Part shown: positions 1 to 64,000 of the stretch, piece after piece | Numbering within the stretch: the first letter of the stretch is position 1 | Layout of the letters: every line of letters begins with the position of its first letter | NCBI RefSeq assembly: GCF_902143375.2 | Contig: NZ_CABFVA020000012.1 | Coordinates: 1 to 64,000, forward strand | Direction: 5' to 3' | Source of the DNA: Methylacidimicrobium tartarophylax | GTDB taxonomy: Bacteria > Verrucomicrobiota > Verrucomicrobiia > Methylacidiphilales > Methylacidiphilaceae | Length of the DNA: 64,000 nucleotides | Program-made: the position numbers and the translations under genes | The notes under the pieces: generated by a model | Seen by the model: the letters and a program-made list of their open reading frames with translations, nothing else | Databases searched by the model: none | What the model was told of the DNA's origin: nothing

Positions 1-150
1 CGCCATGGCGGCAAGGCGATTGGCATCCCCCGCGTTCATCGAGTGAGCGATCGGGAGCCCATCGGTGGTAGCGACCAGAGCAGCGCTCAATTCGGGCACG
101 CTCGTGCGAAGTCGCCCCAAAAGAGTATTCAAGTCATCTGCAACAGCCAT
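1..150 (-). CDS. Roadblock/LC7 domain protein (partial, runs off left edge)
   Basis: The first 50 codons of a protein whose remainder lies outside the window. The start reads MAVADDLNTLLGRLR, followed by a stretch ending in ALVATTDGLPIAHSM, the beta-strand signature of roadblock/LC7 proteins such as MglB and CvnB. These proteins act as GAPs or scaffolds for small Ras-like GTPases. The ATG at 148-150 is preceded on the minus strand by a strong GAGGAGGAG ribosome site, so the start is well supported. It lies 147 bases downstream of the GTPase gene on the same strand, so the two are very likely partners in one operon. Confidence 0.85.
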   Translation of the reverse strand, partial: MAVADDLNTLLGRLRTSVPELSAALVATTDGLPIAHSMNAGDANRLAAMA

Positions 151-297
151 GTTGTCGTTCTCCTCCTCTTCGATTTCCTCTCCTCGGGAGCCCACAGCGG
201 CAAAGCTGCCACCGCTCCTAAGAATTGGACGGTAATTAAGAGTAGAGGAAAGCCCTCTTGACAAGCAAAAAGTGCGAGGCGGCGTTTCCCCTGCAGA

Positions 298-807
298 CTA
301 GGCTCGCTCGACACAGTCGAAGAGACGCACCAAGAGTTCGGTGGCGCTTTCGAGATCGGTGGCGTTGATGGGTACGGCCGCCGCCGGATCCAGATCGAGA
401 TACGAGGCGACTTCCTTGCCATCCCAGCAGTTCGGATGATCCTGGTGCGTGATCCCTAGGACGAGCGGGACCGGGTTCCGAGAGAGGAGATAGTCATAGA
501 TGCGGCGTGCTTGCGGGAAGTGGGTGGCATCCTTGCCGGAGACCAGAAGGAGCACGCCCAGAGCACCGTCCAGCAGAATTTCCCAGGTGAAATCGAAGCG
601 CTCCTGGCCGGGGGCGCCGAAGAGGTGAATGGCATACTGGTCGAGCTGGAGTTGACCGAAATCCATGGCGACGGTAGTCGACCGATTGGCCGTGGAGCAG
701 GGGACATCGGTGTTCACCACCGGAGACTGACTCAAAGTCTGGATGAGGGTGGTCTTGCCGGCGCCCGACGGTCCGGCTACGAGGATCTTGATCGCAGTTT
801 CATTCAT
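298..807 (-). CDS. Small Ras-like GTPase of the MglA/CvnD type
   Basis: A 169-residue single-domain GTPase. The P-loop GPSGAGKT is at about residues 13-20, a conserved Thr in STTVAMD is the probable switch I residue, and switch II reads FGAPGQERF. The FG(A/T)PGQ form, with Gly replacing the usual Asp of DxxG, is typical of the bacterial CvnD-like subfamily. The base-specificity motif is THQD rather than NKxD. Its start overlaps the stop of the upstream DUF4388 gene by eight bases, implying translational coupling, and a roadblock gene follows. It is a probable nucleotide-dependent polarity or signalling switch; the output is unknown. Confidence 0.88.
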   Translation of the reverse strand: MNETAIKILVAGPSGAGKTTLIQTLSQSPVVNTDVPCSTANRSTTVAMDFGQLQLDQYAIHLFGAPGQERFDFTWEILLDGALGVLLLVSGKDATHFPQARRIYDYLLSRNPVPLVLGITHQDHPNCWDGKEVASYLDLDPAAAVPINATDLESATELLVRLFDCVERA

Positions 808-1648
808 ACATTTTTTCGAGAATCCCGCGGAGTCCGGCGGCGATTCGAGCCAGAACGCCGCGGCGGGGTTGGACCGTCTTCTGGACCTGAGTCGCCAGAG
901 CCGTGGGAGACGGTACCGGGGCGGACGAAGGGGGGATAGGCGGCAGGGCAGCCTCCGGGGCGACTACCGGTTCAGGCGGTGGAGCCGCCGTCGGTTCCGG
1001 AGCGGAGGGGGCGGGCGGAGAAGGCGGAAGCTGCGGCAGAGGGGGAGCATCGCCCGGAGGCGCGGGTGAGACCGTATGCGAAGGAGCGTGCAGCGGAACG
1101 ATCACGCCCAGGACCCGCAGTTTGAAGAGCTCAAGCTGAACGTGCGGAAGCGGGATGCCGAGGGTGGCAACGATGTCGCTTGCGCAGACTCCGGAGCGGA
1201 GGAACCGTTCGGCGCTGACCCAGAAGGCGAGCAGGTCTTCCGTCAGCCACGGGGTCGTCTGTTCCGCCGCACGGAAACGAGTGCCGGGATGCGGAAGATG
1301 GGCGGCGACGCGCTCCGGAGAGCGGATGGCGGCCAGGGAGGAGAGCAGAATCTGGTCGAGGGGGATCGATAAGCCGCCGAGCGGCTCGCCCATGCCCGCG
1401 CTCCCTTCCTGAAAGACGAAGGAGGCTCGTTCGTTGGTGGAAAGTCGTTGGATCGCCGAGTGCAACGCAAGCGTGTCGGGAATCGGCCCGTCTGCTTCGG
1501 AAGCGGAAACAAGCTTCCCCGCGGACAGGCTGAACGAGAAGCGCTCCCCTGTGGCTTTGTCCGTAATCTGTAATTTCCCGTTTCGATCGCGCAGCAGCCG
1601 AAGAATTTCCGGGAAGGGGAGTTCGCTTAGGTCGCCGGAGAGGGGCAT
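800..1648 (-). CDS. DUF4388 (PATAN-type) protein with proline-rich tail
   Basis: A 282-residue protein. The N-terminus (MPLSGDLSELPFPEILRLL, then GKLQI and GKLVSA) matches the DUF4388/PATAN fold, often found in bacterial signalling proteins that work with roadblock GTPases. A middle helical part follows, then a proline/alanine-rich linker of about 60 residues and a short basic tail (RRGVLARIAAGLRG) that may be amphipathic. I chose the ATG at 1646-1648 because the domain begins there; an in-frame extension upstream is low-complexity and unlike the family. No clear ribosome site is visible, so the start is uncertain. It is the first gene of the GTPase operon. Confidence 0.75.
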   Translation of the reverse strand: MPLSGDLSELPFPEILRLLRDRNGKLQITDKATGERFSFSLSAGKLVSASEADGPIPDTLALHSAIQRLSTNERASFVFQEGSAGMGEPLGGLSIPLDQILLSSLAAIRSPERVAAHLPHPGTRFRAAEQTTPWLTEDLLAFWVSAERFLRSGVCASDIVATLGIPLPHVQLELFKLRVLGVIVPLHAPSHTVSPAPPGDAPPLPQLPPSPPAPSAPEPTAAPPPEPVVAPEAALPPIPPSSAPVPSPTALATQVQKTVQPRRGVLARIAAGLRGILEKMYE

Positions 1649-1868
1649 GGATGATCGTTGGCGTTTCGGCGGAGGACGCCGCTCAGCGGATGGCCCCCGC
1701 GTCGAGGCCCGATGCGGCTTCCTCGTTTGGCTTGGGGGGTAGGGCCCTTCACGAGTCTGCAAGTGAAGACCCCTTTTGACATGACGATGGTTCTCTCGCA
1801 AGGAGAAAGAGGCTCCTTTTGATAGGATGGAGCTTCCCTCTTTTCGCCCCGTTCATTAGCCTTGGGCA

Positions 1869-2738
1869 ATGCATCTGCTGGGAGAAGAGGCTCGGGAGGC
1901 CGTCCGCCGAGCCCTGCAGGAGGATTTGGGCCAAGGGGACGTGACTTCCGACGGCTTTCTTCCGAAAGAGGCCTCTTGTCGGGCGGAGATCTTGGCCAAG
2001 GAGCGGGGAGTCGTCTGCGGGCTGCCGGTAGTGCAGGCCGTCTTTCGGGAAGTCTCCCAGGAAGGTCTGCAGCCGGAATGGGCATGCAAAGAGGGCGCGG
2101 TCGTCGAAGCCGGAACGACGGTCCTGTCCGTGTCAGGGCCGGCGGCGCAGATTTTGGCCGCGGAGCGAACCGCGCTCAACTTCCTCCAGCATCTCTCGGG
2201 TGTGGCCACGCTCACCCGGCGATTCGTCGAAAGGATCGATGGGACGGGGGCTCGACTTCTCGATACGAGGAAGACGCTTGCGGGCTTGCGCTCGCTGGAA
2301 AAGTACGCCGTCCGTTGCGGCGGGGGGGGCAACCATCGCGTTTCGCTCGGGGACCATGTGCTGGTGAAGGACAATCACTTGTCGCTGCTCAAGGCGGCCT
2401 ACCCGAATTCGTGGAGCAAGGAACTGGGCTTGCGAGCGGATCGGATTCGCCGTTTGCGGCCGCTGGTCCGCGTCGAAGTGGAGGCGCAAAGCCTGGAGGA
2501 GGTGGCGGAGCTCCGTTCCCTCCCGCTCGATCTCCTACTCCTGGACAATATGAGCGTGGAGGAGTTGCAGAGTGCGGTCCAGATCGTGGACGGACGCATG
2601 CGGCTCGAGGCTTCCGGAGGGGTCTCCTTGGAAAATGTTCGTGCGATCGCACAAACCGGCGTCGACTTCATCTCCGTCGGGGCATTGACCCACAGCGCGA
2701 AGGCGATGGATTTTTCTTTGCGCGTGACGATATCATGA
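1869..2738 (+). CDS. nadC: Nicotinate-nucleotide pyrophosphorylase (carboxylating)
   Basis: Quinolinate phosphoribosyltransferase, 289 residues, the usual length. It converts quinolinate and PRPP to nicotinate mononucleotide in de novo NAD synthesis. Diagnostic motifs are EDLGQGDVTS near the N-terminus, LDTRKTLAGLR, GGGGNHR and KDNHL in the middle, and the C-terminal LEASGGV and ISVGALTHS of the TIM-barrel. The stop overlaps the next start as ATGA at 2735-2738, so translation is coupled to thrB. nadA lies far away at 52.5 kb, so the pathway genes are scattered. The 220 bases upstream separate it from the divergent DUF4388 gene and hold nothing else I recognise. Confidence 0.95.
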   Translation: MHLLGEEAREAVRRALQEDLGQGDVTSDGFLPKEASCRAEILAKERGVVCGLPVVQAVFREVSQEGLQPEWACKEGAVVEAGTTVLSVSGPAAQILAAERTALNFLQHLSGVATLTRRFVERIDGTGARLLDTRKTLAGLRSLEKYAVRCGGGGNHRVSLGDHVLVKDNHLSLLKAAYPNSWSKELGLRADRIRRLRPLVRVEVEAQSLEEVAELRSLPLDLLLLDNMSVEELQSAVQIVDGRMRLEASGGVSLENVRAIAQTGVDFISVGALTHSAKAMDFSLRVTIS

Positions 2739-3709
2739 CTCCTTTCGCAGTTGCTACGGCGCTTATGGATTCTCTTTCCGGGCGTGGAGGGGAGGAACAG
2801 GCCGGACCGGTCGAATGCCGGGTCCGCGTGCCGGCAACGACCACGAACTTCGGACCGGGCTTCGACACGTTCGGAGCCGCCTTGCGGTTATATAACTGGA
2901 TTGTGTTGCGGGTCGGTGGCTCGGAGCCTGCCGGTCCCCCGCATCCCATGGTGCAAGAAGCGGCGGCGGCATATGCCAGGGCCGCGGGCTCCTCGAGCCC
3001 GCCCTTCGAATGCACGATTTCCGGCGATGTTCCTTGCGCGAGGGGCTTGGGAAGCAGCGCCACGGTGCGCGCAGGAGTCTTGGTGGGATTGAACGAGGTT
3101 CGGGGACGGCCTCTCTCGCGTGAGCAGCTGGTGGCGTTGGGCAGTGAGCTGGAGGGCCATCCCGATAATGTTGCGGCCGCGATCCTCGGAGGATTCACGA
3201 TCTCCACCGGCGGAGGCCAGACGCGAGTGCCGCTGGGAAGCCGGTTGGAATTTGTCGCTTTTGTCCCCGAGATGGAGATGGAGACCAAATGGGCCCGTTC
3301 GGTCCTGCCTCAAGCCGTTTCGCTGCCGGACGCGGTTTGGAATCTGCAGCGGGCAGCCCGGATCGCCGCTGCCATCTGCTTGCGCCGATACGAAGAGTTG
3401 CGCGGGCTCTTCGAAGACCGCTGGCATGAGCCCGCTCGGGTCGAGCGCATCCCGGGATGGGAACAGATCAAGAAGAGCGCCTACGAAGCCGGAGCCCTCG
3501 GGTTTTACCTGAGTGGAGCGGGCTCGACCCTGATGGCGCTTGCGGATGGGCGCGGGGCAGAGGTGGCGGAGGCAATGACACGTGTTGCGTCGAGTGCGGG
3601 ATTAACGGGAAGCTGCCTGCAAGTGAAGGCGGAAAATCGGGGCGCCAAGGCATGGGTGCGACACCTTCCCCGACGCGTCGTACATGGAGGAAGGAAGCAT
3701 GTTTCTTAG
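2735..3709 (+). CDS. thrB: Homoserine kinase (GHMP family)
   Basis: A 324-residue GHMP-family kinase. It phosphorylates homoserine in threonine synthesis. The N-terminal VRVPATTTNFGPGFDTFG is the homoserine kinase signature, the ATP-binding loop RGLGSSA follows at about residue 110, and GFYLSGAGST forms the C-terminal motif. The ATG at 2735 overlaps the nadC stop in an ATGA arrangement. The end overlaps the start of the following cytochrome gene by 11 bases. A longer in-frame reading begins inside nadC but is not needed. Confidence 0.93.
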   Translation: MTPFAVATALMDSLSGRGGEEQAGPVECRVRVPATTTNFGPGFDTFGAALRLYNWIVLRVGGSEPAGPPHPMVQEAAAAYARAAGSSSPPFECTISGDVPCARGLGSSATVRAGVLVGLNEVRGRPLSREQLVALGSELEGHPDNVAAAILGGFTISTGGGQTRVPLGSRLEFVAFVPEMEMETKWARSVLPQAVSLPDAVWNLQRAARIAAAICLRRYEELRGLFEDRWHEPARVERIPGWEQIKKSAYEAGALGFYLSGAGSTLMALADGRGAEVAEAMTRVASSAGLTGSCLQVKAENRGAKAWVRHLPRRVVHGGRKHVS

Positions 3710-4247
3710 GTGGTCGCTTCATGTCGGGCTGATTGCGACGACGATCGGGCTCTTCTGCGGGAGGAGTTGCTTCGGACAGGATGAGGAGTTTTTGCGACAA
3801 CTTCCGGATGAGCCGATGGAAACGGCTACCGCGGAAAAGGAGCGACCGGCCGAAAAAGGACCGGGAGAGCGAACCGGGGAGCGAATCCAGCATGGAAAAT
3901 ATCTCGTCGAGGCCGTCGCTCTCTGCAGCGAGTGCCATACGCCCCGCAATGAACGAGGGGAGTTGCTCCGCGACAAATGGTTGCAGGGGGGATTCGTTCC
4001 AGGGCTCGGCACAGAAAGCATCGGCTCGCTCGTGCGTGAGGCACCTCCCATCGCGGGCCTGCCGGAAGGGTGGAGCCAGGCGGACATGGTCCAATTCCTG
4101 GAGACGGGGATGAACCCTGCCGGCAAATACCCACGACTGCCCATGCCGCCCTATCGGATGAGCCACGCGGATGCCTTGGCGATCACACTCTATCTCGAAG
4201 GACTCAAAAGCAAGCGAGCGGCCCCGGAGCCCAGCGGGCCGCCCTGA
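3699..4247 (+). CDS. Exported single-heme c-type cytochrome
   Basis: A 182-residue protein with a signal peptide (FLRWSLHVGLIATTIGLFCG, cleavage probably near SCFGQ). One heme-binding motif CSECH lies in the stretch GKYLVEAVALCSECHTPRNE, a form common in class I cytochromes of membrane dehydrogenase chains. The Met in LPMPPYRMS may be the distal heme ligand. The start at 3699 is preceded by GGAGGAAGG at 3686-3694; an ATG at 3684 lies before that site and is less likely. It probably carries electrons in the periplasm; the partner is not evident. Just after the stop a short GC stem (4239-4256) followed by TTATTTT could terminate transcription. Confidence 0.85.
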   Translation: MFLRWSLHVGLIATTIGLFCGRSCFGQDEEFLRQLPDEPMETATAEKERPAEKGPGERTGERIQHGKYLVEAVALCSECHTPRNERGELLRDKWLQGGFVPGLGTESIGSLVREAPPIAGLPEGWSQADMVQFLETGMNPAGKYPRLPMPPYRMSHADALAITLYLEGLKSKRAAPEPSGPP

Positions 4248-4259
4248 AGACGGCGGAGG

Positions 4260-5204
4260 TTATTTTGCCTCCAAGGCGCAGAGATGCGCGTCAAGGCAGC
4301 GGGCTAGGGCGTCGAGATGATATCCCCCTTCCAACACGGAAACGAGCCTGCCGCGGCAGTGGCGGTCAGCGACCTCTCGAATGAGGGTCGTCATCTCCGC
4401 AAACCCCTCTTCGCTGAGCAGAAGATTGCCTAAGGGGTCATCCCGATGCGCATCGAATCCCGCGGAAACGAGAACGAAGTCGGGCTGGAATCCATCGGCG
4501 GCGGGAAGAACCTTTTCCTCGAAGGCAGTTCTGTATTCGGCGTCGCCCGATCCGGGCCTCATCGGCAGATTCAAGGTAAAGCCCTCTCCCTCCCCTTTTC
4601 CTCGTTCCGAGGCATGACCCGTGCCCGGATAGAGCGGCTGCTGATGGAGGCTGATGAAAAGGACGGACGCGTCCTCCTCGAAAATCTCCTGCGTGCCGTT
4701 TCCATGGTGAAGATCCCAGTCGAGAATCAGGATGCGCCGATAGCCATGTCTCCTCTGTGCATACCGAGCCGCGATCGCTACGGTGTTGAAGAGGCAGAAA
4801 CCCATGGCAGCATTCGGCCGGGCATGGTGGCCGGGCGGCCGGACGAGTGCAAGAGCGTTGGCCGCTTCTCCGGAAGCGACTTGGTCGATTGCCGTCTCTG
4901 CCGCCCCAACCGCCAAGAGCGCAGTGTCGAAAGAGTGCGGTCCCGCGAAGGTATCCCCTTCGTCGAGGAGAATCAGGCCGTTGTGCGAGGCCTCCTCGAC
5001 CCGCCGGATATACGTCGGAGCGTGCACGGACCGAAGAAGATCGCTTTCCCCCATCCGGGGGTCGACCCAACGAATCGTTTTCGGGAGGGAGGAGCGCAGG
5101 CGCGGAAGGGTTGCCGTGATCCTTTCGGGACTCTCCGGATGGCCACGCGGGGTGGGATGTCGGGCAAAGTCGGGATGCGTTACAAGAAGGGTGGGAAGCG
5201 GCAT
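4260..5204 (-). CDS. Histone deacetylase-family protein (AcuC/APAH-like)
   Basis: A 314-residue zinc hydrolase of the arginase/deacetylase fold. It carries the catalytic di-histidine RPPGHHA, zinc-binding DWDLHHGNGT and SAGFDAHRDDPLG, and the C-terminal tyrosine loop LEGGYHL. Bacterial members deacetylate acetyl-CoA synthetase, polyamines or other acylated substrates; the substrate cannot be read from the sequence. It converges with the cytochrome gene (12 bases between stops) and is divergent from mqnD, with about 185 bases of shared upstream region. Confidence 0.92.
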   Translation of the reverse strand: MPLPTLLVTHPDFARHPTPRGHPESPERITATLPRLRSSLPKTIRWVDPRMGESDLLRSVHAPTYIRRVEEASHNGLILLDEGDTFAGPHSFDTALLAVGAAETAIDQVASGEAANALALVRPPGHHARPNAAMGFCLFNTVAIAARYAQRRHGYRRILILDWDLHHGNGTQEIFEEDASVLFISLHQQPLYPGTGHASERGKGEGEGFTLNLPMRPGSGDAEYRTAFEEKVLPAADGFQPDFVLVSAGFDAHRDDPLGNLLLSEEGFAEMTTLIREVADRHCRGRLVSVLEGGYHLDALARCLDAHLCALEAK

Positions 5205-5389
5205 AAGTCGATCGGATCTGGTCGATTCCTCCCGGAAGAAGCGAAAGAGGTGCTCTGATTTTCTTTAGCCGCAAGGAGGAGAGGGAGCCAAGGGAATTTA
5301 TTGCATTATGGGGCTGCGGCAACACGGAAAAGAGACCCGAATCAACCCCGTGGTTGACTTCACGGCGGGTCCGTTGGAATACGAAAGAG

Positions 5390-6250
5390 ATGACACAGAG
5401 TGGACAGAGGGAAATCAGCCTGGGGCATTCTCCGGATGCGGACGATGCGTTCATGTTTTACGCCTTGGTGGCCGGGAAGCTTCCGAGTGGGGCCATCCGG
5501 TTCCGGCAGGAGGTGACGGATATCGAGAGCCTCAATGAGTTAGCGAGGAATGAGGCCATCGATCTGACCGCTGTTTCCATTCACGCCTACGGCTTTCTGC
5601 GGGACAACTACTGGCTTCTCCCGTGCGGTGGAAGCATGGGAGAGGGCTATGGACCCCGTGTCGTCTCGGCGAAAAGCATGACCCGGGAGGAGCTTTCCCG
5701 CGCACGGATTGCCATTCCAGGGCGGAAGACGAGCGCAGTGATGGCCTTGAGCCTCTATCTTGGCATCGGGCCTGAGAAGCTTCCCCTCATCGTGCGCCCC
5801 TTCGATCGCATCTTGGATTCCGTGCGTTCGGGGGAAGCGGAAGCCGGCCTGGTGATTCATGAAGGGCAACTCACCTATGCGGACGAGGGGTTGGCACTCT
5901 GCGTCGATCTCGGCCACTGGTGGAAGGAGGAAACGGGCCTCCCTCTTCCTCTGGGAGGGAACGCGCTGCGCAAAACTCTGGGGATCGATCTTGCCAGGGA
6001 GTGCGCACGGCTGCTTCGGGAAAGCATTCGGTGGGGATTGCAGCACCGGAGCGAAGCCTTGCAATACGCCGCAGGGTTTTCCCGGGGATTGAGCACCGAA
6101 AAGCTCGATCAGTTTGTGGAAATGTACGCGAATGAACGAACCTTCGATTACGGCACCGAAGGCCGGCAGGCCATTGAGCTCTTCCTGAGGCGGGGAAGAG
6201 AAATAGGGATGCTGCCTGCCAGCGCGGGAGTCGACTGGCTCCCGGAATAG
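5390..6250 (+). CDS. mqnD: 1,4-dihydroxy-6-naphthoate synthase of the futalosine menaquinone pathway
   Basis: A 286-residue protein beginning with the family motif ISLGHSPDADDAFMFYAL and containing IPGRKTSAVMALSLYLG, EAGLVIHEGQLTY and HWWKEETGLPLPLGGNAL. These match MqnD, which converts cyclic dehypoxanthinyl futalosine to 1,4-dihydroxy-6-naphthoate. The organism therefore probably makes menaquinone by the futalosine route rather than the Men route. No other mqn gene is in the window. I chose the ATG at 5390; an in-frame TTG at 5354 would add 12 residues that the family lacks. No convincing ribosome site is visible. Confidence 0.9.
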   Translation: MTQSGQREISLGHSPDADDAFMFYALVAGKLPSGAIRFRQEVTDIESLNELARNEAIDLTAVSIHAYGFLRDNYWLLPCGGSMGEGYGPRVVSAKSMTREELSRARIAIPGRKTSAVMALSLYLGIGPEKLPLIVRPFDRILDSVRSGEAEAGLVIHEGQLTYADEGLALCVDLGHWWKEETGLPLPLGGNALRKTLGIDLARECARLLRESIRWGLQHRSEALQYAAGFSRGLSTEKLDQFVEMYANERTFDYGTEGRQAIELFLRRGREIGMLPASAGVDWLPE

Positions 6251-6374
6251 AAAAGAGAGGCGGGAAGCTCTTGCGTGCTTACGGTGTGCTATCGATGAGA
6301 TTGAGAGATTCATCAGGATCCTCGCAAAAGCTCGCAGAAGGCGATAGGCCGTGCAAAATCGAACCAGCGGATAG

Positions 6375-7163
6375 ATGAGCCCAAAGGAGAACAGTGATCC
6401 ATTCCCGATTGCAGGCCGGACTTTTTCTTCGCGCTTGCTGATCGGCACCGGAAAATTTGGATCCCATGCCCTCATGGCGGAAGCGCTCGAGGAAAGCGGG
6501 ACCGAAATCGTAACCGTAGCTTTGCGGCGGGCGGAAATGGGAGAAGTCCGACCGGAAGAGAATATCCTCTCCTACCTTGATCCGGAACGATACCTCCTCG
6601 TGCCTAACACGAGCGGCGCGGCAAACGCGGAGGAGGCGGTGCGGTTGGCCCGTCTGGGCGCCGCCGCCGGGATGCCACGCTGGGTGAAACTCGAGATTCA
6701 CCCGGAAAGCCGTTACCTTCTGCCCGATCCGGTGGAAACACTCCTCGCCGCCGAGGTGTTGGTCCGAGAAGGTTTCGTTGTGCTCGCCTACATCAATGCC
6801 GATCCGGTTTTGGCGAAGCGGCTGGAGGAGGTGGGAGTCGGCGCGGTCATGCCGCTGGGCTCTCCGATCGGTTCGATGCGCGGCTTGGAGACCAGAGCCC
6901 AATTGGAAATCATCGTGGAACAGGCGGAGATCCCGGTCATCGTGGATGCGGGCGTAGGTGCCCCCTCCCATGCGGCCGCGGCCATGGAGATCGGGGCTGA
7001 CGGCGTCCTGGTCAACACCGCGATCGCCGTCGCCGAGGATCCCTGTGCCTTGGCACGAGCATTCCGGATGGCGGTCGAAGCGGGTCGGATCGCCTACCGC
7101 CTTGGCCGATCGCCACGTCCGGCGCAGGCGGTCCCGACAAGCCCTCTCACTGCTTTCCTCTGA
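6375..7163 (+). CDS. thiG: Thiazole synthase
   Basis: A 262-residue TIM-barrel enzyme that builds the thiazole phosphate moiety of thiamine from DXP, ThiS thiocarboxylate and dehydroglycine. Motifs are [19 protein letters not shown] (Schiff-base Lys), PLGSPIGS and [20 protein letters not shown], ending in a phosphate-binding [12 protein letters not shown]. The 124 bases upstream contain no recognisable ThiS gene, and I see no TPP-riboswitch core. A palindromic repeat starts eight bases after the stop and may affect the 3' end of the message. Confidence 0.95.
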
Positions 7164-7170
7164 TGTAACC

Positions 7171-7350
7171 AGCCTGTCTCACAAGCGTTCTCCTGCGGCT
7201 TGCTAAATGGGCCTGTCTGCTTCGTTGGGACTTGGTTTCCTTTCCTCGCAGGTTGTCGTCATACCGTTTCGGGGGAAAAATCTGCGCCCCGCCTTGCATC
7301 CAGGCCCATCGGCCCGCGCCTCGGGTACGAACTTTGTGAGCCATGCAGGT
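7171..7350 (+). repeat. Dispersed palindromic repeat, copy A
   Basis: About 180 bases nearly identical to copy B and, inverted, to copy D. The right end reads TTGTGAGCCATGCAGG, while the left end (AGCCTGTCTCACAAG) has lost four bases relative to the other copies. Internal arms ATGGGCCTG and CAGGCCCAT are exact inverted complements. It fills the space between the convergent ends of thiG and yihY. No ORF of its own is credible. Confidence 0.88.
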
Positions 7351-7360
7351 TGGCGCGACG

Positions 7361-8236
7361 TCATGTTGGGTGCCGGCGGTGGGTCGCGCGGCCGGAGCCG
7401 AAGCGGTATGCGTAGGCTCGGGTGAGTTCCGCGCCGAGAAAGAAGATCTGAGCGGAATAGTAGATCCAGAGGAGGAGGATGAGAAGAGATCCCACGGCGC
7501 CGTAGAGCGAGGCGATCGAGCTGTGGCTCAAAAAGAAGCCCAACCCGGAGCGACCGACTTCGAACATCAGCGCAGTTCCGATGCCACCGAAAAAAGCCTC
7601 CTTCCAGGACACGGGTCCTTGCGGCAAGACGCGGAAGAGAACCGCGAAAAGAAGCACGACGGCCAGGAAGGAGGTGAGCACCCGCGCGATATCATAAAAG
7701 GCCGGGTACCAAGGGAAGGCGTTGGAGAGCGGCTGGGAGAGGGCGTCCATGGTCGTGACCGCGAGCGGAGCGACGAGCAGCAACATCCCCACGACGGCAA
7801 CCATCGCGAAGGAAACCGCGCGATCCCAGATCAGCGCAAGGAGGGGCCCCTGAGTCCGTTCGGTGACTCCCCAGATGGTATTGAGGGAGTCACGCAACTC
7901 GACGAAGACACCCGAAGCGCCAAAAAGCAGGGAAACGGTCGCGGAAAGAGCCGCCGGTGTACCGGGATGCGGCGGCCATGCGGTGGTCAGGAGCAGTTGA
8001 ACCGCCGATGCCATCGGCGCTCCACCTAAGTCGTGAAGGGCCTGAGCAAGGTAGGACTGCGCTTCCTTCATGCTAAAAAGGATGCTCGTGAAGGAGAGGA
8101 GGAAGAGGATCATCGGCGCGATCGAAAAGATCGTGTAGCAAGCGAGGGCCGCACCCATTTTGGGAGCCTTGTGGCGAAGCCAGCCCTTCAGGGCATCCCC
8201 GAAGAGGAAAGAGACGCGAAGGGAAAAGCGACGCAT
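7361..8236 (-). CDS. YihY/BrkB-family inner-membrane protein
   Basis: A 291-residue polytopic membrane protein with about six hydrophobic segments. It shows the family features KAPKMGAALACYTIFSIAPM near the N-terminus, a GASGVFVELRDSLNTIW motif, and a C-terminal SLLILLLWIYYSAQIFFLGAE followed by a basic tail. The family was once called RNase BN, wrongly; its role is unknown, possibly transport. The reading frame stays open to 8371, but that extension is encoded by repeat copy B, so I place the start at the ATG at 8234-8236. The gene is flanked by directly oriented repeat copies A and B. Confidence 0.8.
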   Translation of the reverse strand: MRRFSLRVSFLFGDALKGWLRHKAPKMGAALACYTIFSIAPMILFLLSFTSILFSMKEAQSYLAQALHDLGGAPMASAVQLLLTTAWPPHPGTPAALSATVSLLFGASGVFVELRDSLNTIWGVTERTQGPLLALIWDRAVSFAMVAVVGMLLLVAPLAVTTMDALSQPLSNAFPWYPAFYDIARVLTSFLAVVLLFAVLFRVLPQGPVSWKEAFFGGIGTALMFEVGRSGLGFFLSHSSIASLYGAVGSLLILLLWIYYSAQIFFLGAELTRAYAYRFGSGRATHRRHPT

Positions 8237-8331
8237 CCGTCGAAGAAGATTTCCGAGCAAGGGCGAGCGTGCGTCGGAATGCAGAAAGAAGAAGGGGTGC
8301 AAGACGTTCCCGTATTTAGCCGCCGGGGCTA

Positions 8332-8512
8332 ACCTGCATGGCTCACAAGCTTTCTCCTGCGGCTTGCGCAATGGACCTGTCTGCTTCGTTGGGACTTGGT
8401 TTCCCCTCCTCGCAGGTTGTCGTCATACAGCTTCGGAGGAAAACCTGCGCCCCGCCTCGCATCCAGGCCCATCCGCCGCGCCTCGGATACGAACTTTGTG
8501 AGACATGCAGGT
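8332..8512 (+). repeat. Dispersed palindromic repeat, copy B (full length)
   Basis: A 181-base element with terminal inverted repeats ACCTGCATGGCTCACAA and TTGTGAGACATGCAGGT, 16 of 17 positions complementary. Inside it has the shared block CTTCGTTGGGACTTGG and the nested arms GGTTTCCCCTCC and GGAGGAAAACC. It has the same orientation as copy A and sits between yihY and dnaB. The rest of the 373-base gap 8237-8609 shows no gene or clear signal. Confidence 0.9.
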
Positions 8513-8609
8513 GCAACTTATAGACGATCGAACGCATCCGGCCAACCCCCAACGGAGAGAAAGCCCCCACACCGGCTCTTTGGAGGCGAAGGAGCGAGAG
8601 ACCTCGGGT

Positions 8610-10016
8610 CTAGCCGTTGTGGCGTACGGGATCCTCGAAACGAGTGTAAAGCGCATTAAAGCGAATCGCAATCTTGTCGGTCGGCCCATTCCGCTGCTTG
8701 GCCACATGGAGGGAATACGGGATCTCCGTCGGCGAACTCTCTTCTGGAGAGTCGGGACGGTGGAGCAAGAGGACCACGTCGGCATCTTGCTCGATCGCTC
8801 CCGACTCGCGGAGATGGTGAAGGGCGGGTTCCGCCTTGCCCTCTTCGACGCGCCGATTGAGCTGGGCCAGGACAATCACCGGGATATCCAGCTCCTTGGC
8901 GAGTCCCTTCAAGCCTCTAGAAATCTCCGCAATCTCGACTTGTCGGTTGTCGCGGGCCTGCGCGGAATCGGAACGAAGAAGCTGAAGATAGTCGACGATG
9001 AGCAGGTCGATCTTGTATTGATCCTTCATGCGGCGCGCCTTGGCGCGCAACTGGTGGATCGTGAGGCCGCTGGAATCGTCCAGGTAGAGGGGCCATTCCT
9101 GCGCATCGGCCGAAATGCGCCGCAACTTCTCGAGCGCCGAACTGTCGAGCTCGCCGCGCCGGATCTTCTGGAGGCTTTCGCTGGCTACGGAAGCGAGCAG
9201 TCGAAGCATGATCTGGGCGTTCGTCATCTCCAGGGAAAAAAAGCCGACGGGGTGTCCTGGCTGCACCCAGGCATCCTTTTCGGCATCGTACCGCTGGCGA
9301 ATGGCCTGGCGTGCAAGGGTGAGCCCTAGCGCGGTTTTTCCCACTCCCGGGCGAGCGGCGAGGACGATCATGTCTCCCTTCTGCCATCCCGTCGTCAGGC
9401 CATCGAGCTCATAGAAGCCGGTGGGAATGCCAAAAAGCTTGCCCTTTCGCTGATGGAAGGAGTCGATGAGATCAAGGGCGCGCCGGAGTTCGACGGAGAC
9501 CGGGGTGCTCGACCGAGTCAGGGACAGGTTCGTGACGCGAAAGATCTCCCGCTCGGCATAATCGAGCACGGAGGAGGGCGACTGCGGGTCGTCGCTGATG
9601 CGCTGGACGATGCTGCTGCAAGCCCGATGGAGATGGCGGAGAAGGCTTTTGTCTTTGACCATCTCCAGGTAGGTGCCAATGTTGAGATGGCTGGAAAAGG
9701 ACGCGGTCAATTCGGCAAGGATGGCGGGACTCCCTACGTCCGCCGAAAGGTTGCTATCGACGAGGCTCTGGTGGACAGTGAGGACGTCGATCGCCTGGTG
9801 GCGCGCATCCATCGTTCGGAAGAGATCGAAAAGAATGCGGTGGGCGGGAACGAAGAAATCCTCGGACGAGAGAGACTCAAAGGCCTGATTAAGAACGAGA
9901 TCTGGGTGGAGGAGCAACGAGCCCAGAACGGCTCGCTCCGCCTCTGCGCTATAGAGGACGGTAGGAAGAGGCGTTTCGGACCGTGACTCTTTGACGACAG
10001 TCTTGGCTCGGGACAC
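8610..10016 (-). CDS. dnaB: Replicative DNA helicase
   Basis: A 468-residue hexameric helicase that unwinds DNA at the replication fork. The N-terminal domain (SAEAERAVLGSLLLHPD) is followed by the RecA-like domain with Walker A ARPGVGKTALG, the motif GFFSLEM, Walker B LLIVDYLQLL and the terminal QLNRRVEEG and HLRESGAIEQDAD. The C-terminus KQRNGPTDKIAIRF is typical. No ATG fits the domain start, so I propose GTG at 10014-10016; the frame remains open into the divergent mnmG. The gap to mnmG is then 76 bases, which must hold both promoters. Confidence 0.9.
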   Translation of the reverse strand: MSRAKTVVKESRSETPLPTVLYSAEAERAVLGSLLLHPDLVLNQAFESLSSEDFFVPAHRILFDLFRTMDARHQAIDVLTVHQSLVDSNLSADVGSPAILAELTASFSSHLNIGTYLEMVKDKSLLRHLHRACSSIVQRISDDPQSPSSVLDYAEREIFRVTNLSLTRSSTPVSVELRRALDLIDSFHQRKGKLFGIPTGFYELDGLTTGWQKGDMIVLAARPGVGKTALGLTLARQAIRQRYDAEKDAWVQPGHPVGFFSLEMTNAQIMLRLLASVASESLQKIRRGELDSSALEKLRRISADAQEWPLYLDDSSGLTIHQLRAKARRMKDQYKIDLLIVDYLQLLRSDSAQARDNRQVEIAEISRGLKGLAKELDIPVIVLAQLNRRVEEGKAEPALHHLRESGAIEQDADVVLLLHRPDSPEESSPTEIPYSLHVAKQRNGPTDKIAIRFNALYTRFEDPVRHNG

Positions 10017-10092
10017 GGAGCGAGGATATCCAAAAGGCAACAGGGGACCGAGCAAGAAACTCTTTCTCGTGAGAACTACGGGTTTGGAAGCG

Positions 10093-11991
10093 ATGCATTG
10101 GCTCAAAGAATACGATGTGATCGTGGTGGGAGGCGGGCATGCGGGCGTGGAGGCGGCCTTGGCTGCGGCCCGCACAGGATGCGAGGTGCTGCTTCTGACC
10201 CTACAGCTCGACGCGATCGCCCAGATGTCCTGCAATCCCTCCATTGGAGGGGTGGCAAAAGGCATCTTGGTCCGCGAAATCGACGCGCTGGGAGGTGTGA
10301 TGGCGCAGAATGCGGACGCAACCGGCATTCAATTTCGTATGCTCAACCGCCGGAAGGGTCCGAGCGTCCAAGCACCTCGGGCTCAGTGCGACAAGAAGGC
10401 CTACCAGTTTCGCCTGAAGGCGATCTGCGAGTCGACGCCCAACTTAGACATCCAGCAGGGCTCCGTCGCAAGATTGTGCGTGAAAGGCGATGCGGTGACG
10501 GGGCTTGTCACCGACCTCGGAATCGAATTTGCAGGAAAGGCTCTTGTTATTACGACTGGAACATTCCTTCGCGGACTGATCCATATGGGATCGGAGCAGC
10601 GGCCTGGAGGCCGGGCGGGCGAAGGAAGCAGCGGGTTGTCGCTCGAACTCAAGAAACTAGGTTTGGAAATCGGCCGTCTGAAGACGGGGACTCCGCCGCG
10701 GATCAACGGACGGACCATCGATTTCGCGGCCTGTGAGCAACAACCGGGCGAAGTCCCGCCTCCCACGTTTTCCCTTTGTCTCGATGAACTGGAGGGAGGG
10801 GACGAAGAGCTCTTCACCCTCAATCGGTGGGATGGGCAAATGTTCCACGTGGAACAACAGCCCTGCTGGATTACCTACACGACTTCGGAGACACATCAGA
10901 TCATCCGAGACAATCTCCACCTCTCCGCCATGTACTCGGGGCAAATCCAAGGGGTGGGACCCCGGTACTGCCCTTCGATCGAGGACAAGGTAGTCCGATT
11001 CGCCGAGCGCGAACGACACCAGATCTTCCTCGAGCCCGAAGGAAGACATACCCAGGAGTTCTATGTCAATGGATGCTCGACGAGCCTTCCCTTTTCGGTT
11101 CAATCCGCTTTCCTCCGAACGATTCCCGGGCTGGAGAAATGCCACATCCTCCGGCCTGGTTACGCGGTCGAGTATGACTATTGCCCCGCCACGCAACTCC
11201 TTCCTTCCCTCGAAACAAAGCAGATCGGACGACTTTTCCTGGCAGGACAGATCAACGGAACTTCAGGATACGAAGAAGCCGCTGCGCAAGGTCTTATGGC
11301 AGGCCTCAATGCGGCAAGGTCGGTCCGGGGAGAGCCGCCGATCGTGCTGCGCCGAGACCAAGCCTATATCGGGGTTCTGATCGATGATCTGGTCACTCGT
11401 CCCATCCGAGAGCCCTACCGCATGTTCACGGCGCGCGCCGAGCATCGGCTCGTGCTGCGTCACGACAATGCCGACGTCCGTCTTTCCGACATCGGTTCGA
11501 TGGTGGGATCCCTTTCGATACGGCGACAAACGAAGTGGCTTGCGAAAAAACGCCGCGTCGAAGAACTCTTGGAAGATTTGAACGAAGCCAAAACGGAGGG
11601 ACGCACGCTCTTTGAATGGCTTCGGCGACCTGACTTTCGCTGGATGGACCTGCCGCAGCCGTTTCACAGCGTGGAGCCGGAGATCGCGGCGCATCTTGAA
11701 TGTGAAATCAAATATGCGGGATATATCGCTCGAGAACGGGAGCAGATCGAGCGCGTTCGGGCGATGGAAGATCTCCTCCTTCCCGCTTGGCTCGATTTTT
11801 GGAGCGTCGTGGGTTTGAAACAGGAGGCGCGGGAAAAGTTGCAGCAAATCCGTCCGGCAACCTTAGGACAGGCGGCGAGGATTCCGGGAGTCAATCCGAC
11901 CGACCTTGCGGTGCTCAGGATCGCTCTAAAAAGAGGAGCTCCCCATCGCACCTCCAGCGAAGTAGGCACTCTCCCAGAGGAACAACCATGA
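10093..11991 (+). CDS. mnmG: tRNA uridine-5-carboxymethylaminomethyl modification enzyme MnmG
   Basis: A 632-residue FAD enzyme (GidA) that, with MnmE, modifies the wobble uridine of several tRNAs. It begins with the dinucleotide-binding motif VIVVGGGHAGVEAALAAART and contains the GidA signatures MSCNPSIGGVAKG, GLIHMGSEQRPGGRAGE, LKTGTPPRI and AGQINGTSGYEEAAAQG. The ATG at 10093 follows GGAAG with suitable spacing. Its stop overlaps the next start as ATGA, so translation of the rhodanese gene is coupled. Confidence 0.95.
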   Translation: MHWLKEYDVIVVGGGHAGVEAALAAARTGCEVLLLTLQLDAIAQMSCNPSIGGVAKGILVREIDALGGVMAQNADATGIQFRMLNRRKGPSVQAPRAQCDKKAYQFRLKAICESTPNLDIQQGSVARLCVKGDAVTGLVTDLGIEFAGKALVITTGTFLRGLIHMGSEQRPGGRAGEGSSGLSLELKKLGLEIGRLKTGTPPRINGRTIDFAACEQQPGEVPPPTFSLCLDELEGGDEELFTLNRWDGQMFHVEQQPCWITYTTSETHQIIRDNLHLSAMYSGQIQGVGPRYCPSIEDKVVRFAERERHQIFLEPEGRHTQEFYVNGCSTSLPFSVQSAFLRTIPGLEKCHILRPGYAVEYDYCPATQLLPSLETKQIGRLFLAGQINGTSGYEEAAAQGLMAGLNAARSVRGEPPIVLRRDQAYIGVLIDDLVTRPIREPYRMFTARAEHRLVLRHDNADVRLSDIGSMVGSLSIRRQTKWLAKKRRVEELLEDLNEAKTEGRTLFEWLRRPDFRWMDLPQPFHSVEPEIAAHLECEIKYAGYIAREREQIERVRAMEDLLLPAWLDFWSVVGLKQEAREKLQQIRPATLGQAARIPGVNPTDLAVLRIALKRGAPHRTSSEVGTLPEEQP

Positions 11992-12683
11992 CCACCGCAC
12001 CGCGTTATCGGCTCCTTCTCGATTCTTTGCGGCAGCGCGTGCAGGAGATCTCCCCGGCTCAGGCCTTTCACTGGATGCGGGAGCAGAAAGGGGTCTGCAT
12101 CGACCTGCGCCACGCGCGTCAATGGGTCGCGGGCCACCTCCCGGGCGCGATCCACGTGGAGTTCGGCCAACTGCCCGGCGAAATCGAATCGAAGATCCCG
12201 GCGGGTGAAGCGCCTCTCCTCTGCTACAGCAGATTCGGCGAACGGTCGCTCATCGCGGCAGACCTGCTCCGGCAAATGGGCTCTGCGGCTGCTTATTCTC
12301 TTGCCGGCGGCTGGGAAGCCTGGCAACAAGCGGGACTTTCCATAGAGGTCGGTGCCTTTCCCTCTTCTCCTCTCCCGGACGAGCGTCTGGCGGGGATCGC
12401 GCAGCTGCCCCATCTGATCGATTCGATCCGTCGCCTCTCTGCCGGACTGGTGCCCTCGGTGACCCCGTTCGTTCGCAAAGAAGACCGCTCCGTCATGGAG
12501 TTTCTCTGCATCGATCCCCAAGCCATGGAGCAGATCGTCCTTTCCGCCGACTCCGATGCGGATATTTTGGCTCGGCTCAAGAGAGAACTCGGACCCTCGT
12601 GGCCCAGCGATCACGCCATACGCGAGTTTAATGCCCGCGTTCTCCACCGGCGGAAGACGCCGGAAACCACGGATGACTCGTAA
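11988..12683 (+). CDS. Rhodanese-like domain fused to a DUF5069-like domain
   Basis: A 231-residue two-domain protein. Residues about 20-115 form a rhodanese domain with substrate-loop Cys in LLCYSRFGERS, preceded by DLRHARQWVAGHLPGAIHV. Residues about 125-225 (AQLPHLIDSIRRL, VMEFLCID, DADILARL) resemble DUF5069. The rhodanese part may carry persulfide sulfur. The ATG overlaps the mnmG stop, and CAGAGGAA at 11975-11982 serves as ribosome site. Sitting behind a wobble-uridine modification gene, a role in tRNA thiolation is conceivable but is only inference. Confidence 0.78.
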   Translation: MTTAPRYRLLLDSLRQRVQEISPAQAFHWMREQKGVCIDLRHARQWVAGHLPGAIHVEFGQLPGEIESKIPAGEAPLLCYSRFGERSLIAADLLRQMGSAAAYSLAGGWEAWQQAGLSIEVGAFPSSPLPDERLAGIAQLPHLIDSIRRLSAGLVPSVTPFVRKEDRSVMEFLCIDPQAMEQIVLSADSDADILARLKRELGPSWPSDHAIREFNARVLHRRKTPETTDDS

Positions 12684-12758
12684 GCGGCGAGCCCGCAGAT
12701 TTCCAAAGGCCAGTCTCGCTGCGATCCCCTCCTCTCTCATGCACGGAGCCCGGCGACC

Positions 12759-15044
12759 ATGCGGACAAAGGAAATGCCCGATGCCGCTTCCCGCGAGGAT
12801 ACTGCGCGGCGGTCCAACTTCGCGCGCGCTCCTCTGCTCCTCCCCGCATTGATTTTCGCGGCCGGCTGCGCCTGGGGAGCCGGATCGCCGGCTCTCTTCT
12901 GGCCCAGTCTTGCGACCGTCGCCTTTTGGGGCGCTCTCTGGCTTCGAAACCTCTCTGCGCAACGATCGCTCCTCTTCTTCCTGGGAGCCCTATTCTTCGT
13001 GGGAGTCTACGGCGCCTCGTTTCACAGAGGATGGAGGCCAGCAGACGATCTGCGCCACCTTCCCCAGGCAAAGTTTGGAGCCGACTGCTGGTGGGAGGGA
13101 ACGATCCAAAGCGTGCCCGTCGAAAAAGAACGCGCGGGAGAACGAACCACGACGGCAATCTTTGCCGTTCGTCGAGCATGGCTTTCCGGAAGTTGGCAAT
13201 CCGCTTCCGGTCGGGCGCTCCTCGAAGTTCGTGCGGCTCCCGTCGGCGGCTTGACGCTCTCCCAGAGACTTTGGGTCCGGGGAGCCTTGCGGCGGCCCGG
13301 AGAGCCGCGCAATCCGGGAGATCCCGACTGGCGAGAGATCTTGGCTGTTCGTCATGTCGCCTACCGCTTGAAAGCAACTTGGAGCGACATCCGCCCCCTC
13401 AATCCCGGAAGCTGGCTCGGACGGCAAATTGGGATGGCAAGGCGCTGGGCTTCACGTCTCTTGCGGACGGGGATCGAAAGTGACCCGGAGGCGGTCGCCC
13501 TTCTTCTGGGAATGATTTACGGTCAAACTGGAGGGTTGCCGGCCAAAACCGAGGAGGACTTTCGGCTGGCCGGCGCCTATCACGTCTTCGCCGTGAGCGG
13601 GCAAAACGTCGGCGCCTTTCTCACCGTGGGCCTCGCCTTGCTCGAGGCAGGGAGAGTTTCTCGGTGGAGATGGGGTTGGGCTCTTTTCCCTGCTGTCGCC
13701 TTCTACGCATTCTTCTCCGGCGGCTCCGCCAGCGTGGGCAGGGCGGCGCTTCTCTCCTCGCTCGTCTTGGCCGCCTGGCTGATCCGCCGCCCCGTGAGCC
13801 TCTTGAACCTTTGGGGAGCCTGCCTGCTCCTTTTCCTCGCTCTCGATCCGCTTTCCGTTCAGGACGTGAGCCTTCAACTCTCCTTCGGCGTCGTCTTGGC
13901 GCTGCTCTTGCTGAGCGGGCCCCTCTCCCGATGGATGGCATCTCCTTTCGTGCCCGATCCCTTCATCCCCCGAAGCCTTCTTCCCCGCGCAGCGCGCTTC
14001 CTGGAAAGGGTGGGCGGAGGATTTGCTCTCCTCTTGGGCTCCTCTCTCGCAGCCTCGATCGGCGCCCTCCCGTTCGAGATCGTTCATTTTCACTTCGTCA
14101 GCCTTGTAGGCCCGATCGCCAATCTGCTCATTGTTCCGCTCGCCGAACTGGTGGTGACGGTCGGAACGCTTTCGCTCTGCTTGGGCGCGCTCTCTTCCCT
14201 TCTCGGAGTCCTTCTCAACAATGCCAACTGGCTTTTCGCTCATGCTCTGCTCGCCACGGTCGCCACGGCCGCGCGACTCCCCGCGGCGGGCATCGCCGTC
14301 GGGGACCCCTGGACTTTGCTCAGCGGAACTCCGGGCCTCCGGCTACTCTTCCCGGCAACCCCTTTGGGCTCCGCTTGCCTGGTTCGCCGGCAAGGGAAGG
14401 TGCTCCTGATCGAAGCGGGAGAAAGGGGAGTCCTCCTGCCGAGAATCGATCCGATCCGGCGCTTCTACGGGTGGAACTGGCTAGATGGGGCGATTCGAAG
14501 AGAGGGGAGCAGTTGGCGGATCGCCCCGCGCACGCCTTGGGGCGTGGAGGCAGCTTTCGCGCCCATGAAGCAGTTCTCCCTAACGAACACCCTTTGCCTG
14601 CAGCCTGTTGCGTACGCGTTCCCGAAAAGAGGCGCAGTCGATGCCGGAACTGCGCTGCTTTTTACGGGAAAGGAGCTGCCGCTCTTTGTTCTCTGCCTTG
14701 ACCCGCCCTCCGGCGTAGAGGCGCCAAGCCCGCGACCAGGCACAATCGATCTTCTTTTGGCCCTCGGGCCCGCAGCGGCCACTCCTCGCCATCGTGCAAC
14801 CCTCCAGGGCCTATGGCTCTCCTTAGGACCAAGCGGCGCTCTACTCGGGGAACTCGACCGGAAGGGGACGCCCAGAAAGGTCCGCAGCCTCGGGAGGTCC
14901 GCCGTCGAGGTCACTCTGGAGCCCGGTCGAATCCAGTTTCGGCCGTATCGCCAGCCGCCGCTCTCCTATGCCGCCGACCCCGCCCAAGAAGACAAAGGGG
15001 CCACGAGCCAAACCCCTTCCTCTCCCGAGGGCAGCGTCCAATAG
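12759..15044 (+). CDS. ComEC/Rec2-family competence protein with degenerate C-terminal domain
   Basis: A 761-residue polytopic membrane protein. After about 110 residues with N-terminal hydrophobic segments comes a soluble OB-like part (WWEGTIQSV, RLWVRGALRRPGEPRNPGD), then the competence core with YGQTGGLPAKTEEDFRLAGAYHVFAVSGQNVG and many membrane helices. This family forms the inner-membrane DNA channel in transformation. The C-terminal 220 residues begin like the usual metallo-beta-lactamase part (GKVLLIEAGERG) but I find no HxHxDH motif, so the nuclease function is probably lost. The start is probable, with GGAG 11 bases upstream. The 3' end overlaps the convergent methyltransferase gene by 79 bases. 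Confidence 0.82.
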   Translation: MRTKEMPDAASREDTARRSNFARAPLLLPALIFAAGCAWGAGSPALFWPSLATVAFWGALWLRNLSAQRSLLFFLGALFFVGVYGASFHRGWRPADDLRHLPQAKFGADCWWEGTIQSVPVEKERAGERTTTAIFAVRRAWLSGSWQSASGRALLEVRAAPVGGLTLSQRLWVRGALRRPGEPRNPGDPDWREILAVRHVAYRLKATWSDIRPLNPGSWLGRQIGMARRWASRLLRTGIESDPEAVALLLGMIYGQTGGLPAKTEEDFRLAGAYHVFAVSGQNVGAFLTVGLALLEAGRVSRWRWGWALFPAVAFYAFFSGGSASVGRAALLSSLVLAAWLIRRPVSLLNLWGACLLLFLALDPLSVQDVSLQLSFGVVLALLLLSGPLSRWMASPFVPDPFIPRSLLPRAARFLERVGGGFALLLGSSLAASIGALPFEIVHFHFVSLVGPIANLLIVPLAELVVTVGTLSLCLGALSSLLGVLLNNANWLFAHALLATVATAARLPAAGIAVGDPWTLLSGTPGLRLLFPATPLGSACLVRRQGKVLLIEAGERGVLLPRIDPIRRFYGWNWLDGAIRREGSSWRIAPRTPWGVEAAFAPMKQFSLTNTLCLQPVAYAFPKRGAVDAGTALLFTGKELPLFVLCLDPPSGVEAPSPRPGTIDLLLALGPAAATPRHRATLQGLWLSLGPSGALLGELDRKGTPRKVRSLGRSAVEVTLEPGRIQFRPYRQPPLSYAADPAQEDKGATSQTPSSPEGSVQ

Positions 15045-15970
15045 GTGAGCGGCTCGAATCCGGTCGTCCGAAGAAGCCGGGCGAACCCTCCCGGCGTGAA
15101 GCGATAGCTCGAAAAAAGCCGAAGGGGCGCCCCCGCCAGAACGGACAGGGAGGAGCCGTCTTCCAGAATGATCTTTCGGTTCCTCTTCCACCGCACCGTT
15201 GCCTCATACCGAATCCACCCGTCCCGCTCCACGGCCTGCATCGCATAGCCCTCGACCATCTCCCGCACTCCCCAGTCGCGGAGCAGCTCAGTCAACCAGA
15301 GGCGGGTCGATCGGTTCGCATACTGCGGCAGGATTCGCTCGGCCGACGCCCGATAGTTCTGCTCGTTCTCCTCTGGAACGCGCACGAGATTGATGCCCAA
15401 CAGAAGCCGGTCTTGGGGAGAGACCTGTGCCCGCAAGGCTCCCAAAAAAGAGTCAGGAGACAAATTGGGAATCAATCCGAAGGCGGTGATCAGACGGGTC
15501 ATTCCCTCTCGTGGGGCGACCCGCCGAAGAAGATCCGGGAGCAGGACATCAGCCAAGACGAGCCGGACCGCTTCCCCGCGACTCCGGCAGAGACGGCCCG
15601 CCTCCAGCAGCAGGGCCAAGCTGCCGTCAATACAGACCCAATCCGGTTTCCAGGACCGAGCGCCGAGCGCCTCATAGAGAAGCCAGTCCTTTTCCGCGGT
15701 TCCACAACCGAGAGACACCAGCTGGTCGGGATCCTTCGAGAGGAGCGCCACAGCCTCCCTGGCGCTCCGAAGGTATAGCGTCCTTCCTTCCTCGGTGGAG
15801 AAAGGAGAGTAGCGCCGGAAAAGCGTCATCCAGAAGTTGGCTTGCCGGGCCGTCGCATAATGGAAGGCAGGAGCAATCTCGCCTTGCTCGAGGGAAGCCC
15901 GCTTCGCAGCAAGCCAAACCGAAGGGAGATGCGAAGCAGCGACTTCGAGGTGAGTGAATCCTATTTTCAT
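14966..15970 (-). CDS. EgtD-like SAM-dependent methyltransferase
   Basis: A 334-residue protein resembling the histidine-specific methyltransferase family (EgtD, Methyltransf_33). The SAM loop is LVSLGCGTAEKD at about residue 84, an acidic residue in VCIDGS could bind the ribose, and LLGINLVRV, FSSYRFTPGGFARLLRTTGFEP follow as in EgtD. EgtD makes hercynine for ergothioneine, but no egtB partner is visible, so the true substrate is unknown. The final 79 bases overlap the comEC 3' end on the opposite strand. It is divergent from the SDR gene, separated by 44 bases. Confidence 0.72.
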   Translation of the reverse strand: MKIGFTHLEVAASHLPSVWLAAKRASLEQGEIAPAFHYATARQANFWMTLFRRYSPFSTEEGRTLYLRSAREAVALLSKDPDQLVSLGCGTAEKDWLLYEALGARSWKPDWVCIDGSLALLLEAGRLCRSRGEAVRLVLADVLLPDLLRRVAPREGMTRLITAFGLIPNLSPDSFLGALRAQVSPQDRLLLGINLVRVPEENEQNYRASAERILPQYANRSTRLWLTELLRDWGVREMVEGYAMQAVERDGWIRYEATVRWKRNRKIILEDGSSLSVLAGAPLRLFSSYRFTPGGFARLLRTTGFEPLTYWTLPSGEEGVWLVAPLSSWAGSAA

Positions 15971-16014
15971 GGCGCTTTACGCTCTTCTTCTTCTATAAGA
16001 AGCTGCGCAGGAGG

Positions 16015-16749
16015 ATGGAACAATCGCAATGCAAAAAGGTGGCGCTGGTCACCGGGGCCGGGCGTGGTCTCGGCGCGGCGCTGGCTCGCAAACTGGGCCA
16101 GGATCGCTGGGCGGTTGCCGTGCACTACCACGCGAGCAAAGAAGGCGGACATGAGGTTGCCCAGCAGATCCGGGCAGCAGGCGGCGATGCCGAGGCATTC
16201 GGCGCGGACTTACGACATCAGGCAGAAGCCCAAACCCTTTTAAGACAGGTGGAGAGCCGATTCGGAGGATTGCGGCTCCTCATCAACAACTCGGGAATCT
16301 ATCCGCCGGTCGGCCTTCTCGAAACCAGGGAAGAGGACTGGCAGATCGGATGGCAGACGACAGCGACGGCAATGCTGTTTACCACCCTGGCGTCTCTTCC
16401 TCTGCTCCGGGCTTCCGGGGCAGGCCGGATCGTGAACATCGGCGATTCCGCCTGCGACCGGCTCGGCGCAAGGGAGATGGCGCTCGGCTATCACATTGGA
16501 AAGGTGGGAGTCTACCTGCTTTCTCGCTCCCTTGCCAGGGAAGAGGCCCGACACGGCCTTACCGTGAATGTCGTCTCCCCCGGCTATCTCGAAGAAAGCG
16601 TCCACCTTCCCTCACTCTCCAAGATCCCCGCGGGTCGCTTTGGAACGCACGAGGATGTCTGGCGCGCGATCCAGTTCCTGATCGACGAGAAAAACAGCTA
16701 TGTGACCGGCGCCCACATCATCGTCAGCGGTGGATGGAACCTCCGGTAG
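16015..16749 (+). CDS. Short-chain dehydrogenase/reductase
   Basis: A 244-residue classical SDR with NAD(P)-binding TGAGRGLG at about residues 13-20, NNSG near 92, a Ser in IGDSACD, the catalytic YHIGK (YxxxK) and C-terminal VTGAHIIVSGGWNL. VAVHYHAS at the cofactor-specificity strand resembles pteridine reductases, so an NADPH-dependent pterin or carbonyl substrate is possible. It ends eight bases before ribE on the same strand, which supports an operon and a possible link to pterin or flavin metabolism; this is not proven. Confidence 0.83.
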   Translation: MEQSQCKKVALVTGAGRGLGAALARKLGQDRWAVAVHYHASKEGGHEVAQQIRAAGGDAEAFGADLRHQAEAQTLLRQVESRFGGLRLLINNSGIYPPVGLLETREEDWQIGWQTTATAMLFTTLASLPLLRASGAGRIVNIGDSACDRLGAREMALGYHIGKVGVYLLSRSLAREEARHGLTVNVVSPGYLEESVHLPSLSKIPAGRFGTHEDVWRAIQFLIDEKNSYVTGAHIIVSGGWNLR

Positions 16750-16756
16750 GTCGCTC

Positions 16757-17359
16757 ATGTTCACCGGCATCGTCGAAGCAGTGGGGAGAGTGCAAGCGAA
16801 ACCAACGGCAGCTCTTCCCGTACTCTGGATTGACGGCGGGAAGGTTGCAGAATCCCTTAAGCCCGCAGACAGCTTGGCGGTCAACGGTTGTTGCCTCACC
16901 GTGACGCAAAAGGAGGCAACCTCGCTGCGATTCGACATCCTCGAGGAGACCCTGCGACGAACCAACTTGGGCGGATTGGACAATGGAGATCTCGTGAACC
17001 TCGAACGCCCCGTCGCGGCCGGCTCCCGGATCGACGGCCACTTCGTGACAGGGCACGTGGATGGGCAGATCCGCCTCGTCGACATTCGACATCAGGGCGC
17101 CGAACACGAACTCTCCCTCGAGCGTCGCAAGGATTGGGAAACCGTGATTGTTCCCAAGGGGAGCATCGCGCTCGATGGCATCAGCTTGACTGTCGGCATC
17201 ACGAAAGAAGATCGCTTCTCGGTCTGGATTACTCCCTTTACCTGGCAGGCAACCACTCTTCGGACCAGGAGGGCGGGAGATCTCCTCAACGTGGAGATCG
17301 ACATCCTCGCCCGCTATGTTGCCGCTCAGTTGGGCAAGCCCCTGTCCGAGAGACTCTGA
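16757..17359 (+). CDS. ribE: Riboflavin synthase alpha subunit
   Basis: A 200-residue protein made of two lumazine-binding repeats that dismutates two molecules of 6,7-dimethyl-8-ribityllumazine to riboflavin. Signatures are the invariant start MFTGIVEAVG, LAVNGCCLTV and SRIDGHFVTGHVDG in the first half, and VPKGSIALDGISLTVG in the second. The ATG at 16757 is fixed by MFTGIVE and follows GGTAGG overlapping the SDR stop region. It converges with argF, only 12 bases away. Confidence 0.94.
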   Translation: MFTGIVEAVGRVQAKPTAALPVLWIDGGKVAESLKPADSLAVNGCCLTVTQKEATSLRFDILEETLRRTNLGGLDNGDLVNLERPVAAGSRIDGHFVTGHVDGQIRLVDIRHQGAEHELSLERRKDWETVIVPKGSIALDGISLTVGITKEDRFSVWITPFTWQATTLRTRRAGDLLNVEIDILARYVAAQLGKPLSERL

Positions 17360-17371
17360 TCCAGCGCTTCC

Positions 17372-18280
17372 TTACCGTGCTGTGAGCCAGCAAAGAAGTC
17401 CTTTTTGCACGTGGAGGCGATTTTCCGCCTGGTCAAAGATGTCCCGAGCCCTTTCCTCGAAGAGATCTCCCTCAATCTCTTTCCCCCGATAGGCGGGCAA
17501 GCAGTGGAGCACCAGCGCGTCGGCTTTTGCCCGACGCAGCAACGATCGATTGAGCTGGTAGGGAGCAAAGGCCTTTTCCCGAAGGGCGCTTTCCTCCTCC
17601 CGACCCATGGAGATCCAGACATCGGTATACAAGAGGTCAGCATCTCGAACCGCTTCGTAGGCCGATTCGGTTTGCACGATCCAAGGGTTCTCGACGTCGC
17701 AGAAGAAGGCGCGGGGAGCTCCGAAGCGGAGCTGAAACCGGAAAAGAGAGGCGGCCAGTGCCCAGGATCGGGCTACGTTGCAGGAGGCGTCGCCCAGGAA
17801 CGCAACGGTCTTGCCCGAGAGCGGACCGCGCTTTTCCTCAAAAGTAAAGATATCCGCCAGAACCTGACAGGGATGCTCCTGATCGGTAAGGGCGTTCACG
17901 GTGGGAATCCCGCTGCTTCGGGCAAAGGTCTCGATCTCCTCTTGCGCGAATGTACGAATGATCGCGCCTTGAACCATCCGGCCCAGCACGCACGCCGTGT
18001 CCCCCATGGGCTCTCCCCGGCTCAGTTGGAGCTCGGCTGCGCTCAGGAACAGGGCGGAGCCGCCGAGCTGGCGGATCGCGAGTTCGAAAGAGACTCGAGT
18101 TCGCGTGGACGGCTTCCGGAAGAGAAGGGCCCATACTTGGCCCTGCAAGGGGAGATCTGACCCGCCCCCCTGGGCTCCACCCCGCTTCTGGTTCGCCACC
18201 TGTTCGAACAGGGCGCGGGCCTCGGCTTCGCGGATGTCGGTCACCGAAAGGAAATGGCGAGGAAGGTGAGATGAAGCCAT
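17372..18280 (-). CDS. argF: Ornithine carbamoyltransferase
   Basis: A 302-residue enzyme converting ornithine and carbamoyl phosphate to citrulline. Motifs are the carbamoyl-phosphate loop STRTRVSFE, HPCQVLADIFTFEE, DVWISMG and the ornithine-binding HCLPAYRG. The ATG at 18278-18280 gives MASSHLPRHFLSVTDI, matching the family start; the open frame upstream has no similarity. It is the last gene of the arginine cluster, 124 bases after argD. Confidence 0.94.
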   Translation of the reverse strand: MASSHLPRHFLSVTDIREAEARALFEQVANQKRGGAQGGGSDLPLQGQVWALLFRKPSTRTRVSFELAIRQLGGSALFLSAAELQLSRGEPMGDTACVLGRMVQGAIIRTFAQEEIETFARSSGIPTVNALTDQEHPCQVLADIFTFEEKRGPLSGKTVAFLGDASCNVARSWALAASLFRFQLRFGAPRAFFCDVENPWIVQTESAYEAVRDADLLYTDVWISMGREEESALREKAFAPYQLNRSLLRRAKADALVLHCLPAYRGKEIEGDLFEERARDIFDQAENRLHVQKGLLCWLTAR

Positions 18281-18404
18281 GAGCGGGTCACACGATACGG
18301 GGTTAATCGCAACTTTCGGCAGGCCGCCTACAAACCATCGCCTCTTCCTCCGATGTGGCAGAGTTCGGGAGCCGCAAAAAGGCGGCGTCTTCCGACGGCG
18401 GAGA

Positions 18405-19646
18405 TCAAGTGGTTTCCTCCTCCTCTCGATTGGCTGCGCCGAGAATCGCAACGGCCTCCGAGATTTCTTCCAAGGATACGTTGAGAGGGGGGAGAAGACG
18501 GACGACATTCTCCGCGGCGGGCGCAACCAGAAGTCCCCGATCCAACAACTCACGAGCAACCGTCCGGGCATCCCTCCGAACCTGCACCCCCAAAAGACCT
18601 CCCACCCCGGAAACCGATCGGATCAGTCCTCGATCCGCAGAGATCAGTGCTGCCAACTCGTTGTGCAGCCGTTCCCCTTTCTCCCGAATCTGCTCGCCGA
18701 GTCCATGTTCCTCCATGTGCTGGAGAACCGCGAAGGCAACCGAGCAGGCCAGGGGCGAACCGCCGAACGTCGAAGCATGGGAGCCCGGGCCGAGCAGATC
18801 CGCATACGGCTCTCGAATCCAAGTTGCCCCTATGGGGTAGCCGCCTGCCAACCCCTTGGCCATTGCAATTCCGTCCGGCAGAAAGCCAGTCTCCTTTCCC
18901 GAGCCTTCCAGGAGTCGCTGAAAGGCGAGAAACCGGCCCGAACGGAAAGCGCCGGTTTGCACCTCGTCGAAAAGCAAGAGCAGCCCATGGCGATCACAGA
19001 TCTCGCGCAAACCCTCCAAATACGATCGGGTAGCGGGGCGGATCCCGCCCTCGCCCTGGATCGGCTCGACGAGAATCGCCGACGTCGCCGGTCCAACCGC
19101 TCGCTCCATCTCCGCCAAGTCAAGGAAAGGGACGTGACGAAATCCAGGCACCGGCGCGCCGAATCCCTGCCTCACCTTGTCCTGACCGGTGGCCGCCATC
19201 GCCGCCAATGTCCTCCCGTGGAAGGAGCCTTGTGCCGTCAAAATTTCAAATGCGCCACGTGGCTCTCCAAAGCGCCGAGCGAGCTTAAAAAGGCATTCAT
19301 TTGCTTCCGCTCCGCTATTCGAGAAAAATACTTTCCCAGCGCCGATCCAGCGTACGAGGATCTCTGCCAGCTTCGCTCCCATCGGATGATAATAGAGATT
19401 GGAACAGTGAATCAGCCGACCAGCCTCCTGTTCCAGTGCCTCTGCGACGATCGGGCTCGCATGTCCCAAGACGTTCACCGCGATCCCACCGCAAAAGTCA
19501 AGATAACGGCGATCCTCTGCGTCCCAAAGGTAAGAACCCTTCCCTCGCACGAAGGCCACGGGGAAGCGGGAGTAGGAGGGGACGACAAACCGACCATAGC
19601 CCTCCAAGATCTCCGCAGTCCCAGGGTCAACCATACGATGGGTCAT
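18405..19646 (-). CDS. argD: Acetylornithine aminotransferase
   Basis: A 413-residue class III PLP aminotransferase acting on N-acetylglutamate semialdehyde. It shows FCGGIAVNVLGHASP, FSNSGAEANE, the PLP-contact Asp in LFDEVQTG, the Schiff-base Lys in AMAKGLAGG and HASTFGGSPLA. Two ATGs are possible (19646 or 19634); I chose the upstream one. It follows argB by 46 bases on the same strand. Some family members also act as succinyl-DAP or ornithine aminotransferase. Confidence 0.92.
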   Translation of the reverse strand: MTHRMVDPGTAEILEGYGRFVVPSYSRFPVAFVRGKGSYLWDAEDRRYLDFCGGIAVNVLGHASPIVAEALEQEAGRLIHCSNLYYHPMGAKLAEILVRWIGAGKVFFSNSGAEANECLFKLARRFGEPRGAFEILTAQGSFHGRTLAAMAATGQDKVRQGFGAPVPGFRHVPFLDLAEMERAVGPATSAILVEPIQGEGGIRPATRSYLEGLREICDRHGLLLLFDEVQTGAFRSGRFLAFQRLLEGSGKETGFLPDGIAMAKGLAGGYPIGATWIREPYADLLGPGSHASTFGGSPLACSVAFAVLQHMEEHGLGEQIREKGERLHNELAALISADRGLIRSVSGVGGLLGVQVRRDARTVARELLDRGLLVAPAAENVVRLLPPLNVSLEEISEAVAILGAANREEEETT

Positions 19647-19692
19647 GAGAGGAGGGCCGGCCGGGGGGAACGGGGAGTGTCGGAATCTCGGT

Positions 19693-20559
19693 TCACAGCA
19701 CAAGTTCCGTACCGACCCCGGAATCGGTGAATACTTCCAGGAGAAGCGCATGGGGGATTCGTCCATCCAAAAGGTGAACCTTTCCGACTCCGGCCCGAAG
19801 CGCCGCCAAGGCCGACTGCACCTTGGGCAACATGCCTCCCCGCAGCACAGCCCGCTCCTGGAGCACGGCGACGTCCTTGGGAGTCAGGACCGAGATCGTC
19901 GATTTGGGATCCTGCGGATCCCGAAGCACGCCGTTGACGTCCGTCAAGTAGACCAGCTTTTCCGCTCGCAGGGCAGAGGCCAGGCAGCCGGCAGCGGTAT
20001 CAGCGTTGATGTTGTACAACTGGCCGTCCTTTCCGCGTCCGAGCGGAGAAATGACGGGAATGACGCGCTCGGCCAAGAGCGAGTCGATCGACTTCTCGTT
20101 GACGGAATCCGGCTCTCCGACAAATCCCAGGGTGCTCTGCTCTCCATGAAATCCGGTCATTCCCAATGGTTTCACGGAAAACACCCCTTGGCCGAGAAGT
20201 TGCCGCGCCTTCCCGCCCAGACTCTCCAGCGTCCCCACCAGGGCCGGGCCGACCTCATGGCAGAGCACGCGCTCGATCACCTGCAGGGTGGCGGCGTCAG
20301 TGATCCGCAAGCCTTCCACAAAGGAAGATGAGATCCCCGCCTCTTTCAACGCGCGGCCGATCGCGGGTCCGCCCCCATGGATCAACACCACGTGAATGCC
20401 CACCGCCTCGAGCAGCACCAGATCTCGAAGGGTGTGGCGCACCAACTCCGCATCGTCCATGGCGGCACCGCCGTACTTCACCACGAAGCGCGCGTTGCGG
20501 AAGCGCTGCACGTAGGGCAGCGCTTCGAGAAAAATCTTAGCCTTATCCGCAGGTGTCAT
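19693..20559 (-). CDS. argB: Acetylglutamate kinase
   Basis: A 288-residue amino-acid kinase that phosphorylates N-acetylglutamate. Motifs are FVVKYGGAAM near the N-terminus, VLIHGGGPAIG, the substrate part NINADTAAG, VYLTDVNGVL and LRGGMLPKV. The ATG at 20557-20559 is used; a GTG nine codons upstream is also in frame. It follows argJ by 70 bases. Confidence 0.94.
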   Translation of the reverse strand: MTPADKAKIFLEALPYVQRFRNARFVVKYGGAAMDDAELVRHTLRDLVLLEAVGIHVVLIHGGGPAIGRALKEAGISSSFVEGLRITDAATLQVIERVLCHEVGPALVGTLESLGGKARQLLGQGVFSVKPLGMTGFHGEQSTLGFVGEPDSVNEKSIDSLLAERVIPVISPLGRGKDGQLYNINADTAAGCLASALRAEKLVYLTDVNGVLRDPQDPKSTISVLTPKDVAVLQERAVLRGGMLPKVQSALAALRAGVGKVHLLDGRIPHALLLEVFTDSGVGTELVL

Positions 20560-20629
20560 AGGATGGCTCGGAGAGCGGAGCAGCACTACCGTAGTAACGG
20601 AGCCCGCGCCTCACAAGAAAAAGCGGAGG

Positions 20630-21844
20630 CTATTCCCCCTTGTTGATCCGAACGTAGCGTTCGGTCAGATCGGTGGTCAGGAGCCGGAAATGCCCGGATC
20701 CGATTCCCAGGTCGATGAGAATCGTAAATTGGGGCAAGCGGACCACTTCTAGCAAAAGTCCCGCCGGAGTTCGAGAGCGCCGCGCTCCGCCCGCGACCGC
20801 CTGCACCCCGTTGTAAAAAATATCCACCCGTTCTCCATCCACGGCGGCTCCCGAATAACCGATGGCGGCTAAGAGCCGTCCCCAATTGGGGTCCTCTCCA
20901 TGCCACGAGCATTTGACAAGAAGCGAATGAGCCACCGCCCGAGCCACGCGTTCGGCATCGCGATCATCGGCAGCCCCTTGCACCAGAATTTCGACCACTT
21001 TGGAAATTCCCTCGCCATCCTCCACGATCATGCGCGCCAATCGGCCCATGAGGAGCGAGAGCGCCGACTGGAAGAGACGAAAATCTCCGCTCTCCAGAGT
21101 TAAAGTGGGGTTGCGGGCCAAGCCGTTGGCGAAGAGCAAGACGGTATCGTTGGTCGAACAGTCTCCATCGATGCTGATCCGATTAAAGCTGTCGGCCACA
21201 GCCCGGCGCGCGGCGGCGGCAAGCGCTTCTTCCGAAACATCTCCGTCGGTCGTGATCACGCAGAGCATCGTCGCGAGATGCGGATCGATCATGCCCGCAC
21301 CCTTGGCGATGCCGCCCAGAAAGAGCTCCTGCTCCCCCAAGCTGACCCTGAGCCCCATCTTTTTGGGATAGGTATCCGTCGTCAGAATTCCCAACGCCGC
21401 ATCGTCCCCGCCCTGAGGGCTGAGCTGCTCGATCGCCTCATCGATCCCCCTTCGCACCTTCGCCATCGGCAACGGGATGCCGATCCGGCCGGTCGAGCAG
21501 ACGAACACCTCCTCGGGCGGGCAACCGATTCCAGAGGCCACCCGGTTGACCATCTCCGTTGCGTTCGCCATCCCGGCCGGCCCGGTGCAGGCGTTCGCAT
21601 TGCCGGAGTTGATGACAACGGCGCGTCCTACGCCCCGCGCGGCATGCCCCCGCGAAAGCAACACCGGCGCGGCGGGCAGCCGGTTCTCGGTAAAGAGCCC
21701 CACGACACGCCCAGCCCGCTCGGAGCAGATCAGGGAAAGATCTTTCTCCCCGCGGGCCTTGATCCCGCAAGCGACCCCGGCCGCCTGAAAGCCGCGCGGC
21801 GTCGTGACACTCCCTTCTTCGACCGGCGTAATATCTTCGGTCAC
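20630..21844 (-). CDS. argJ: Bifunctional glutamate N-acetyltransferase/ornithine acetyltransferase
   Basis: A 404-residue self-cleaving enzyme that recycles the acetyl group from acetylornithine to glutamate. The autocatalytic site is visible in AKGAGMIDPHLATMLCVITT, with cleavage expected between Ala and Thr of ATML. Other motifs are VINSGNANACTG and CSWHGEDPNWGRLLAA. The proposed GTG at 21842-21844 overlaps the argC stop as GTGA, giving tight coupling. argJ supports a cyclic arginine pathway, so a separate argA may be unnecessary. Confidence 0.94.
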   Translation of the reverse strand: MTEDITPVEEGSVTTPRGFQAAGVACGIKARGEKDLSLICSERAGRVVGLFTENRLPAAPVLLSRGHAARGVGRAVVINSGNANACTGPAGMANATEMVNRVASGIGCPPEEVFVCSTGRIGIPLPMAKVRRGIDEAIEQLSPQGGDDAALGILTTDTYPKKMGLRVSLGEQELFLGGIAKGAGMIDPHLATMLCVITTDGDVSEEALAAAARRAVADSFNRISIDGDCSTNDTVLLFANGLARNPTLTLESGDFRLFQSALSLLMGRLARMIVEDGEGISKVVEILVQGAADDRDAERVARAVAHSLLVKCSWHGEDPNWGRLLAAIGYSGAAVDGERVDIFYNGVQAVAGGARRSRTPAGLLLEVVRLPQFTILIDLGIGSGHFRLLTTDLTERYVRINKGE

Positions 21845-22872
21845 CGCAAGAGCCCTTCTTCCTCGGGAAGGCCGAGACGGAGGTTCATCGCCTGCACGGC
21901 TTGACCCGCCGCCCCTTTCCCCAGATTGTCGATTGCGCAAAAAAGCAGGAGACGACGATGCGCCCCGTCATATTCCAGGGCAACCTCCGCTCGGTTCGTC
22001 CGGACAACGTGGCGGAGGGCAGGAAGCTCCCCAAGCGGCAACACGCGAACGAAAGCATCGGCTCGATAGGAAGACCGGTAGTGTTCATGCGCCTCTTCCG
22101 GACCGATGTCGGCCCGGAGGGGACAGACGATCGTCGAAAGGATGCCCCGAGCGAGCGGAATCAGGTGAGGCACAAAGGCAAGGTCGACCTTCCGGCCCGC
22201 CAGCCGATCGATCTCCTGCTCCATTTCGGCCACATGCCGATGGCGGGGGACCCCGTAAGGACGCGCATTTTCGCTCATCTCGCTAAATAGGAGGGGCACT
22301 TCCGGCCTTCTCCCTGCTCCCGAGGTTCCGCTGAGCGAGGAAGCGACGATCCCCTCCTCACGCAACCAATCGGCGGCAAGGGCGGGGTAGAGAGCCAGGA
22401 GAATGCTGGTTGGGTAGCATCCAGGCATCGCAAGCAGGTCCGCCTGACGAATCTGTTGCCGGTGCAGCTCCGGCAGGGCGTAGACCGCCTGGGAAAGCAG
22501 CGTCGGAGCAGGGTGAGACCACCCGTAATCGACCTCGTACTGTCGTGGATTCCGCAAACGAAAATCCGCGCTCAGATCGACGACAATCTTGCCCGCTTCT
22601 CGCAGCGGGATGGCATATTCCGCAGCGGCTCCGTGAGGCAGAGCCAAAAAGACAAGATCCGCCTCGCAGAGCCGAGAGATCTCCGGCTCCTCGAAAATGA
22701 GCCGGCCGGCCGCATCCGGCAACCCCGAGATCACCTTGTCCGCTCGCTCTCCCCGGCGCGTACGGGAGGTCAAGAGCGAGAGAGCAACCCCGGGATGACG
22801 AGAAAGAAGCTGAACGAGTTCCTCCCCCGCGTAGCCCGCTGCGCCGACCACGGCAACTCGGTACGACCCCAT
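21841..22872 (-). CDS. argC: N-acetyl-gamma-glutamyl-phosphate reductase
   Basis: A 343-residue NADPH enzyme reducing acetylglutamyl phosphate to the semialdehyde. It begins VAVVGAAGYAGEELVQLLSR (nucleotide-binding), then has FLALPHGAAAEYA, VDLSADFRL and the catalytic cysteine in AMPGCYPTS, plus SGTSGAGR and VPHLIPLARGI. It is the first arg gene after rpsI (about 70 bases) and overlaps argJ by four bases. Confidence 0.95.
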   Translation of the reverse strand: MGSYRVAVVGAAGYAGEELVQLLSRHPGVALSLLTSRTRRGERADKVISGLPDAAGRLIFEEPEISRLCEADLVFLALPHGAAAEYAIPLREAGKIVVDLSADFRLRNPRQYEVDYGWSHPAPTLLSQAVYALPELHRQQIRQADLLAMPGCYPTSILLALYPALAADWLREEGIVASSLSGTSGAGRRPEVPLLFSEMSENARPYGVPRHRHVAEMEQEIDRLAGRKVDLAFVPHLIPLARGILSTIVCPLRADIGPEEAHEHYRSSYRADAFVRVLPLGELPALRHVVRTNRAEVALEYDGAHRRLLLFCAIDNLGKGAAGQAVQAMNLRLGLPEEEGLLR

Positions 22873-22942
22873 GATGGTGCCCGTTTCGGGGAGAAGGCAG
22901 CAGTCGGTCTGCCCTGGCTTCTTCTCGGTGAACGAAGAAGCG

Positions 22943-23338
22943 TTACCGCTTCGAAAATTGAAACCGCTTCCGTGCGCCCGGTTGACCCGATTTCTTTCTC
23001 TCCTTCATCCGGGGATCTCGGGTAAGGAGGGAGGCTTCCTTAAGTTTCGGCCGGATTTCCGGTTGCCACCGCACCAGGGCCCGGCTCAACGCCAGACACA
23101 AGGCATCCGCCTGACCCGTCAAGCCGCCGCCTCGTACGCGGGCTTCGAAATCGAATTTCTTCAGGGTTTCACTGAGTTCCAGGGGTTTGTAGACGGCAAG
23201 ACGCTGGGCGGATTCCGGAAAATAGTCCTCGAGCAGCCGCCGATTCACGTGAAAGATCCCCGTCCCGGAAAGGAGCTTCACCGAGGCAACCGCTGTCTTG
23301 CGCCTGCCCGTTGCCTTCCATTCACTTTGCGTCGTCAT
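22943..23338 (-). CDS. rpsI: 30S ribosomal protein S9
   Basis: A 131-residue protein with the S9 hallmarks: GRRKTAVASVKL near the start, VRGGGLTGQADALCLALSRAL in the middle and the basic terminus ARKRFQFSKR, whose last residues reach the ribosomal P site. It follows rplM by seven bases in the conserved rplM-rpsI operon. Confidence 0.96.
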   Translation of the reverse strand: MTTQSEWKATGRRKTAVASVKLLSGTGIFHVNRRLLEDYFPESAQRLAVYKPLELSETLKKFDFEARVRGGGLTGQADALCLALSRALVRWQPEIRPKLKEASLLTRDPRMKERKKSGQPGARKRFQFSKR

Positions 23339-23345
23339 AACCTTG

Positions 23346-23777
23346 TCAGAGATTCGGTGCGGCTACGGGCTGCTGAGCGCCATGCGGATGCTCCTCGCCT
23401 ACGTAAACATGAAGCTTCTGGAAAATTCTTCGCCCCAGCCGATTGTGAGCAATCATGCCTTTCACGGCGTGTTCGATCAAAAATGCGGGCTTCTTCCCCC
23501 GAACGTCCCTCACCGTATCGGAATGGTGACCGCCGATGAAGCCCGAATACCGCATGTAAGTCTTGGTCACCTCTTTTTTCCCGGTAAAGCTCGCCCGCCC
23601 CGCATTGATCACGACGACATGGTCACCCGTGTCGACGTGAGGCGTATAGTCAGGCTTGTGCTTGCCGCGAAGCAAAACCGCCGCGCGCTCCGCAATCCGA
23701 CCCACGGGTTGATCCGCTGCATCCAGTATGTACCAAGAACGCCGAACCTCGGCGGGTTTCGCACTAAAACTTTTCAC
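23346..23777 (-). CDS. rplM: 50S ribosomal protein L13
   Basis: A 143-residue protein with L13 motifs SWYILDAADQPVGRIAERAA, DTGDHVVVINAG, HAVKGMIAHNRLGRR and HVYVGEEHPH. I propose a GTG start at 23775-23777 because KSFSAKPAEVRR aligns with the usual N-terminus; the frame is open 18 codons further. No clear ribosome site is seen. It is the first gene of rplM-rpsI-argCJBDF, read away from hemerythrin. Confidence 0.93.
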   Translation of the reverse strand: MKSFSAKPAEVRRSWYILDAADQPVGRIAERAAVLLRGKHKPDYTPHVDTGDHVVVINAGRASFTGKKEVTKTYMRYSGFIGGHHSDTVRDVRGKKPAFLIEHAVKGMIAHNRLGRRIFQKLHVYVGEEHPHGAQQPVAAPNL

Positions 23778-23871
23778 GGGAAGAAAGACAATAAGGAAGC
23801 GAGAAACGACTGTCAAGCCTGCTGCATCCACTCTTCTTGATTCCCGCGTTCCTTCCCCCGTTTCTTCCTAA

Positions 23872-23925
23872 GCCGCCATTGCTCACAAAGTTCGTAGCCG
23901 AAGCGCCGCAAATAGGCTTGCATTC
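23872..23925 (-). repeat. Relic of the dispersed repeat (one end only)
   Basis: About 54 bases matching the outer end of the repeat family: GCTCACAAAGTTCGTAGCCG followed by AAGCGCCGCAAATAGGCTTG, comparable to copy D from 56291. The terminal CCTGCAT is degraded. The other two thirds are absent. It lies in the 216-base gap between the hemerythrin terminator and rplM. Confidence 0.6.
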
Positions 23926-23968
23926 GAGAAAACACGACGGGGCCGGGCACGCAGCGCGCCCGACCCCG
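23926..23968 (-). terminator. Probable intrinsic terminator of the bacteriohemerythrin gene
   Basis: A GC-rich stem pairs 939-948 with 958-967 (offset 23000): GGGGCCGGGC against GCCCGACCCC, one mismatch and a nine-base loop. Read on the minus strand the stem is followed after about eight bases by TTTT. It sits 26 bases past the hemerythrin stop. Confidence 0.5.
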
Positions 23969-23993
23969 CACATCCCGAGAAAGGCTCCTCCGG

Positions 23994-24401
23994 CTAGACG
24001 ATCCCCTTGCCGTTCATGTGAGGGCCATAAGCCTTGTCGATGTTTGGGATATGGTTGTAGAGCCAGTCCCTTACGAAGGCGGTTGTCTCCGGGGTCACCT
24101 CCGCCCCGCCCTCATGGAACTTCTTTTGCAGATCTACACAGGTCTCGACTAGCTTATCATGCGCCGCTTTGTGGGCCGCCAGTCCGGGATAGCCGATCTT
24201 CTGCATGTTCGCTTCTTCCGAGGCAAAATGCTTCGCGACCACATCGATCAGCGAGTCCAAGGCCGCTCCGATTGCTCCTCGGTCTCCCGAGACAAGCGTC
24301 GAGTCCAGGTTGTTCAGCCTCTCGAAGAGGGACTGATGCTCTTGATCGTGAACGGAAACATTCGTGCCGAACTGTTCTCGTGTCCAAGTGATGAGTGCCA
24401 T
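23994..24401 (-). CDS. Bacteriohemerythrin
   Basis: A 135-residue single-domain hemerythrin, the typical size. Iron ligands can be assigned in the order HDQEHQSLFERLN, HFASEEANMQ, HKAAHDKL and HIPNIDKAYG, giving the expected His/Glu/Asp set for a diiron O2-binding site. The ATG at 24399-24401 yields MALITWTREQFGTNV, the usual start; a TTG 12 codons upstream is less likely. In methanotrophs such proteins have been proposed to deliver oxygen to methane monooxygenase; here it stands alone with its own terminator. Confidence 0.92.
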   Translation of the reverse strand: MALITWTREQFGTNVSVHDQEHQSLFERLNNLDSTLVSGDRGAIGAALDSLIDVVAKHFASEEANMQKIGYPGLAAHKAAHDKLVETCVDLQKKFHEGGAEVTPETTAFVRDWLYNHIPNIDKAYGPHMNGKGIV

Positions 24402-24726
24402 AAGGCGAGTTTTCTCTTCGCCTGATTCTTCGGTCAATCTTCCCCCACTCGGTCATCCCACGGTATTAATTTAGCATGAAGTTCAGGGTGGTAACCGGTC
24501 TTTCCCTCAGGATGTGCGCGGGCATTTCCTCAGTTCTCGATCCAACGCTTTAGCCTGCATGTCTCACAAGGTACGTACCCGAGGCGCGGCGGATAGGCCT
24601 GGGCCCAGATTTTCCAAAGTCCGCCTAGACGGGAATCGGCGTTTGATCTACGTTTTCGTGTTTTCTTCTCGCAGAAGAAAGAGGTGAGCAAGAGAATATC
24701 CTCCTGGCAGATATCCTCCAAGCGAT
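24402..24726. other. Divergent intergenic region between hemerythrin and ilvB
   Basis: A 325-base gap that must hold promoters for both flanking genes. It includes a repeat relic (24552-24612) and an AT-richer stretch near 24462-24478 (TATTAATTTAGC) that could be part of the hemerythrin promoter. I see no small gene and no leader peptide rich in branched-chain codons before ilvB. Confidence 0.5.
24552..24612 (-). repeat. Relic of the dispersed repeat with intact terminal inverted repeat
   Basis: It begins with a perfect AGCCTGCATGTCTCACAA end, followed by GGTACGTACCCGAGGCGC and GGATAGGCCTGG, matching copy D for about 60 bases, and then diverges. Only the one end remains; the rest of the element is missing. 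Confidence 0.75.
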
Positions 24727-26529
24727 ATGCAAAACGTGAGCCGCAAGGACTTCGAAAAAACTACCCCACACGGCAACCCTGCTTCCCATCCGGCCGAGTT
24801 CTCCGGGCAGAGCTACAAGAACGGCGCCGACGCTGTCGTGGCCGCTTTGGAAAAAGCCGGCGTCGATACTGTTTTCGCCTATCCCGGCGGAGCCAGCATG
24901 GTCCTGCATCAGTCGTTGAGCCGCTCTCGGAAGATCCGCACCGTTTTGCCCCGTCACGAACAGGGGGGCGCCTTCATGGCCGAGGGATACGCCCGGGCCA
25001 GTGGGAAAGTGGGGGTCTGCATGGCGACGAGCGGCCCGGGTGCGACGAACCTCGTCACCGGAATCGCAGATGCCTACATGGATTCCGTGCCGCTCGTCGC
25101 CATTACGGGTCAGGTGAAACGAGAGATGATCGGTCGGGGGGCGTTTCAGGAGACCGACGTCTTTGGGCTTACGCTTCCGATCGTCAAGCATAGCTACTTG
25201 GTCATCTCTCCCGACGACCTCCCCTCGATCGTGCACGAGGCGATTCTGCTCGCCCGCACCGGGAGGCCCGGTCCCGTCCTGCTCGACATCCCGAAGGATG
25301 TGCAGCAGGCTCCCGTCGATTCGCAACCGTCCAGCCCATCGTTCGGAGGATGCAAGCCGGTGCCGCAGGCATCGGACGAGGAATTGGAATCGCTACTGGT
25401 TGCGCTGGAAACCGCAGAGCGTCCCTTGCTTTATGTCGGCGGAGGCATTCTCTCCGGCGACGCCTGGGAAGCGCTCCGTTGCTTCGCGGAAAAGACCCAC
25501 GTGCCGGTGGCCACGACCCTTATGGGAATCGGCTGCTTTCCCGAAACGCACGACTTGTCTCTCCGGTGGCTGGGCATGCACGGAGCCGTCTACGCGAACT
25601 ATGCCGCCGATGCGTGCGACCTTCTCTTGGCCATGGGGGTCCGCTTCGATGACCGCGTTACCGGAAACGTGGAAGAATTCGCCAAGCGGGCCAAGATCAT
25701 CCACGTGGACGTCGACCATTCCGAGCTCAACAAAAACAAGAGAGCAGACTTGCCGATTCTCGGTGACATCCGGGACGCCCTGGACCGGCTGAACGAGATG
25801 CTCGCGGCCGAGCGTCGCCCGAGGAAGGTTCACCAAGCCTGGCATGCGCAAATCGCCCAGTGGAAGTCACGCTATCCTTTCTCCTACCGTCCTGTCTCCG
25901 GAGCGATCCTGCCGCAGCAGGTCGTCGAAGAGCTTTTCCACCTGACAAGAGGAGAGGCGATCATCACCACCGGCGTGGGGCAGCACCAGATGTGGGCGGC
26001 CCAGTTTTACCAGTTCACCCGGCCCCGTAGTTTTCTTTCCTCTTCGGGCTTGGGTACGATGGGTTTCGGCTACCCGGCGGCCTTAGGGGCAAAGGTGGCT
26101 TTCCCGGATCGGCAAGTGATCGATATCGACGGCGATGGAAGCTTCTTAATGAATATTCAGGAGCTTGCCACCGCGGTTACCGAGGGGATTCCGGCAAAGG
26201 CGGTCATCCTCAACAACCAGCACCTGGGAATGGTTGTGCAATGGGAGGATCATTTTTTCGCCGGGAATCGGGCCCACACCTATCTCGGCAACCCCCGGAA
26301 TACGGAGCAACACTATCCTAGCTATCGGAAGATCTGCGAGGGCTTTGGTGTTCCCGCGGAAGAAGTTCGCCATCCCGAAGAGCTGCGTCCCGCGCTCGAG
26401 CGCCTCCTCTCGGCCGAAACCCCCTACGTCGTCGACGTCCACGTCCCCTATACCGAACATGTCTTGCCGATGATTCCGGCGGGCATGACCGTGCGCGAAG
26501 TCATCCTGGGACCTCTTGCCGAAGAGTAG
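24727..26529 (+). CDS. ilvB: Acetolactate synthase, large (catalytic) subunit
   Basis: A 600-residue thiamine diphosphate enzyme that makes acetolactate or acetohydroxybutyrate for valine, leucine and isoleucine. It shows VFAYPGGASMVLHQSL, the catalytic Glu in LPRHEQGGAFMAEGYAR, SGPGATNLVTGIADA, the FAD-domain PVATTLMGIG and the TPP motif GDGSFLMNIQELATA. No ilvN regulatory subunit follows; instead the 3' end overlaps the convergent DHPS-like gene by 29 bases. The N-terminal 27 residues before SYKNGADAVV are extra relative to many homologues. Confidence 0.94.
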   Translation: MQNVSRKDFEKTTPHGNPASHPAEFSGQSYKNGADAVVAALEKAGVDTVFAYPGGASMVLHQSLSRSRKIRTVLPRHEQGGAFMAEGYARASGKVGVCMATSGPGATNLVTGIADAYMDSVPLVAITGQVKREMIGRGAFQETDVFGLTLPIVKHSYLVISPDDLPSIVHEAILLARTGRPGPVLLDIPKDVQQAPVDSQPSSPSFGGCKPVPQASDEELESLLVALETAERPLLYVGGGILSGDAWEALRCFAEKTHVPVATTLMGIGCFPETHDLSLRWLGMHGAVYANYAADACDLLLAMGVRFDDRVTGNVEEFAKRAKIIHVDVDHSELNKNKRADLPILGDIRDALDRLNEMLAAERRPRKVHQAWHAQIAQWKSRYPFSYRPVSGAILPQQVVEELFHLTRGEAIITTGVGQHQMWAAQFYQFTRPRSFLSSSGLGTMGFGYPAALGAKVAFPDRQVIDIDGDGSFLMNIQELATAVTEGIPAKAVILNNQHLGMVVQWEDHFFAGNRAHTYLGNPRNTEQHYPSYRKICEGFGVPAEEVRHPEELRPALERLLSAETPYVVDVHVPYTEHVLPMIPAGMTVREVILGPLAEE

Positions 26530-27445
26530 GACCCGACGTCTGCCGGCTGTCAAAGAGCCTCATCGCCCGGACGACTCCCAGGACACGGCTGACTTCGTGA
26601 GTGCGTAAGAGGTCGGTCTGGCCGAGGAGGGCGAGGACCGCGAAAAACGGTTCCGCGCATCGGACTTCCTGCTCGAAGCATTCGAAGGCGTGAGGCAGCG
26701 CATGGCAGACCGGCCAACCCAACTCGTGCAAGCGAAAGGTTCCCAAGAACATTTCCATTTGCCGCTCGATCCGCACCGCCCCGTCCTGGAGATTCGGATA
26801 ATAGAATCCTAGACCCGGATCAATCCAGAGCCTGCGCACTCCGGCGCTTTCCACTAAGCGGCACCGCGTTTCAAAATACGGCAGCAGGCTGCCGATGGCG
26901 TCGTCAGAGAGGCGAACCGAGCGGGGATCGCGCACATGCGCGCCTTCCACAAAGTTCAGGATCAACCCCGCGTCTTCCTTGGCAATGAGCGGAAGGAGTT
27001 CTTCCAGACCGTCTCTTCCGGTGAAGTTGATGATCGCAGCCCCCGCGCGAAGAGCGGCCTGCGCCACCAGAGGATAATAGGTTTCTACGGAAACAAGGAG
27101 TTGCCGAGCGACCAACCCTTCGACGACGGGGATCAGCTTATAAATCTGGGCTTCCGGTTCGACACGAGCCGCATAATCGAGGGAGGACTCGCTCCCGATA
27201 TCGAGGATGGACGCCCCGCTGTCGATCAGGAGCTGCCCCCGGCGGATCGCAGCTTCCGGTGTAAGGACCACACTCTCTCGATACCAGGAGTCGGGAGAGA
27301 GATTGACCACCCCCATGAGATGGGGAGAGGAGGCAGTCGATCGACCGCCGAAGGTCCTGCCCCGGAGATCGAACGCTTTGGTCGGCCGATCTAAGAGGGG
27401 AGCATATCGCTCAGCAAGACGGGCCAGATCGCGTAGCGAAAGCAC
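26501..27445 (-). CDS. Divergent dihydropteroate synthase-like (pterin-binding fold) protein
   Basis: A 314-residue TIM-barrel protein related to FolP. The signature LMGVVNLSPDSWYRES replaces the classical GILNVTPDSF, IDSGASILDIGSESS is close to the family, and RTHEVSRVLGV resembles the FolP terminus. Key residues differ: SVET stands for SIDT, DPGLGFYYPN lacks the Lys of GFGK, and no SRK motif is seen. It may be a paralogue with another role. The GTG start at 27443-27445 is backed by a strong AAGGAGG five to six bases upstream. It follows hisB by 24 bases. Confidence 0.75.
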   Translation of the reverse strand: MLSLRDLARLAERYAPLLDRPTKAFDLRGRTFGGRSTASSPHLMGVVNLSPDSWYRESVVLTPEAAIRRGQLLIDSGASILDIGSESSLDYAARVEPEAQIYKLIPVVEGLVARQLLVSVETYYPLVAQAALRAGAAIINFTGRDGLEELLPLIAKEDAGLILNFVEGAHVRDPRSVRLSDDAIGSLLPYFETRCRLVESAGVRRLWIDPGLGFYYPNLQDGAVRIERQMEMFLGTFRLHELGWPVCHALPHAFECFEQEVRCAEPFFAVLALLGQTDLLRTHEVSRVLGVVRAMRLFDSRQTSGPTLRQEVPG

Positions 27446-27469
27446 CTCCCCTCCTTTCCCAAGGTTGCG

Positions 27470-28072
27470 CTACAAAACCCCCTTCGTACTGGGTATATCG
27501 ACCACCCGCTCGTCCTTCTCCACGCTCATCGCCAGCGCACGCGCCACCCCTTTGAACGACGCCTCCAACAGGTGATGCGGATCCCTGCCGGCACGGATCT
27601 CGAGGTGGAGCGTCAACATCCCATGGACAGTCAGGGCCCGCAGAAATTCTTCGAGGAGTTGTGCGGAAAAGGAACCTGCGTAGAGAAGGGAGAGGGGAGG
27701 GGGATCCGCTTTGCTTAAGGCAAAAAACGGCCTGCCGCTCAGGTCGAGCGCCACCTGCGCCAAGGCCTCGTCCATCGGAATCAACGCGAATCCGTAGCGG
27801 CGAATACCTTTCTTGTCGCCCAGCGCCTTTCCCACGGCTTGTCCAAGGCAGATGCCCACATCCTCGACGGTGTGATGGAAGTCGACTTCGCGATCGCCGC
27901 GAGCATGAACCTGGAGGTCGAAGAGGCCATGTCGGCCGAAAAGGGAGAGCATGTGATCGAAGAAGGGAATCCCGGTCTCGCACTCCGCCCTTCCGGAACC
28001 GTCCAAGTGGAGCGAAAGAGAGATCTCGGTCTCTTTCGTCGATCGTTCGACCGTCGCCGTTCGTGGAGACAT
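27470..28072 (-). CDS. hisB: Imidazoleglycerol-phosphate dehydratase
   Basis: A 200-residue monofunctional enzyme of histidine synthesis. It carries the two metal-binding signatures FHHTVEDVGICLGQA and DPHHLLEASFKGVARAL and the FFDHML motif near residue 37. There is no histidinol-phosphatase domain. hisC lies separately at 50 kb. It is divergent from the first PilT-like gene, 43 bases away. Confidence 0.95.
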   Translation of the reverse strand: MSPRTATVERSTKETEISLSLHLDGSGRAECETGIPFFDHMLSLFGRHGLFDLQVHARGDREVDFHHTVEDVGICLGQAVGKALGDKKGIRRYGFALIPMDEALAQVALDLSGRPFFALSKADPPPLSLLYAGSFSAQLLEEFLRALTVHGMLTLHLEIRAGRDPHHLLEASFKGVARALAMSVEKDERVVDIPSTKGVL

Positions 28073-28115
28073 GACCCATTCCCTCTAGCAGAAACCGCTT
28101 CCTTCGCAAAGTACA

Positions 28116-29531
28116 ATGGCTCTTCCCGCGGGAAGATCGTCGGGGGCTCTCGCCCCCTCTGCCTCCCTCCGACCCCGGCAATGGAATCGCGCGGGCTTGG
28201 AATCGGTCTTCCGCCATCATAGAGTGGCGGCGGTAGGACGCTTATCCGTGGACCCTCTGGAGAACGAGCGCATTCTGGCGGTCGCCGTTGTCCGTCGCTG
28301 GCTGGAGGAGGCGCGGCTTCCCGCGATCCGCGCCGCCCTGTCGGCGTTGCCCGAGGCGAACGCGGCGGATCTGCTATGCGAACAGGGGATCATCGACTCG
28401 AACCAGCGGATTGCGCTGCAAGGGAAGGAGACGACGCGGCGGGAAGAAACGCGCCGACAGCCGTTCGTCGATCAGTGCTTGACGGAAGCCGCCGCGCAGG
28501 GAGCGTCCGACCTGCACTTGGTCCCATTCCATTCTCCTCTCTGCCGTTGCCTGGGGCTGCTCCGAGGTCTGGGAGCGAGCTGGGGCATCCTCTCCCCGCA
28601 GCAAACAGAAGAGCTGGTCGAACAGATTCTTCCGTCCCGCGATCGGGAAACACTGAAACGACAGGGATGGGCCTCCCTCCCCTACGGGCGAGAGCAGCCG
28701 CGAGCCCGGCTTACCGTCGGCCGCGATGCAACGAGCTACTTTCTGAGCTTTCGCTTGCCATTTCCCGATCCGATCGAACTGCGTGCGCTCGGAATGGAAG
28801 ACGCGGGGGAACTGGCCGCAATCCCATCGGGGCTGGTGGTCGTTGCGGGCGGTGTCGGCCAGGGGAAAACGACTCTTTTCTCGGCCCTTGCCCGGCGCAT
28901 CCACCGCACGCGCACCGGAAGGCTCGTCCTCTTGGAGCAACTTCCGGAACATCCCTGGAAGGAAGAGGGCCGGCCGATCGTCCGCATCGCCTTTTCCGAC
29001 CTCAGGGCGGATCGCAACAAGGTTCTTCGCGCGGCTTTTGCGCTCGACCCCGATATTCTCCTTCTTGATGCCTCCGTCGGACGGGGAACGCTTCGCCTGC
29101 TGGTCGAGGAGACCGCCCGGACCGGCGTACTGGTGATGGCGACGCTCGGTCTTCGAAGCGTAACGGAGGCCCTGCGGGAGCTCTGTGCGGCGATGCCCCA
29201 TGGGGGGAGCCGTTCCTTGCTCGTGCGAACCCTCCGGGCCATTCTCTCCCTGGAACTGGTGCCGCTTGCCACAGGGAAAGGGCGCGTAGCCGCATGCGAA
29301 CTCTTTCGAAATGTACCGGCGGCGGGAGTCGCCTTGTTGAAGGCGGACCCTAGTCGGCTAGAGAACGTTCTCGACGCGGCAGGCGGATCTCATTTTCAGC
29401 CGATCGACGACTCTCTTTGGCGGCTGTTTCAACAAGGTCTTATCAGGATGGAGGGCGCTTATACCCGCTGTCGAAACCGGTCGCGATGGGCGGAGAGAAT
29501 GCACGCGCCCAATCCTTCCCGCGTCTGGTGA
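28116..29531 (+). CDS. PilT/GspE-like ATPase, degenerate, copy 1
   Basis: A 471-residue protein of the secretion/twitching ATPase family. The region from about 115 (EAAAQGASDLHLVP) to 430 follows the PilT plan: Walker A VAGGVGQGKTTLF near 245 and DPDILLLDASVG at the Walker B site, where PilT has a Glu in VGEMRD. The His-box ATLHT is replaced by ATLGLRS. ATP binding looks possible, hydrolysis doubtful. The start is uncertain, with GTG codons about 36 residues in as alternatives. It overlaps the second copy by 46 bases. Confidence 0.7.
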   Translation: MALPAGRSSGALAPSASLRPRQWNRAGLESVFRHHRVAAVGRLSVDPLENERILAVAVVRRWLEEARLPAIRAALSALPEANAADLLCEQGIIDSNQRIALQGKETTRREETRRQPFVDQCLTEAAAQGASDLHLVPFHSPLCRCLGLLRGLGASWGILSPQQTEELVEQILPSRDRETLKRQGWASLPYGREQPRARLTVGRDATSYFLSFRLPFPDPIELRALGMEDAGELAAIPSGLVVVAGGVGQGKTTLFSALARRIHRTRTGRLVLLEQLPEHPWKEEGRPIVRIAFSDLRADRNKVLRAAFALDPDILLLDASVGRGTLRLLVEETARTGVLVMATLGLRSVTEALRELCAAMPHGGSRSLLVRTLRAILSLELVPLATGKGRVAACELFRNVPAAGVALLKADPSRLENVLDAAGGSHFQPIDDSLWRLFQQGLIRMEGAYTRCRNRSRWAERMHAPNPSRVW

Positions 29532-30643
29532 AGAATCTCAACGACATTCTAGGGTCGGCCCTTCAAGCCCGCTCGACCGCCATCCACCTCTTCGAGGGGG
29601 AAGCACCCTCCGCGCGGGTGGACGGAGAGCTCCACCCCTTGCCGTTCGCTCCGGTCTCGCGCCAGCAGGCGACCCTTTGGCTTCAAACGCTGGTCGGCCA
29701 CGAGGGATGGAGCGAGGCGGAGCAAATCGGCACCGGCCAATTTCTCTTTTCCGGTCCCGACGGCGTTCTCTTTCGCGGTCGTTTCCTTTCGGGAGAACAG
29801 GGTCTTGGAGCCGTCCTTCTGCCTATCCTTCCCCCGCCAGCGATTGACGAACGGAACCTCCCTCCCGCTCTTCGCCATTTAGCCGACCTTCGAGGGCTGG
29901 TTGTGCTCGGGGGCGGAATTGCCACAGGGAAGACAACCCTCCTCGGCAGCCTGGTCGCTTGGCTGAGCAGCTCCCAATCCTGGCATATCCTCGTGCTGGA
30001 AGACGCACCCGCCCGATTTTCCTACCGTCCGGAACAGAGCTGGATCAGCCACTGGGAGATTCCTCGGCATTTTCCCGACATGACCAGCGCACTGGTCTCT
30101 GCTCTTGCTCTGGAGGGGGAACTGGTGGCCATCGATTCCCTGCGCGAGGCGGCGGAGATCGAAGCGGCGCTCGATCTCGCGGAATCCGGCAAGTTGGTGC
30201 TCGCCGCTCATGAGGCCGAGGGCGGAGCTGCCGGCGCGATCACAAGCTTGCTTCGAACGCTCGCCCAGAGCGGCAAGCGTTCGGAAGCCGACCGTCTGGC
30301 GGCAACCCTGCGCACTGCTGTCTCCCAGACCCTCCTGCCCCGTCGGGATGGGCAGGGAGTCGCCGTCCTCTACGAGATCCTGCCCGGCCATCCCGCAGTA
30401 GCAGCGGCCATTCGCGCCGAAGCATCCGCTTCTCTGGGAGAGTTCGTTCAAGTCGGCCCGCCGGGCGGCAAGCGCGTCGACGAAGCCATCCTGGACCTCT
30501 GGGAAGCCGGAATGGTCACTGCCGACGATGCCTTTCGTCATGCCAGGGACAAAGAGCGAGTCCTTGCTCATCTCGACGGAGCCAAGGGGGGGATCGCTCC
30601 CTCCACGGAAATCGGATCGACCACCCGCCTCGCCTCGGAGTGA
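29486..30643 (+). CDS. PilT-like ATPase, degenerate, copy 2
   Basis: A 385-residue relative of the preceding protein. Walker A is VLGGGIATGKTTLLGSL at about 145-160; LVAIDSLREAAEIEAALDLA matches the PilT Walker B region but with Asp-Ser for Gly-Glu, and LVLAAHEAEG replaces the His-box. QTLLPRRDGQG matches the PilT SQTLLPR element. I chose the ATG at 29486 because the family similarity begins at LNDILGSALQARSTAIHL. The stop falls inside the antisense tRNA-Pro gene, overlapping it by nine bases. Confidence 0.7.
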   Translation: MGGENARAQSFPRLVKNLNDILGSALQARSTAIHLFEGEAPSARVDGELHPLPFAPVSRQQATLWLQTLVGHEGWSEAEQIGTGQFLFSGPDGVLFRGRFLSGEQGLGAVLLPILPPPAIDERNLPPALRHLADLRGLVVLGGGIATGKTTLLGSLVAWLSSSQSWHILVLEDAPARFSYRPEQSWISHWEIPRHFPDMTSALVSALALEGELVAIDSLREAAEIEAALDLAESGKLVLAAHEAEGGAAGAITSLLRTLAQSGKRSEADRLAATLRTAVSQTLLPRRDGQGVAVLYEILPGHPAVAAAIRAEASASLGEFVQVGPPGGKRVDEAILDLWEAGMVTADDAFRHARDKERVLAHLDGAKGGIAPSTEIGSTTRLASE

Positions 30644-30709
30644 CAGGATTCGAACCTGCGACTTCTTGCTCCCAAAGCAAGCGCTCTAACCAGGCTGAGC
30701 TACACTCCG
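30635..30709 (-). tRNA. tRNA-Pro (anticodon UGG)
   Basis: The minus strand folds into a cloverleaf: acceptor CGGAGTG/CACTCCG, D-arm GTAGCTCAGCCTGG, anticodon stem CTTGC/GCAAG around TTTGGGA giving TGG, and T-arm GTTCGAATCC. The discriminator is A; CCA is not encoded. Confidence 0.95.
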
Positions 30710-30938
30710 TCTTTCCGGGCAGAGCGGCCTCCCGCTCCGGGATCGCCTCTTCGCCTACGAATACCTTATGGTTGGTATTAAAAAAGACAAATTGCTGCTT
30801 CTTCTCCTTTTCGCCATGTTATGGTCGCGACAAAGTGTAGAGTTTTCTCCGAGAGCGCTAGGTCTTTCCCGGAGAGCTGAAGTCGGCACGGTTATTGCTC
30901 ACCGGGAAGAAAAGGAAAACGAAGAAACCACTGGATTC

Positions 30939-31727
30939 ATGAGTCTTCAAATCTGCGACCTCCATGCAAGAATCGTCGAACGGGCCATTCTCCGTGGGAT
31001 TTCCCTCGAGATTCGGCCAGGGGAGACCCATGCCATCATGGGCCCGAACGGGTCCGGGAAAAGCACCCTCTCCAAGGTGCTGGCCGGCCATCCCGATTAC
31101 GAAGTCACCCAGGGCTCCGTTGTCTTGGACGGCGTCTCGCTCCTCGAGCGGGAGCCCGACGAGCGCGCGAGAATGGGGCTTTTCCTCGCTTTTCAATACC
31201 CCTGCGAGATCCCCGGAGTCAGCATCGCCAACTTCCTGCGCGCCGCTACACAAGCTCGGCTCCCCGAGGGGGAGTCGCTCTCCGTGACCGACTTCTACCA
31301 GAAGCTCTATCACGAAATGGACGCCCTCGGTATGCAGCGCACCTTCAGCTCCCGCCCGCTCAATTCCGGGTTTTCCGGGGGAGAGAAGAAACGGGCGGAA
31401 ATCCTGCAAATGGCCATGCTCCAACCCCGCTACGCCGTTCTGGATGAAACGGACAGCGGCCTCGACATCGATGCCCTGAAGGTCGTCGCCGGTGGGGTCA
31501 ATCGACTGCGCGGCCCGGAAGCGGGTCTCCTCATCATCACTCACTATCAGAGGCTCCTCGATTATATCTCGCCCGACTTCGTCCACGTCATGGTCGCCGG
31601 CCGGATCGTCCAGAGCGGAGGTCCTGAACTCGCTTTAGAGCTCGAGAAGCGCGGATACGGCTTCCTGGAGGAGCGATACGGCTCCTCGGAAGTTTCTCCC
31701 CTGGCGGGGGCAGGTACTCCGGGATAG
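30939..31727 (+). CDS. sufC: Fe-S cluster assembly ATPase SufC
   Basis: A 262-residue ABC-type ATPase that powers the SufBCD scaffold. Walker [17 protein letters not shown], the Q-loop region [20 protein letters not shown], the ABC signature [13 protein letters not shown] and Walker [17 protein letters not shown] are all intact. The ATG at 30939 starts [12 protein letters not shown]; the frame upstream is open but not homologous. It heads the operon sufC-sufB-sufD-sufT. The 229 bases upstream hold no gene besides tRNA-Pro. Confidence 0.95.
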
Positions 31728-31751
31728 GTTAAAGAAAAGGAAGACTCGATT

Positions 31752-33176
31752 ATGACCGAACAGCAGGCGATTGCCGGAACGGATCTGCTCCAACTCGACC
31801 GGGGCGTGGGAGACTTTCACTATAAGATGGAGTATGCCTACGACGCGGGAGCGGGCCTCTCCGAGCAGACCATCGATTATATCTGCGAGGCCAAGAACGA
31901 CCCCGAGTGGCTCCGCGACTTCCGCAAACGGGCATTAGCAACCTTCCTCCGAGAACCGCTTCCGACTCACTGGGCAAGCAAGCAATTGGCGGAGCTCGAC
32001 TTTTCCCAGATCCGGTATTATCTCGCCCACGGCCAGAAGGCCGGCAGGACCTGGGAAGATGTTCCGGAGGAAATGAAACGGACCTTCGAGCGACTCGGCG
32101 TGCCAGAACAGGAACGAAAGTTTTTGGCCGGAGTCGAGGCCCAGTTCGACAGCGAGGCGGCGTATTCCAACATGAAAGAAGCGCTGCGCGACCAAGGCGT
32201 CATCTTCGTGGGGAGCACCGAGGGGCTTCACAAGCACCCGGAAATTTTCCGCAAATGGTTCGGCAAGGTCATTCCGACGGGCGACAACAAATTTGCCGCA
32301 TTGAACAGCGCGGTTTTTAGCGGCGGGAGCTTTATCTACATCCCTCCGGGGGTCAAGCTGAGCCATCCGCTGCAAGCCTATTTCCGGATCAATGCGGAAA
32401 GCTTCGGCCAATTCGAACGCACTCTCATCATCGCCGACGAGGGCTCCGAAGTGACCTACATGGAGGGCTGCACGGCACCTCGCTTCGATACGGCGACGCT
32501 TCACAGCGCTGTCGTCGAGCTGGTGGCGCTTCCGGGAGCCAAGATCCAGTATATTACGGTTCAAAATTGGAGTCCCAACGTCTTCAACCTGGTCACCAAG
32601 AGGGGGATGGCTATGGAAAACTCGGAGATTCGTTGGATCGATTGCAACATCGGCTCCCGTTTGACGATGAAATATCCTGCGGTAATCCTTCGCGGCCGGA
32701 AGGCGCGCGGAGAGGTCCTCAGCATCGCGCTGGCCAACAACGGTCAGCACCAGGATACCGGGGCCAAGATGATCCATCTCGCCGATGAGACGACCAGCAA
32801 CATCATTGCAAAAAGCATCAGCATCGGCGAAGGGCGCTCCAGCTATCGGGGATTGGTGAAGATTCCGAACCATCTCAAGGGTTGTAGAAACAACACGGAA
32901 TGCGATGCGCTTCTCATCAACACAAGCTCCCGCACCGATACCTACCCGGCCATCACTCTCCGCGGGAACCGGAGCTCGGTCCAACATGAGGCAAGCGTGA
33001 GCAAGATCAGCGCGGAACAGATCTTCTATATGCAGCAGCGCGGCCTGCCGGAGGCCGAAGCCATGAGTTTGAGTGTCAACGGCTTTGTCAACGATCTCGT
33101 CCGAGAGTTCCCGATGGAATACAGCGTCGAACTCAAACGATTGATCGACCTGGAGATGGAAGGCTCCGTCGGTTGA
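31752..33176 (+). CDS. sufB: Fe-S cluster assembly scaffold SufB
   Basis: A 474-residue beta-helix scaffold protein on which Fe-S clusters are built. Typical stretches are [79 protein letters not shown] and [15 protein letters not shown]. It follows sufC by 24 bases and precedes sufD. Confidence 0.96.
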
Positions 33177-33202
33177 ACGTCGATCGAGGACGGGACGTGA
33201 AC

Positions 33203-34507
33203 ATGATCAGACGAATGCTCCCCGAAATGTACAACGGCGGAACAAAGCAGACCCCGCTTCCCACCTGGTGGAAGGAAATCCAAGAAGCGGCATGGGTCGA
33301 CTACGAGCGCTTGCCTATGCCGAGCCGTAAAGACGAGCGGTGGCGCTTTACTGATCTCGGTAAGCTGGCGTTCACCGGGTACACGGCTGGGTTTCCCGTC
33401 CCGGAGCCCTCCCGGACCGAACTTCAGGCCTTCTTTCAGCGCGGACAGGCGCCTGCCCTTTTATTTGCCAACGATTCTCTTCTCTTTTCCCGATCGCTCT
33501 CCCCGGAAGCGAAGAAAAAAGGTGTTCTCCTTACCCCTCTGCTCGAGGCCGCGAACGGCGCAGCAGACCTTCTGAAAAGCTACCTCTTCCGCGAACGGGT
33601 CGCCCTGGGCGCGGAGAAACTCGAAACCCTCCATCGCGCCTGCGCCACCGCAGGAGCCCTGTTGTACGTCCCCGCCGGAGTCGAGTTGGAGCAGACCGTG
33701 GATCTCTCCTTCTGGTTGAGCGAGGAGAATGCGGCGACTTTCCCTCACATCCTGGTCGTCCTCCAGGAAAATGCCCGCGCGCGGATTCACCTCCGGTTCG
33801 GCTCCACAAACCCCAAGGGGGGATTTGCCTGTTCCGTGCAGGAGCTTTTCCTTGGCGCGGGAGCCCAACTCGAAATCTTCACGGGTCGGAACTGGGCGGA
33901 AGGAACCTGTTCGTTCGATCTCGCCTCCGTCCGACTTGACCGCGATGCGAATTCCACGAGCTTCCAGTTGAATCGAGGGGGAGGATATACGCGGACCGAA
34001 AGCAGAAGCCGCCTCCTCGGTCCCGGCTCCCGGAGCGTCATGCTCTCCGCCACCATGGCGCGAGATCGACAGGAATTTGACCAGCGTTCCTTTCAGGAGC
34101 ACTCCGCACCGAACACAAGAAGCGACCTTCTCTACAAAAGCGCCTTGTACGACTCCTCTCGAACGATCTTCGCCGGCATGATCGACGTCGACCCGGGAGC
34201 TCAACAGACGGATGCCTATCAGAGCAACCGCAATCTCCTCTTGAGCCCGGACGCCGAGGCCAACGCTTTACCCGGACTGGAAATTCTGGCCAATGACGTT
34301 CGCTGCACTCATGGCGCTACCATTGGGCAGGTTGACCCGGAAGAGCTCTTCTATTGCCTGCAACGCGGCATCCCGCTCGAAGCCGCGCAGCGGCTTTTCG
34401 TTCTGGGCTTTTTAACCGACGTGATCGACCGGATTCCGGATGCCGATGCCAAGCGGACCCTGGCTGAGGAGATCGACTCCTCCCTGAGCCAACCAAGACG
34501 TCCCTGA
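33203..34507 (+). CDS. sufD: Fe-S cluster assembly protein SufD
   Basis: A 434-residue partner of SufB. The N-terminal LPMPSRKDERWRFTDLGKL is the usual SufD opening; the C-terminal half contains AGMIDVDPGAQQTDAYQSNRNLLL, LEILANDVRCTHGATIG and the family LFYCLQRGIP. I chose the ATG at 33203, with GGGA seven bases upstream; the open frame starts earlier at a TTG overlapping the sufB stop. It is followed after 105 bases by sufT. Confidence 0.92.
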   Translation: MIRRMLPEMYNGGTKQTPLPTWWKEIQEAAWVDYERLPMPSRKDERWRFTDLGKLAFTGYTAGFPVPEPSRTELQAFFQRGQAPALLFANDSLLFSRSLSPEAKKKGVLLTPLLEAANGAADLLKSYLFRERVALGAEKLETLHRACATAGALLYVPAGVELEQTVDLSFWLSEENAATFPHILVVLQENARARIHLRFGSTNPKGGFACSVQELFLGAGAQLEIFTGRNWAEGTCSFDLASVRLDRDANSTSFQLNRGGGYTRTESRSRLLGPGSRSVMLSATMARDRQEFDQRSFQEHSAPNTRSDLLYKSALYDSSRTIFAGMIDVDPGAQQTDAYQSNRNLLLSPDAEANALPGLEILANDVRCTHGATIGQVDPEELFYCLQRGIPLEAAQRLFVLGFLTDVIDRIPDADAKRTLAEEIDSSLSQPRRP

Positions 34508-34612
34508 ACCTTCTTCCGAACTTCCTCGCGTCTACTTCCCTATTGCCTCCGGCTCAAGGAGAATCTAACCTTCGATCCATTCAGCCTAAGATCGGCGAAG
34601 CGAGGAACAACA

Positions 34613-35161
34613 ATGGCACAAGAATCCGTCTTCTTAACTCGAACCGTGGATGCGGTACAGATCCCCAGCGGCGCGCCTATCCAACTTCAGAAGGACAAGC
34701 CGGTGGTGATCACGCAATCCCTCGGCGGATCGTTCACTCTCTTGTACGATGCCCGCTCCCTGGTACGCCTGGATGCCAAGGATGCCGACGCCATCGGCCA
34801 AGCCTCGCGTGCGGAGGAGTCCGGGGCTCTGCCTCAGCCCGGGGCGCACGTGGATGAGGAAATGGTCTACAGCCGCCTCCGAGAGGTTTTCGACCCGGAA
34901 ATACCCGTCAATATTGTCGACCTGGGCCTGATCTACGACTGCCAGATTCTCCCTCGCGAAGAGGGCACCTTCGAGATCGTGATCAAGATGACGCTCACCG
35001 CTCCCGGCTGCGGCATGGGTGTCGTCATTGCCCAGGATGCCCAATCCCGCATTCGACAAATTCCCAACGTGGCGGATGCTCGTGTCGATCTGGTTTGGGA
35101 TCCGCCATGGAACCCAGGGATGATCAGCGAGCAAGGCAAGATGCAGCTCGGGCTGATCTAG
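34613..35161 (+). CDS. sufT: SufT-family Fe-S maturation protein (MIP18/DUF59 domain)
   Basis: A 182-residue protein. Its N-terminal 75 residues (VQIPSGAPIQLQKDKPVVITQSLGGSFTL) match the SufT-specific extension and the rest is a MIP18/DUF59 domain with EVFDPEIPVNIVDLGLIYD and the conserved Cys in MTLTAPGCGMG. SufT acts in maturation or carrier steps of Fe-S proteins. It is the last gene of the suf operon. sufS and sufA/sufE are absent here. Confidence 0.88.
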   Translation: MAQESVFLTRTVDAVQIPSGAPIQLQKDKPVVITQSLGGSFTLLYDARSLVRLDAKDADAIGQASRAEESGALPQPGAHVDEEMVYSRLREVFDPEIPVNIVDLGLIYDCQILPREEGTFEIVIKMTLTAPGCGMGVVIAQDAQSRIRQIPNVADARVDLVWDPPWNPGMISEQGKMQLGLI

Positions 35162-35206
35162 CCCCCATTTCTCGCAAATTTCGTAGCCGAGGCGCGCCGG
35201 CTTAAC
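35162..35206 (-). repeat. Relic of the dispersed repeat (one end)
   Basis: CATTTCTCGCAAATTTCGTA followed by GCCGAGGCGCGCCGGCTTA resembles the first 45 bases of copy D. It fills the gap between the convergent sufT and amidase genes. Confidence 0.5.
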
Positions 35207-35209
35207 TCG

Positions 35210-36502
35210 TCAGTGATGGACCACGGCCGACGTCGGTCCACCTACCCAGGCAGTGACGCCGCGTGCCAGGATCTCCCCATATTCGGCGAAGATGCTCCGA
35301 TAGGGCTGGCCGCCGATGATCCTGGTCCCCTCATAATCCCCCGCGATGATCCGGTCGTAGGCATCCTGGGCATTCATGTAGGGACCTTCGACAAAGACCA
35401 CCGGCCCACGGTAGATGCGGTTTGCCAGGAGATTCCTGGCAAATACGTACGGACTTGGCCCAACCCGTCGAGCCGCGCTCCAATTGGCATAATTCTCCGG
35501 CGGGTAGTTCCATGTCGCTGCCATCTGCTTGGCGATCGATTCCGCCGCTTCCGCCTCTGGGATGCTTGTGCGCGAGAAGAGCTTGAAGAGCAGATCCCAC
35601 TTCTGATCGTCGTACATCAACTCTTCTTCGGAATAGTCGCCGTGAACGAACGCGACTAGGCGGCTTTGAGGGATGAGTTCCGCACGGGTCGGCTTGCTGG
35701 ACCATTTGTCCGCATTGAAATGAATGCAAAGGGTCAGATCGGGATGGAGCTTCGCCACCAATTCCGCGCGCGCCCGAATTTCCGCATTCCGATAGAAGAG
35801 AACTTCTTCTTCCCGGACGATGCTGCGCTCCAATTCGGGAGAAAAGCTCGCCGGCATGGTCGCCGCGCTTCCAACGGGATAGAGGACGGCCAGAGCCTCC
35901 TCGCGAAGACTGGCCGGACGAAGAGCGGTTACCGGCTCGAACAGCCGCTTGGTCCAGACCACCGTGGCACCCTCGCTCTCCAACAACTTAGCCGCATGTC
36001 GCGCCGCCCGCATGTTGAGCTCCGCCTCGAGAACCGGCGGATCCGAGCCAATCCGAAAGTAGCGCCCCTCCATCTTCGCCCACGGGCCACCGATATGTCC
36101 GGGGTCAAGACAAACCACGAGGCCGCGCAGCGGCTTCGCGTTGGTCGCTCCGGCCTTCGAGAGCTTCCAAGCGCTCACCATCGTCGCCCGGAGGGGGTTT
36201 TGCGATTCCAGATCCGGCGCCAGCCGAAGGCGGCAGAGGAGTCGCGTGTGCTCCTTGTCCCCAAAGAGCGTGACCTCGTTGCCATTAATGACGGTAAACT
36301 TCCAGAAGGAACCATCCGGAGAGAAGAGGGTGTTGATCCAGTGAACGAACTCCTCCCTCGTCATGGTTTCCTGGAACGCGTCGAGCGCGCCCCAATCGGG
36401 TTCGGGAGCCAGAGGGCTCAATTCCGCTCGGGAGGAGAACGGCAGAAGAGCCAGGACCACTACGCTCCCGACCAGCGAGAGCCATCGCAAAAACGCGCTC
36501 AT
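35210..36502 (-). CDS. N-acetylmuramoyl-L-alanine amidase-like exported protein
   Basis: A 430-residue protein with an N-terminal signal peptide (about residues 1-26, ending SSRAE). The Amidase_3 zinc-hydrolase core begins near 127: LVVCLDPGHIGG supplies the first His, EAELNMRAARHAAKLLESEG the Glu, and LCIHFNAD the second His. These enzymes cleave the amide between N-acetylmuramate and the stem peptide in the periplasm. An insertion of about 80 residues between core motifs (GRYFRIGSD onward) makes it longer than the common type. A second exported gene lies upstream on the same strand. Confidence 0.82.
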   Translation of the reverse strand: MSAFLRWLSLVGSVVVLALLPFSSRAELSPLAPEPDWGALDAFQETMTREEFVHWINTLFSPDGSFWKFTVINGNEVTLFGDKEHTRLLCRLRLAPDLESQNPLRATMVSAWKLSKAGATNAKPLRGLVVCLDPGHIGGPWAKMEGRYFRIGSDPPVLEAELNMRAARHAAKLLESEGATVVWTKRLFEPVTALRPASLREEALAVLYPVGSAATMPASFSPELERSIVREEEVLFYRNAEIRARAELVAKLHPDLTLCIHFNADKWSSKPTRAELIPQSRLVAFVHGDYSEEELMYDDQKWDLLFKLFSRTSIPEAEAAESIAKQMAATWNYPPENYANWSAARRVGPSPYVFARNLLANRIYRGPVVFVEGPYMNAQDAYDRIIAGDYEGTRIIGGQPYRSIFAEYGEILARGVTAWVGGPTSAVVHH

Positions 36503-36583
36503 GTCTGCTTCCGCAGCTCAAAAACTCGGTCAACTCCCCTCGGAGCGGGCGTCCTGCCCGCCGTCTTCTCCTGTCTTGTCCAA

Positions 36584-37204
36584 CTAAGACCCTTCGGCCA
36601 CCCGGCCCGGATCCAGCCGCAACTCGAGAATCTTTCCGGAAACCGCCCCCACGCGAGCTTTCCCGATGTCTGCTTCCACCCCCCGCCGGTCCGCATAGAA
36701 GCGCATTTCCCAACTCGGCTCCCGTTCCTCCCCCATTCGGGCGAGCTCGAAAAGAACGGTGCTCAGCCTCGCCTTCCCGGCCGCTCCCGTCTTCAAGATA
36801 ACCTGGAGGGCTCGGTCCGAGTCAACCTTTAACCGGCTCGGGTCAAAGGCCTGTTCCTCCTTGTACCGCAGCACGCCGCGCCGCCCGATCTCCACAATCC
36901 CTTCCCGCACGTCACGCACCTGGCCGCCAGCCACCGTAATCCGCTTGAGATTCTTCCATCCGCCCTGGTTCCAATACACGAACTGCCAACTGGTCGGGGT
37001 GAGAGAGGTCTTGCTGCGTGGGCCGACGATGGCCAGCATCTTTGCTTGCGACCCCTCGGGAGCATACTGCTGTGCCACCGCAAGCGCCGAAAAGGCCGTC
37101 GGCGCCCCTTGCCTGCCTCGCGCCGGCGGCTCCGATCCTTTGGCAAAGCAGAATGCGTACGCAGAGAAGGCATAGACAGCAATCAGAAGAGGCCATCGTT
37201 TCAT
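36584..37204 (-). CDS. Exported protein of unknown function
   Basis: A 206-residue protein with a signal peptide (MKRWPLLIAVYAFSAYAFCF, cleavage near FAKG). The mature part contains TSWQFVYWNQGGWKNLKRITVAGGQVRDVR and FDPSRLKVDSDRALQVILK, resembling small periplasmic PepSY-like or beta-rich proteins only in general character. I do not recognise the family. The ATG at 37202-37204 fits the signal peptide. It lies 81 bases before the amidase on the same strand, so it may act at the envelope. Confidence 0.6.
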   Translation of the reverse strand: MKRWPLLIAVYAFSAYAFCFAKGSEPPARGRQGAPTAFSALAVAQQYAPEGSQAKMLAIVGPRSKTSLTPTSWQFVYWNQGGWKNLKRITVAGGQVRDVREGIVEIGRRGVLRYKEEQAFDPSRLKVDSDRALQVILKTGAAGKARLSTVLFELARMGEEREPSWEMRFYADRRGVEADIGKARVGAVSGKILELRLDPGRVAEGS

Positions 37205-37419
37205 GGAATCTGCCCAATAGCCGAAATCCGGACATTTCGCAAATCCCCTTTGCACATCCTATTTTCCTGACTCTTTGCAACGAGGAGAGTTCACGCTTGC
37301 CAGTGGGTCCGATTCGAGAGTACCCAAGCTCTTAGAGGCGGTGTGTGCAGCCGCCGGATGGACTGGACGAGGGAAGGGAGCAGGCTTTCCCCCATCGATT
37401 GCTCAAGGAGAAAAGGCAG

Positions 37420-38571
37420 ATGGCGACCGTTCTCGTGACCGGGGGTACCGGCTTCGTCGGAAGCCATCTGATCCCCCGGCTGGTCGAACTCGGATACCAA
37501 GTTCGGCTCCTCACCCGTCGGGCGACCCGCGGAAGAGCGCTCCCGGCAGAGCGCTGCACCATCATCGAAGGAAGCCCTCTCGATCCGGATGCCTGCCGTC
37601 GCGCATCCCGGGAAACCGATGCGATCATTCACCTCGTCGGGATTTTGACGGAGAATCCGCAGAGCTCTTACCGGGAAGCGCACGTTCAGGTCACGCGCCA
37701 CCTGCTCGCTGCGGCAAAGGAAAATGGCGTACGCCGCTGGATCCATATGAGTGCGCTGGGTGCCCGCCCCTATGCCGCCTCTCGCTACCACCAGACGAAG
37801 TGGACCGCCGAAGAGCTGGTTCGGTCGAGCGATCTCCACTGGACCATCTTCCGCCCTTCCGTCATCTACGGAAAAGGCGACCGCTTTCTTAGCGTCCTGC
37901 GCAATCTCTTCTCGCAAAGCTTTTTTCGCTACTTCGGAATGCTTCCCCTTCCCGGGGGAGGGGCTAGCCTGCTTCAGCCCGTCGCCGTTCGCGATGTCGT
38001 CACCGCCTTTACGCGGGCACTCATCCTCCCGGAGACGATCGGAAAAGAGTATCCGCTCTGCGGACCGGATCGGATCAGCCTTTCGGAGATCTGTTTCCTT
38101 CTCCTGCAAAGAGAGCACCAGGTGGTCTGCCGTACTCCTTCCTGGCCTCGGCTCTGCTCGCGTCTCTTCCTCTTCGCGATACTCTTCGCCTTTTTTCCGC
38201 TTTCCGCTCTCGTTGCCTTTGCCGGCGGCTTTTCCCCGGAAGACTGGAGCGTCTTGCTGGCCGCTTGGGGTAGCTTGAGCTTGCTGAGTCTGCGATCCCG
38301 TCCCGTTCTCTTTGTCTCCATTCCCTGGTCCGTCGTGCTCGGGCTCGCGCCTTTCGCGGCAAAGCTCCCCTCGAACCTGCCCATTGGACGGGAGCAGCTC
38401 CTCATGCTCGAGGAAGGAAACATCGCCGACTCATCCATCGCCGCCAGGGATCTCGGCCTGGAGTTCCTCCCCTTCCGCGACGGCCTTGCGAGCCTCTTCC
38501 CAGACGGGCAGGTCTCGCTTCCTCTCCCGGAATCGAGCGCCGGGCAGGAAGATCGGGGGCAACTCTTATAA
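37420..38571 (+). CDS. NAD-dependent epimerase-like protein (NDUFA9-type atypical SDR) with membrane tail
   Basis: A 383-residue protein. It starts MATVLVTGGTGFVGSHLIPR, then shows IIHLVGIL, WIHMSALGA and YHQTKWTAEELVRSSDLHWTIFRPSVIYG, as in the atypical SDR group with complex I subunit NDUFA9. The C-terminal third carries hydrophobic segments (LFLFAILFAFFPLSALVAFA and a second near PVLFVSIPWSVVLGL), suggesting membrane anchorage. AAGGAG at 37405-37410 supports the start. It converges with the cysteine desulfurase gene, nine bases apart. Confidence 0.82.
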   Translation: MATVLVTGGTGFVGSHLIPRLVELGYQVRLLTRRATRGRALPAERCTIIEGSPLDPDACRRASRETDAIIHLVGILTENPQSSYREAHVQVTRHLLAAAKENGVRRWIHMSALGARPYAASRYHQTKWTAEELVRSSDLHWTIFRPSVIYGKGDRFLSVLRNLFSQSFFRYFGMLPLPGGGASLLQPVAVRDVVTAFTRALILPETIGKEYPLCGPDRISLSEICFLLLQREHQVVCRTPSWPRLCSRLFLFAILFAFFPLSALVAFAGGFSPEDWSVLLAAWGSLSLLSLRSRPVLFVSIPWSVVLGLAPFAAKLPSNLPIGREQLLMLEEGNIADSSIAARDLGLEFLPFRDGLASLFPDGQVSLPLPESSAGQEDRGQLL

Positions 38572-38580
38572 GACAGGCTG

Positions 38581-39717
38581 TCAACCTGCCAACTGCTCCA
38601 GGACCACTTTCCGGAATCGAGCGGCGCTCTCCTCGATGTCTGCCGGCCCCACTCCTTTTCCCAGCGAAAACCGGACCATCGAGCGGGCCTCCGCCTCGCT
38701 GGCTCCCAGCGCCAAGAGAACGGGCGAGGGGCGCAAGGTTCCGGAGGAGCATGCCGCACCCCCCGAAACGGCGATTCCTTCCAAGTCCAGTCCGATCAAC
38801 AGGTTCTCTCCATCCAACGCCGAACAGCTGACCGCAAGGGTGTTGGAGAGCCGCTCCACCGGATCGCCCCATCGCACGACCCGGGGAAGATCGGCAATTC
38901 TATGCCAAAGGAGTTCCGTGAGTTCGCGCTGACGTACGGCCTCGTTCTCCCGCTCTTCCTCAGCGCATGCCAGCGCTTCCGCCATGCCGACGATCGCCGC
39001 GACATTCTCCGTGCCCGCCCATCGGCTTCCTTCCTGCTCCCCTCCAAAGATGACCCGATCCAGGGGGAGGCCGGCCCGGACATAGAGCAAGGCTCCTCCG
39101 AGCGGCCCTCCAAACTTATGAGCCGCCAGGCTGGCAGAGGATACCCCCCAGTGCGCGAAGCAAAGCTCTTCCTTCCCGGCGCTCTGGACGACGTCGCTAT
39201 GAAAGACAACCCCTCGCTCCTCGCAGAGCTCTCCAATCGCCCGCATCGGCTGCCGCGTACCGATCTCGTTGCTCGCCGAAAGAATGGAGACGAGCGTCGT
39301 CTCGGGGCGAAAGCTTTCTTCCAGCGCTTCCAGACGGACGGCCCCGAATCGATCGACCGGCGCCCTGCATACGGTGAATCCTTCTTCTTCGAGGAAGGCC
39401 ATCGACTTGAGCACCGCTGGATGCTCCACAGCCGAGCAGATCAGGTGCCTGCCCTTTTTCTGCAAGCCGCGCGCCAGCCCGACCACGCCCAGGGTGTCGC
39501 TCTGGCTGCCGCTGGCCGTGAAGACGATCTCCCTCGGCTGCACCCGCAAAAGGGCGGCAATTCTTTCCCGGGCTAGATCCACTGCCGCACGTGCGCTTCT
39601 TCCTTCCGCATGCAAGCTGGAGGGATTGCCCCGCGGATCCAGGTAGGGCTCCATGGCCGCTCGAGCCCTGGGCTCCAAGGGAGTCGTCGCATTGTAGTCG
39701 AGATAGATCCGACTCAT
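38581..39717 (-). CDS. Cysteine desulfurase (NifS/IscS type)
   Basis: A 378-residue PLP enzyme mobilising sulfur from cysteine. It begins with RIYLDYNATTPLEPRA; the PLP Lys is in AAHKFGGPLGGALL, and the catalytic Cys loop is GGAACSSGTLRPSPVL, typical of group I desulfurases. ATG at 39715-39717 overlaps the cysE stop (ATGA). It is the only desulfurase in the window and could feed the separate suf operon, or tRNA thiolation. Confidence 0.92.
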   Translation of the reverse strand: MSRIYLDYNATTPLEPRARAAMEPYLDPRGNPSSLHAEGRSARAAVDLARERIAALLRVQPREIVFTASGSQSDTLGVVGLARGLQKKGRHLICSAVEHPAVLKSMAFLEEEGFTVCRAPVDRFGAVRLEALEESFRPETTLVSILSASNEIGTRQPMRAIGELCEERGVVFHSDVVQSAGKEELCFAHWGVSSASLAAHKFGGPLGGALLYVRAGLPLDRVIFGGEQEGSRWAGTENVAAIVGMAEALACAEEERENEAVRQRELTELLWHRIADLPRVVRWGDPVERLSNTLAVSCSALDGENLLIGLDLEGIAVSGGAACSSGTLRPSPVLLALGASEAEARSMVRFSLGKGVGPADIEESAARFRKVVLEQLAG

Positions 39718-40604
39718 GCGCCGTCGACGATTCCGGGGTCCGATCCCCGTTTTCGAACTTCGGCTTCCTGCGCGACCAACGTCACCACCGAGTAGGGCGG
39801 CACCGCCTCCGTGAGCCAGACGTTTCCCCCAATCACGCTGTGCGCGCCGATAACCGTCTCTCCCCCGAGGATCGTCGCGCCGGGATAAATCGTCACGTGA
39901 TCCTCGATCGTCGGGTGTCTCTTGCTTCCTCGAAGCTTTCTTCCCCCGGCGGTCGATCGCGCCCCAAGGGTGACGCCATGGTAGATCTTGACGGCTTCGC
40001 CAATCCGACAGGTCTCCCCGATGACAATCCCTGTTCCATGATCGATGAAGAAGTGAGGGCCGATCTCCGCGCCAGGATGAATGTCGATTCCCGTCCGGCT
40101 GTGGGCCCATTCCGTCATCATGCGCGGCAGCAGCGGCACACCGCGCAGGTACAGAAGATGGGCCAGCCGATAGGTCGCAATCGCTTCCACTCCCGGATAG
40201 GCGAGCAGGACTTCTTCGGTGCTTGCTGCCGCCGGATCTCCGCAAAACGTCGCCGCGACATCGGTGGCAAGCCTCTTCCGTATTTCCGGAAGCTGTTCGA
40301 GAAACCAGCCGGCGACCGCATCCGCCGCCAACCCGGATTCCTCGTTCTGGCCCACACTCATGCGAAGTTCTTCGATCAAACCCCGATGGAGTCGCGCCAG
40401 CCTCTCCTCGACGAAGTCGGTCAACTCCCGAGAGGAGTGTGGTGGAGGGGAGTGAAAACCGGGGAAAAGCAGGGCCAGAAGATCTTCCATGAATCGGCCT
40501 ACGGCCGGCTTCGAAGGAAGGTTGGCACGGTCGGCCCGATTCGCGCCCCCATCCTCTTCGTAGGACCGGAGCATCGCTTCGCAAAGTCCGGGAAGTGGCA
40601 TCAC
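39714..40604 (-). CDS. cysE: Serine O-acetyltransferase (EpsC/CysE type)
   Basis: A 296-residue enzyme that acetylates serine, the first step of cysteine synthesis. The left-handed beta-helix motifs are present: RTGIDIHPGAEIGPHFFIDHG, GIVIGETCRIGEAV, KIYHGVTLGA, KRHPTIEDHVTIYPGATILGG. The helical N-terminal part is long, as in EpsC proteins. It overlaps the cysteine desulfurase by four bases, so cysteine synthesis and use are translationally linked. Confidence 0.93.
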   Translation of the reverse strand: MMPLPGLCEAMLRSYEEDGGANRADRANLPSKPAVGRFMEDLLALLFPGFHSPPPHSSRELTDFVEERLARLHRGLIEELRMSVGQNEESGLAADAVAGWFLEQLPEIRKRLATDVAATFCGDPAAASTEEVLLAYPGVEAIATYRLAHLLYLRGVPLLPRMMTEWAHSRTGIDIHPGAEIGPHFFIDHGTGIVIGETCRIGEAVKIYHGVTLGARSTAGGRKLRGSKRHPTIEDHVTIYPGATILGGETVIGAHSVIGGNVWLTEAVPPYSVVTLVAQEAEVRKRGSDPGIVDGA

Positions 40605-40758
40605 CTACCGGACGAATCTCTGTCCGCCCCTCGCACTCATCTTCTTCTCTTGTCGACCGCCAAGCTCCAGCCCGGTTCGCTCCAATGAGGGCATCTTTCC
40701 CCATCGGGTTCGTTGTCGATCCTCTTCTTTTCCTCTAAATTCTCATAAATTCCCCCAT

Positions 40759-41676
40759 ATGGCCGCCGTCGCAAGCGCAATTTGGCATCTTCTCAACTTG
40801 CCTGAGTCTCTCCCATGGCCGAAATCCTACGCGGTTCTCGGCTCCCCGATCGCCCATTCCCTCTCTCCGGCGATCCACCAAGCGGCATTCGCCGCCATCG
40901 GCTGGCCGGGAGGATACGGGCGTGTAGAGGTGGACACCGCCGGACTCGGCTCGGTCGTCGATCGGCTCAAAAGGATCGGCTTTTCCGGATGGAACTGCAC
41001 CGCCCCCCTCAAGCAGGAGATGTTTCGGCTCTGCGACCGGCAGGCCACCACCGCGGTACAGCTCGGTGCGGTCAACACGGTGCGGCACGAGAAAGGGATG
41101 CTCGAGGGGCACAATACCGATGGGAAGGGATGGGTGCTCGCCCTGGAGGAGGCCTTTCCTGTTTCCCTTCGGGAACTGCGCGTCCTCTTCCTGGGCCTCG
41201 GTGGGGCGGGTGCGGCCCTCGCTCGCCAGGCTTCCTGGGAGGGTTGCCCGCTTCTTCACCTCGCCAATCGCACGACCTCCAAGGCCCTTAGCCTGGCCGG
41301 AGAGCTCGAGCCGCGCTCCCGGATCGAGGTCGTACCGTGGGAGGATGTCCCTCTTTGCCGAGCCGCCTCGAATGCCGACCTTCTCGTCTGTTCTCTCACC
41401 GATGAGCCCGCTCTTTTGAGGAATCCCGGCTTTCTCGATCGGCTGCTTCGTCCCGGTCTTTTCGTCTTCGACCTGCGCTATTGGCCCGCCCATCTGCCTC
41501 TGCTCCAAGCTGCTCGGACAAGAGGCGCCTTGACGGCGAACGGACTCGGAATGCTCCTGTATCAGGCAGCCCTGGCTTTTGAACTCTGGACGGGGACTTC
41601 CGCACCCATTTCAATCATGCGCGAAGCAGTTTCTGCTTCTCTTGCCCCGAGCACAGCCGAAAAGGGTTCCGGCTGA
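40759..41676 (+). CDS. aroE: Shikimate dehydrogenase
   Basis: A 305-residue NADPH enzyme of the shikimate pathway. Motifs: YAVLGSPIAHSLSPAIHQAAF, the catalytic Lys in NCTAPLK (usually NVTxPxK), GAVNTV, GHNTDGKG, the cofactor loop FLGLGGAGAALARQA and NGLGMLLYQAALAFELWTG. About 20 extra N-terminal residues precede SYAVLG. It is the last gene before the dnaA region. Confidence 0.92.
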   Translation: MAAVASAIWHLLNLPESLPWPKSYAVLGSPIAHSLSPAIHQAAFAAIGWPGGYGRVEVDTAGLGSVVDRLKRIGFSGWNCTAPLKQEMFRLCDRQATTAVQLGAVNTVRHEKGMLEGHNTDGKGWVLALEEAFPVSLRELRVLFLGLGGAGAALARQASWEGCPLLHLANRTTSKALSLAGELEPRSRIEVVPWEDVPLCRAASNADLLVCSLTDEPALLRNPGFLDRLLRPGLFVFDLRYWPAHLPLLQAARTRGALTANGLGMLLYQAALAFELWTGTSAPISIMREAVSASLAPSTAEKGSG

Positions 41677-42035
41677 GTACCCGCTCCCGTCCCCTCCCTT
41701 CCGCCGATTCCAGATTGACGGAATTTCGTCTTCCGTTTCGGCCAAGGAGGAGCAGGAAATATTCTGCCGTCAACGGAAAGGAAAAATAGTTTCCCCGCTG
41801 AGAGATTCCCTTGTCCACTCTCCTTCCAAAACTTAGGATCCGTCTTTCTACCGAGCACGAGGCCGATTCGTCGGTCGAAGTTCCTGTGAACAACCTTGCA
41901 AATTGGTGCGTAGGCTTGCTCTTGTCGATTGCTCGAATCCAACCTTATTCTATCATGCAACAGTTTGATGGTCATATATTTATGAACTACAAGCTCTGCG
42001 AAGTCCGAGCTCATGCCCATCTTGGTGAATAAGTT
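41677..42035. other. Intergenic region upstream of dnaA, probable origin segment
   Basis: A 359-base gap without a gene. Its right half is AT-rich compared with the chromosome, especially 41944-41994. DnaA-box-like sites (TTATNCACA, minus strand) occur at 41885-41893 (one mismatch), 42024-42032 (one mismatch) and 42035-42043 (perfect). The last two are spaced 11 bases apart, on one DNA face, and the perfect one overlaps the dnaA start codon. A weak promoter-like pair, TTGTCG at 41922 and TATTCT at 41946, may serve dnaA. The left half holds nothing I recognise. Confidence 0.6.
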
Positions 42036-43409
42036 GTGAATAACACGTCCGCAGAGTTCGGGTGGATCTGGGAAAAAGTCTGCCAGGAGATGCAAACTAC
42101 GGCGTCTCGCGACGCGGTGGAACGCTGGTTTTGCCCCCTTCGAATTCTGGCCCTCTCCGAGGAGCAGATCACCCTGGAAGCACCAGACTCCATTTACCGT
42201 TATTGGATTGAAGAAAATTATCTGCCTCAGCTTTCCAGCGCCTTGGCGAAAATTCTCGGGCGACAGGTGCGTGTCGTCTTTCCCGCCGCGCCCTCCGGAA
42301 CCCATGCCGCTGCTGCAGAGCAGCCCCGGAAGGCAGAGAAACCGGAACTACGAACGAATGGTGCCTCGGAAACGGTCTCTTCCAACGGCTTGAATCCCCG
42401 GTACACGTTTGACTCCTTCATCGTCGGAGCCAATAGCGAATTTGCTGATGCCGCCGCCCATGCCGTCGCAAACGCACCGGCACGCGCCTACAACCCCGTT
42501 TTCTTTTACGGCAAAGTCGGCCTCGGAAAAACGCATCTCATGCAGGCGATCGGCAACGGGATTCATCGTCTTCACCGTTCCCTGAAAGTCCAGTATGTTA
42601 CTTGCGAGCAGTTCACCAACGAGTTCATCGACGCGATCCAAAAGGGAGCCCTGCTCCGTTTTCGCAGGAAGTACCGAGAGGTCGACGTTCTCCTCCTCGA
42701 CGACGTCCAGTTTCTGGCGGGAAAAGAGCGGTCGCAGGAAGAGTTTTTTCACACCTTTAACTGCCTCTTCGATGGGAGTAAGCAGATCGTTCTGACCAGC
42801 GACGCGGTTCCCAGCGCCATGCAGACTCTGGAAAAACGGCTCACCTCTCGATTCGAATGGGGGCTGACCGCTGAACTTCTTCCTCCACAATTGGAAACCC
42901 GCTTAGCGATTCTGCGCCACAAGATGCGTATCCTCTCGATCTCGGTGCCCGATGAAATTCTCTCCACCATCGCAGAGCGTATCCAGAGTAACGTCCGCCA
43001 ACTCGAGGGTGCCCTCAATCGAGTCGCCGCCTTCGCCGCCCTTCATCCGGAAAGACTCACGGCCGGACAGGTGCAACTCCTTCTTAAGGATCTATTTAAT
43101 AAACATTCCACTCATAGCGTGACCATCGAGTCGATTCAGAAACAGGTTGCCGAGACCTTTGATATTCGGCTTGCGGACATGACCAGCAAGCGAAGGCTGG
43201 CTCACATCACGCTGCCCCGCATGGTCGCCATGTACTTGAGCCGTAAGTTCACTACCTGCTCCCTTGCGGAAATCGGCGAAAACTTCGGCGGCCGAGATCA
43301 CGGAACCGTCCTTCATGCCCAGCGCGTGGTGGCGGAAAAACTGCAATCCGAATCGCGTTTCGAGACTGTCGTCCGCGAGCTGATTGAAAAACTAGAGAAT
43401 CCGGAGTAA
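42036..43409 (+). CDS. dnaA: Chromosomal replication initiator protein DnaA
   Basis: A 457-residue AAA+ initiator. Domain I opens with FGWIWEKVCQEMQ; domain II is a short linker (about 80-110); domain III has Walker A YGKVGLGKTHLMQAIGN and Walker B VLLLDDVQFLAGKERSQEEFF; domain IV ends with the DNA-binding signature FGGRDHGTVLHAQRVV. The start is GTG at 42036, which lies inside a perfect DnaA box and lacks a clear ribosome site, so autoregulation by DnaA is likely. Confidence 0.95.
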   Translation: MNNTSAEFGWIWEKVCQEMQTTASRDAVERWFCPLRILALSEEQITLEAPDSIYRYWIEENYLPQLSSALAKILGRQVRVVFPAAPSGTHAAAAEQPRKAEKPELRTNGASETVSSNGLNPRYTFDSFIVGANSEFADAAAHAVANAPARAYNPVFFYGKVGLGKTHLMQAIGNGIHRLHRSLKVQYVTCEQFTNEFIDAIQKGALLRFRRKYREVDVLLLDDVQFLAGKERSQEEFFHTFNCLFDGSKQIVLTSDAVPSAMQTLEKRLTSRFEWGLTAELLPPQLETRLAILRHKMRILSISVPDEILSTIAERIQSNVRQLEGALNRVAAFAALHPERLTAGQVQLLLKDLFNKHSTHSVTIESIQKQVAETFDIRLADMTSKRRLAHITLPRMVAMYLSRKFTTCSLAEIGENFGGRDHGTVLHAQRVVAEKLQSESRFETVVRELIEKLENPE

Positions 43410-43622
43410 ACAAGCGAAGAACCGTGGTGAATAACTCGATGCATTGGGTTTCGACAGAGGAGTTGATCGCGGAAACCCCACTGGACAACTAAGTTATTCA
43501 CAAAATCGCATCCAGCACAAAGCGTTGTATTCCATAAGCTTACAGAATTATTCCCAGGCTTTGCGCGCCAAGAAGATGATTACGATGAAGAAATCCTTTC
43601 TCCTTTAACCACAGACTTGCCC
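43410..43622. other. dnaA-dnaN intergenic region with DnaA-box-like sites
   Basis: A 213-base gap that carries TTATTCACA at 43494-43502 on the plus strand, TTATTCACC on the minus strand at 43426-43434, and a weaker TTATTCCCA at 43548-43556. With the cluster upstream of dnaA it suggests a bipartite origin. No small gene is evident. Confidence 0.55.
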
Positions 43623-44723
43623 ATGCAATGCGAAATTGTTCGAACTTCCTTTCTGGACGCCCTTGGCTTAGCCCAAAGCGTTGCCGGTGGCCGCACCACG
43701 CTGCCGATCCTGAACAATGTGCTCCTAGAAGCGGATTCGGCGGGAAAACTTTCGCTTTTTGCGAGTGATCTTCAGACGACCCTCCGGCTTCGGATCGATG
43801 CGGAAGTAAAAGAAGCCGGACGAACTACCCTACCTGCCCGCCGCCTCTTCGCGATCGCCAAGGAAGTGTCCGCCAAGCAGCTTGCACTGACGACCAACGA
43901 GAAAGAGGAAAGTACGGTTACGGGAGGCTCTTCTTCGTTTCGTCTTTTCGGCTTGGCGGCTGCCGATTATCCGGCTCCTCCCCCTCTGAGCGATTCTCCG
44001 TCCTTCGGCATTTCGCAAGCTGCTTTGGTAAGACTGCTTCGCCATACGGCTTATGCCATGTCGAACGACGAAATGCGCTATGTGCTCAATGGAGCTCTCT
44101 TTTGCTGGAAAGAAAAAAACCTCACCGTAGTGGCGACGGACGGAAAACGTTTAGCCCTGATGGAAAGTCCGGTTTCGGACGGGACGGAGGACGAGATCCA
44201 GGGGATCGTGCCCGCGCGGGCAGTTACGGAACTCCTGCGGATTCTTGGCGATGAGGAGAGGAAGGTCACGATCTGGCTCGAGCCGAACCGGCTCCTTTTG
44301 CAGTCGGGGGAGGTCTTGTTTTCGTCGAAGCTCGTAGACGGGAAATATCCCAACTATCGAGCGGCGATTCCGGAGGGCGCCTCGGAAAAGATTCATGTTT
44401 CACGAGAAGCATTCCTCTCCGGCTTGCGACGGGTCTCGATCGTTGCGGGAGAAAAGGTTGTCCCGGTCCGACTGCGCTTTGAAAATAACGAGCTTGAGCT
44501 CTCCTGCAGCTCTGCGGAGATTGGGGAAGCGAAGGAGGCGATTCCGATCCGCTATGGCGGTAAGGAAATTCGTGCCGCATTCAACGTCGCTTATCTGATC
44601 GATCCACTACGGGAAAGCACGGTGGACGAAGTAGTCCTCCAGGTCGGAGAAGCTTCGGGGCCTTGCACGTTCAAGGACGAAGAAACTTTCCTCTACGTTG
44701 TGATGCCGATGCGCAATGCTTAA
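43623..44723 (+). CDS. dnaN: DNA polymerase III beta sliding clamp
   Basis: A 366-residue clamp protein of three similar domains. Recognisable stretches are GLAQSVAGGRTTLPILNNVLLEA, LSLFASDLQTTLRL, YVLNGALFCW with VVATDGKRLAL, LVDGKYPNYRAAIP and the C-terminal YVVMPMR, which forms the peptide-binding end. I chose the ATG at 43623; a TTG two codons earlier is also open. It overlaps the next gene by eight bases. Confidence 0.95.
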   Translation: MQCEIVRTSFLDALGLAQSVAGGRTTLPILNNVLLEADSAGKLSLFASDLQTTLRLRIDAEVKEAGRTTLPARRLFAIAKEVSAKQLALTTNEKEESTVTGGSSSFRLFGLAAADYPAPPPLSDSPSFGISQAALVRLLRHTAYAMSNDEMRYVLNGALFCWKEKNLTVVATDGKRLALMESPVSDGTEDEIQGIVPARAVTELLRILGDEERKVTIWLEPNRLLLQSGEVLFSSKLVDGKYPNYRAAIPEGASEKIHVSREAFLSGLRRVSIVAGEKVVPVRLRFENNELELSCSSAEIGEAKEAIPIRYGGKEIRAAFNVAYLIDPLRESTVDEVVLQVGEASGPCTFKDEETFLYVVMPMRNA

Positions 44724-45105
44724 TCGATCTGGATTTGTGGCTCTTTTCGAGGAACCTCTCGATCGGGACAGGGTCGAGGAAATGGTTACCCACTGGATTG
44801 CCCGATTTGAAAGGGTGGAGCAGGCCCTGCCGGGTGGAGTGGGAGCGGGGGCGGCGACGATGGAAATCCGAGTTGCTTCGGACCTCTTCTGGGAAGATTA
44901 CCCCCAGTTCCGAATCTCGGAAGGAGAGACCTTTGCCTGGGTCTACCTGGCGATGACCCGAAGGAGCATCGAGACGACGGGGTTTTCGACGCCCGGGATT
45001 CCGCTTTCCCTGGAGGTTCTCCTCGAACTTCCCCGGATTTGCGAAATCATCGACGAGAAGAACGAAGAGCGTTTAACTCAGCTGGAGCAGCAAGGCATCC
45101 TATGA
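44716..45105 (+). CDS. Small acidic protein of unknown function between dnaN and lspA
   Basis: A 129-residue soluble protein with no signal peptide or membrane segment. Stretches such as LDRDRVEEMVTHWIARFERVEQ and LLELPRICEIIDEKNEERL are predicted helices; the middle (GGVGAGAATMEIRVASDLF) is beta-like. I do not recognise the family. It overlaps dnaN at its start and lspA at its stop (ATGA), so it is translated with them and is probably real. Confidence 0.7.
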   Translation: MLNRSGFVALFEEPLDRDRVEEMVTHWIARFERVEQALPGGVGAGAATMEIRVASDLFWEDYPQFRISEGETFAWVYLAMTRRSIETTGFSTPGIPLSLEVLLELPRICEIIDEKNEERLTQLEQQGIL

Positions 45106-45641
45106 CTTCGCTCCTTCGCCCGAACGGCGATGGGCTCGGGTCCGTTTCTTCTGGAGAGCGAAAAGGCGAACCCACGCGCCGGAGAGCGCCAGCGCCTTTC
45201 TTTTGGGGACTTTTGCTCGGGTTATTTCTTCTCGACCAGGGGACGAAGACATTGATTCTCCGCTTCAGCGATCACTTAACCCTTTCCGTGATTCCCGGGC
45301 TGCTGAATCTTGTTTCCGTCCGGAACACCGGAATCGTCTTCGGGCTCTTTTCCGGGGAGAACTGGTTATGGATCGGAGTAGGAGCCGCGTTTCTTCTCGT
45401 TGGATTCTGGATTGGCCGAAGGCTCGATTGGAGGCGACGAGAGACAAACGTGATTGCTGCCCTTCTTGCGGCGGGAGCGGCTGGGAATCTCAGCGACCGG
45501 ATCCTTCACGGATTTGTCGTCGACTTCATCGATCTCTACGTCGGTCCCTGGCACTGGCCGAGCTTCAATGTCGCCGATAGCTGCCTTTGCCTCGCTTCTC
45601 TCTGGATTGTCTTTCGGTTTGGCCTTGCTCCGGGTCGCTGA
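45102..45641 (+). CDS. lspA: Lipoprotein signal peptidase
   Basis: A 179-residue integral membrane aspartyl protease that cleaves prolipoproteins. It has four hydrophobic segments, the motif DQGTKTLIL in the first, SVRNTGIVFGLF, and the catalytic aspartates in GNLSDRILHGFVVDFIDLY and FNVADS. The N-terminal 30 residues are a polar basic extension. The ATG overlaps the preceding stop. Confidence 0.94.
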   Translation: MTSLLRPNGDGLGSVSSGERKGEPTRRRAPAPFFWGLLLGLFLLDQGTKTLILRFSDHLTLSVIPGLLNLVSVRNTGIVFGLFSGENWLWIGVGAAFLLVGFWIGRRLDWRRRETNVIAALLAAGAAGNLSDRILHGFVVDFIDLYVGPWHWPSFNVADSCLCLASLWIVFRFGLAPGR

Positions 45642-45721
45642 CTCGGACGCCGCCCGAACACGAAAAGGGGGCAATGGATGGCGTAGGCTGCCGCGTCGAA
45701 GCACGCGAGATTCCACATTCC

Positions 45722-46396
45722 ATGCGAATATTGATCGTCGAAGACGAGGAGAAGATCGCCGCCTTTATTCGGAAGGGCTTGGAAGAGCAAGGTTTTGTCG
45801 TAGACACACTGACGCGAGGCGACGAGGCGCTCTTGGCCCTGGCCAACCAGCCTTATGATGCGGCGGTGCTTGATGTCTTCTTGCCTGGGCGCGATGGTTT
45901 GAGCGTGCTCCGTGCCGTTCGGCGCCGCGGCATCCATCTGCCCGTGCTCTTGCTGACGGCCAGAGGAGAGATCTATGAACGGGTCGAGGGACTCGAGAGC
46001 GGAGCGGACGACTATCTTCCCAAGCCGTTTGCCATGGAAGAGCTGGTGGCGCGTTTGCGTGCCCTCCTTCGCCGCGCGGCCGGGGTGGGACTTTCCCTCT
46101 ACCAGGTGGATGATCTGACCTTGAACCTGGTGAGCCGGGTCGCCACGAGGGGCGAGCGAAGAATCGAGCTCACGGGCCGGGAGTTTTCCCTCTTGGAGCT
46201 CTTGATGCGCTCTCCCGGAAAGGTTTTCACGAGAACCGAGATCTGCGAGCATGTCTGGAACTTCCACTTCGATCCGGGAACAAACCTGGTCGATGTCTAC
46301 ATTCAGAAATTGAGGAAGAAGATCGACGAGGGGCAGGACCGGAAACTCATTCAGACGGTCCGGGGAATCGGATATCGAATCGAGGAGTCCTCATGA
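45722..46396 (+). CDS. OmpR/PhoB-family response regulator
   Basis: A 224-residue regulator. The receiver domain starts MRILIVEDEEKIAAF and has the phospho-acceptor Asp in AVLDVFLPGRDG, a Thr in LLLTARGE and Lys in DYLPKPFAMEE. The C-terminal winged helix has FSLLELLMRSPGKVFTR and VDVYIQKLRKKID, ending TVRGIGYRIEE. It resembles CusR/CopR-type regulators. Its stop overlaps the kinase start as ATGA. Confidence 0.92.
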   Translation: MRILIVEDEEKIAAFIRKGLEEQGFVVDTLTRGDEALLALANQPYDAAVLDVFLPGRDGLSVLRAVRRRGIHLPVLLLTARGEIYERVEGLESGADDYLPKPFAMEELVARLRALLRRAAGVGLSLYQVDDLTLNLVSRVATRGERRIELTGREFSLLELLMRSPGKVFTRTEICEHVWNFHFDPGTNLVDVYIQKLRKKIDEGQDRKLIQTVRGIGYRIEESS

Positions 46397-47862
46397 GGAA
46401 AGTTTCCCTCCGATGGAAAGTCGCTCTCCTCACGGGAGCGACGGTGGGGCTTGCGCTCGCCCTCGTCGGAGCGGTCGCCGACTGGACCCTTTATCGTAAG
46501 CTCGTCGAAGAGGCGGATCTCCAGATGACATCGGATGCGCGGGAAATGGTTTCGGCGCTGAAGAGCCCGCGATTGCTTTCCAAGGGAAAGCTTCCCGAGA
46601 ACCTGGAGGGAGAGGAGAGCAACCTATGGGAGATTGATCGGGTGGGAGGAGCAGTCCTCTATCGAGCGCCGTTTTTTAAGACGCAGCATCGACTGGCGAA
46701 GGACGGCTTTCGCTTTTTGTCGATCGGGAAGCAAAGCTTTCGTGTTCTGGTGGTCACCAAGGGGGGGTATCGATTGATGCTCGGGCGAGACACGCGGCTT
46801 CAGAAGGCGATCCTGCAAAAGGCGGAAATTGCCTACCTTCTTTCATTTCCTCTCGCCCTGGCTATCGCCATTTGGGGAGGATGGTATCTTTCCGGATATG
46901 CCTTACGGCCGGTTCGAGCGATCGCCGCGGCTGCGGAGAAGATCGGTCCCCATGCCCTCCATGGGCGAGTCGAAATTCCCTCCGAAGATCCAGACTTGGC
47001 ACGGCTCGCCCAAATCCTGAACGCGATGTGGGAGAGGATCGAAGCCGCGTTCGAGCAGGAAGCGCGATTGACGGCCGATGCCTCCCACGAGCTTCGAACC
47101 CCGCTGACGATCCTTCGGAATCAGTTGGAGGCCGCACTGACCGAATCCAAGGGACGCCCATTCTCGGGAGAAGAAGTCTTTCTTTCTCTCTTGGAGCAGG
47201 TGAAGCGGTTGACCACGATCACCGAGAACCTTCTTTTTTTGTCCCATGCCGAGAGCGGTCAGCTTCGGCTGCGCAAGCAGCCCGTCGATTGGAGTAAGAT
47301 GGTGGAGGAGGTGGCCGAGGACGCCCGCCTTCTTGCGGTTCCCTCGGGCCTTTCCGTTGCAAGCTCGATTCCTCCCGGACGATGGATCTCCGGAGACGGA
47401 GAGCTTCTGCTTCGCCTCCTTTGGAATCTCGTGGATAACGCGGTGAAGTATAATACGGCCGGCGGCTCCATCTGGATTACGCTACTAGAAGATGACTCGT
47501 GGCTGATCTTGAGCGTCTCCAATACCGGCCCGATCATCGAGGCGGCGGACCAGGCGGAAATCTTTCGACGTTTCTACCGGGCGCGAAGTGCCCGAGACAG
47601 TCAGGCCAGGGGCAGCGGACTCGGCTTGAGCCTTTGTCGGGAGATCGCGGCCCTCCATGGAGGGGAAATTCGGTACGACAATCCGGCCGAAAACTGGAAT
47701 CGCTTCACGGTCTGGCTCCCAAAGGGAGAACCCCAAGGGCCGGGTCGTGAGCCCGCCTCGACCACCGACAATGCCCCATCGAATCGATCTTTTGTCGCCG
47801 CCAAGAATGCGACTCAGGCGGAGGCCGGCCGAAGCGCGATCCACTCAGTGCGTTCTGGGTGA
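46393..47862 (+). CDS. Sensor histidine kinase
   Basis: A 489-residue membrane kinase. One transmembrane helix lies at about 8-31, a periplasmic sensor at about 32-142 and a second helix near 145-166; a HAMP domain follows (LRPVRAIAAAAEKIG). The phospho-His is in TADASHELRTPLTILRNQLE, the N-box in WNLVDNAVKYN and the G-box in GSGLGLSLCREIAALHGG. The architecture is CusS-like but no metal-binding residues stand out in the sensor. The 3' end overlaps the convergent duplicated gene by 18 bases. Confidence 0.92.
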   Translation: MRKVSLRWKVALLTGATVGLALALVGAVADWTLYRKLVEEADLQMTSDAREMVSALKSPRLLSKGKLPENLEGEESNLWEIDRVGGAVLYRAPFFKTQHRLAKDGFRFLSIGKQSFRVLVVTKGGYRLMLGRDTRLQKAILQKAEIAYLLSFPLALAIAIWGGWYLSGYALRPVRAIAAAAEKIGPHALHGRVEIPSEDPDLARLAQILNAMWERIEAAFEQEARLTADASHELRTPLTILRNQLEAALTESKGRPFSGEEVFLSLLEQVKRLTTITENLLFLSHAESGQLRLRKQPVDWSKMVEEVAEDARLLAVPSGLSVASSIPPGRWISGDGELLLRLLWNLVDNAVKYNTAGGSIWITLLEDDSWLILSVSNTGPIIEAADQAEIFRRFYRARSARDSQARGSGLGLSLCREIAALHGGEIRYDNPAENWNRFTVWLPKGEPQGPGREPASTTDNAPSNRSFVAAKNATQAEAGRSAIHSVRSG

Positions 47863-49551
47863 GAGAGTCGGCTCCGAGAACGGCAGAGAAACTTTCTGCG
47901 TCCTTTCGGTCGAGGGCGAAAATGGAGGAACGTTCGGGACGGGGATGCGAAGGGCTATCTCTCGGCAGAGTTCGTCTTCCGCTCTCTTGAGCGTGATGTC
48001 GCGAAGGAATCCGGCCGCCAAAACCGACGAGATCGCGATATCGATCGGAAAAATGGCCGGAAGAAGTGTGGAGTCCTGCCGTTGACCAGTCACCTCGATG
48101 AGGGTGCGACCGGTGCGCCCCGATGCGATCCTTACCCGAAGCCCGACCCGCCAGGCGGAGTAGAGCAAGGCGTAGATGGCTACGGAGTCTTGCACCTCTC
48201 CGTAGACAAGCGCGTCGACGCCGAGCCAGTCGGCTACCCGTTCTACTTTCTCGCGGAGCATGTCCCCTGCCGTGTGCCAGCCCATTTGCTGTAGGATCAT
48301 GTCCGTGAGAGCGGGGCTCTGCACCCAGAAATCCCTCTGCCCGAGGTAAGTTGCCATTCCGCGCCGAAGACGGTTGGCCGTCGTCCACTTCCAGCGGTCC
48401 TGCTCAGCCCGGGAACGAGGTTTGGCGGGGACGCCGTTGAGGAGAAAGTTTCCCCCGGTTGCCCGATCGACGAAGGGAAGAACGGCGAGTTGGAACGGTC
48501 GGTCGGTCGCCAGATCCGGAGAGGCGACGGTTTGGAATCGCGAGGGATCCAGATCGATCAGGTAGTCGAGGGGATTTTTTTTCCCGTGGGTGGATTCCTG
48601 CTGCTCGGGGAGAAAAAAGCGCTCCGGGGGAAGATTCGAGAGGGAAGAGGAATTCCAGGGACGCAGGGGAACGCGGAAGGCGACAGCAGGAAGAGCGCCT
48701 TTTTGGGGAGAAAGCGCGGGACTGGTGATCACCGGCAGTGCCTTCTGCACGATATCGGTCGCGGAGCGGGCCGATCGGGGCGGATGCGGGACGCGAACGA
48801 CAAGCTCGCGACAGGCCTCGTCTTCTCCCCGTCGCAGGGTGACATCCCGCAAATGGACTAGATTAGCGATAGAGGCAAGGGCAAGATCGATGGGATTGGT
48901 TGCGATCCGGAGCCCGATAATGTTGCGGGTGGCGGTGCCCGAAAAGATTTCGCAGCCCGAAATTGCCGAGACCATCCTGATCGACAGCGTCACCCTCCAA
49001 CCGGCGGCGAGGAGCATATAATAGCTGCGATAGGTCGAGAGCTTGCCGTAAACAAGAGTATCCGCATCCAGGAAGCGACCCAGGAGCTGCGGTTCTGTGT
49101 CGTCGAGGAGCCGGTCGGAAGAGATCTTGTGCGCGGCGAGGGTAGCGTCAACTAGGGCCACTGGGATGAGGTCGAATTCTCGCGCCGCGAGATAGCCGTG
49201 AACCATTCGACGAAGCCTTTGCGAGTGTGTCCATCGCCATATGTCCAACGCCTCCCCTCTTCGTCCCGGCCATCGGATTTCGTTGAGCACATAACTGCCG
49301 GTTCCCTCGTCGATAAATGGGAGCACGGCGATTCGGCAGGGGGCCGACTCCGCATAGTTCGGACTGATCTGGACGAGACAAGAACCCGGATCGGGGTCCA
49401 TGGCATAGTCATACCAGCGCTTTCTGCCATGAAAGTCGGCACCTTCTTCCTGAAGGAAGAGGCGTTGGTCCTCGGTTTCTTCCGCCGCCAGACAAGGAAC
49501 GACAAAAAGGAAGAGCCCAAGGAAAAAGGAGACGAGAAAACTAATCTGCAT
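47845..49551 (-). CDS. Exported protein with two tandem GNA1162-like domains
   Basis: A 568-residue protein with an N-terminal signal sequence (FLVSFFLGLFLFVVPCLA). It holds two homologous units, about residues 45-258 and 328-545. Each starts with DYxxDxDP, followed by (I/L)AVLPFxD, RLRRxMxxYLxxRxF, a D(A/T)LVYGx(L/V) segment, a GWRV or AWRV segment and (L/T)LRDxTL(R/K)RxED. This pattern resembles the GNA1162/DUF799 family of outer-envelope lipoproteins. The cysteine at residue 20 follows VVP, so a lipobox is doubtful. It faces the two-component system; a regulatory link is possible. Confidence 0.7.
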   Translation of the reverse strand: MQISFLVSFFLGLFLFVVPCLAAEETEDQRLFLQEEGADFHGRKRWYDYAMDPDPGSCLVQISPNYAESAPCRIAVLPFIDEGTGSYVLNEIRWPGRRGEALDIWRWTHSQRLRRMVHGYLAAREFDLIPVALVDATLAAHKISSDRLLDDTEPQLLGRFLDADTLVYGKLSTYRSYYMLLAAGWRVTLSIRMVSAISGCEIFSGTATRNIIGLRIATNPIDLALASIANLVHLRDVTLRRGEDEACRELVVRVPHPPRSARSATDIVQKALPVITSPALSPQKGALPAVAFRVPLRPWNSSSLSNLPPERFFLPEQQESTHGKKNPLDYLIDLDPSRFQTVASPDLATDRPFQLAVLPFVDRATGGNFLLNGVPAKPRSRAEQDRWKWTTANRLRRGMATYLGQRDFWVQSPALTDMILQQMGWHTAGDMLREKVERVADWLGVDALVYGEVQDSVAIYALLYSAWRVGLRVRIASGRTGRTLIEVTGQRQDSTLLPAIFPIDIAISSVLAAGFLRDITLKRAEDELCREIALRIPVPNVPPFSPSTERTQKVSLPFSEPTLSPRTH

Positions 49552-49569
49552 TGATCACGAGGCTTTGGC

Positions 49570-49726
49570 TTTCGACTTGCAGAGCGGATTCGCCTGCTTC
49601 GCTCTCCCTGGATTTCCCTCCCGGCGGTATGTCTTCCTAGCGCTCCGGGGGAAAACCGGCGCCCCGCCTCGTATCCATGCCTATTTGCTTTTTCTCGGGT
49701 ACGAACTTTGCGGGACATGCAGGCTA
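49570..49726 (+). repeat. Dispersed palindromic repeat, copy C (left-truncated, diverged)
   Basis: The right part GGGTACGAACTTTGCGGGAC plus ATGCAGGCT matches the common right end, and CCGGGGGAAAACCGGCGCCC matches the inner arm. The left terminal repeat is missing and the centre is more diverged. It fills the gap between the GNA1162-like gene and the end of hisC. Confidence 0.75.
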
Positions 49727-49760
49727 GGTGCGGAAGCGACTGCTCCGCTCGGGACGACCC

Positions 49761-50936
49761 TCATACCAGCACGCGCTGCCGGGGGAGGACTTCGCGGATC
49801 GCCTCGTGAAGACCGCCGAAGAAGAGCAGCAACTCCTCCGGACTGCCCACCGTGACCCGGAGCCAGCCGGGTAGTCCCCAACCCTCCAAGCTGCGCACGA
49901 GAACGCCTCGGCGAACCAGTGCCTTCCAGACTTCTTCCGCCTGCGGGATGCGGACCATCATGAAGTTGGCGCTCGACGGGAGCCAATCGAGCCCGAGTTC
50001 TTCGAAGCAGCGTTCGAGGCGAAGCCGACCCACCCTCACGTTCTCCTTGGACTGTTTTTGGTGGGGTTTGTCCCTAAGCGCGGCGGTGGCGGCCTGATGA
50101 GCGATCCCGTTGGTATTTGTGGGAAGAGAAGCCTTCTGGATTGCACAGGCGATTTCGCGCGGCGCGAGGGCATAACCGATTCGAAGGCTTGCCAAGGAAT
50201 GAAGTTTGGAAAAGGTCCGGAGAGCCACGATGGGAGCCCCGTCCCGAACGGACGCGACGAGGTCCGGCGGATGCTCCAAGAAATCCGCGTATGCCTCGTC
50301 CAGGGCCAATAGGACGCGCGGCGGTAGACTTTCGGCAAAATCGAGGAGCGCGGCATTGTCCACCCGGGTTCCCGTGGGGTTGTTCGGATTCGCCAGGAAG
50401 ACGAGCCGTGTACGAGGGGTAATGGCGCGGCGGAGGCTTTCCAAGTCAACGGAAAAGCCGCGATCGGGCGCGAGACGAAGGTGGCATCCAAAACGTTGCG
50501 CGAGAAGTTCATACAAGGGAAACGAGTATCGCGGTACCACGACCTCCTCTTGTCTGTTGCGGACGTAGACATGAAAGAGCAGCTCGAGTAGTTCGGTCGA
50601 ACCGTTACCCACCACAATCTGTTCCGGAGAGGCTCCGATCTCCGATGCGATCAGCTCTCGAAGACCTTCTCCTGCAATCTCGGGATAGCGATGAGCTTCG
50701 TCCGCCGCCCTCCGAATTGCCTCCAAGGCGAGCGGGGAAGGTCCCAGCCCATTTTCGTTGGCGTCGAGCCGGACCAGGGGAAGATGGCGAGGCAACAGGT
50801 CCTGGATCGGACAAAGCTCGCGGTAGGATGTAAAATGAAGCTGGAGGATCCAGGGATTGGGCGGCGGGAGAAGGCCGGCAACCTTTTCCGCTCGGCTCTC
50901 CCTCCGGCGCGCGGCAGCGTTAGAAGAGGGTTGCAT
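49761..50936 (-). CDS. hisC: Histidinol-phosphate aminotransferase
   Basis: A 391-residue class I PLP aminotransferase of histidine synthesis. It shows LVRLDANENGLGPSPLALEAI, VGNGSTELLELLF, NPNNPTGT, LLALDEAYADFLE and the PLP Lys in RTFSKLHSLASLRIGYA. About 30 N-terminal residues precede the family start. The ATG overlaps the end of the upstream glnT-like gene by 17 bases, so both are co-transcribed. Confidence 0.92.
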   Translation of the reverse strand: MQPSSNAAARRRESRAEKVAGLLPPPNPWILQLHFTSYRELCPIQDLLPRHLPLVRLDANENGLGPSPLALEAIRRAADEAHRYPEIAGEGLRELIASEIGASPEQIVVGNGSTELLELLFHVYVRNRQEEVVVPRYSFPLYELLAQRFGCHLRLAPDRGFSVDLESLRRAITPRTRLVFLANPNNPTGTRVDNAALLDFAESLPPRVLLALDEAYADFLEHPPDLVASVRDGAPIVALRTFSKLHSLASLRIGYALAPREIACAIQKASLPTNTNGIAHQAATAALRDKPHQKQSKENVRVGRLRLERCFEELGLDWLPSSANFMMVRIPQAEEVWKALVRRGVLVRSLEGWGLPGWLRVTVGSPEELLLFFGGLHEAIREVLPRQRVLV

Positions 50937-52284
50937 AACGCATCACTTCCCAATGGGTTACTTCCTGATTGTATTCGTCCCACTCTGCAAATTTGCATCG
51001 AAGGAACTCTTCCCGCAGGGATCGACCCAGAGCCTTTTCGACCAAGGGATCGGAGGCAAACTCCGCAAGCGCCTCGCCCAAGGATCGCGGGAGAAGATCT
51101 TCATGCGGCAACCAGTTCTTCTGGCGCTCGGGCCAGGAATAGATGCTTTTCCGCTCCGGTGCGCGCGGATCGAGGTTCTGTTGAACTCCTTCCAGCCCTG
51201 CTTCCAGGACCAGGGCCGCGGCGAGATAGGGATTGCAAGACGAGTCGGGAATCCGGACCTCGCACTGGCCGCCCCCCAGAGGGATGCGAAAGGCATGGGT
51301 TCGATTGTTCCCTCCAAGCGAGTTGAAGACGGGCGCCCAGGAATAGAATTGCATCGCGCCCTTCTTGATCAGGCGCTTGTAGCTGTTCACCGTGGGGGCG
51401 AACGCTGCACAGAGCGAGCGGCCATGCCGGAGCAGCCCCGCGAGAAACGCGTACCCGAGACCGGAAAGGCCTAGTCCGCGAGGATCTTCGCCCGGCTCTG
51501 CGAGGAAAAGGTTTGCACCGGTCCGCGAATCGGCCAGCGAGAGGTGAAAGTGGGCGGCATTGCCGGGTTGATCGGCAAAAGGTTTTGCCATGAAGACGGC
51601 CGCCAAGCCTTGCTCCGAAGCAATTCGACTGGCCAGGCAGCGGAAAAAGACGAGGCGGTCGGCCATCTCGAGCGCTTCGCAATGACTGAAGACAAATTCG
51701 AATTGAGACCGGCCGTCTTCGTGCTGCACCGAGGAGACTTCCCATTCGAGTCCCTCAAGCGCCTCCAAGATCCGGTCGATGATGTTTGCCCTCTCGAGCA
51801 GCCTTCCGGCGTCATAGCTGCCTTTGGGAAGGGTTTCCCGCGGACTGGGAAAGAGCAGCCGGCCGGAAGCTCCCCTTTGGAGAAGGTAGAGCTCACATTC
51901 GATCCCGAGCCGAAGGCGGAAGCCTTGATCCTCCGCCTTCTCGAGAGATCGCTTCAAGGCGGCTCGCGTGCAGGCCGGAAACGGAGCGTCGGCAAAGGTG
52001 AGGTGCGAGGGGATCCAGGCCAGCTCCGGCTTCCAAGGAACAGGAAAGCCACGCTCCCAGTCCGGGGCGACGGCCACCTCGCCGTCTTCCGGATGCGAGC
52101 CCAATCCGTCGAGCGCATGGCCGGAGAACAGTTCCCCTCCTCGGAGGGATCGCTCGACATGGGAGAGCGGAACGAGCTTCCCTTTGGGGACTCCATGGAT
52201 ATCGACGAAGGCCGGGAGGAAATACCGGATATTTTGGCGTTGAAGGTTCTCTCGAATCTCTTGGATTTTAGAAGGAAGGTGCAT
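50920..52284 (-). CDS. GlnT-type glutamine synthetase or gamma-glutamylmethylamide synthetase
   Basis: A 454-residue member of the glutamine synthetase superfamily. The N-terminal FLPAFVDIHGVPKGKLVPL and WKPELAWIPS are characteristic of the GlnT/GMAS group. Catalytic-core motifs are LGIECELYLL, SSVQHEDGRSQFEF, GNAAHFHLSL, FAPTVNSYKRL, NNRTHAFRIP and CEVRIPDSSCNPYLAAAL. Either ammonia or methylamine could be the amine substrate; the sequence alone does not decide. ATGs at 52284 and 52305 are both possible starts. hisC follows, overlapping. Confidence 0.82.
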   Translation of the reverse strand: MHLPSKIQEIRENLQRQNIRYFLPAFVDIHGVPKGKLVPLSHVERSLRGGELFSGHALDGLGSHPEDGEVAVAPDWERGFPVPWKPELAWIPSHLTFADAPFPACTRAALKRSLEKAEDQGFRLRLGIECELYLLQRGASGRLLFPSPRETLPKGSYDAGRLLERANIIDRILEALEGLEWEVSSVQHEDGRSQFEFVFSHCEALEMADRLVFFRCLASRIASEQGLAAVFMAKPFADQPGNAAHFHLSLADSRTGANLFLAEPGEDPRGLGLSGLGYAFLAGLLRHGRSLCAAFAPTVNSYKRLIKKGAMQFYSWAPVFNSLGGNNRTHAFRIPLGGGQCEVRIPDSSCNPYLAAALVLEAGLEGVQQNLDPRAPERKSIYSWPERQKNWLPHEDLLPRSLGEALAEFASDPLVEKALGRSLREEFLRCKFAEWDEYNQEVTHWEVMRYATLF

Positions 52285-52527
52285 TGCCGCGGGAAGCGGG
52301 TCCATCGGGTGGTCGTCGGAGCGAGGAGGGCCGCTGTTCTGACCCGATCCTCGCAGGAGAGGATGAAGGGAAGACGAAGAAGAGATGAATTTATTTTCAT
52401 CCTTGCGCATGCTCTGCCGAGGAGCTTCACCGAGGCACAGGGGCGTTCCACTCTCTTGTCACGACGCGCTAGACAAGCCTTCTAGGAGTGGACAGAGTAA
52501 AAGGAGACGAAAGGCTTACCGTTTGCG

Positions 52528-53457
52528 ATGGATACCAGACAATGGCAGGAGGAGGTTCGGCGCCTCAAAAAAGAGAGGAACGCCGTCATTCTAGCCCATA
52601 ATTATCAAGTCCAGGAAGTTCAGGAGATCGCCGACTTCGTAGGCGATTCGCTCGGCCTTGCTTACCAAGCGCATCGCACCGGAGCCGATTGGATCGTCTT
52701 TTGCGGCGTCCATTTCATGGCGGAGACCGCGAAGATTCTCAATCCGGAGAAGAAGGTGCTCCTTCCCGACCTGGAGGCGGGCTGCTCGCTTGCGGACTCC
52801 TGTAGTGAGGACGAACTTGCCGAGGTGCGTCGAAGTTCCGACCGCCTTTTCGTGGTCACCTATGTGAATTCCACCGCCCCGGTGAAGGCGCTAAGCGACG
52901 TAGTCTGCACCTCGGGCAACGCGGTCAGGATCGTGAACCGGGTCCCGCCGGAGTACGAGATCCTCTTTGTCCCGGATCAAAATCTCGGGGAATGGGTAAA
53001 GCAGCAGACCGGACGCAACATGCGCCTCTGGCAAGGCCACTGCTATGTCCATGTGGAATTTACTCACGCGAGCCTTCTCCGGATGCGGCAGAGCTATCCG
53101 GGGGCACCGATCGTGGCCCATCCGGAATGCGATGTCGCCGTCCGGATGCTGGCGGACGAGATCTGTTCGACCGAGAAGATGGTGGACTTCTGTGGGAAGA
53201 GTTCCGCCAAGAGCTTCATCATTGCCACGGAGGCCGGGATGCTGCACCGTCTGCGCCGTGAGATTCCGGGGAAGGAGTTTCTGCCCGCTCCCACTGAGGG
53301 CTGCGCCTGCGCCAACTGCCGGTTCATGAAGAAGATTACGCTGGAAAAGGTCTGCCGAAGCTTGCAATCTGGCGAACCGGAAATCGTGGTGCCACGGGAG
53401 ATTGCGGAGCGAGCCCGCCTCCCGATTGAGCGGATGTTGGATTGGAGCGCCAATTAA
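52528..53457 (+). CDS. nadA: Quinolinate synthase
   Basis: A 309-residue [4Fe-4S] enzyme that condenses iminoaspartate with dihydroxyacetone phosphate to quinolinate, the step before NadC. Motifs: ILAHNYQVQEVQEIADFVGD, FCGVHFMAETAKILNP, LPDLEAGCSLADSC, VVCTSGNAV, HPECDVAV and the C-terminal Cys pair in PTEGCACANCRFMKK. The ATG at 52528 is used. Confidence 0.95.
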   Translation: MDTRQWQEEVRRLKKERNAVILAHNYQVQEVQEIADFVGDSLGLAYQAHRTGADWIVFCGVHFMAETAKILNPEKKVLLPDLEAGCSLADSCSEDELAEVRRSSDRLFVVTYVNSTAPVKALSDVVCTSGNAVRIVNRVPPEYEILFVPDQNLGEWVKQQTGRNMRLWQGHCYVHVEFTHASLLRMRQSYPGAPIVAHPECDVAVRMLADEICSTEKMVDFCGKSSAKSFIIATEAGMLHRLRREIPGKEFLPAPTEGCACANCRFMKKITLEKVCRSLQSGEPEIVVPREIAERARLPIERMLDWSAN

Positions 53458-53596
53458 GGAAGGAAGATCGGCTCCACTCCTGCGTCCAAGAGTTGTGAGA
53501 GTTGTGGCTCCAGGAGCGAGGCTGGGTTCTTCGGTTCGCTTCAGCCGGGAAGGAGTGCAGAAAAGCGCGCCTGAGCGAGTAGTCGGAATGAGGCGA

Positions 53597-53656
53597 ACAA
53601 ACTAGAGGAGAAAGTTTGTCCGGGCGGCAGGCTGGGGCGACCTTGGCGCCTGCCCG
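53597..53656 (+). promoter_or_regulatory. Two stem-loops in the ugd leader
   Basis: ACAAACT (53597-53603) pairs with AGTTTGT (53613-53619) around a loop holding GAGGAG. Directly after it, CGGG (53621-53624) and CAGGC (53628-53632) pair with GCCTG (53648-53652) and CCCG (53653-53656). The ugd ribosome site GGGAGG (53666-53671) follows ten bases later. The rest of the 221-base gap 53458-53678 shows no gene. Whether this is a regulatory leader or a terminator-like structure is unknown. Confidence 0.4.
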
Positions 53657-53678
53657 TTCGGGCATGGGAGGTTCCATT

Positions 53679-54968
53679 ATGAAACTTGCGATCATTGGTT
53701 CCGGATACGTCGGGCTCACGACAGGAGCTTGCTTTGCCGAAGTAGGCCACGATGTGCTTTGCGTGGACAGCGATCAGGCGAAGGTGAAGAGCCTACGGGG
53801 AGGGAGCGTTCCCTTCTATGAGCCGGGCTTGGAAGCCATGATTTCGAGGAACGCGGCCTTGGGGCGACTCCGTTTCGGGGAGTCCGTGGCGGAGGCAGTG
53901 GAGAACTGCCTGGCTCTCTTCATCGCCGTCCCGACCCCGCCCCATGCGGATGGCAGCGTCGACCTCCATTACGTGGAGAAGGTGGCTCGCGAGATCGCCG
54001 GCTCTCTCCGGGAGTACCGGGTCATCGTCGATAAGAGCACGGTTCCCGTCCGGACAGGGGAGAAGGTGGCCCAGACGATCGAGCGGTACAGCAAGCAGAA
54101 GGCAGAGTTTGACGTGGTGAGCAATCCCGAATTTCTCCGGGAAGGCTCGGCAATCGCAGACCTGATGAACCCGGATCGCATCGTGATCGGCTCCTCTTCG
54201 GAGCGGGCCACCGCGATCATGAAAGAGGTCTATGGACCCTTTCGGACGCCGATGTTGATCACGGATTTGAATTCCGCGGAACTCATCAAGCACGCGTCGA
54301 ACAGCTTCCTGGCTCTGAAGATATCTTACATCAACATGATCGCGCAGATTTGCGAGGCTTCGAACGCGGACGTGCTCCTCGTGGCCGAAGGGATGGGCCT
54401 GGATCGGCGAATCGGGCGTTCCTTTCTGCAGGCGGGAGTCGGATGGGGGGGCTCCTGTTTTCCGAAGGACGTCTCAGCGTTCATCCGGATCGCCGAGGAG
54501 TTGGGCTGCGAATTTCGTCTGCTGAAGGAGGCCGCGTCGATCAATGAGGAGCAGAGGGAGCACTTTTTGAAAAAGATTCGCGAGGAGATCTGGCTTCTTC
54601 GCGACAAGACGATTGGTCTGCTGGGACTGGCGTTCAAGAACAACACGGATGACACGCGGCAAAGTGTCGCCATGGCTTTGGCGGAGTCCTTCCTCAAGGA
54701 AGGAGCCGTGGTTCGCGCTTTCGATCCGAAGGCGATGGCGAAGGCGGAGCAGCTTCTCCCGAAACTTCAGCTCTGTTCCTGCGGAGAAGACGTCGCTGCG
54801 GGTGCCGATTGCGTCGTAGTGGCCACGGAGTGGGAGGAGTTCCGGGACTTGGATTGGCTCGCCATGAAAAAGCGGATGCTGAGCCCGCTGGTTTTCGACG
54901 GACGCAATCTCTTGGACCGGGAAAAGATGGCGGCCTGGGGGTTCTCGTATCGCGGTGTCGGTCGATAA
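53679..54968 (+). CDS. ugd: UDP-glucose 6-dehydrogenase
   Basis: A 429-residue NAD enzyme making UDP-glucuronate for polysaccharides. It begins KLAIIGSGYVGLTTGACFAE; catalytic Cys lies in GVGWGGSCFPKDVSAF; FLALKISYINM and GLAFKNNTDDTRQSVAM are typical. GGGAGG is seven bases before the ATG at 53679, fixing the start. It overlaps the purA start by 14 bases. Confidence 0.94.
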   Translation: MKLAIIGSGYVGLTTGACFAEVGHDVLCVDSDQAKVKSLRGGSVPFYEPGLEAMISRNAALGRLRFGESVAEAVENCLALFIAVPTPPHADGSVDLHYVEKVAREIAGSLREYRVIVDKSTVPVRTGEKVAQTIERYSKQKAEFDVVSNPEFLREGSAIADLMNPDRIVIGSSSERATAIMKEVYGPFRTPMLITDLNSAELIKHASNSFLALKISYINMIAQICEASNADVLLVAEGMGLDRRIGRSFLQAGVGWGGSCFPKDVSAFIRIAEELGCEFRLLKEAASINEEQREHFLKKIREEIWLLRDKTIGLLGLAFKNNTDDTRQSVAMALAESFLKEGAVVRAFDPKAMAKAEQLLPKLQLCSCGEDVAAGADCVVVATEWEEFRDLDWLAMKKRMLSPLVFDGRNLLDREKMAAWGFSYRGVGR

Positions 54969-56256
54969 CGGACAGTGGGTGAGCGGAGTGAATACGGTTC
55001 TTGTGGGAGCCCAATGGGGAGACGAGGGAAAAGGAAAGATCATCGATTTCCTCACGGGAGATGCCAACGTCGTCGTCCGCTGCCAAGGAGGGGATAACGC
55101 CGGCCACACGGTGAAGGTGGAAGGCGAACAGTTCGTTCTCCATCTGATTCCTTCGGGAATCCTCCGGAGGGAGAAGGAGTGCGTGCTCGGCAACGGAATG
55201 GTCATCGACCCGATCTCGCTCGTAGACGAAATCGAGGGCCTGACCGCCCGTGGAATTGCCCCGAAGGGCAGGCTTTTCCTTTCGGACTCCGCCCACTTGG
55301 TCTTGCCCTATCACCGGCGCATGGACGAACAGTTGGAAAGCCTTCGCGGCAAGAAGAAACTCGGAACGACGGGCCGCGGCGTCGGCCCCGCTTACGTCGA
55401 CAAGGTGAGCCGCACCGGGTTGCGGGCTCACGATCTGTTGGAGCCGAAGGAGCTTCGGAGCAAGCTCGAAGAGAGAATCGAAGAGAAGAATCGGCTCCTC
55501 TCCTTTCTGGGAGCTCAGCCGATCGACGCGGAAGACGTGATTCATCGCTGTTCGGGCGCGGCGGATTTTCTGCGCGAGATGATCGTGAACACGGCGATCT
55601 GGCTCACCGATGCGATGCGGGACGGGAAAGACATGCTCTTCGAATGTGCTCAAGGCACCTTTTTGGACATCGACTTCGGAACCTACCCTTATGTCACCTC
55701 CTCCAACACGACGGCGGGAGGGGCGGTCACGGGGACCGGCGTACCGCCGCACCGCATGGACCGGGTCGTCGGCTGCCTCAAGGCGTATACCACCCGGGTG
55801 GGTGCCGGCCCGATGCCGGTGGAATCGGCCGAGCTGGCGGCTCTGCTGCATCGGAGCGGACGGGAGTTCGGAGCGACGACGGGCCGGGCTCGGCGATGCG
55901 GCTGGTTCGATGGGGTGATGAGCCGTTACTCCTGTCTGATCAATGGATTCGACGAGCTTGCCGTAACCAATCTGGACGGCCTCGACACGCTTTCGACGAT
56001 CCCCGTTTGCCTCGCTTACGAGTGGCGAGGGCGACGTCTTTCTCATCCCCCGACCTCCGCGGCGCAGTGGCAGGAGTGCACGCCGGTCTATAAGGAATTT
56101 GAGGGCTGGAGGCAGCCGACGTCCGATGTCCGACGCTTCGCCGACCTGCCGGATCTTGCCAAACAATATCTGGATGCACTCTCCGAGTTGACGGGATCTC
56201 CGGTCCGCTTGGTCTCTGTGGGAGCAGGAAGGGAGCAGACGTTCCTTGTCGAATAG
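54955..56256 (+). CDS. purA: Adenylosuccinate synthetase
   Basis: A 433-residue GTP-dependent enzyme joining IMP and aspartate on the way to AMP. The P-loop-like VLVGAQWGDEGKGKIIDFL, RCQGGDNAGHTV, GTTGRGVGPAYVDKV, AQGTFLDIDFGTYPYVTSSN and TTGRARRCGWFD are present. The GTG at 54955 overlaps ugd; other GTGs at 54979 and 54988 are possible, and no site decides. A repeat copy follows 25 bases after the stop. Confidence 0.95.
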   Translation: MSVDNGQWVSGVNTVLVGAQWGDEGKGKIIDFLTGDANVVVRCQGGDNAGHTVKVEGEQFVLHLIPSGILRREKECVLGNGMVIDPISLVDEIEGLTARGIAPKGRLFLSDSAHLVLPYHRRMDEQLESLRGKKKLGTTGRGVGPAYVDKVSRTGLRAHDLLEPKELRSKLEERIEEKNRLLSFLGAQPIDAEDVIHRCSGAADFLREMIVNTAIWLTDAMRDGKDMLFECAQGTFLDIDFGTYPYVTSSNTTAGGAVTGTGVPPHRMDRVVGCLKAYTTRVGAGPMPVESAELAALLHRSGREFGATTGRARRCGWFDGVMSRYSCLINGFDELAVTNLDGLDTLSTIPVCLAYEWRGRRLSHPPTSAAQWQECTPVYKEFEGWRQPTSDVRRFADLPDLAKQYLDALSELTGSPVRLVSVGAGREQTFLVE

Positions 56257-56281
56257 AAAGGCGAGGTCGAGCGCGGATCCG

Positions 56282-56464
56282 AGCCTGCATATCTCACAAA
56301 GTTCGTACCCGAGGCGCAGCGAATGGATCTGGATGCAAGGCGGGGCGCAGGTTTTCCCCCGAAGTTGTATGACGACAACCTGCGAGGAGGGAAAACCAAG
56401 TCCCAACGAAGCAGTTGGATCCATTTCGCAAGTCGCAGGAGAACGCTTGTGAGACATGCAGGCT
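56282..56464 (-). repeat. Dispersed palindromic repeat, copy D (full length)
   Basis: A 183-base element with ends AGCCTGCATATCTCACAA and TTGTGAGACATGCAGGCT, complementary at 17 of 18 positions. The inner arms ATGGATC (56322-56328) and GATCCAT (56429-56435) pair exactly, as do GGTTTTCCC (56353-56361) and GGGAAAACC (56390-56398). The orientation is opposite to copies A-C. The last nine bases encode the first codons of uppS. Confidence 0.92.
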
Positions 56465-57178
56465 AAACCCCCGACCCACGTTGCCATCATCATGGACGGA
56501 AACGGCCGATGGGCTCGCGCTCGGAATCTTCCGCGCGTCGAAGGGCATCGAGCCGGCTTCGAGGCTGCCCGGGAAGTCGTGCGCACCGCGGCGGAAATCG
56601 GGATCGGTTTCCTCACCCTCTATGCTTTTTCGGTAGAGAACTGGAAGCGTCCGGTCAAGGAGGTGAACGCCTTGATGGAACTGCTGAACAGCTTCGTCGA
56701 GGAAACGGAAGCTGAGTTGATTGCCAACGAGGTGCGCCTGAAGGTGATCGGCAGGGTTGCCGATCTTCCGGCGGGCTTGCGGGAGAAGATCGATGCGTTG
56801 ACGCTTCGGACGGCGGAAAAGAGCAAGCTTACCCTCTCGCTCGCCCTCAGCTATAGCGGCCGGATCGAGATTGTTACGGCGGTTCGGCGTCTGACTCGGG
56901 ATGTTTTGCACGGGCGCCTGCGGCTGGAGGAGATCGATGAGACCTCTTTCCGCCGCTATCTCTACACCGGCGACGATCCCGATCCGGACCTGCTGATTCG
57001 AACGAGCGGGGAGATGAGGCTCAGCAATTTTCTCTTATGGCAGATCTCCTACTCCGAGATCTACTTCACCGACGTTCTCTGGCCGGACTTTCGACGAGAG
57101 GCGTTCCTACGGGCCGTGGAAGAGTATGGGAGAAGACAGCGGCGATTTGGCCAGCTCGAGAGGGAGGAGTTCGAATGA
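56456..57178 (+). CDS. uppS: Isoprenyl (undecaprenyl) diphosphate synthase
   Basis: A 240-residue cis-prenyltransferase building the lipid carrier for peptidoglycan. It has HVAIIMDGNGRWARARNLPR with the catalytic Asp, GHRAGFEAAREVV, LTLYAFSVENWKRP and the C-terminal DPDLLIRTSGEMRLSNFLLWQ with YSEIYFTDVLWPDF. The only usable start is the ATG at 56456, which lies in the right terminus of repeat copy D; an in-frame stop is two codons upstream and no ribosome site is seen. It overlaps cdsA by four bases. Confidence 0.94.
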   Translation: MQAKPPTHVAIIMDGNGRWARARNLPRVEGHRAGFEAAREVVRTAAEIGIGFLTLYAFSVENWKRPVKEVNALMELLNSFVEETEAELIANEVRLKVIGRVADLPAGLREKIDALTLRTAEKSKLTLSLALSYSGRIEIVTAVRRLTRDVLHGRLRLEEIDETSFRRYLYTGDDPDPDLLIRTSGEMRLSNFLLWQISYSEIYFTDVLWPDFRREAFLRAVEEYGRRQRRFGQLEREEFE

Positions 57179-58068
57179 GCAAGGGACCGAGCTGGCTTGC
57201 CAGGGGGGGCTCGTCGGTTGCCCTCTGGGGTTTCGCGCTCTCCGTGGTCCTCATTGGATGGCGGACGGGGGAGATTTTGGCCGTGGCTGTTTTTGCAGCC
57301 GCCGCGCAGTGGGAGTTTTACCTCCTGCAAGAGCGAAAGGGCGCCGTCGTCTTCAAAGGTCTGGGGATTGCATCGGGCCTCATGGTTTATGCCATTTTGT
57401 GGTTTTGTTGGGTTGCCTATCCTAGGGCGGCCCACATGGATCGGCTGTGGGAAGAGGCTCTGTTCGTTCTGACGGCGGTCGTGCTCCTTCTCCGAGTCGT
57501 GCTTGGTTCTCGGGGAACGCTCCTGCCGATGGAGACAGCGGGACTCACCCTCTTGGGTGTCATTTACATTCCCTTCCTTCTCAGCTTCTTGTGCCGGATT
57601 GCCATCGAGCCGAACAACTACTCTGATCCGCGCATCGCCGCGCTCTTCGTGATGCTGGTGACCAAGCTGGGGGATACCGGAGCGTTCGTGGCAGGCTCGC
57701 TTCTCGGGAGACATCGACTTCTCCCTCGGATCAGCCCGAACAAAACATGGGAGGGTTTTGCGGGGGGGCTCCTGGCAACGCTTCTGGCGAGCCTGGTGAT
57801 CGTTTTTCTCGGCCGCGACGGCCCTCTGCGCCTTCACCTGCTGGACGCGGTGCTTTTGGGCTTGGGACTCGGGTCACTGGGCGTTTGGGGCGACCTGGCG
57901 AAAAGTGCGGCCAAACGAGACGCCCACGTGAAGGATTCGGGCCACTGGATCCCGGGGATCGGGGGGGCGTTGGACCTAGTCGACAGCTTGCTCTTTACCG
58001 CCCCCGCCTTCTACTTTTATGGGTTGGCGCGGTTCGGTGGGGCAGCGATTTCGTGGATTCCTCGGTAA
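57175..58068 (+). CDS. cdsA: Phosphatidate cytidylyltransferase
   Basis: A 297-residue polytopic membrane enzyme producing CDP-diacylglycerol. The C-terminal signature is SAAKRDAHVKDSGHWIPGIGGALDLVDS, near the canonical KRxxxxKDxGxxxPGHGGxxDRxDS but with Ile for His and Leu for Arg, variants seen in some phyla. ISPNKTWEGFAGG is also typical. GGGAGGAG is five bases before the ATG, which overlaps the uppS stop. Confidence 0.93.
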   Translation: MSKGPSWLARGGSSVALWGFALSVVLIGWRTGEILAVAVFAAAAQWEFYLLQERKGAVVFKGLGIASGLMVYAILWFCWVAYPRAAHMDRLWEEALFVLTAVVLLLRVVLGSRGTLLPMETAGLTLLGVIYIPFLLSFLCRIAIEPNNYSDPRIAALFVMLVTKLGDTGAFVAGSLLGRHRLLPRISPNKTWEGFAGGLLATLLASLVIVFLGRDGPLRLHLLDAVLLGLGLGSLGVWGDLAKSAAKRDAHVKDSGHWIPGIGGALDLVDSLLFTAPAFYFYGLARFGGAAISWIPR

Positions 58069-58119
58069 AGGGGGAGGAGAGCCACCCAGAGAACACGGGG
58101 AGTGACAAACGGACAGAAA

Positions 58120-58761
58120 ATGCTTCCACCTGCTATTCGAGATGCGTTGCCGCTTCTGGCGATTCTGGCTGCGGCCACGGTTTTCTTTCTGATTCTGCCT
58201 TTCCGGTGGAGTCATCTTTTTGGAACGTTGCTTCTTCTTCTGCTCGGGTTTGTCGTCTTCTTCTTCCGAGATCCGGAGCGCCGGACCAGTCAGGATCCCG
58301 ACGCGATTGTCGCACCGGCGGACGGGAAGGTCGTCCTGGTGGATCTCGTCCAGGAAAGCCCGTTTTCGTCTCGGCCCATGCGCCGCGTCGCGATTTTTCT
58401 CTCGGTGTTCGATGTGCACGTCAATCGCGCCCCGGTGGCGGGCATCGTAACGAAGATCGAGTACACCCAAGGAAGCTTTTTCGACGCTCGCCGCAAAGAG
58501 GCGGCCGAGCGAAATGAGAGGCAAGATTGGTGGATCGAGAGCCCGCACGGGATGGTGGGAGTGCGCCAGATTGCCGGGCTGGTTGCCCGTCGAATCGTTG
58601 CTTGGACGGGAACGGGAGTCTCTGTCCGCGCAGGGGAAAGAATCGGAATGATCCGCTTCGGATCCCGCACCGAACTCTACTTGCCGGAGCAGTGCCGCAT
58701 CCTCGTCGAGCCGGGAAGGGTAGTCCATGCGGGGGAGACCGTGGTAGGCCGGTGGCCGTGA
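58120..58761 (+). CDS. psd: Phosphatidylserine decarboxylase (short pyruvoyl type)
   Basis: A 213-residue enzyme converting phosphatidylserine to phosphatidylethanolamine. Two N-terminal hydrophobic segments are followed by FFRDPERR, IVAPADGKVV, SVFDVHVNRAPVAG and the self-cleavage site MIRFGSRTELYLP, where the Ser becomes the pyruvoyl group. The start may be the ATG at 58120 or a GTG at 58102. It overlaps pssA as GTGA. Confidence 0.92.
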   Translation: MLPPAIRDALPLLAILAAATVFFLILPFRWSHLFGTLLLLLLGFVVFFFRDPERRTSQDPDAIVAPADGKVVLVDLVQESPFSSRPMRRVAIFLSVFDVHVNRAPVAGIVTKIEYTQGSFFDARRKEAAERNERQDWWIESPHGMVGVRQIAGLVARRIVAWTGTGVSVRAGERIGMIRFGSRTELYLPEQCRILVEPGRVVHAGETVVGRWP

Positions 58762-59582
58762 AAGAGCACGAGAACCAGGGTAAAATCTACCTGCTACCAA
58801 GCCTCATGACCGCGGGGAACCTGCTTTGCGGGTTTCTCGCCATCCTCAAGATTCTGGAAGGAAGCATCCTGCGGGACAGCGAGCTTTCCGGCTGGATCCA
58901 CACCTACAAGACAAGCCTGGACCTTATCTTGGCCGCCTTTGTCTTCGACCTGCTCGATGGGCGGGTGGCTCGTCTCGGAGGCAAGGAAAGTGCCTTTGGG
59001 CGCGAGTTCGACTCTCTATCGGATCTCATCTCCTTTGGAGTCGCTCCCGCTCTGCTCGTCTTTGAGATCGTCCTCTACCAGTTTCCTCATCGGCTTGGAT
59101 GGATCGTGGCGGCCACCTATCTTGTGTGTGGTGCGCTCCGCTTGGCCCGCTTCAACGTGCATGCCGCCCGAGCCGAGGGGAGCAAAGAGGTATTCACGGG
59201 CTTTCCGATCCCCGCCGCAGCGGGACTGGTCTCTTCCCTGACCCTCTTCCTGCTCTCCCTCTACGAGACCGATCGAGAGCTGAAGCAGGGGTGGGGTCGC
59301 TACGTCTTGGCGGCCCTACTCCTGCTTCTCTCGTTCATGATGTTCAGCAAGCTCCGCTATCCGAGCTTCAAGGGGGTCGGGTTGCGAACCCAGCATTCTC
59401 TGCCCAAATTCCTATTGATCCTGGCGGCGGTCGCTCTGACGATCGTCTATTACAAGTGGATGCTGGCCGTCGACTTTCTTGCCTACTTCCTCTTCGGCTT
59501 CATTCGCCCGCTCCTTTCGCCGCACTGGCGGCAAGCCCTCGAGGAAGAGGAGACCGACGAGAGGGGAGCGCAATCGGAATGA
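58758..59582 (+). CDS. pssA: CDP-diacylglycerol-serine O-phosphatidyltransferase
   Basis: A 274-residue polytopic membrane enzyme that makes phosphatidylserine from CDP-diacylglycerol and serine. The CDP-alcohol phosphotransferase signature is complete: DLLDGRVARLGGKESAFGRE followed by FDSLSDLISFG. ITR-like hydrophobic helices follow. The GTG at 58758 overlaps the psd stop, so psd and pssA are coupled, giving a full PA to PE branch with cdsA. Confidence 0.94.
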   Translation: MKEHENQGKIYLLPSLMTAGNLLCGFLAILKILEGSILRDSELSGWIHTYKTSLDLILAAFVFDLLDGRVARLGGKESAFGREFDSLSDLISFGVAPALLVFEIVLYQFPHRLGWIVAATYLVCGALRLARFNVHAARAEGSKEVFTGFPIPAAAGLVSSLTLFLLSLYETDRELKQGWGRYVLAALLLLLSFMMFSKLRYPSFKGVGLRTQHSLPKFLLILAAVALTIVYYKWMLAVDFLAYFLFGFIRPLLSPHWRQALEEEETDERGAQSE

Positions 59583-59597
59583 AGGGATTCCCTCGCT

Positions 59598-59680
59598 TGG
59601 GCAGAGCTGGATTCGAACCAGCGAAGGCCGGAGCCAGCAGATTTACAGTCTGCCCCGTTTAACCACTTCGGTATCTGCCC
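59598..59680 (-). tRNA. tRNA-Tyr (anticodon GUA)
   Basis: The minus strand has acceptor GGGCAGA/TCTGCCC, D-arm around CCGAAGTGGTTAAACGG, anticodon stem-loop CAGACTGTAAATCTG giving GTA, a long variable arm typical of class II tRNAs (GGCTCCGGCCTTCG) and T-arm GGTTCGAATCC. The discriminator is A and CCA is not encoded. Confidence 0.94.
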
Positions 59681-59980
59681 GTCTTACCGAGAAAAAAAGA
59701 TTTTCGCCGCTCCTCTTTATTCCCGAACAGTAACGGATGAGCAAATCACCTCGGCCGCTGCTTGGCAAGGAGGAAGAATGTCCCGGGAGGCCTTCTCCGG
59801 AACGATCACCAACTTCTCCGCTCCCTTCGCCCAAGCGAGGGCGCGGTGTTCCGAAGTAATTCTCCTTCTTCCAAGCGTCATGGCTTTTTGAGGCGGCCGG
59901 CGGCGATTTTGAGGCGACGGGCGGTTGACAAGGATGCCAAAACACTTAGCTTTGCCTTCTGTGCACGGAAGGACCTTCTT
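59681..59980. other. Intergenic region between tRNA-Tyr and the KamA-family gene
   Basis: About 300 bases before the proposed start. The kamA frame is open through much of it but lacks family similarity before residue WNDW. No repeat copy, tRNA or small gene is seen. Confidence 0.4.
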
Positions 59981-61159
59981 TTGAGCTGCCTCGACCGCGA
60001 CTTCCGCTCGGCGGGTAAAGGCTGCTGGGCCCACGTCTCGGATGAGCAGTGGAACGACTGGCGATGGCAGCTTCGCCACCGGCTCACCTCGCTCGAGGAG
60101 ATCGCCGGGCTTCTGACGCTGACCGATTCCGAAAGAAGAGGAATTCTGCTCGCTTCCTCTAGAAAGCTCGCGCTTGCGATCACTCCCTACTTCTTTACGC
60201 TTCTTTCTCCGGACGACCCCGATTGTCCCGTCCGACGCCAGGTGATCCCTCGGAGCGAAGAACTGCTCCGCGCCCCCTACGAGATGAGCGATCCCTGCGG
60301 CGAGGACGGGAATATGGTTGCCCCGGGGCTTGTGCACCGCTATCCCGACCGAGTTCTTTTCCTCGTAACCGATCGCTGCGCCAGCTACTGCCGCTACTGC
60401 ACCCGATCGCGGATCGTGAGCGGCGTGGGAGAGCAGCACTTGACGGTCGACGTGGATCGCGCCCTAGCCTACCTCTGGGAGCATCGCGAGGTGAGGGATG
60501 TGTTGCTTTCCGGAGGAGACCCGCTGCTTCTTTCCGATGGCCGCTTGCGGGAGCTGCTGGGCCGCCTCAGAGAGATCCCCCACATCGAGATCGTGCGCAT
60601 CGGCACGCGGGTCCCGATCTTTCTTCCGCAGCGCCTGACCCACGATCTCTGCGAGCTCTTGCGGACTTTTCATCCTCTTTGGATCAACATTCATGCCAAT
60701 CATGCCGCAGAGCTGACCGCGGAGGTCAGAGATGCGCTCGGGCGACTGGCGGATGCGGGGATTCCGCTGGGCAACCAGTCGGTTCTCTTGCGCGGCATCA
60801 ACGATTCGGCCGGCGCGGTCCGCGATCTCGTCCACAAACTGGTGCGGGCAAGGGTCCGCCCCTATTATCTCTACCAGTGCGACCTGATCGAGGGTACGGA
60901 TCACCTCCGCGTACCGATCGAAGAGGGGATCCGAATCATGCGGGCGCTGCGGGGATACACGACCGGGTTTGCCGTCCCTCAGTACGTCGTCGACGGACCG
61001 GGCGGCGGCGGAAAGATTCCGCTCAATCCCGAATACATCGTCGGGGAAGAGGGAGGGCAGCTGCTCCTTCAGAATTTCCTGGGAAAGCTCTATCGTTATC
61101 CCTCACCTCGTTCTTCCCAGGGGGGAGCGGAAGGAACGTCGTCCGGCCGTGCTTCCTAA
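59981..61159 (+). CDS. KamA-family radical SAM enzyme (lysine 2,3-aminomutase-like)
   Basis: A 392-residue radical SAM protein. The cluster motif is CASYCRYCTR (CxxxCxxC), preceded by GLVHRYPDRVLFLVTDRC. Further family motifs are VLLSGGDPLLL, IRIGTRVPIFLPQRL, GNQSVLLRGIND, RVRPYYLYQCDLIEGTDHLR and VDGPGGGGKIPL. The fold fits lysine 2,3-aminomutase, but EpmB-type beta-lysine formation for EF-P remains possible. I propose the TTG at 59981 with GGAAGG nine bases upstream; the frame is open further. It overlaps the RlmI-like gene by 11 bases. Confidence 0.85.
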   Translation: MSCLDRDFRSAGKGCWAHVSDEQWNDWRWQLRHRLTSLEEIAGLLTLTDSERRGILLASSRKLALAITPYFFTLLSPDDPDCPVRRQVIPRSEELLRAPYEMSDPCGEDGNMVAPGLVHRYPDRVLFLVTDRCASYCRYCTRSRIVSGVGEQHLTVDVDRALAYLWEHREVRDVLLSGGDPLLLSDGRLRELLGRLREIPHIEIVRIGTRVPIFLPQRLTHDLCELLRTFHPLWINIHANHAAELTAEVRDALGRLADAGIPLGNQSVLLRGINDSAGAVRDLVHKLVRARVRPYYLYQCDLIEGTDHLRVPIEEGIRIMRALRGYTTGFAVPQYVVDGPGGGGKIPLNPEYIVGEEGGQLLLQNFLGKLYRYPSPRSSQGGAEGTSSGRAS

Positions 61160-62420
61160 GGCTCCATTCCCTGGTGGAAAATCGAAGAAAGTCGTCTCCG
61201 CCGGTGCGCTACCCGCTCACCCGCCTCTCTCCCCAGGACTTTCGGGCCGAGCCCTGCTCCAGCAGCAGGGAACTCACCGATGTTTTCATGGCCACCCTTG
61301 GATCTATCGGAGCGAGCTGGCGCAAATCGAGGGCGATCTCCAAGATGGAGACTGCGTGGAAGCGAGAAGCGCCCGCGGAGATCGGATCGGCTGTGGAATT
61401 TGGAGCAGCCGCTCGCAGATTGCCATCCGGCTCTATTCGCGAAGGGAAGAGGTCCTGGATTCCCCTCTCCTTTCCCGGCTGCTCGATGAGGCGTTCGCCT
61501 ATCGGAATGCTCTCGGCCTCTTGAAACCTCAGGATAGGGATGCGGCGAGACTGGTCTGGTCGGAGTCGGACGGACTTCCCGGGCTGATCGTCGATCGCTA
61601 CCAGGATTGGCTGGTCGTGCAGTTCCTCACTGCCGGCATGGAGAGGCGGAGCCGGGAGATCCTCTCTCTGATCCAAGAAAAAACAGGGCTCTGCCGCGTC
61701 GTTCTTCGCAATGACGCGCCCGTGCGGCTTCAAGAAAACCTGCCGCTCGAGAAGAAGATCTTGTCCGGAAGTTACAGCGACCCGCTTTGGATTCTCGAAA
61801 ACGGGGTCGCCCTGCCCGCGCGCCTTCTCGAGGGGCAAAAGACCGGGCTCTACTTGGATCAGAGCGCCAACTATCGGGAAGTCAGCGCTCTTGCTTCCGG
61901 GCGGCGCGTGCTCGATCTCTTCTGTTACCAGGGGGCCTTCTCCCTATTCTGCTCGGCAGCCGGTGCGCTCTCTTGCACGGCGGTCGATCAGTCGGCCGCG
62001 GCGCTTCGATCCGGACGGGCGGCGGCCGAAAGGACGGGTGCTGCGATCGAATGGATGGAAGAGAACGTCTTCAATTGGCTGCGGAAGGCGCAGCAAGCCA
62101 AGGAACAATACGATCTGATCGTCCTCGATCCCCCATCGTTCACGAAGACCAAGGCCCAGCGCGCCGCCGCACTCCGGGGGTACCACGAACTCCACCTGCG
62201 CGCGCTCCGGCTGCTCGCTCCGGGAGGAAGGTTGGCCAGCTTCTGCTGCTCGCACCACTTCGGGTTAGGGGAATGGAAGGAGTTGATCGGCCGGGCTTCC
62301 TGGGAGGCGAATGGAACCTTGCGCCTTCGGAAGACACTGGGTCAATCCCTGGACCATCCGATTCTTCCCACCATTCCGGAAACCGAATATCTCAAGGGCT
62401 GCCTGGTGGAGCGGGTCTAA
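61149..62420 (+). CDS. RlmI/RlmK-like class I rRNA methyltransferase
   Basis: A 423-residue methyltransferase, probably forming 5-methylcytosine in rRNA. The N-terminal PUA-like part has HGHPWIYRSELAQIEGDLQDGD, the middle an EEHD-like substrate domain (WSESDGLPGLIVDRYQDWLVVQ, LYLDQSANYREV) and the C-terminus the SAM-binding LDLFCYQGAFSLF with the LDPPSFTK motif. The GTG at 61149 is the only start between the KamA stop and the domain. The 3' end overlaps the convergent GH3 gene by 29 bases. Confidence 0.88.
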   Translation: MLPKAPFPGGKSKKVVSAGALPAHPPLSPGLSGRALLQQQGTHRCFHGHPWIYRSELAQIEGDLQDGDCVEARSARGDRIGCGIWSSRSQIAIRLYSRREEVLDSPLLSRLLDEAFAYRNALGLLKPQDRDAARLVWSESDGLPGLIVDRYQDWLVVQFLTAGMERRSREILSLIQEKTGLCRVVLRNDAPVRLQENLPLEKKILSGSYSDPLWILENGVALPARLLEGQKTGLYLDQSANYREVSALASGRRVLDLFCYQGAFSLFCSAAGALSCTAVDQSAAALRSGRAAAERTGAAIEWMEENVFNWLRKAQQAKEQYDLIVLDPPSFTKTKAQRAAALRGYHELHLRALRLLAPGGRLASFCCSHHFGLGEWKELIGRASWEANGTLRLRKTLGQSLDHPILPTIPETEYLKGCLVERV

Positions 62421-64000
62421 TCCTCCCTCCCTTCTCGAAATGGAACCGCGCGGAGAGCCCGGAGGCGGCGGAAGGGCCGATCCGAAGCTCGAAATCCCCC
62501 GCCTCTTCCCTGAGTTCCCCATCGGGCCCGACGAACGCAAGCGCCTCGGAAGGGAGCGAGAAACGCACGCGGCGCTCTTCACCCGGTTTAAGAAAGATGC
62601 GCTGGAAGCTCTTGAGCTCGGCGATCGGGCGGGCCAGACTCGCCGTCTGGTCGCGTAGATAGAGTTGGACCGTTTCCTCTCCGGCCCGTGAGCCTTCGTT
62701 CGAGAGGAGCACGCTTGCTTCCACCGAGCCTCCGGGGCTGAGGAGGGCGGGCGCGACCTGGATGTTCCGATAGGCGAAGCGGGTGTAGGCCAGACCGTAG
62801 CCAAAGGGAAAGAGCGGAGTTTCCGGCACGTCGATATATTTGGAAACATCCCGACCGCTTCCCGGAGGCCGTCCCGTATTCGTATGGCCGTAATAGATCG
62901 GGATCTGGCCGGCCGAACGGGGGATGGTCACCGGGAGACGGCCCACCGGGTCGGCAGCCCCGAAAAGAATGTCGGCGATCGCGTTTCCCGATTCCACGCC
63001 GAGGAACCAGGCCGCCAGAACCGCCGGGACATGCTCGGCGATCCACGGCAGCGCCAAGGGCCGCCCGCTGCAGAGGATCACGATGACCGGCCGGCCGGTC
63101 TCGACAAGGGTGCGGACCAGCTCCTCCTGCCGTCCCGGCAGACCGAGGTCGGCTCGCGAGGCGGCTTCCCCGCTCATCCTGGCCTCCTCCCCGACCACGG
63201 CGACTACGAGATCCGCCGATTTTGCCAGATCGACCGCCTGGGAAAAACCGGCGGTTGATTGGCCGGCGACCGCACAGCCAGGAGCAGAGAGCACATGCGT
63301 CCCCTTCGGAGCGCGGCTGCGGACGCCTTCCAGGATCGTGACGACGTCCTCTGCACGTCCGATGCCGGGCCAGGGTCCCAGGGCGTTCTTACGGTCGTCG
63401 GCGAGGGGACCGACGACGGCGATCGACCGGAGCCGGGGGGAAAGCGGGAGGATCTCGCCTTCATTCCGGAGAAGGACGATTGCTTCCCGAGCCGCTCGGA
63501 GGGCAAGGTGACGGGACGTTGCTGGGAGCGGGTCGACCCACGGCGCTACCTGCGGCTCTGCCGGGTTGCTCCAAAGGCCAAGCCCCGCCTTGAGCGCGAG
63601 AACGCGCAGGGCCGCCTGGTCCAAGAGCGCCTCCGGAACCTTACCCGCCCGGACCAGCCCGGGCAGCTTCGCGGCAAAGAGACCGCTCGCCATATCGATG
63701 TCCACCCCTGCCTGCAGCGCGAGTCGAACCGCGTCCTCGGCGTCCGAGGCGATTCCGTGGACCGGCAGCTCGCCGACGGCGTTCCAGTCGCTCACCACGA
63801 CACCCTGGAAGCCGAGCTTCCGGCGCAGGAGAGTTTGGAGAAGGAAGGGGTTGGCCGCCACCGGCAGCCCGTTGACGCTTGGGAAAGCCGTCATCACGGA
63901 AGCCGCCCCGGCGCGAACCGCGGCGGCAAACGGGGGAAGGTAGACCTCGAACAGCTTTCCGAGGGAGAGGTCGACGGCGGCATAATCGCGCCCTCCTTCC
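62392..64000 (-). CDS. Family 3 glycoside hydrolase (beta-glucosidase-like), partial
   Basis: The C-terminal 535 residues of a GH3 enzyme that continues off the right edge. The reading frame goes past the first possible start near 63897; upstream GGRDYAAVDLSLGKLFEVY joins VMTAFPSVNGLP as in GH3 enzymes. The catalytic Asp nucleophile is in GVVVSDWNAV, then the second domain has ILPLSPRLRSIAVVGPLAD and GEEARMSGE, and a fibronectin III-like part lies at the end (FPFGYGLAYTRFAYRN). It probably hydrolyses terminal beta-glucosides. The signal peptide, if any, lies outside. Confidence 0.9.
   Translation of the reverse strand, partial: EGGRDYAAVDLSLGKLFEVYLPPFAAAVRAGAASVMTAFPSVNGLPVAANPFLLQTLLRRKLGFQGVVVSDWNAVGELPVHGIASDAEDAVRLALQAGVDIDMASGLFAAKLPGLVRAGKVPEALLDQAALRVLALKAGLGLWSNPAEPQVAPWVDPLPATSRHLALRAAREAIVLLRNEGEILPLSPRLRSIAVVGPLADDRKNALGPWPGIGRAEDVVTILEGVRSRAPKGTHVLSAPGCAVAGQSTAGFSQAVDLAKSADLVVAVVGEEARMSGEAASRADLGLPGRQEELVRTLVETGRPVIVILCSGRPLALPWIAEHVPAVLAAWFLGVESGNAIADILFGAADPVGRLPVTIPRSAGQIPIYYGHTNTGRPPGSGRDVSKYIDVPETPLFPFGYGLAYTRFAYRNIQVAPALLSPGGSVEASVLLSNEGSRAGEETVQLYLRDQTASLARPIAELKSFQRIFLKPGEERRVRFSLPSEALAFVGPDGELREEAGDFELRIGPSAASGLSARFHFEKGGRIRPAPPGSP

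Follow-up and report, generated by a model that had tools for sequence, protein, structure and literature searches.

A ~180-bp MITE family in the methanotroph Methylacidimicrobium tartarophylax, most likely moved by an IS1380-family transposase

In this study, we concluded that the repeat dispersed through the window (the whole 64-kb stretch of Methylacidimicrobium tartarophylax DNA that was analysed) is a non-autonomous MITE of ~180 bp without a transposase gene, a fresh example of an already known class, the prokaryotic MITE, and that it is most likely bound and moved by a DDE transposase of the IS1380 family. The element is dispersed in many copies, duplicates a YTAR target, has an empty site in a sister species and, in the copies examined, spares coding segments, and there is a resident IS1380 with similar ends and the same duplication; from these sequence features we infer that the IS1380 transposase is its mover. 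In the model that we propose, an IS1380-family transposase would bind the 16-bp ends of the MITE, and the element would insert into YTAR with duplication of 4 bp. Its long palindrome would be a hairpin architecture passed on by descent, with no host function under strong selection to maintain it. At the copy beside uppS (copy D), insertion would have cut the gene off from its old start region, and an ATG in the element end would have taken over.

The first-pass annotation had reported four full copies and three relics in the window, and all were recovered by nhmmer and a motif scan, with seven matches to the core motif against 0.21 expected. Copy D, the reported copy (56284..56462, plus strand, 179 bp), is an imperfect palindrome over its full length, as seen from the family-profile nhmmer search, its fold and the empty site in the sister species. 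Its terminal inverted repeats, located from the sequence and a half-site scan, lie at 56284..56299 (plus strand, CCTGCATATCTCACAA) and 56447..56462 (minus strand, CCTGCATGTCTCACAA). The left target duplication (56280..56283, CGAG) has decayed from YTAR, judging by comparison with the empty site, and the right one (56463..56466, CTAA) is supported by both the sequence and the empty site. The other three full copies are on the minus strand and were placed by nhmmer, gene calls and Pfam, together with the ORF list for copy C. Copy A (7169..7349) separates thiG (stop 7163) from a BrkB-family gene (stop 7361) that converges on it, copy B (8333..8511) lies between a dnaB-like gene and the same BrkB-family gene, and copy C (49545..49723), which is diverged and flanked by CTAA/CTAG, is upstream of a GNA1162-like gene. 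The copies annotated earlier were real, but the start given for copy C, 49570, was ~25 bp too far in. The three relics are single ends on the plus strand (23871..23928, 24552..24615 and 35160..35199; nhmmer). Terminal inverted repeats of 17-18 bp were real as described, and the inner arms were present, as ATGGGCCTG/CAGGCCCAT in the 7169 copy and ATGGATC/GATCCAT in the 56284 copy. The window had been described as free of transposases, and matches to the IS1380 transposase were absent from its whole contig.

The flanks of the copies carry the signature of target duplication. In the complete chromosome of a sister species (G006), 34 of 44 testable copies had identical 4-bp flanks, whereas 10,000 rounds with shuffled partners averaged 13.4 and never exceeded 23. 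The matching pairs fit YTAR (CTAG, TTAA, CTAA and TTAG), and TCAA, TTCA and ATAG pairs were found too. Relatives had been proposed as the place to look for empty sites, and copy D was indeed missing from the uppS site of another sister species (G002), where the flanks are joined and the 4-bp target is single and unsplit. The sequence there is GCGGGTC-CAAA-ACCCCC, against GCGGATC-CGAG-[element]-CTAA-ACCCCC in M. tartarophylax, and the flanks of the two species share ~88% DNA identity. A second empty site, less exact, was found at locus L027. The earlier suggestion of a non-autonomous MITE gained support from the target duplications and the empty site, from a possible mobiliser whose ends match, and from the recent expansion seen in a sister species. 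Palindromic, extragenic sequences in many copies are also typical of REP/BIME repeats (GTAG/CGTC-tagged), and the element might accordingly be a single-strand palindrome element of the REP/RAYT or IS200/IS605 type. We regard this as highly improbable, since the MITE has a 4-bp target duplication and 16-bp inverted ends resembling those of DDE-type IS, and its ~180 bp contrast with the 20-40 bp given for REP in the available part of PMC3733652.

The MITE was widespread beyond the window. The notion that copies might occur only there was overturned by at least 42 matching places in the M. tartarophylax genome (2.33 Mb in 137 contigs; E<=1e-3, with 40 of 155 candidates scored) and by 142 terminal half-sites at three or fewer mismatches, compared with 0 for the reversed pattern used as a control. 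The best 30 copies in this genome were 77-92% identical to copy D, and the aligned copies diverged on average by 5.6% and 11.4% from two subfamily consensuses, so that they look older than the copies of G006. In that chromosome, ~47 full copies were present in roughly half of the sequence (~1.2 of 2.3 Mb, in stretches picked partly for holding copies, which applies to all G006 statistics here), and most were almost identical, indicating a recent burst. Of 59 further genomes drawn from the genus, its family and its order, the congeners G003 and G006 alone carried full copies, and three more, two of them congeners, gave short weak matches; the MITE was not found in the rest of the 59. It was absent or a relic in four congeners and in all other genera searched, and the family is probably limited to a few species within one methanotroph genus, Methylacidimicrobium; a pmoA/amoA-family gene (PF02461) was present in both M. 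tartarophylax and G006. No sequence similar to the MITE was found in plasmids, and a 25-base end pattern had no exact match in viral contigs. Many M. tartarophylax contigs terminate within an element, as would be expected of a repeat that interrupts assembly. A longer collapsed element behind these contig ends was considered and rejected, as they are only assembly breaks at repeats.

A transposase with the same ends had been suggested as a further point to check, and the search led to IS1380. G006 carries an IS of 1,710-1,714 bp (~1.71 kb) whose transposase belongs to the IS1380 family (NF033539, E=2.5e-118; PF13701, E=2.9e-152). The ends of this IS are CCCCCATTTCTCACCA, CCGCCATATCTCACCA or CCCCGATTTCTCACCA, and eight copies have exactly duplicated flanks of CTAG, TTAG or ATAG, so that a 4-bp YTAR duplication is common to the IS and the MITE. 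The 16-bp ends of the MITE, CCTGCATGTCTCACAA in one subfamily and CSGCCATTTCTCACAA in the other, are similar to the IS1380 end CCSCCATTTCTCACCA, agreeing with the closest IS end at 12/16 bases in subfamily A, 14/16 in G006 and 15/16 in subfamily B of M. tartarophylax. The MITE differs from the IS in having no transposase and in its interior, which showed no significant similarity to IS1380 outside the ends; the MITE therefore did not arise simply by internal deletion of the IS1380 found. A different transposase whose ends are similar may lie in the other half of G006 or in regions missing from the M. tartarophylax assembly. In the ~1.2 Mb of G006 that were sampled, pairs of matching ends 1.2-3 kb apart proved to be only IS1380 copies or fortuitous pairings with adjacent MITEs, and one such pairing encloses an IS1182 copy.

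The IS1182-family element raises the possibility that the MITE is moved by some other resident transposase. Of the six IS1182 copies found in the G006 stretches, most begin straight after YTAG and three abut a MITE or IS1380 end, but the left end of IS1182, CAGCCTGTCGG, is unlike the MITE ends, which the IS1380 ends match, and we consider such a mover very unlikely. The IS1182 copies that lie straight after CTAG beside a MITE or IS1380 end are at ~358618, 857282 and 1941111 of G006 (L189:18618, L206:17282 and L229:11111), and different element families thus pile up at one duplicated target in this chromosome.

IS1380 looks active in sister species. Full-length open transposase frames were also found in G001 and G003, and similar ends in G003 and M. 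tartarophylax; G001 has three intact frames, and the MITE was not found in it, which speaks against IS1380 as the mover. In M. tartarophylax, contig C52 holds a near-complete IS1380 with 95% DNA identity, similar ends, CTAG flanks and a frameshift near codon 52, which is the sole near-complete copy in the assembled draft, where further copies may exist. A decayed relic of an IS1380 transposase, with stop codons and ~66% protein identity to the G006 copy, was also seen in this genome (C70:14073-14635, L327). No recognisable IS1380 transposase was found in G002. IS1380-type ends are present there, five of them ~110 bp from contig starts (C90, C140, C141, C162 and C191; positions ~105-124), which suggests IS1380 copies left unassembled in the draft.

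The palindrome itself has to be weighed against a different reading, namely a structured regulatory repeat (RNA or cruciform) under host selection, such as a terminator or 5' leader, which we judge unlikely. The fold is very stable (z ~-8), with the RNA of copy D predicted to form one full-length hairpin of -89.2 kcal/mol against a shuffled mean of -54.4 (z = -8.6). The copies are also slightly more stable than expected from randomised decay, the inner part reaching -89.9 against -86.8 +/- 1.0 and -93.3 against -90.9 +/- 1.2 kcal/mol for random placement, an excess of 2-3 sd, or ~3 of 90 kcal/mol, with the substitution spectrum fixed. Compensatory change in the inner arms had been taken in the first-pass annotation as a sign of selection on the fold, and this found weak support. 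When partners were permuted within the same pair type, double compensatory changes were in clear excess in the terminal repeats (8.4 vs 4.4) and in marginal excess in the inner arms (8.3 vs 4.8, P ~0.03, a rough value like the next one, both coming from one tree and one pair set derived from the same copies). Breaks of inner-arm pairs, however, were as frequent as with permuted pairing (130.9 vs 132.9), with a slight reduction on internal branches alone (17.2 vs 20.7, P ~0.007). Under a tree-aware, R-scape-like null (39 copies, 503 substitutions), no structural pair fell below E<0.05, the best being columns 80-112 (E ~0.05), and the covariation was confined to an aggregate excess, mainly in the terminal repeats. 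Pairing did not go with a consistently lower rate of change, as paired and unpaired inner sites changed at rates of 0.113 and 0.095 in one subfamily and 0.040 and 0.068 in the other. At columns 47-147, the pair that separates the two arm examples given above, most copies have G-C or a G-U wobble and three have A-U. The excess in the terminal repeats is explained by a shared transposase, which accounts for symmetric ends, and the covariation of the inner arms supports selection on the fold weakly. We therefore read the symmetry of the ends as strong and that of the inside as reflecting at most a weak constraint or template-switch correction. The regulatory reading is further opposed by Rfam, which matched only two tRNAs in the window, by the surroundings of copy D, where a single weak terminator-like site and nothing resembling a promoter were found, about the level of shuffled sequence, and by the lack of full copies in most congeners, which indicates no conserved host role.

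Genomic placement bears on the same question. With genes called by a home-made hexamer score and no standard gene finder, no full copy among those examined lay within a coding segment, though 60% of YTAR sites are coding, as expected if selection removes such insertions. Copies were enriched between convergent genes, where 19/45 (42%) lay as opposed to 22% of the non-coding YTAR sites (p=0.003), a bias that would suit a regulatory repeat but also fits the removal of insertions that damage promoters. The stop codon of a gene lay inside the target duplication in 15/47 copies of G006 and 9/31 of M. tartarophylax. An insertion preference for stop codons was rejected, because stop codons make up 222 of the 802 non-coding YTAR sites (28%) in any case.

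ISEcp1, ISPme1 and IS1247 are members of the IS1380 family. In the available parts of the sources, a 5-bp duplication is recorded for IS1247, unlike the 4 bp of the MITE (PMC3281130), and IS1380 members are described as having outward promoters and mobilising adjacent genes, including resistance genes (PMC9330008). Like the prokaryotic MITEs Correia/CREE, MITEAba12, QMITE1 and RUP, the present element is short, non-coding, intergenic and hairpin-forming, with terminal inverted repeats, target duplication and probable movement in trans; it differs from them in its likely tie to IS1380, and its YTAR target differs from the TA most commonly used by CREE according to the part of PMC9330008 at hand. 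A distant parallel, by description, is the eukaryotic piggyBac superfamily, whose conserved 4-bp target, TTAA, is among the MITE targets, and a piggyBac phylogeny takes IS1380 transposases as the outgroup (PMC10813416, in part). IS1380 does not figure in a 2024 review of MITEs in prokaryotes (PMC10969869), and no IS1380-derived MITE is described in the available parts of PMC9330008, PMC10813416, PMC3281130 and PMC3542288. The novelty of the link is provisional, as the literature was covered in part. The result would connect a high-copy MITE family in a verrucomicrobial methanotroph with IS1380, whose members are known more for their mobilisation of resistance genes.

Besides the 180-bp form, M. 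tartarophylax has derivatives of ~118 bp (seven seen), 123, 94, 92, 86, 74 and 47 bp (L308-L318, L320 and L326, on contigs other than that of the window), all of which keep both ends and are roughly palindromic. Matching flanks were found on several of them, CTAG/CTAG at 92 and 118 bp and TTAG/TTAG at 74 and 47 bp. Because derivatives down to 47 bp carry target duplications, the ends probably suffice for mobility, and the series from 47 to ~180 bp hints at the minimal DNA needed by the transposase. Together with the IS1380 link, it makes end recognition by IS1380 directly testable. The short derivatives look as if the 180-bp form had lost its hairpin tip or symmetric parts of its arms, and deletion or template switching across the hairpin would fit the joint loss of matching arm parts.

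One insertion concerns uppS, an essential cell-wall gene. Copy D lies between purA (adenylosuccinate synthetase, 54955..56256, plus strand; Pfam PF00709, E=2e-167), whose stop is intact before the element, and uppS (undecaprenyl diphosphate synthase, 56456..57178, plus strand; Pfam PF01255, E=1e-84), whose ATG (56456-56458) is in the right terminal repeat. The outward strand of the element ends TGA GAC ATG CAG G, and with the in-frame TGA two codons before it, this ATG is the first possible start of uppS. Translation from it gives MQAKPPTHVAIIMDGNGRW, and the stretch ahead of the conserved motif offers no other usual start codon. The uppS frame of G001, G002 and G005 continues open further upstream, where a TTG overlaps the purA end; the original start region thus seems to have been displaced by the insertion. 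The ATG of the element, the only plausible start, would now serve uppS as a one-off co-option and not as a general function, giving a documented case of an essential gene whose start codon comes from the end of an inserted MITE. The GNA1162-like gene (47845-49551, minus strand) is a probable second capture: the first start possible for it, ATG 49551, falls within the terminal repeat of copy C and leads into a signal-peptide-like stretch. In the predicted fold, the uppS ATG pairs with the left end of the element, and regulation of uppS through ATG sequestration is conceivable. A bolder and rather doubtful idea is that the ends act as portable start codons, the outward ATG after an in-frame TGA being taken by uppS, and probably by the GNA1162-like gene, and paired in the hairpin, so that downstream translation would hinge on the presence of the left arm in the transcript. 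The supply of start codons as a general function was rejected, because among gene starts facing an element the ATG was in frame and open at 3/37 ends in G006 and 5/30 in M. tartarophylax, which is chance level. Several ORFs beginning in an element were spurious by coding score.
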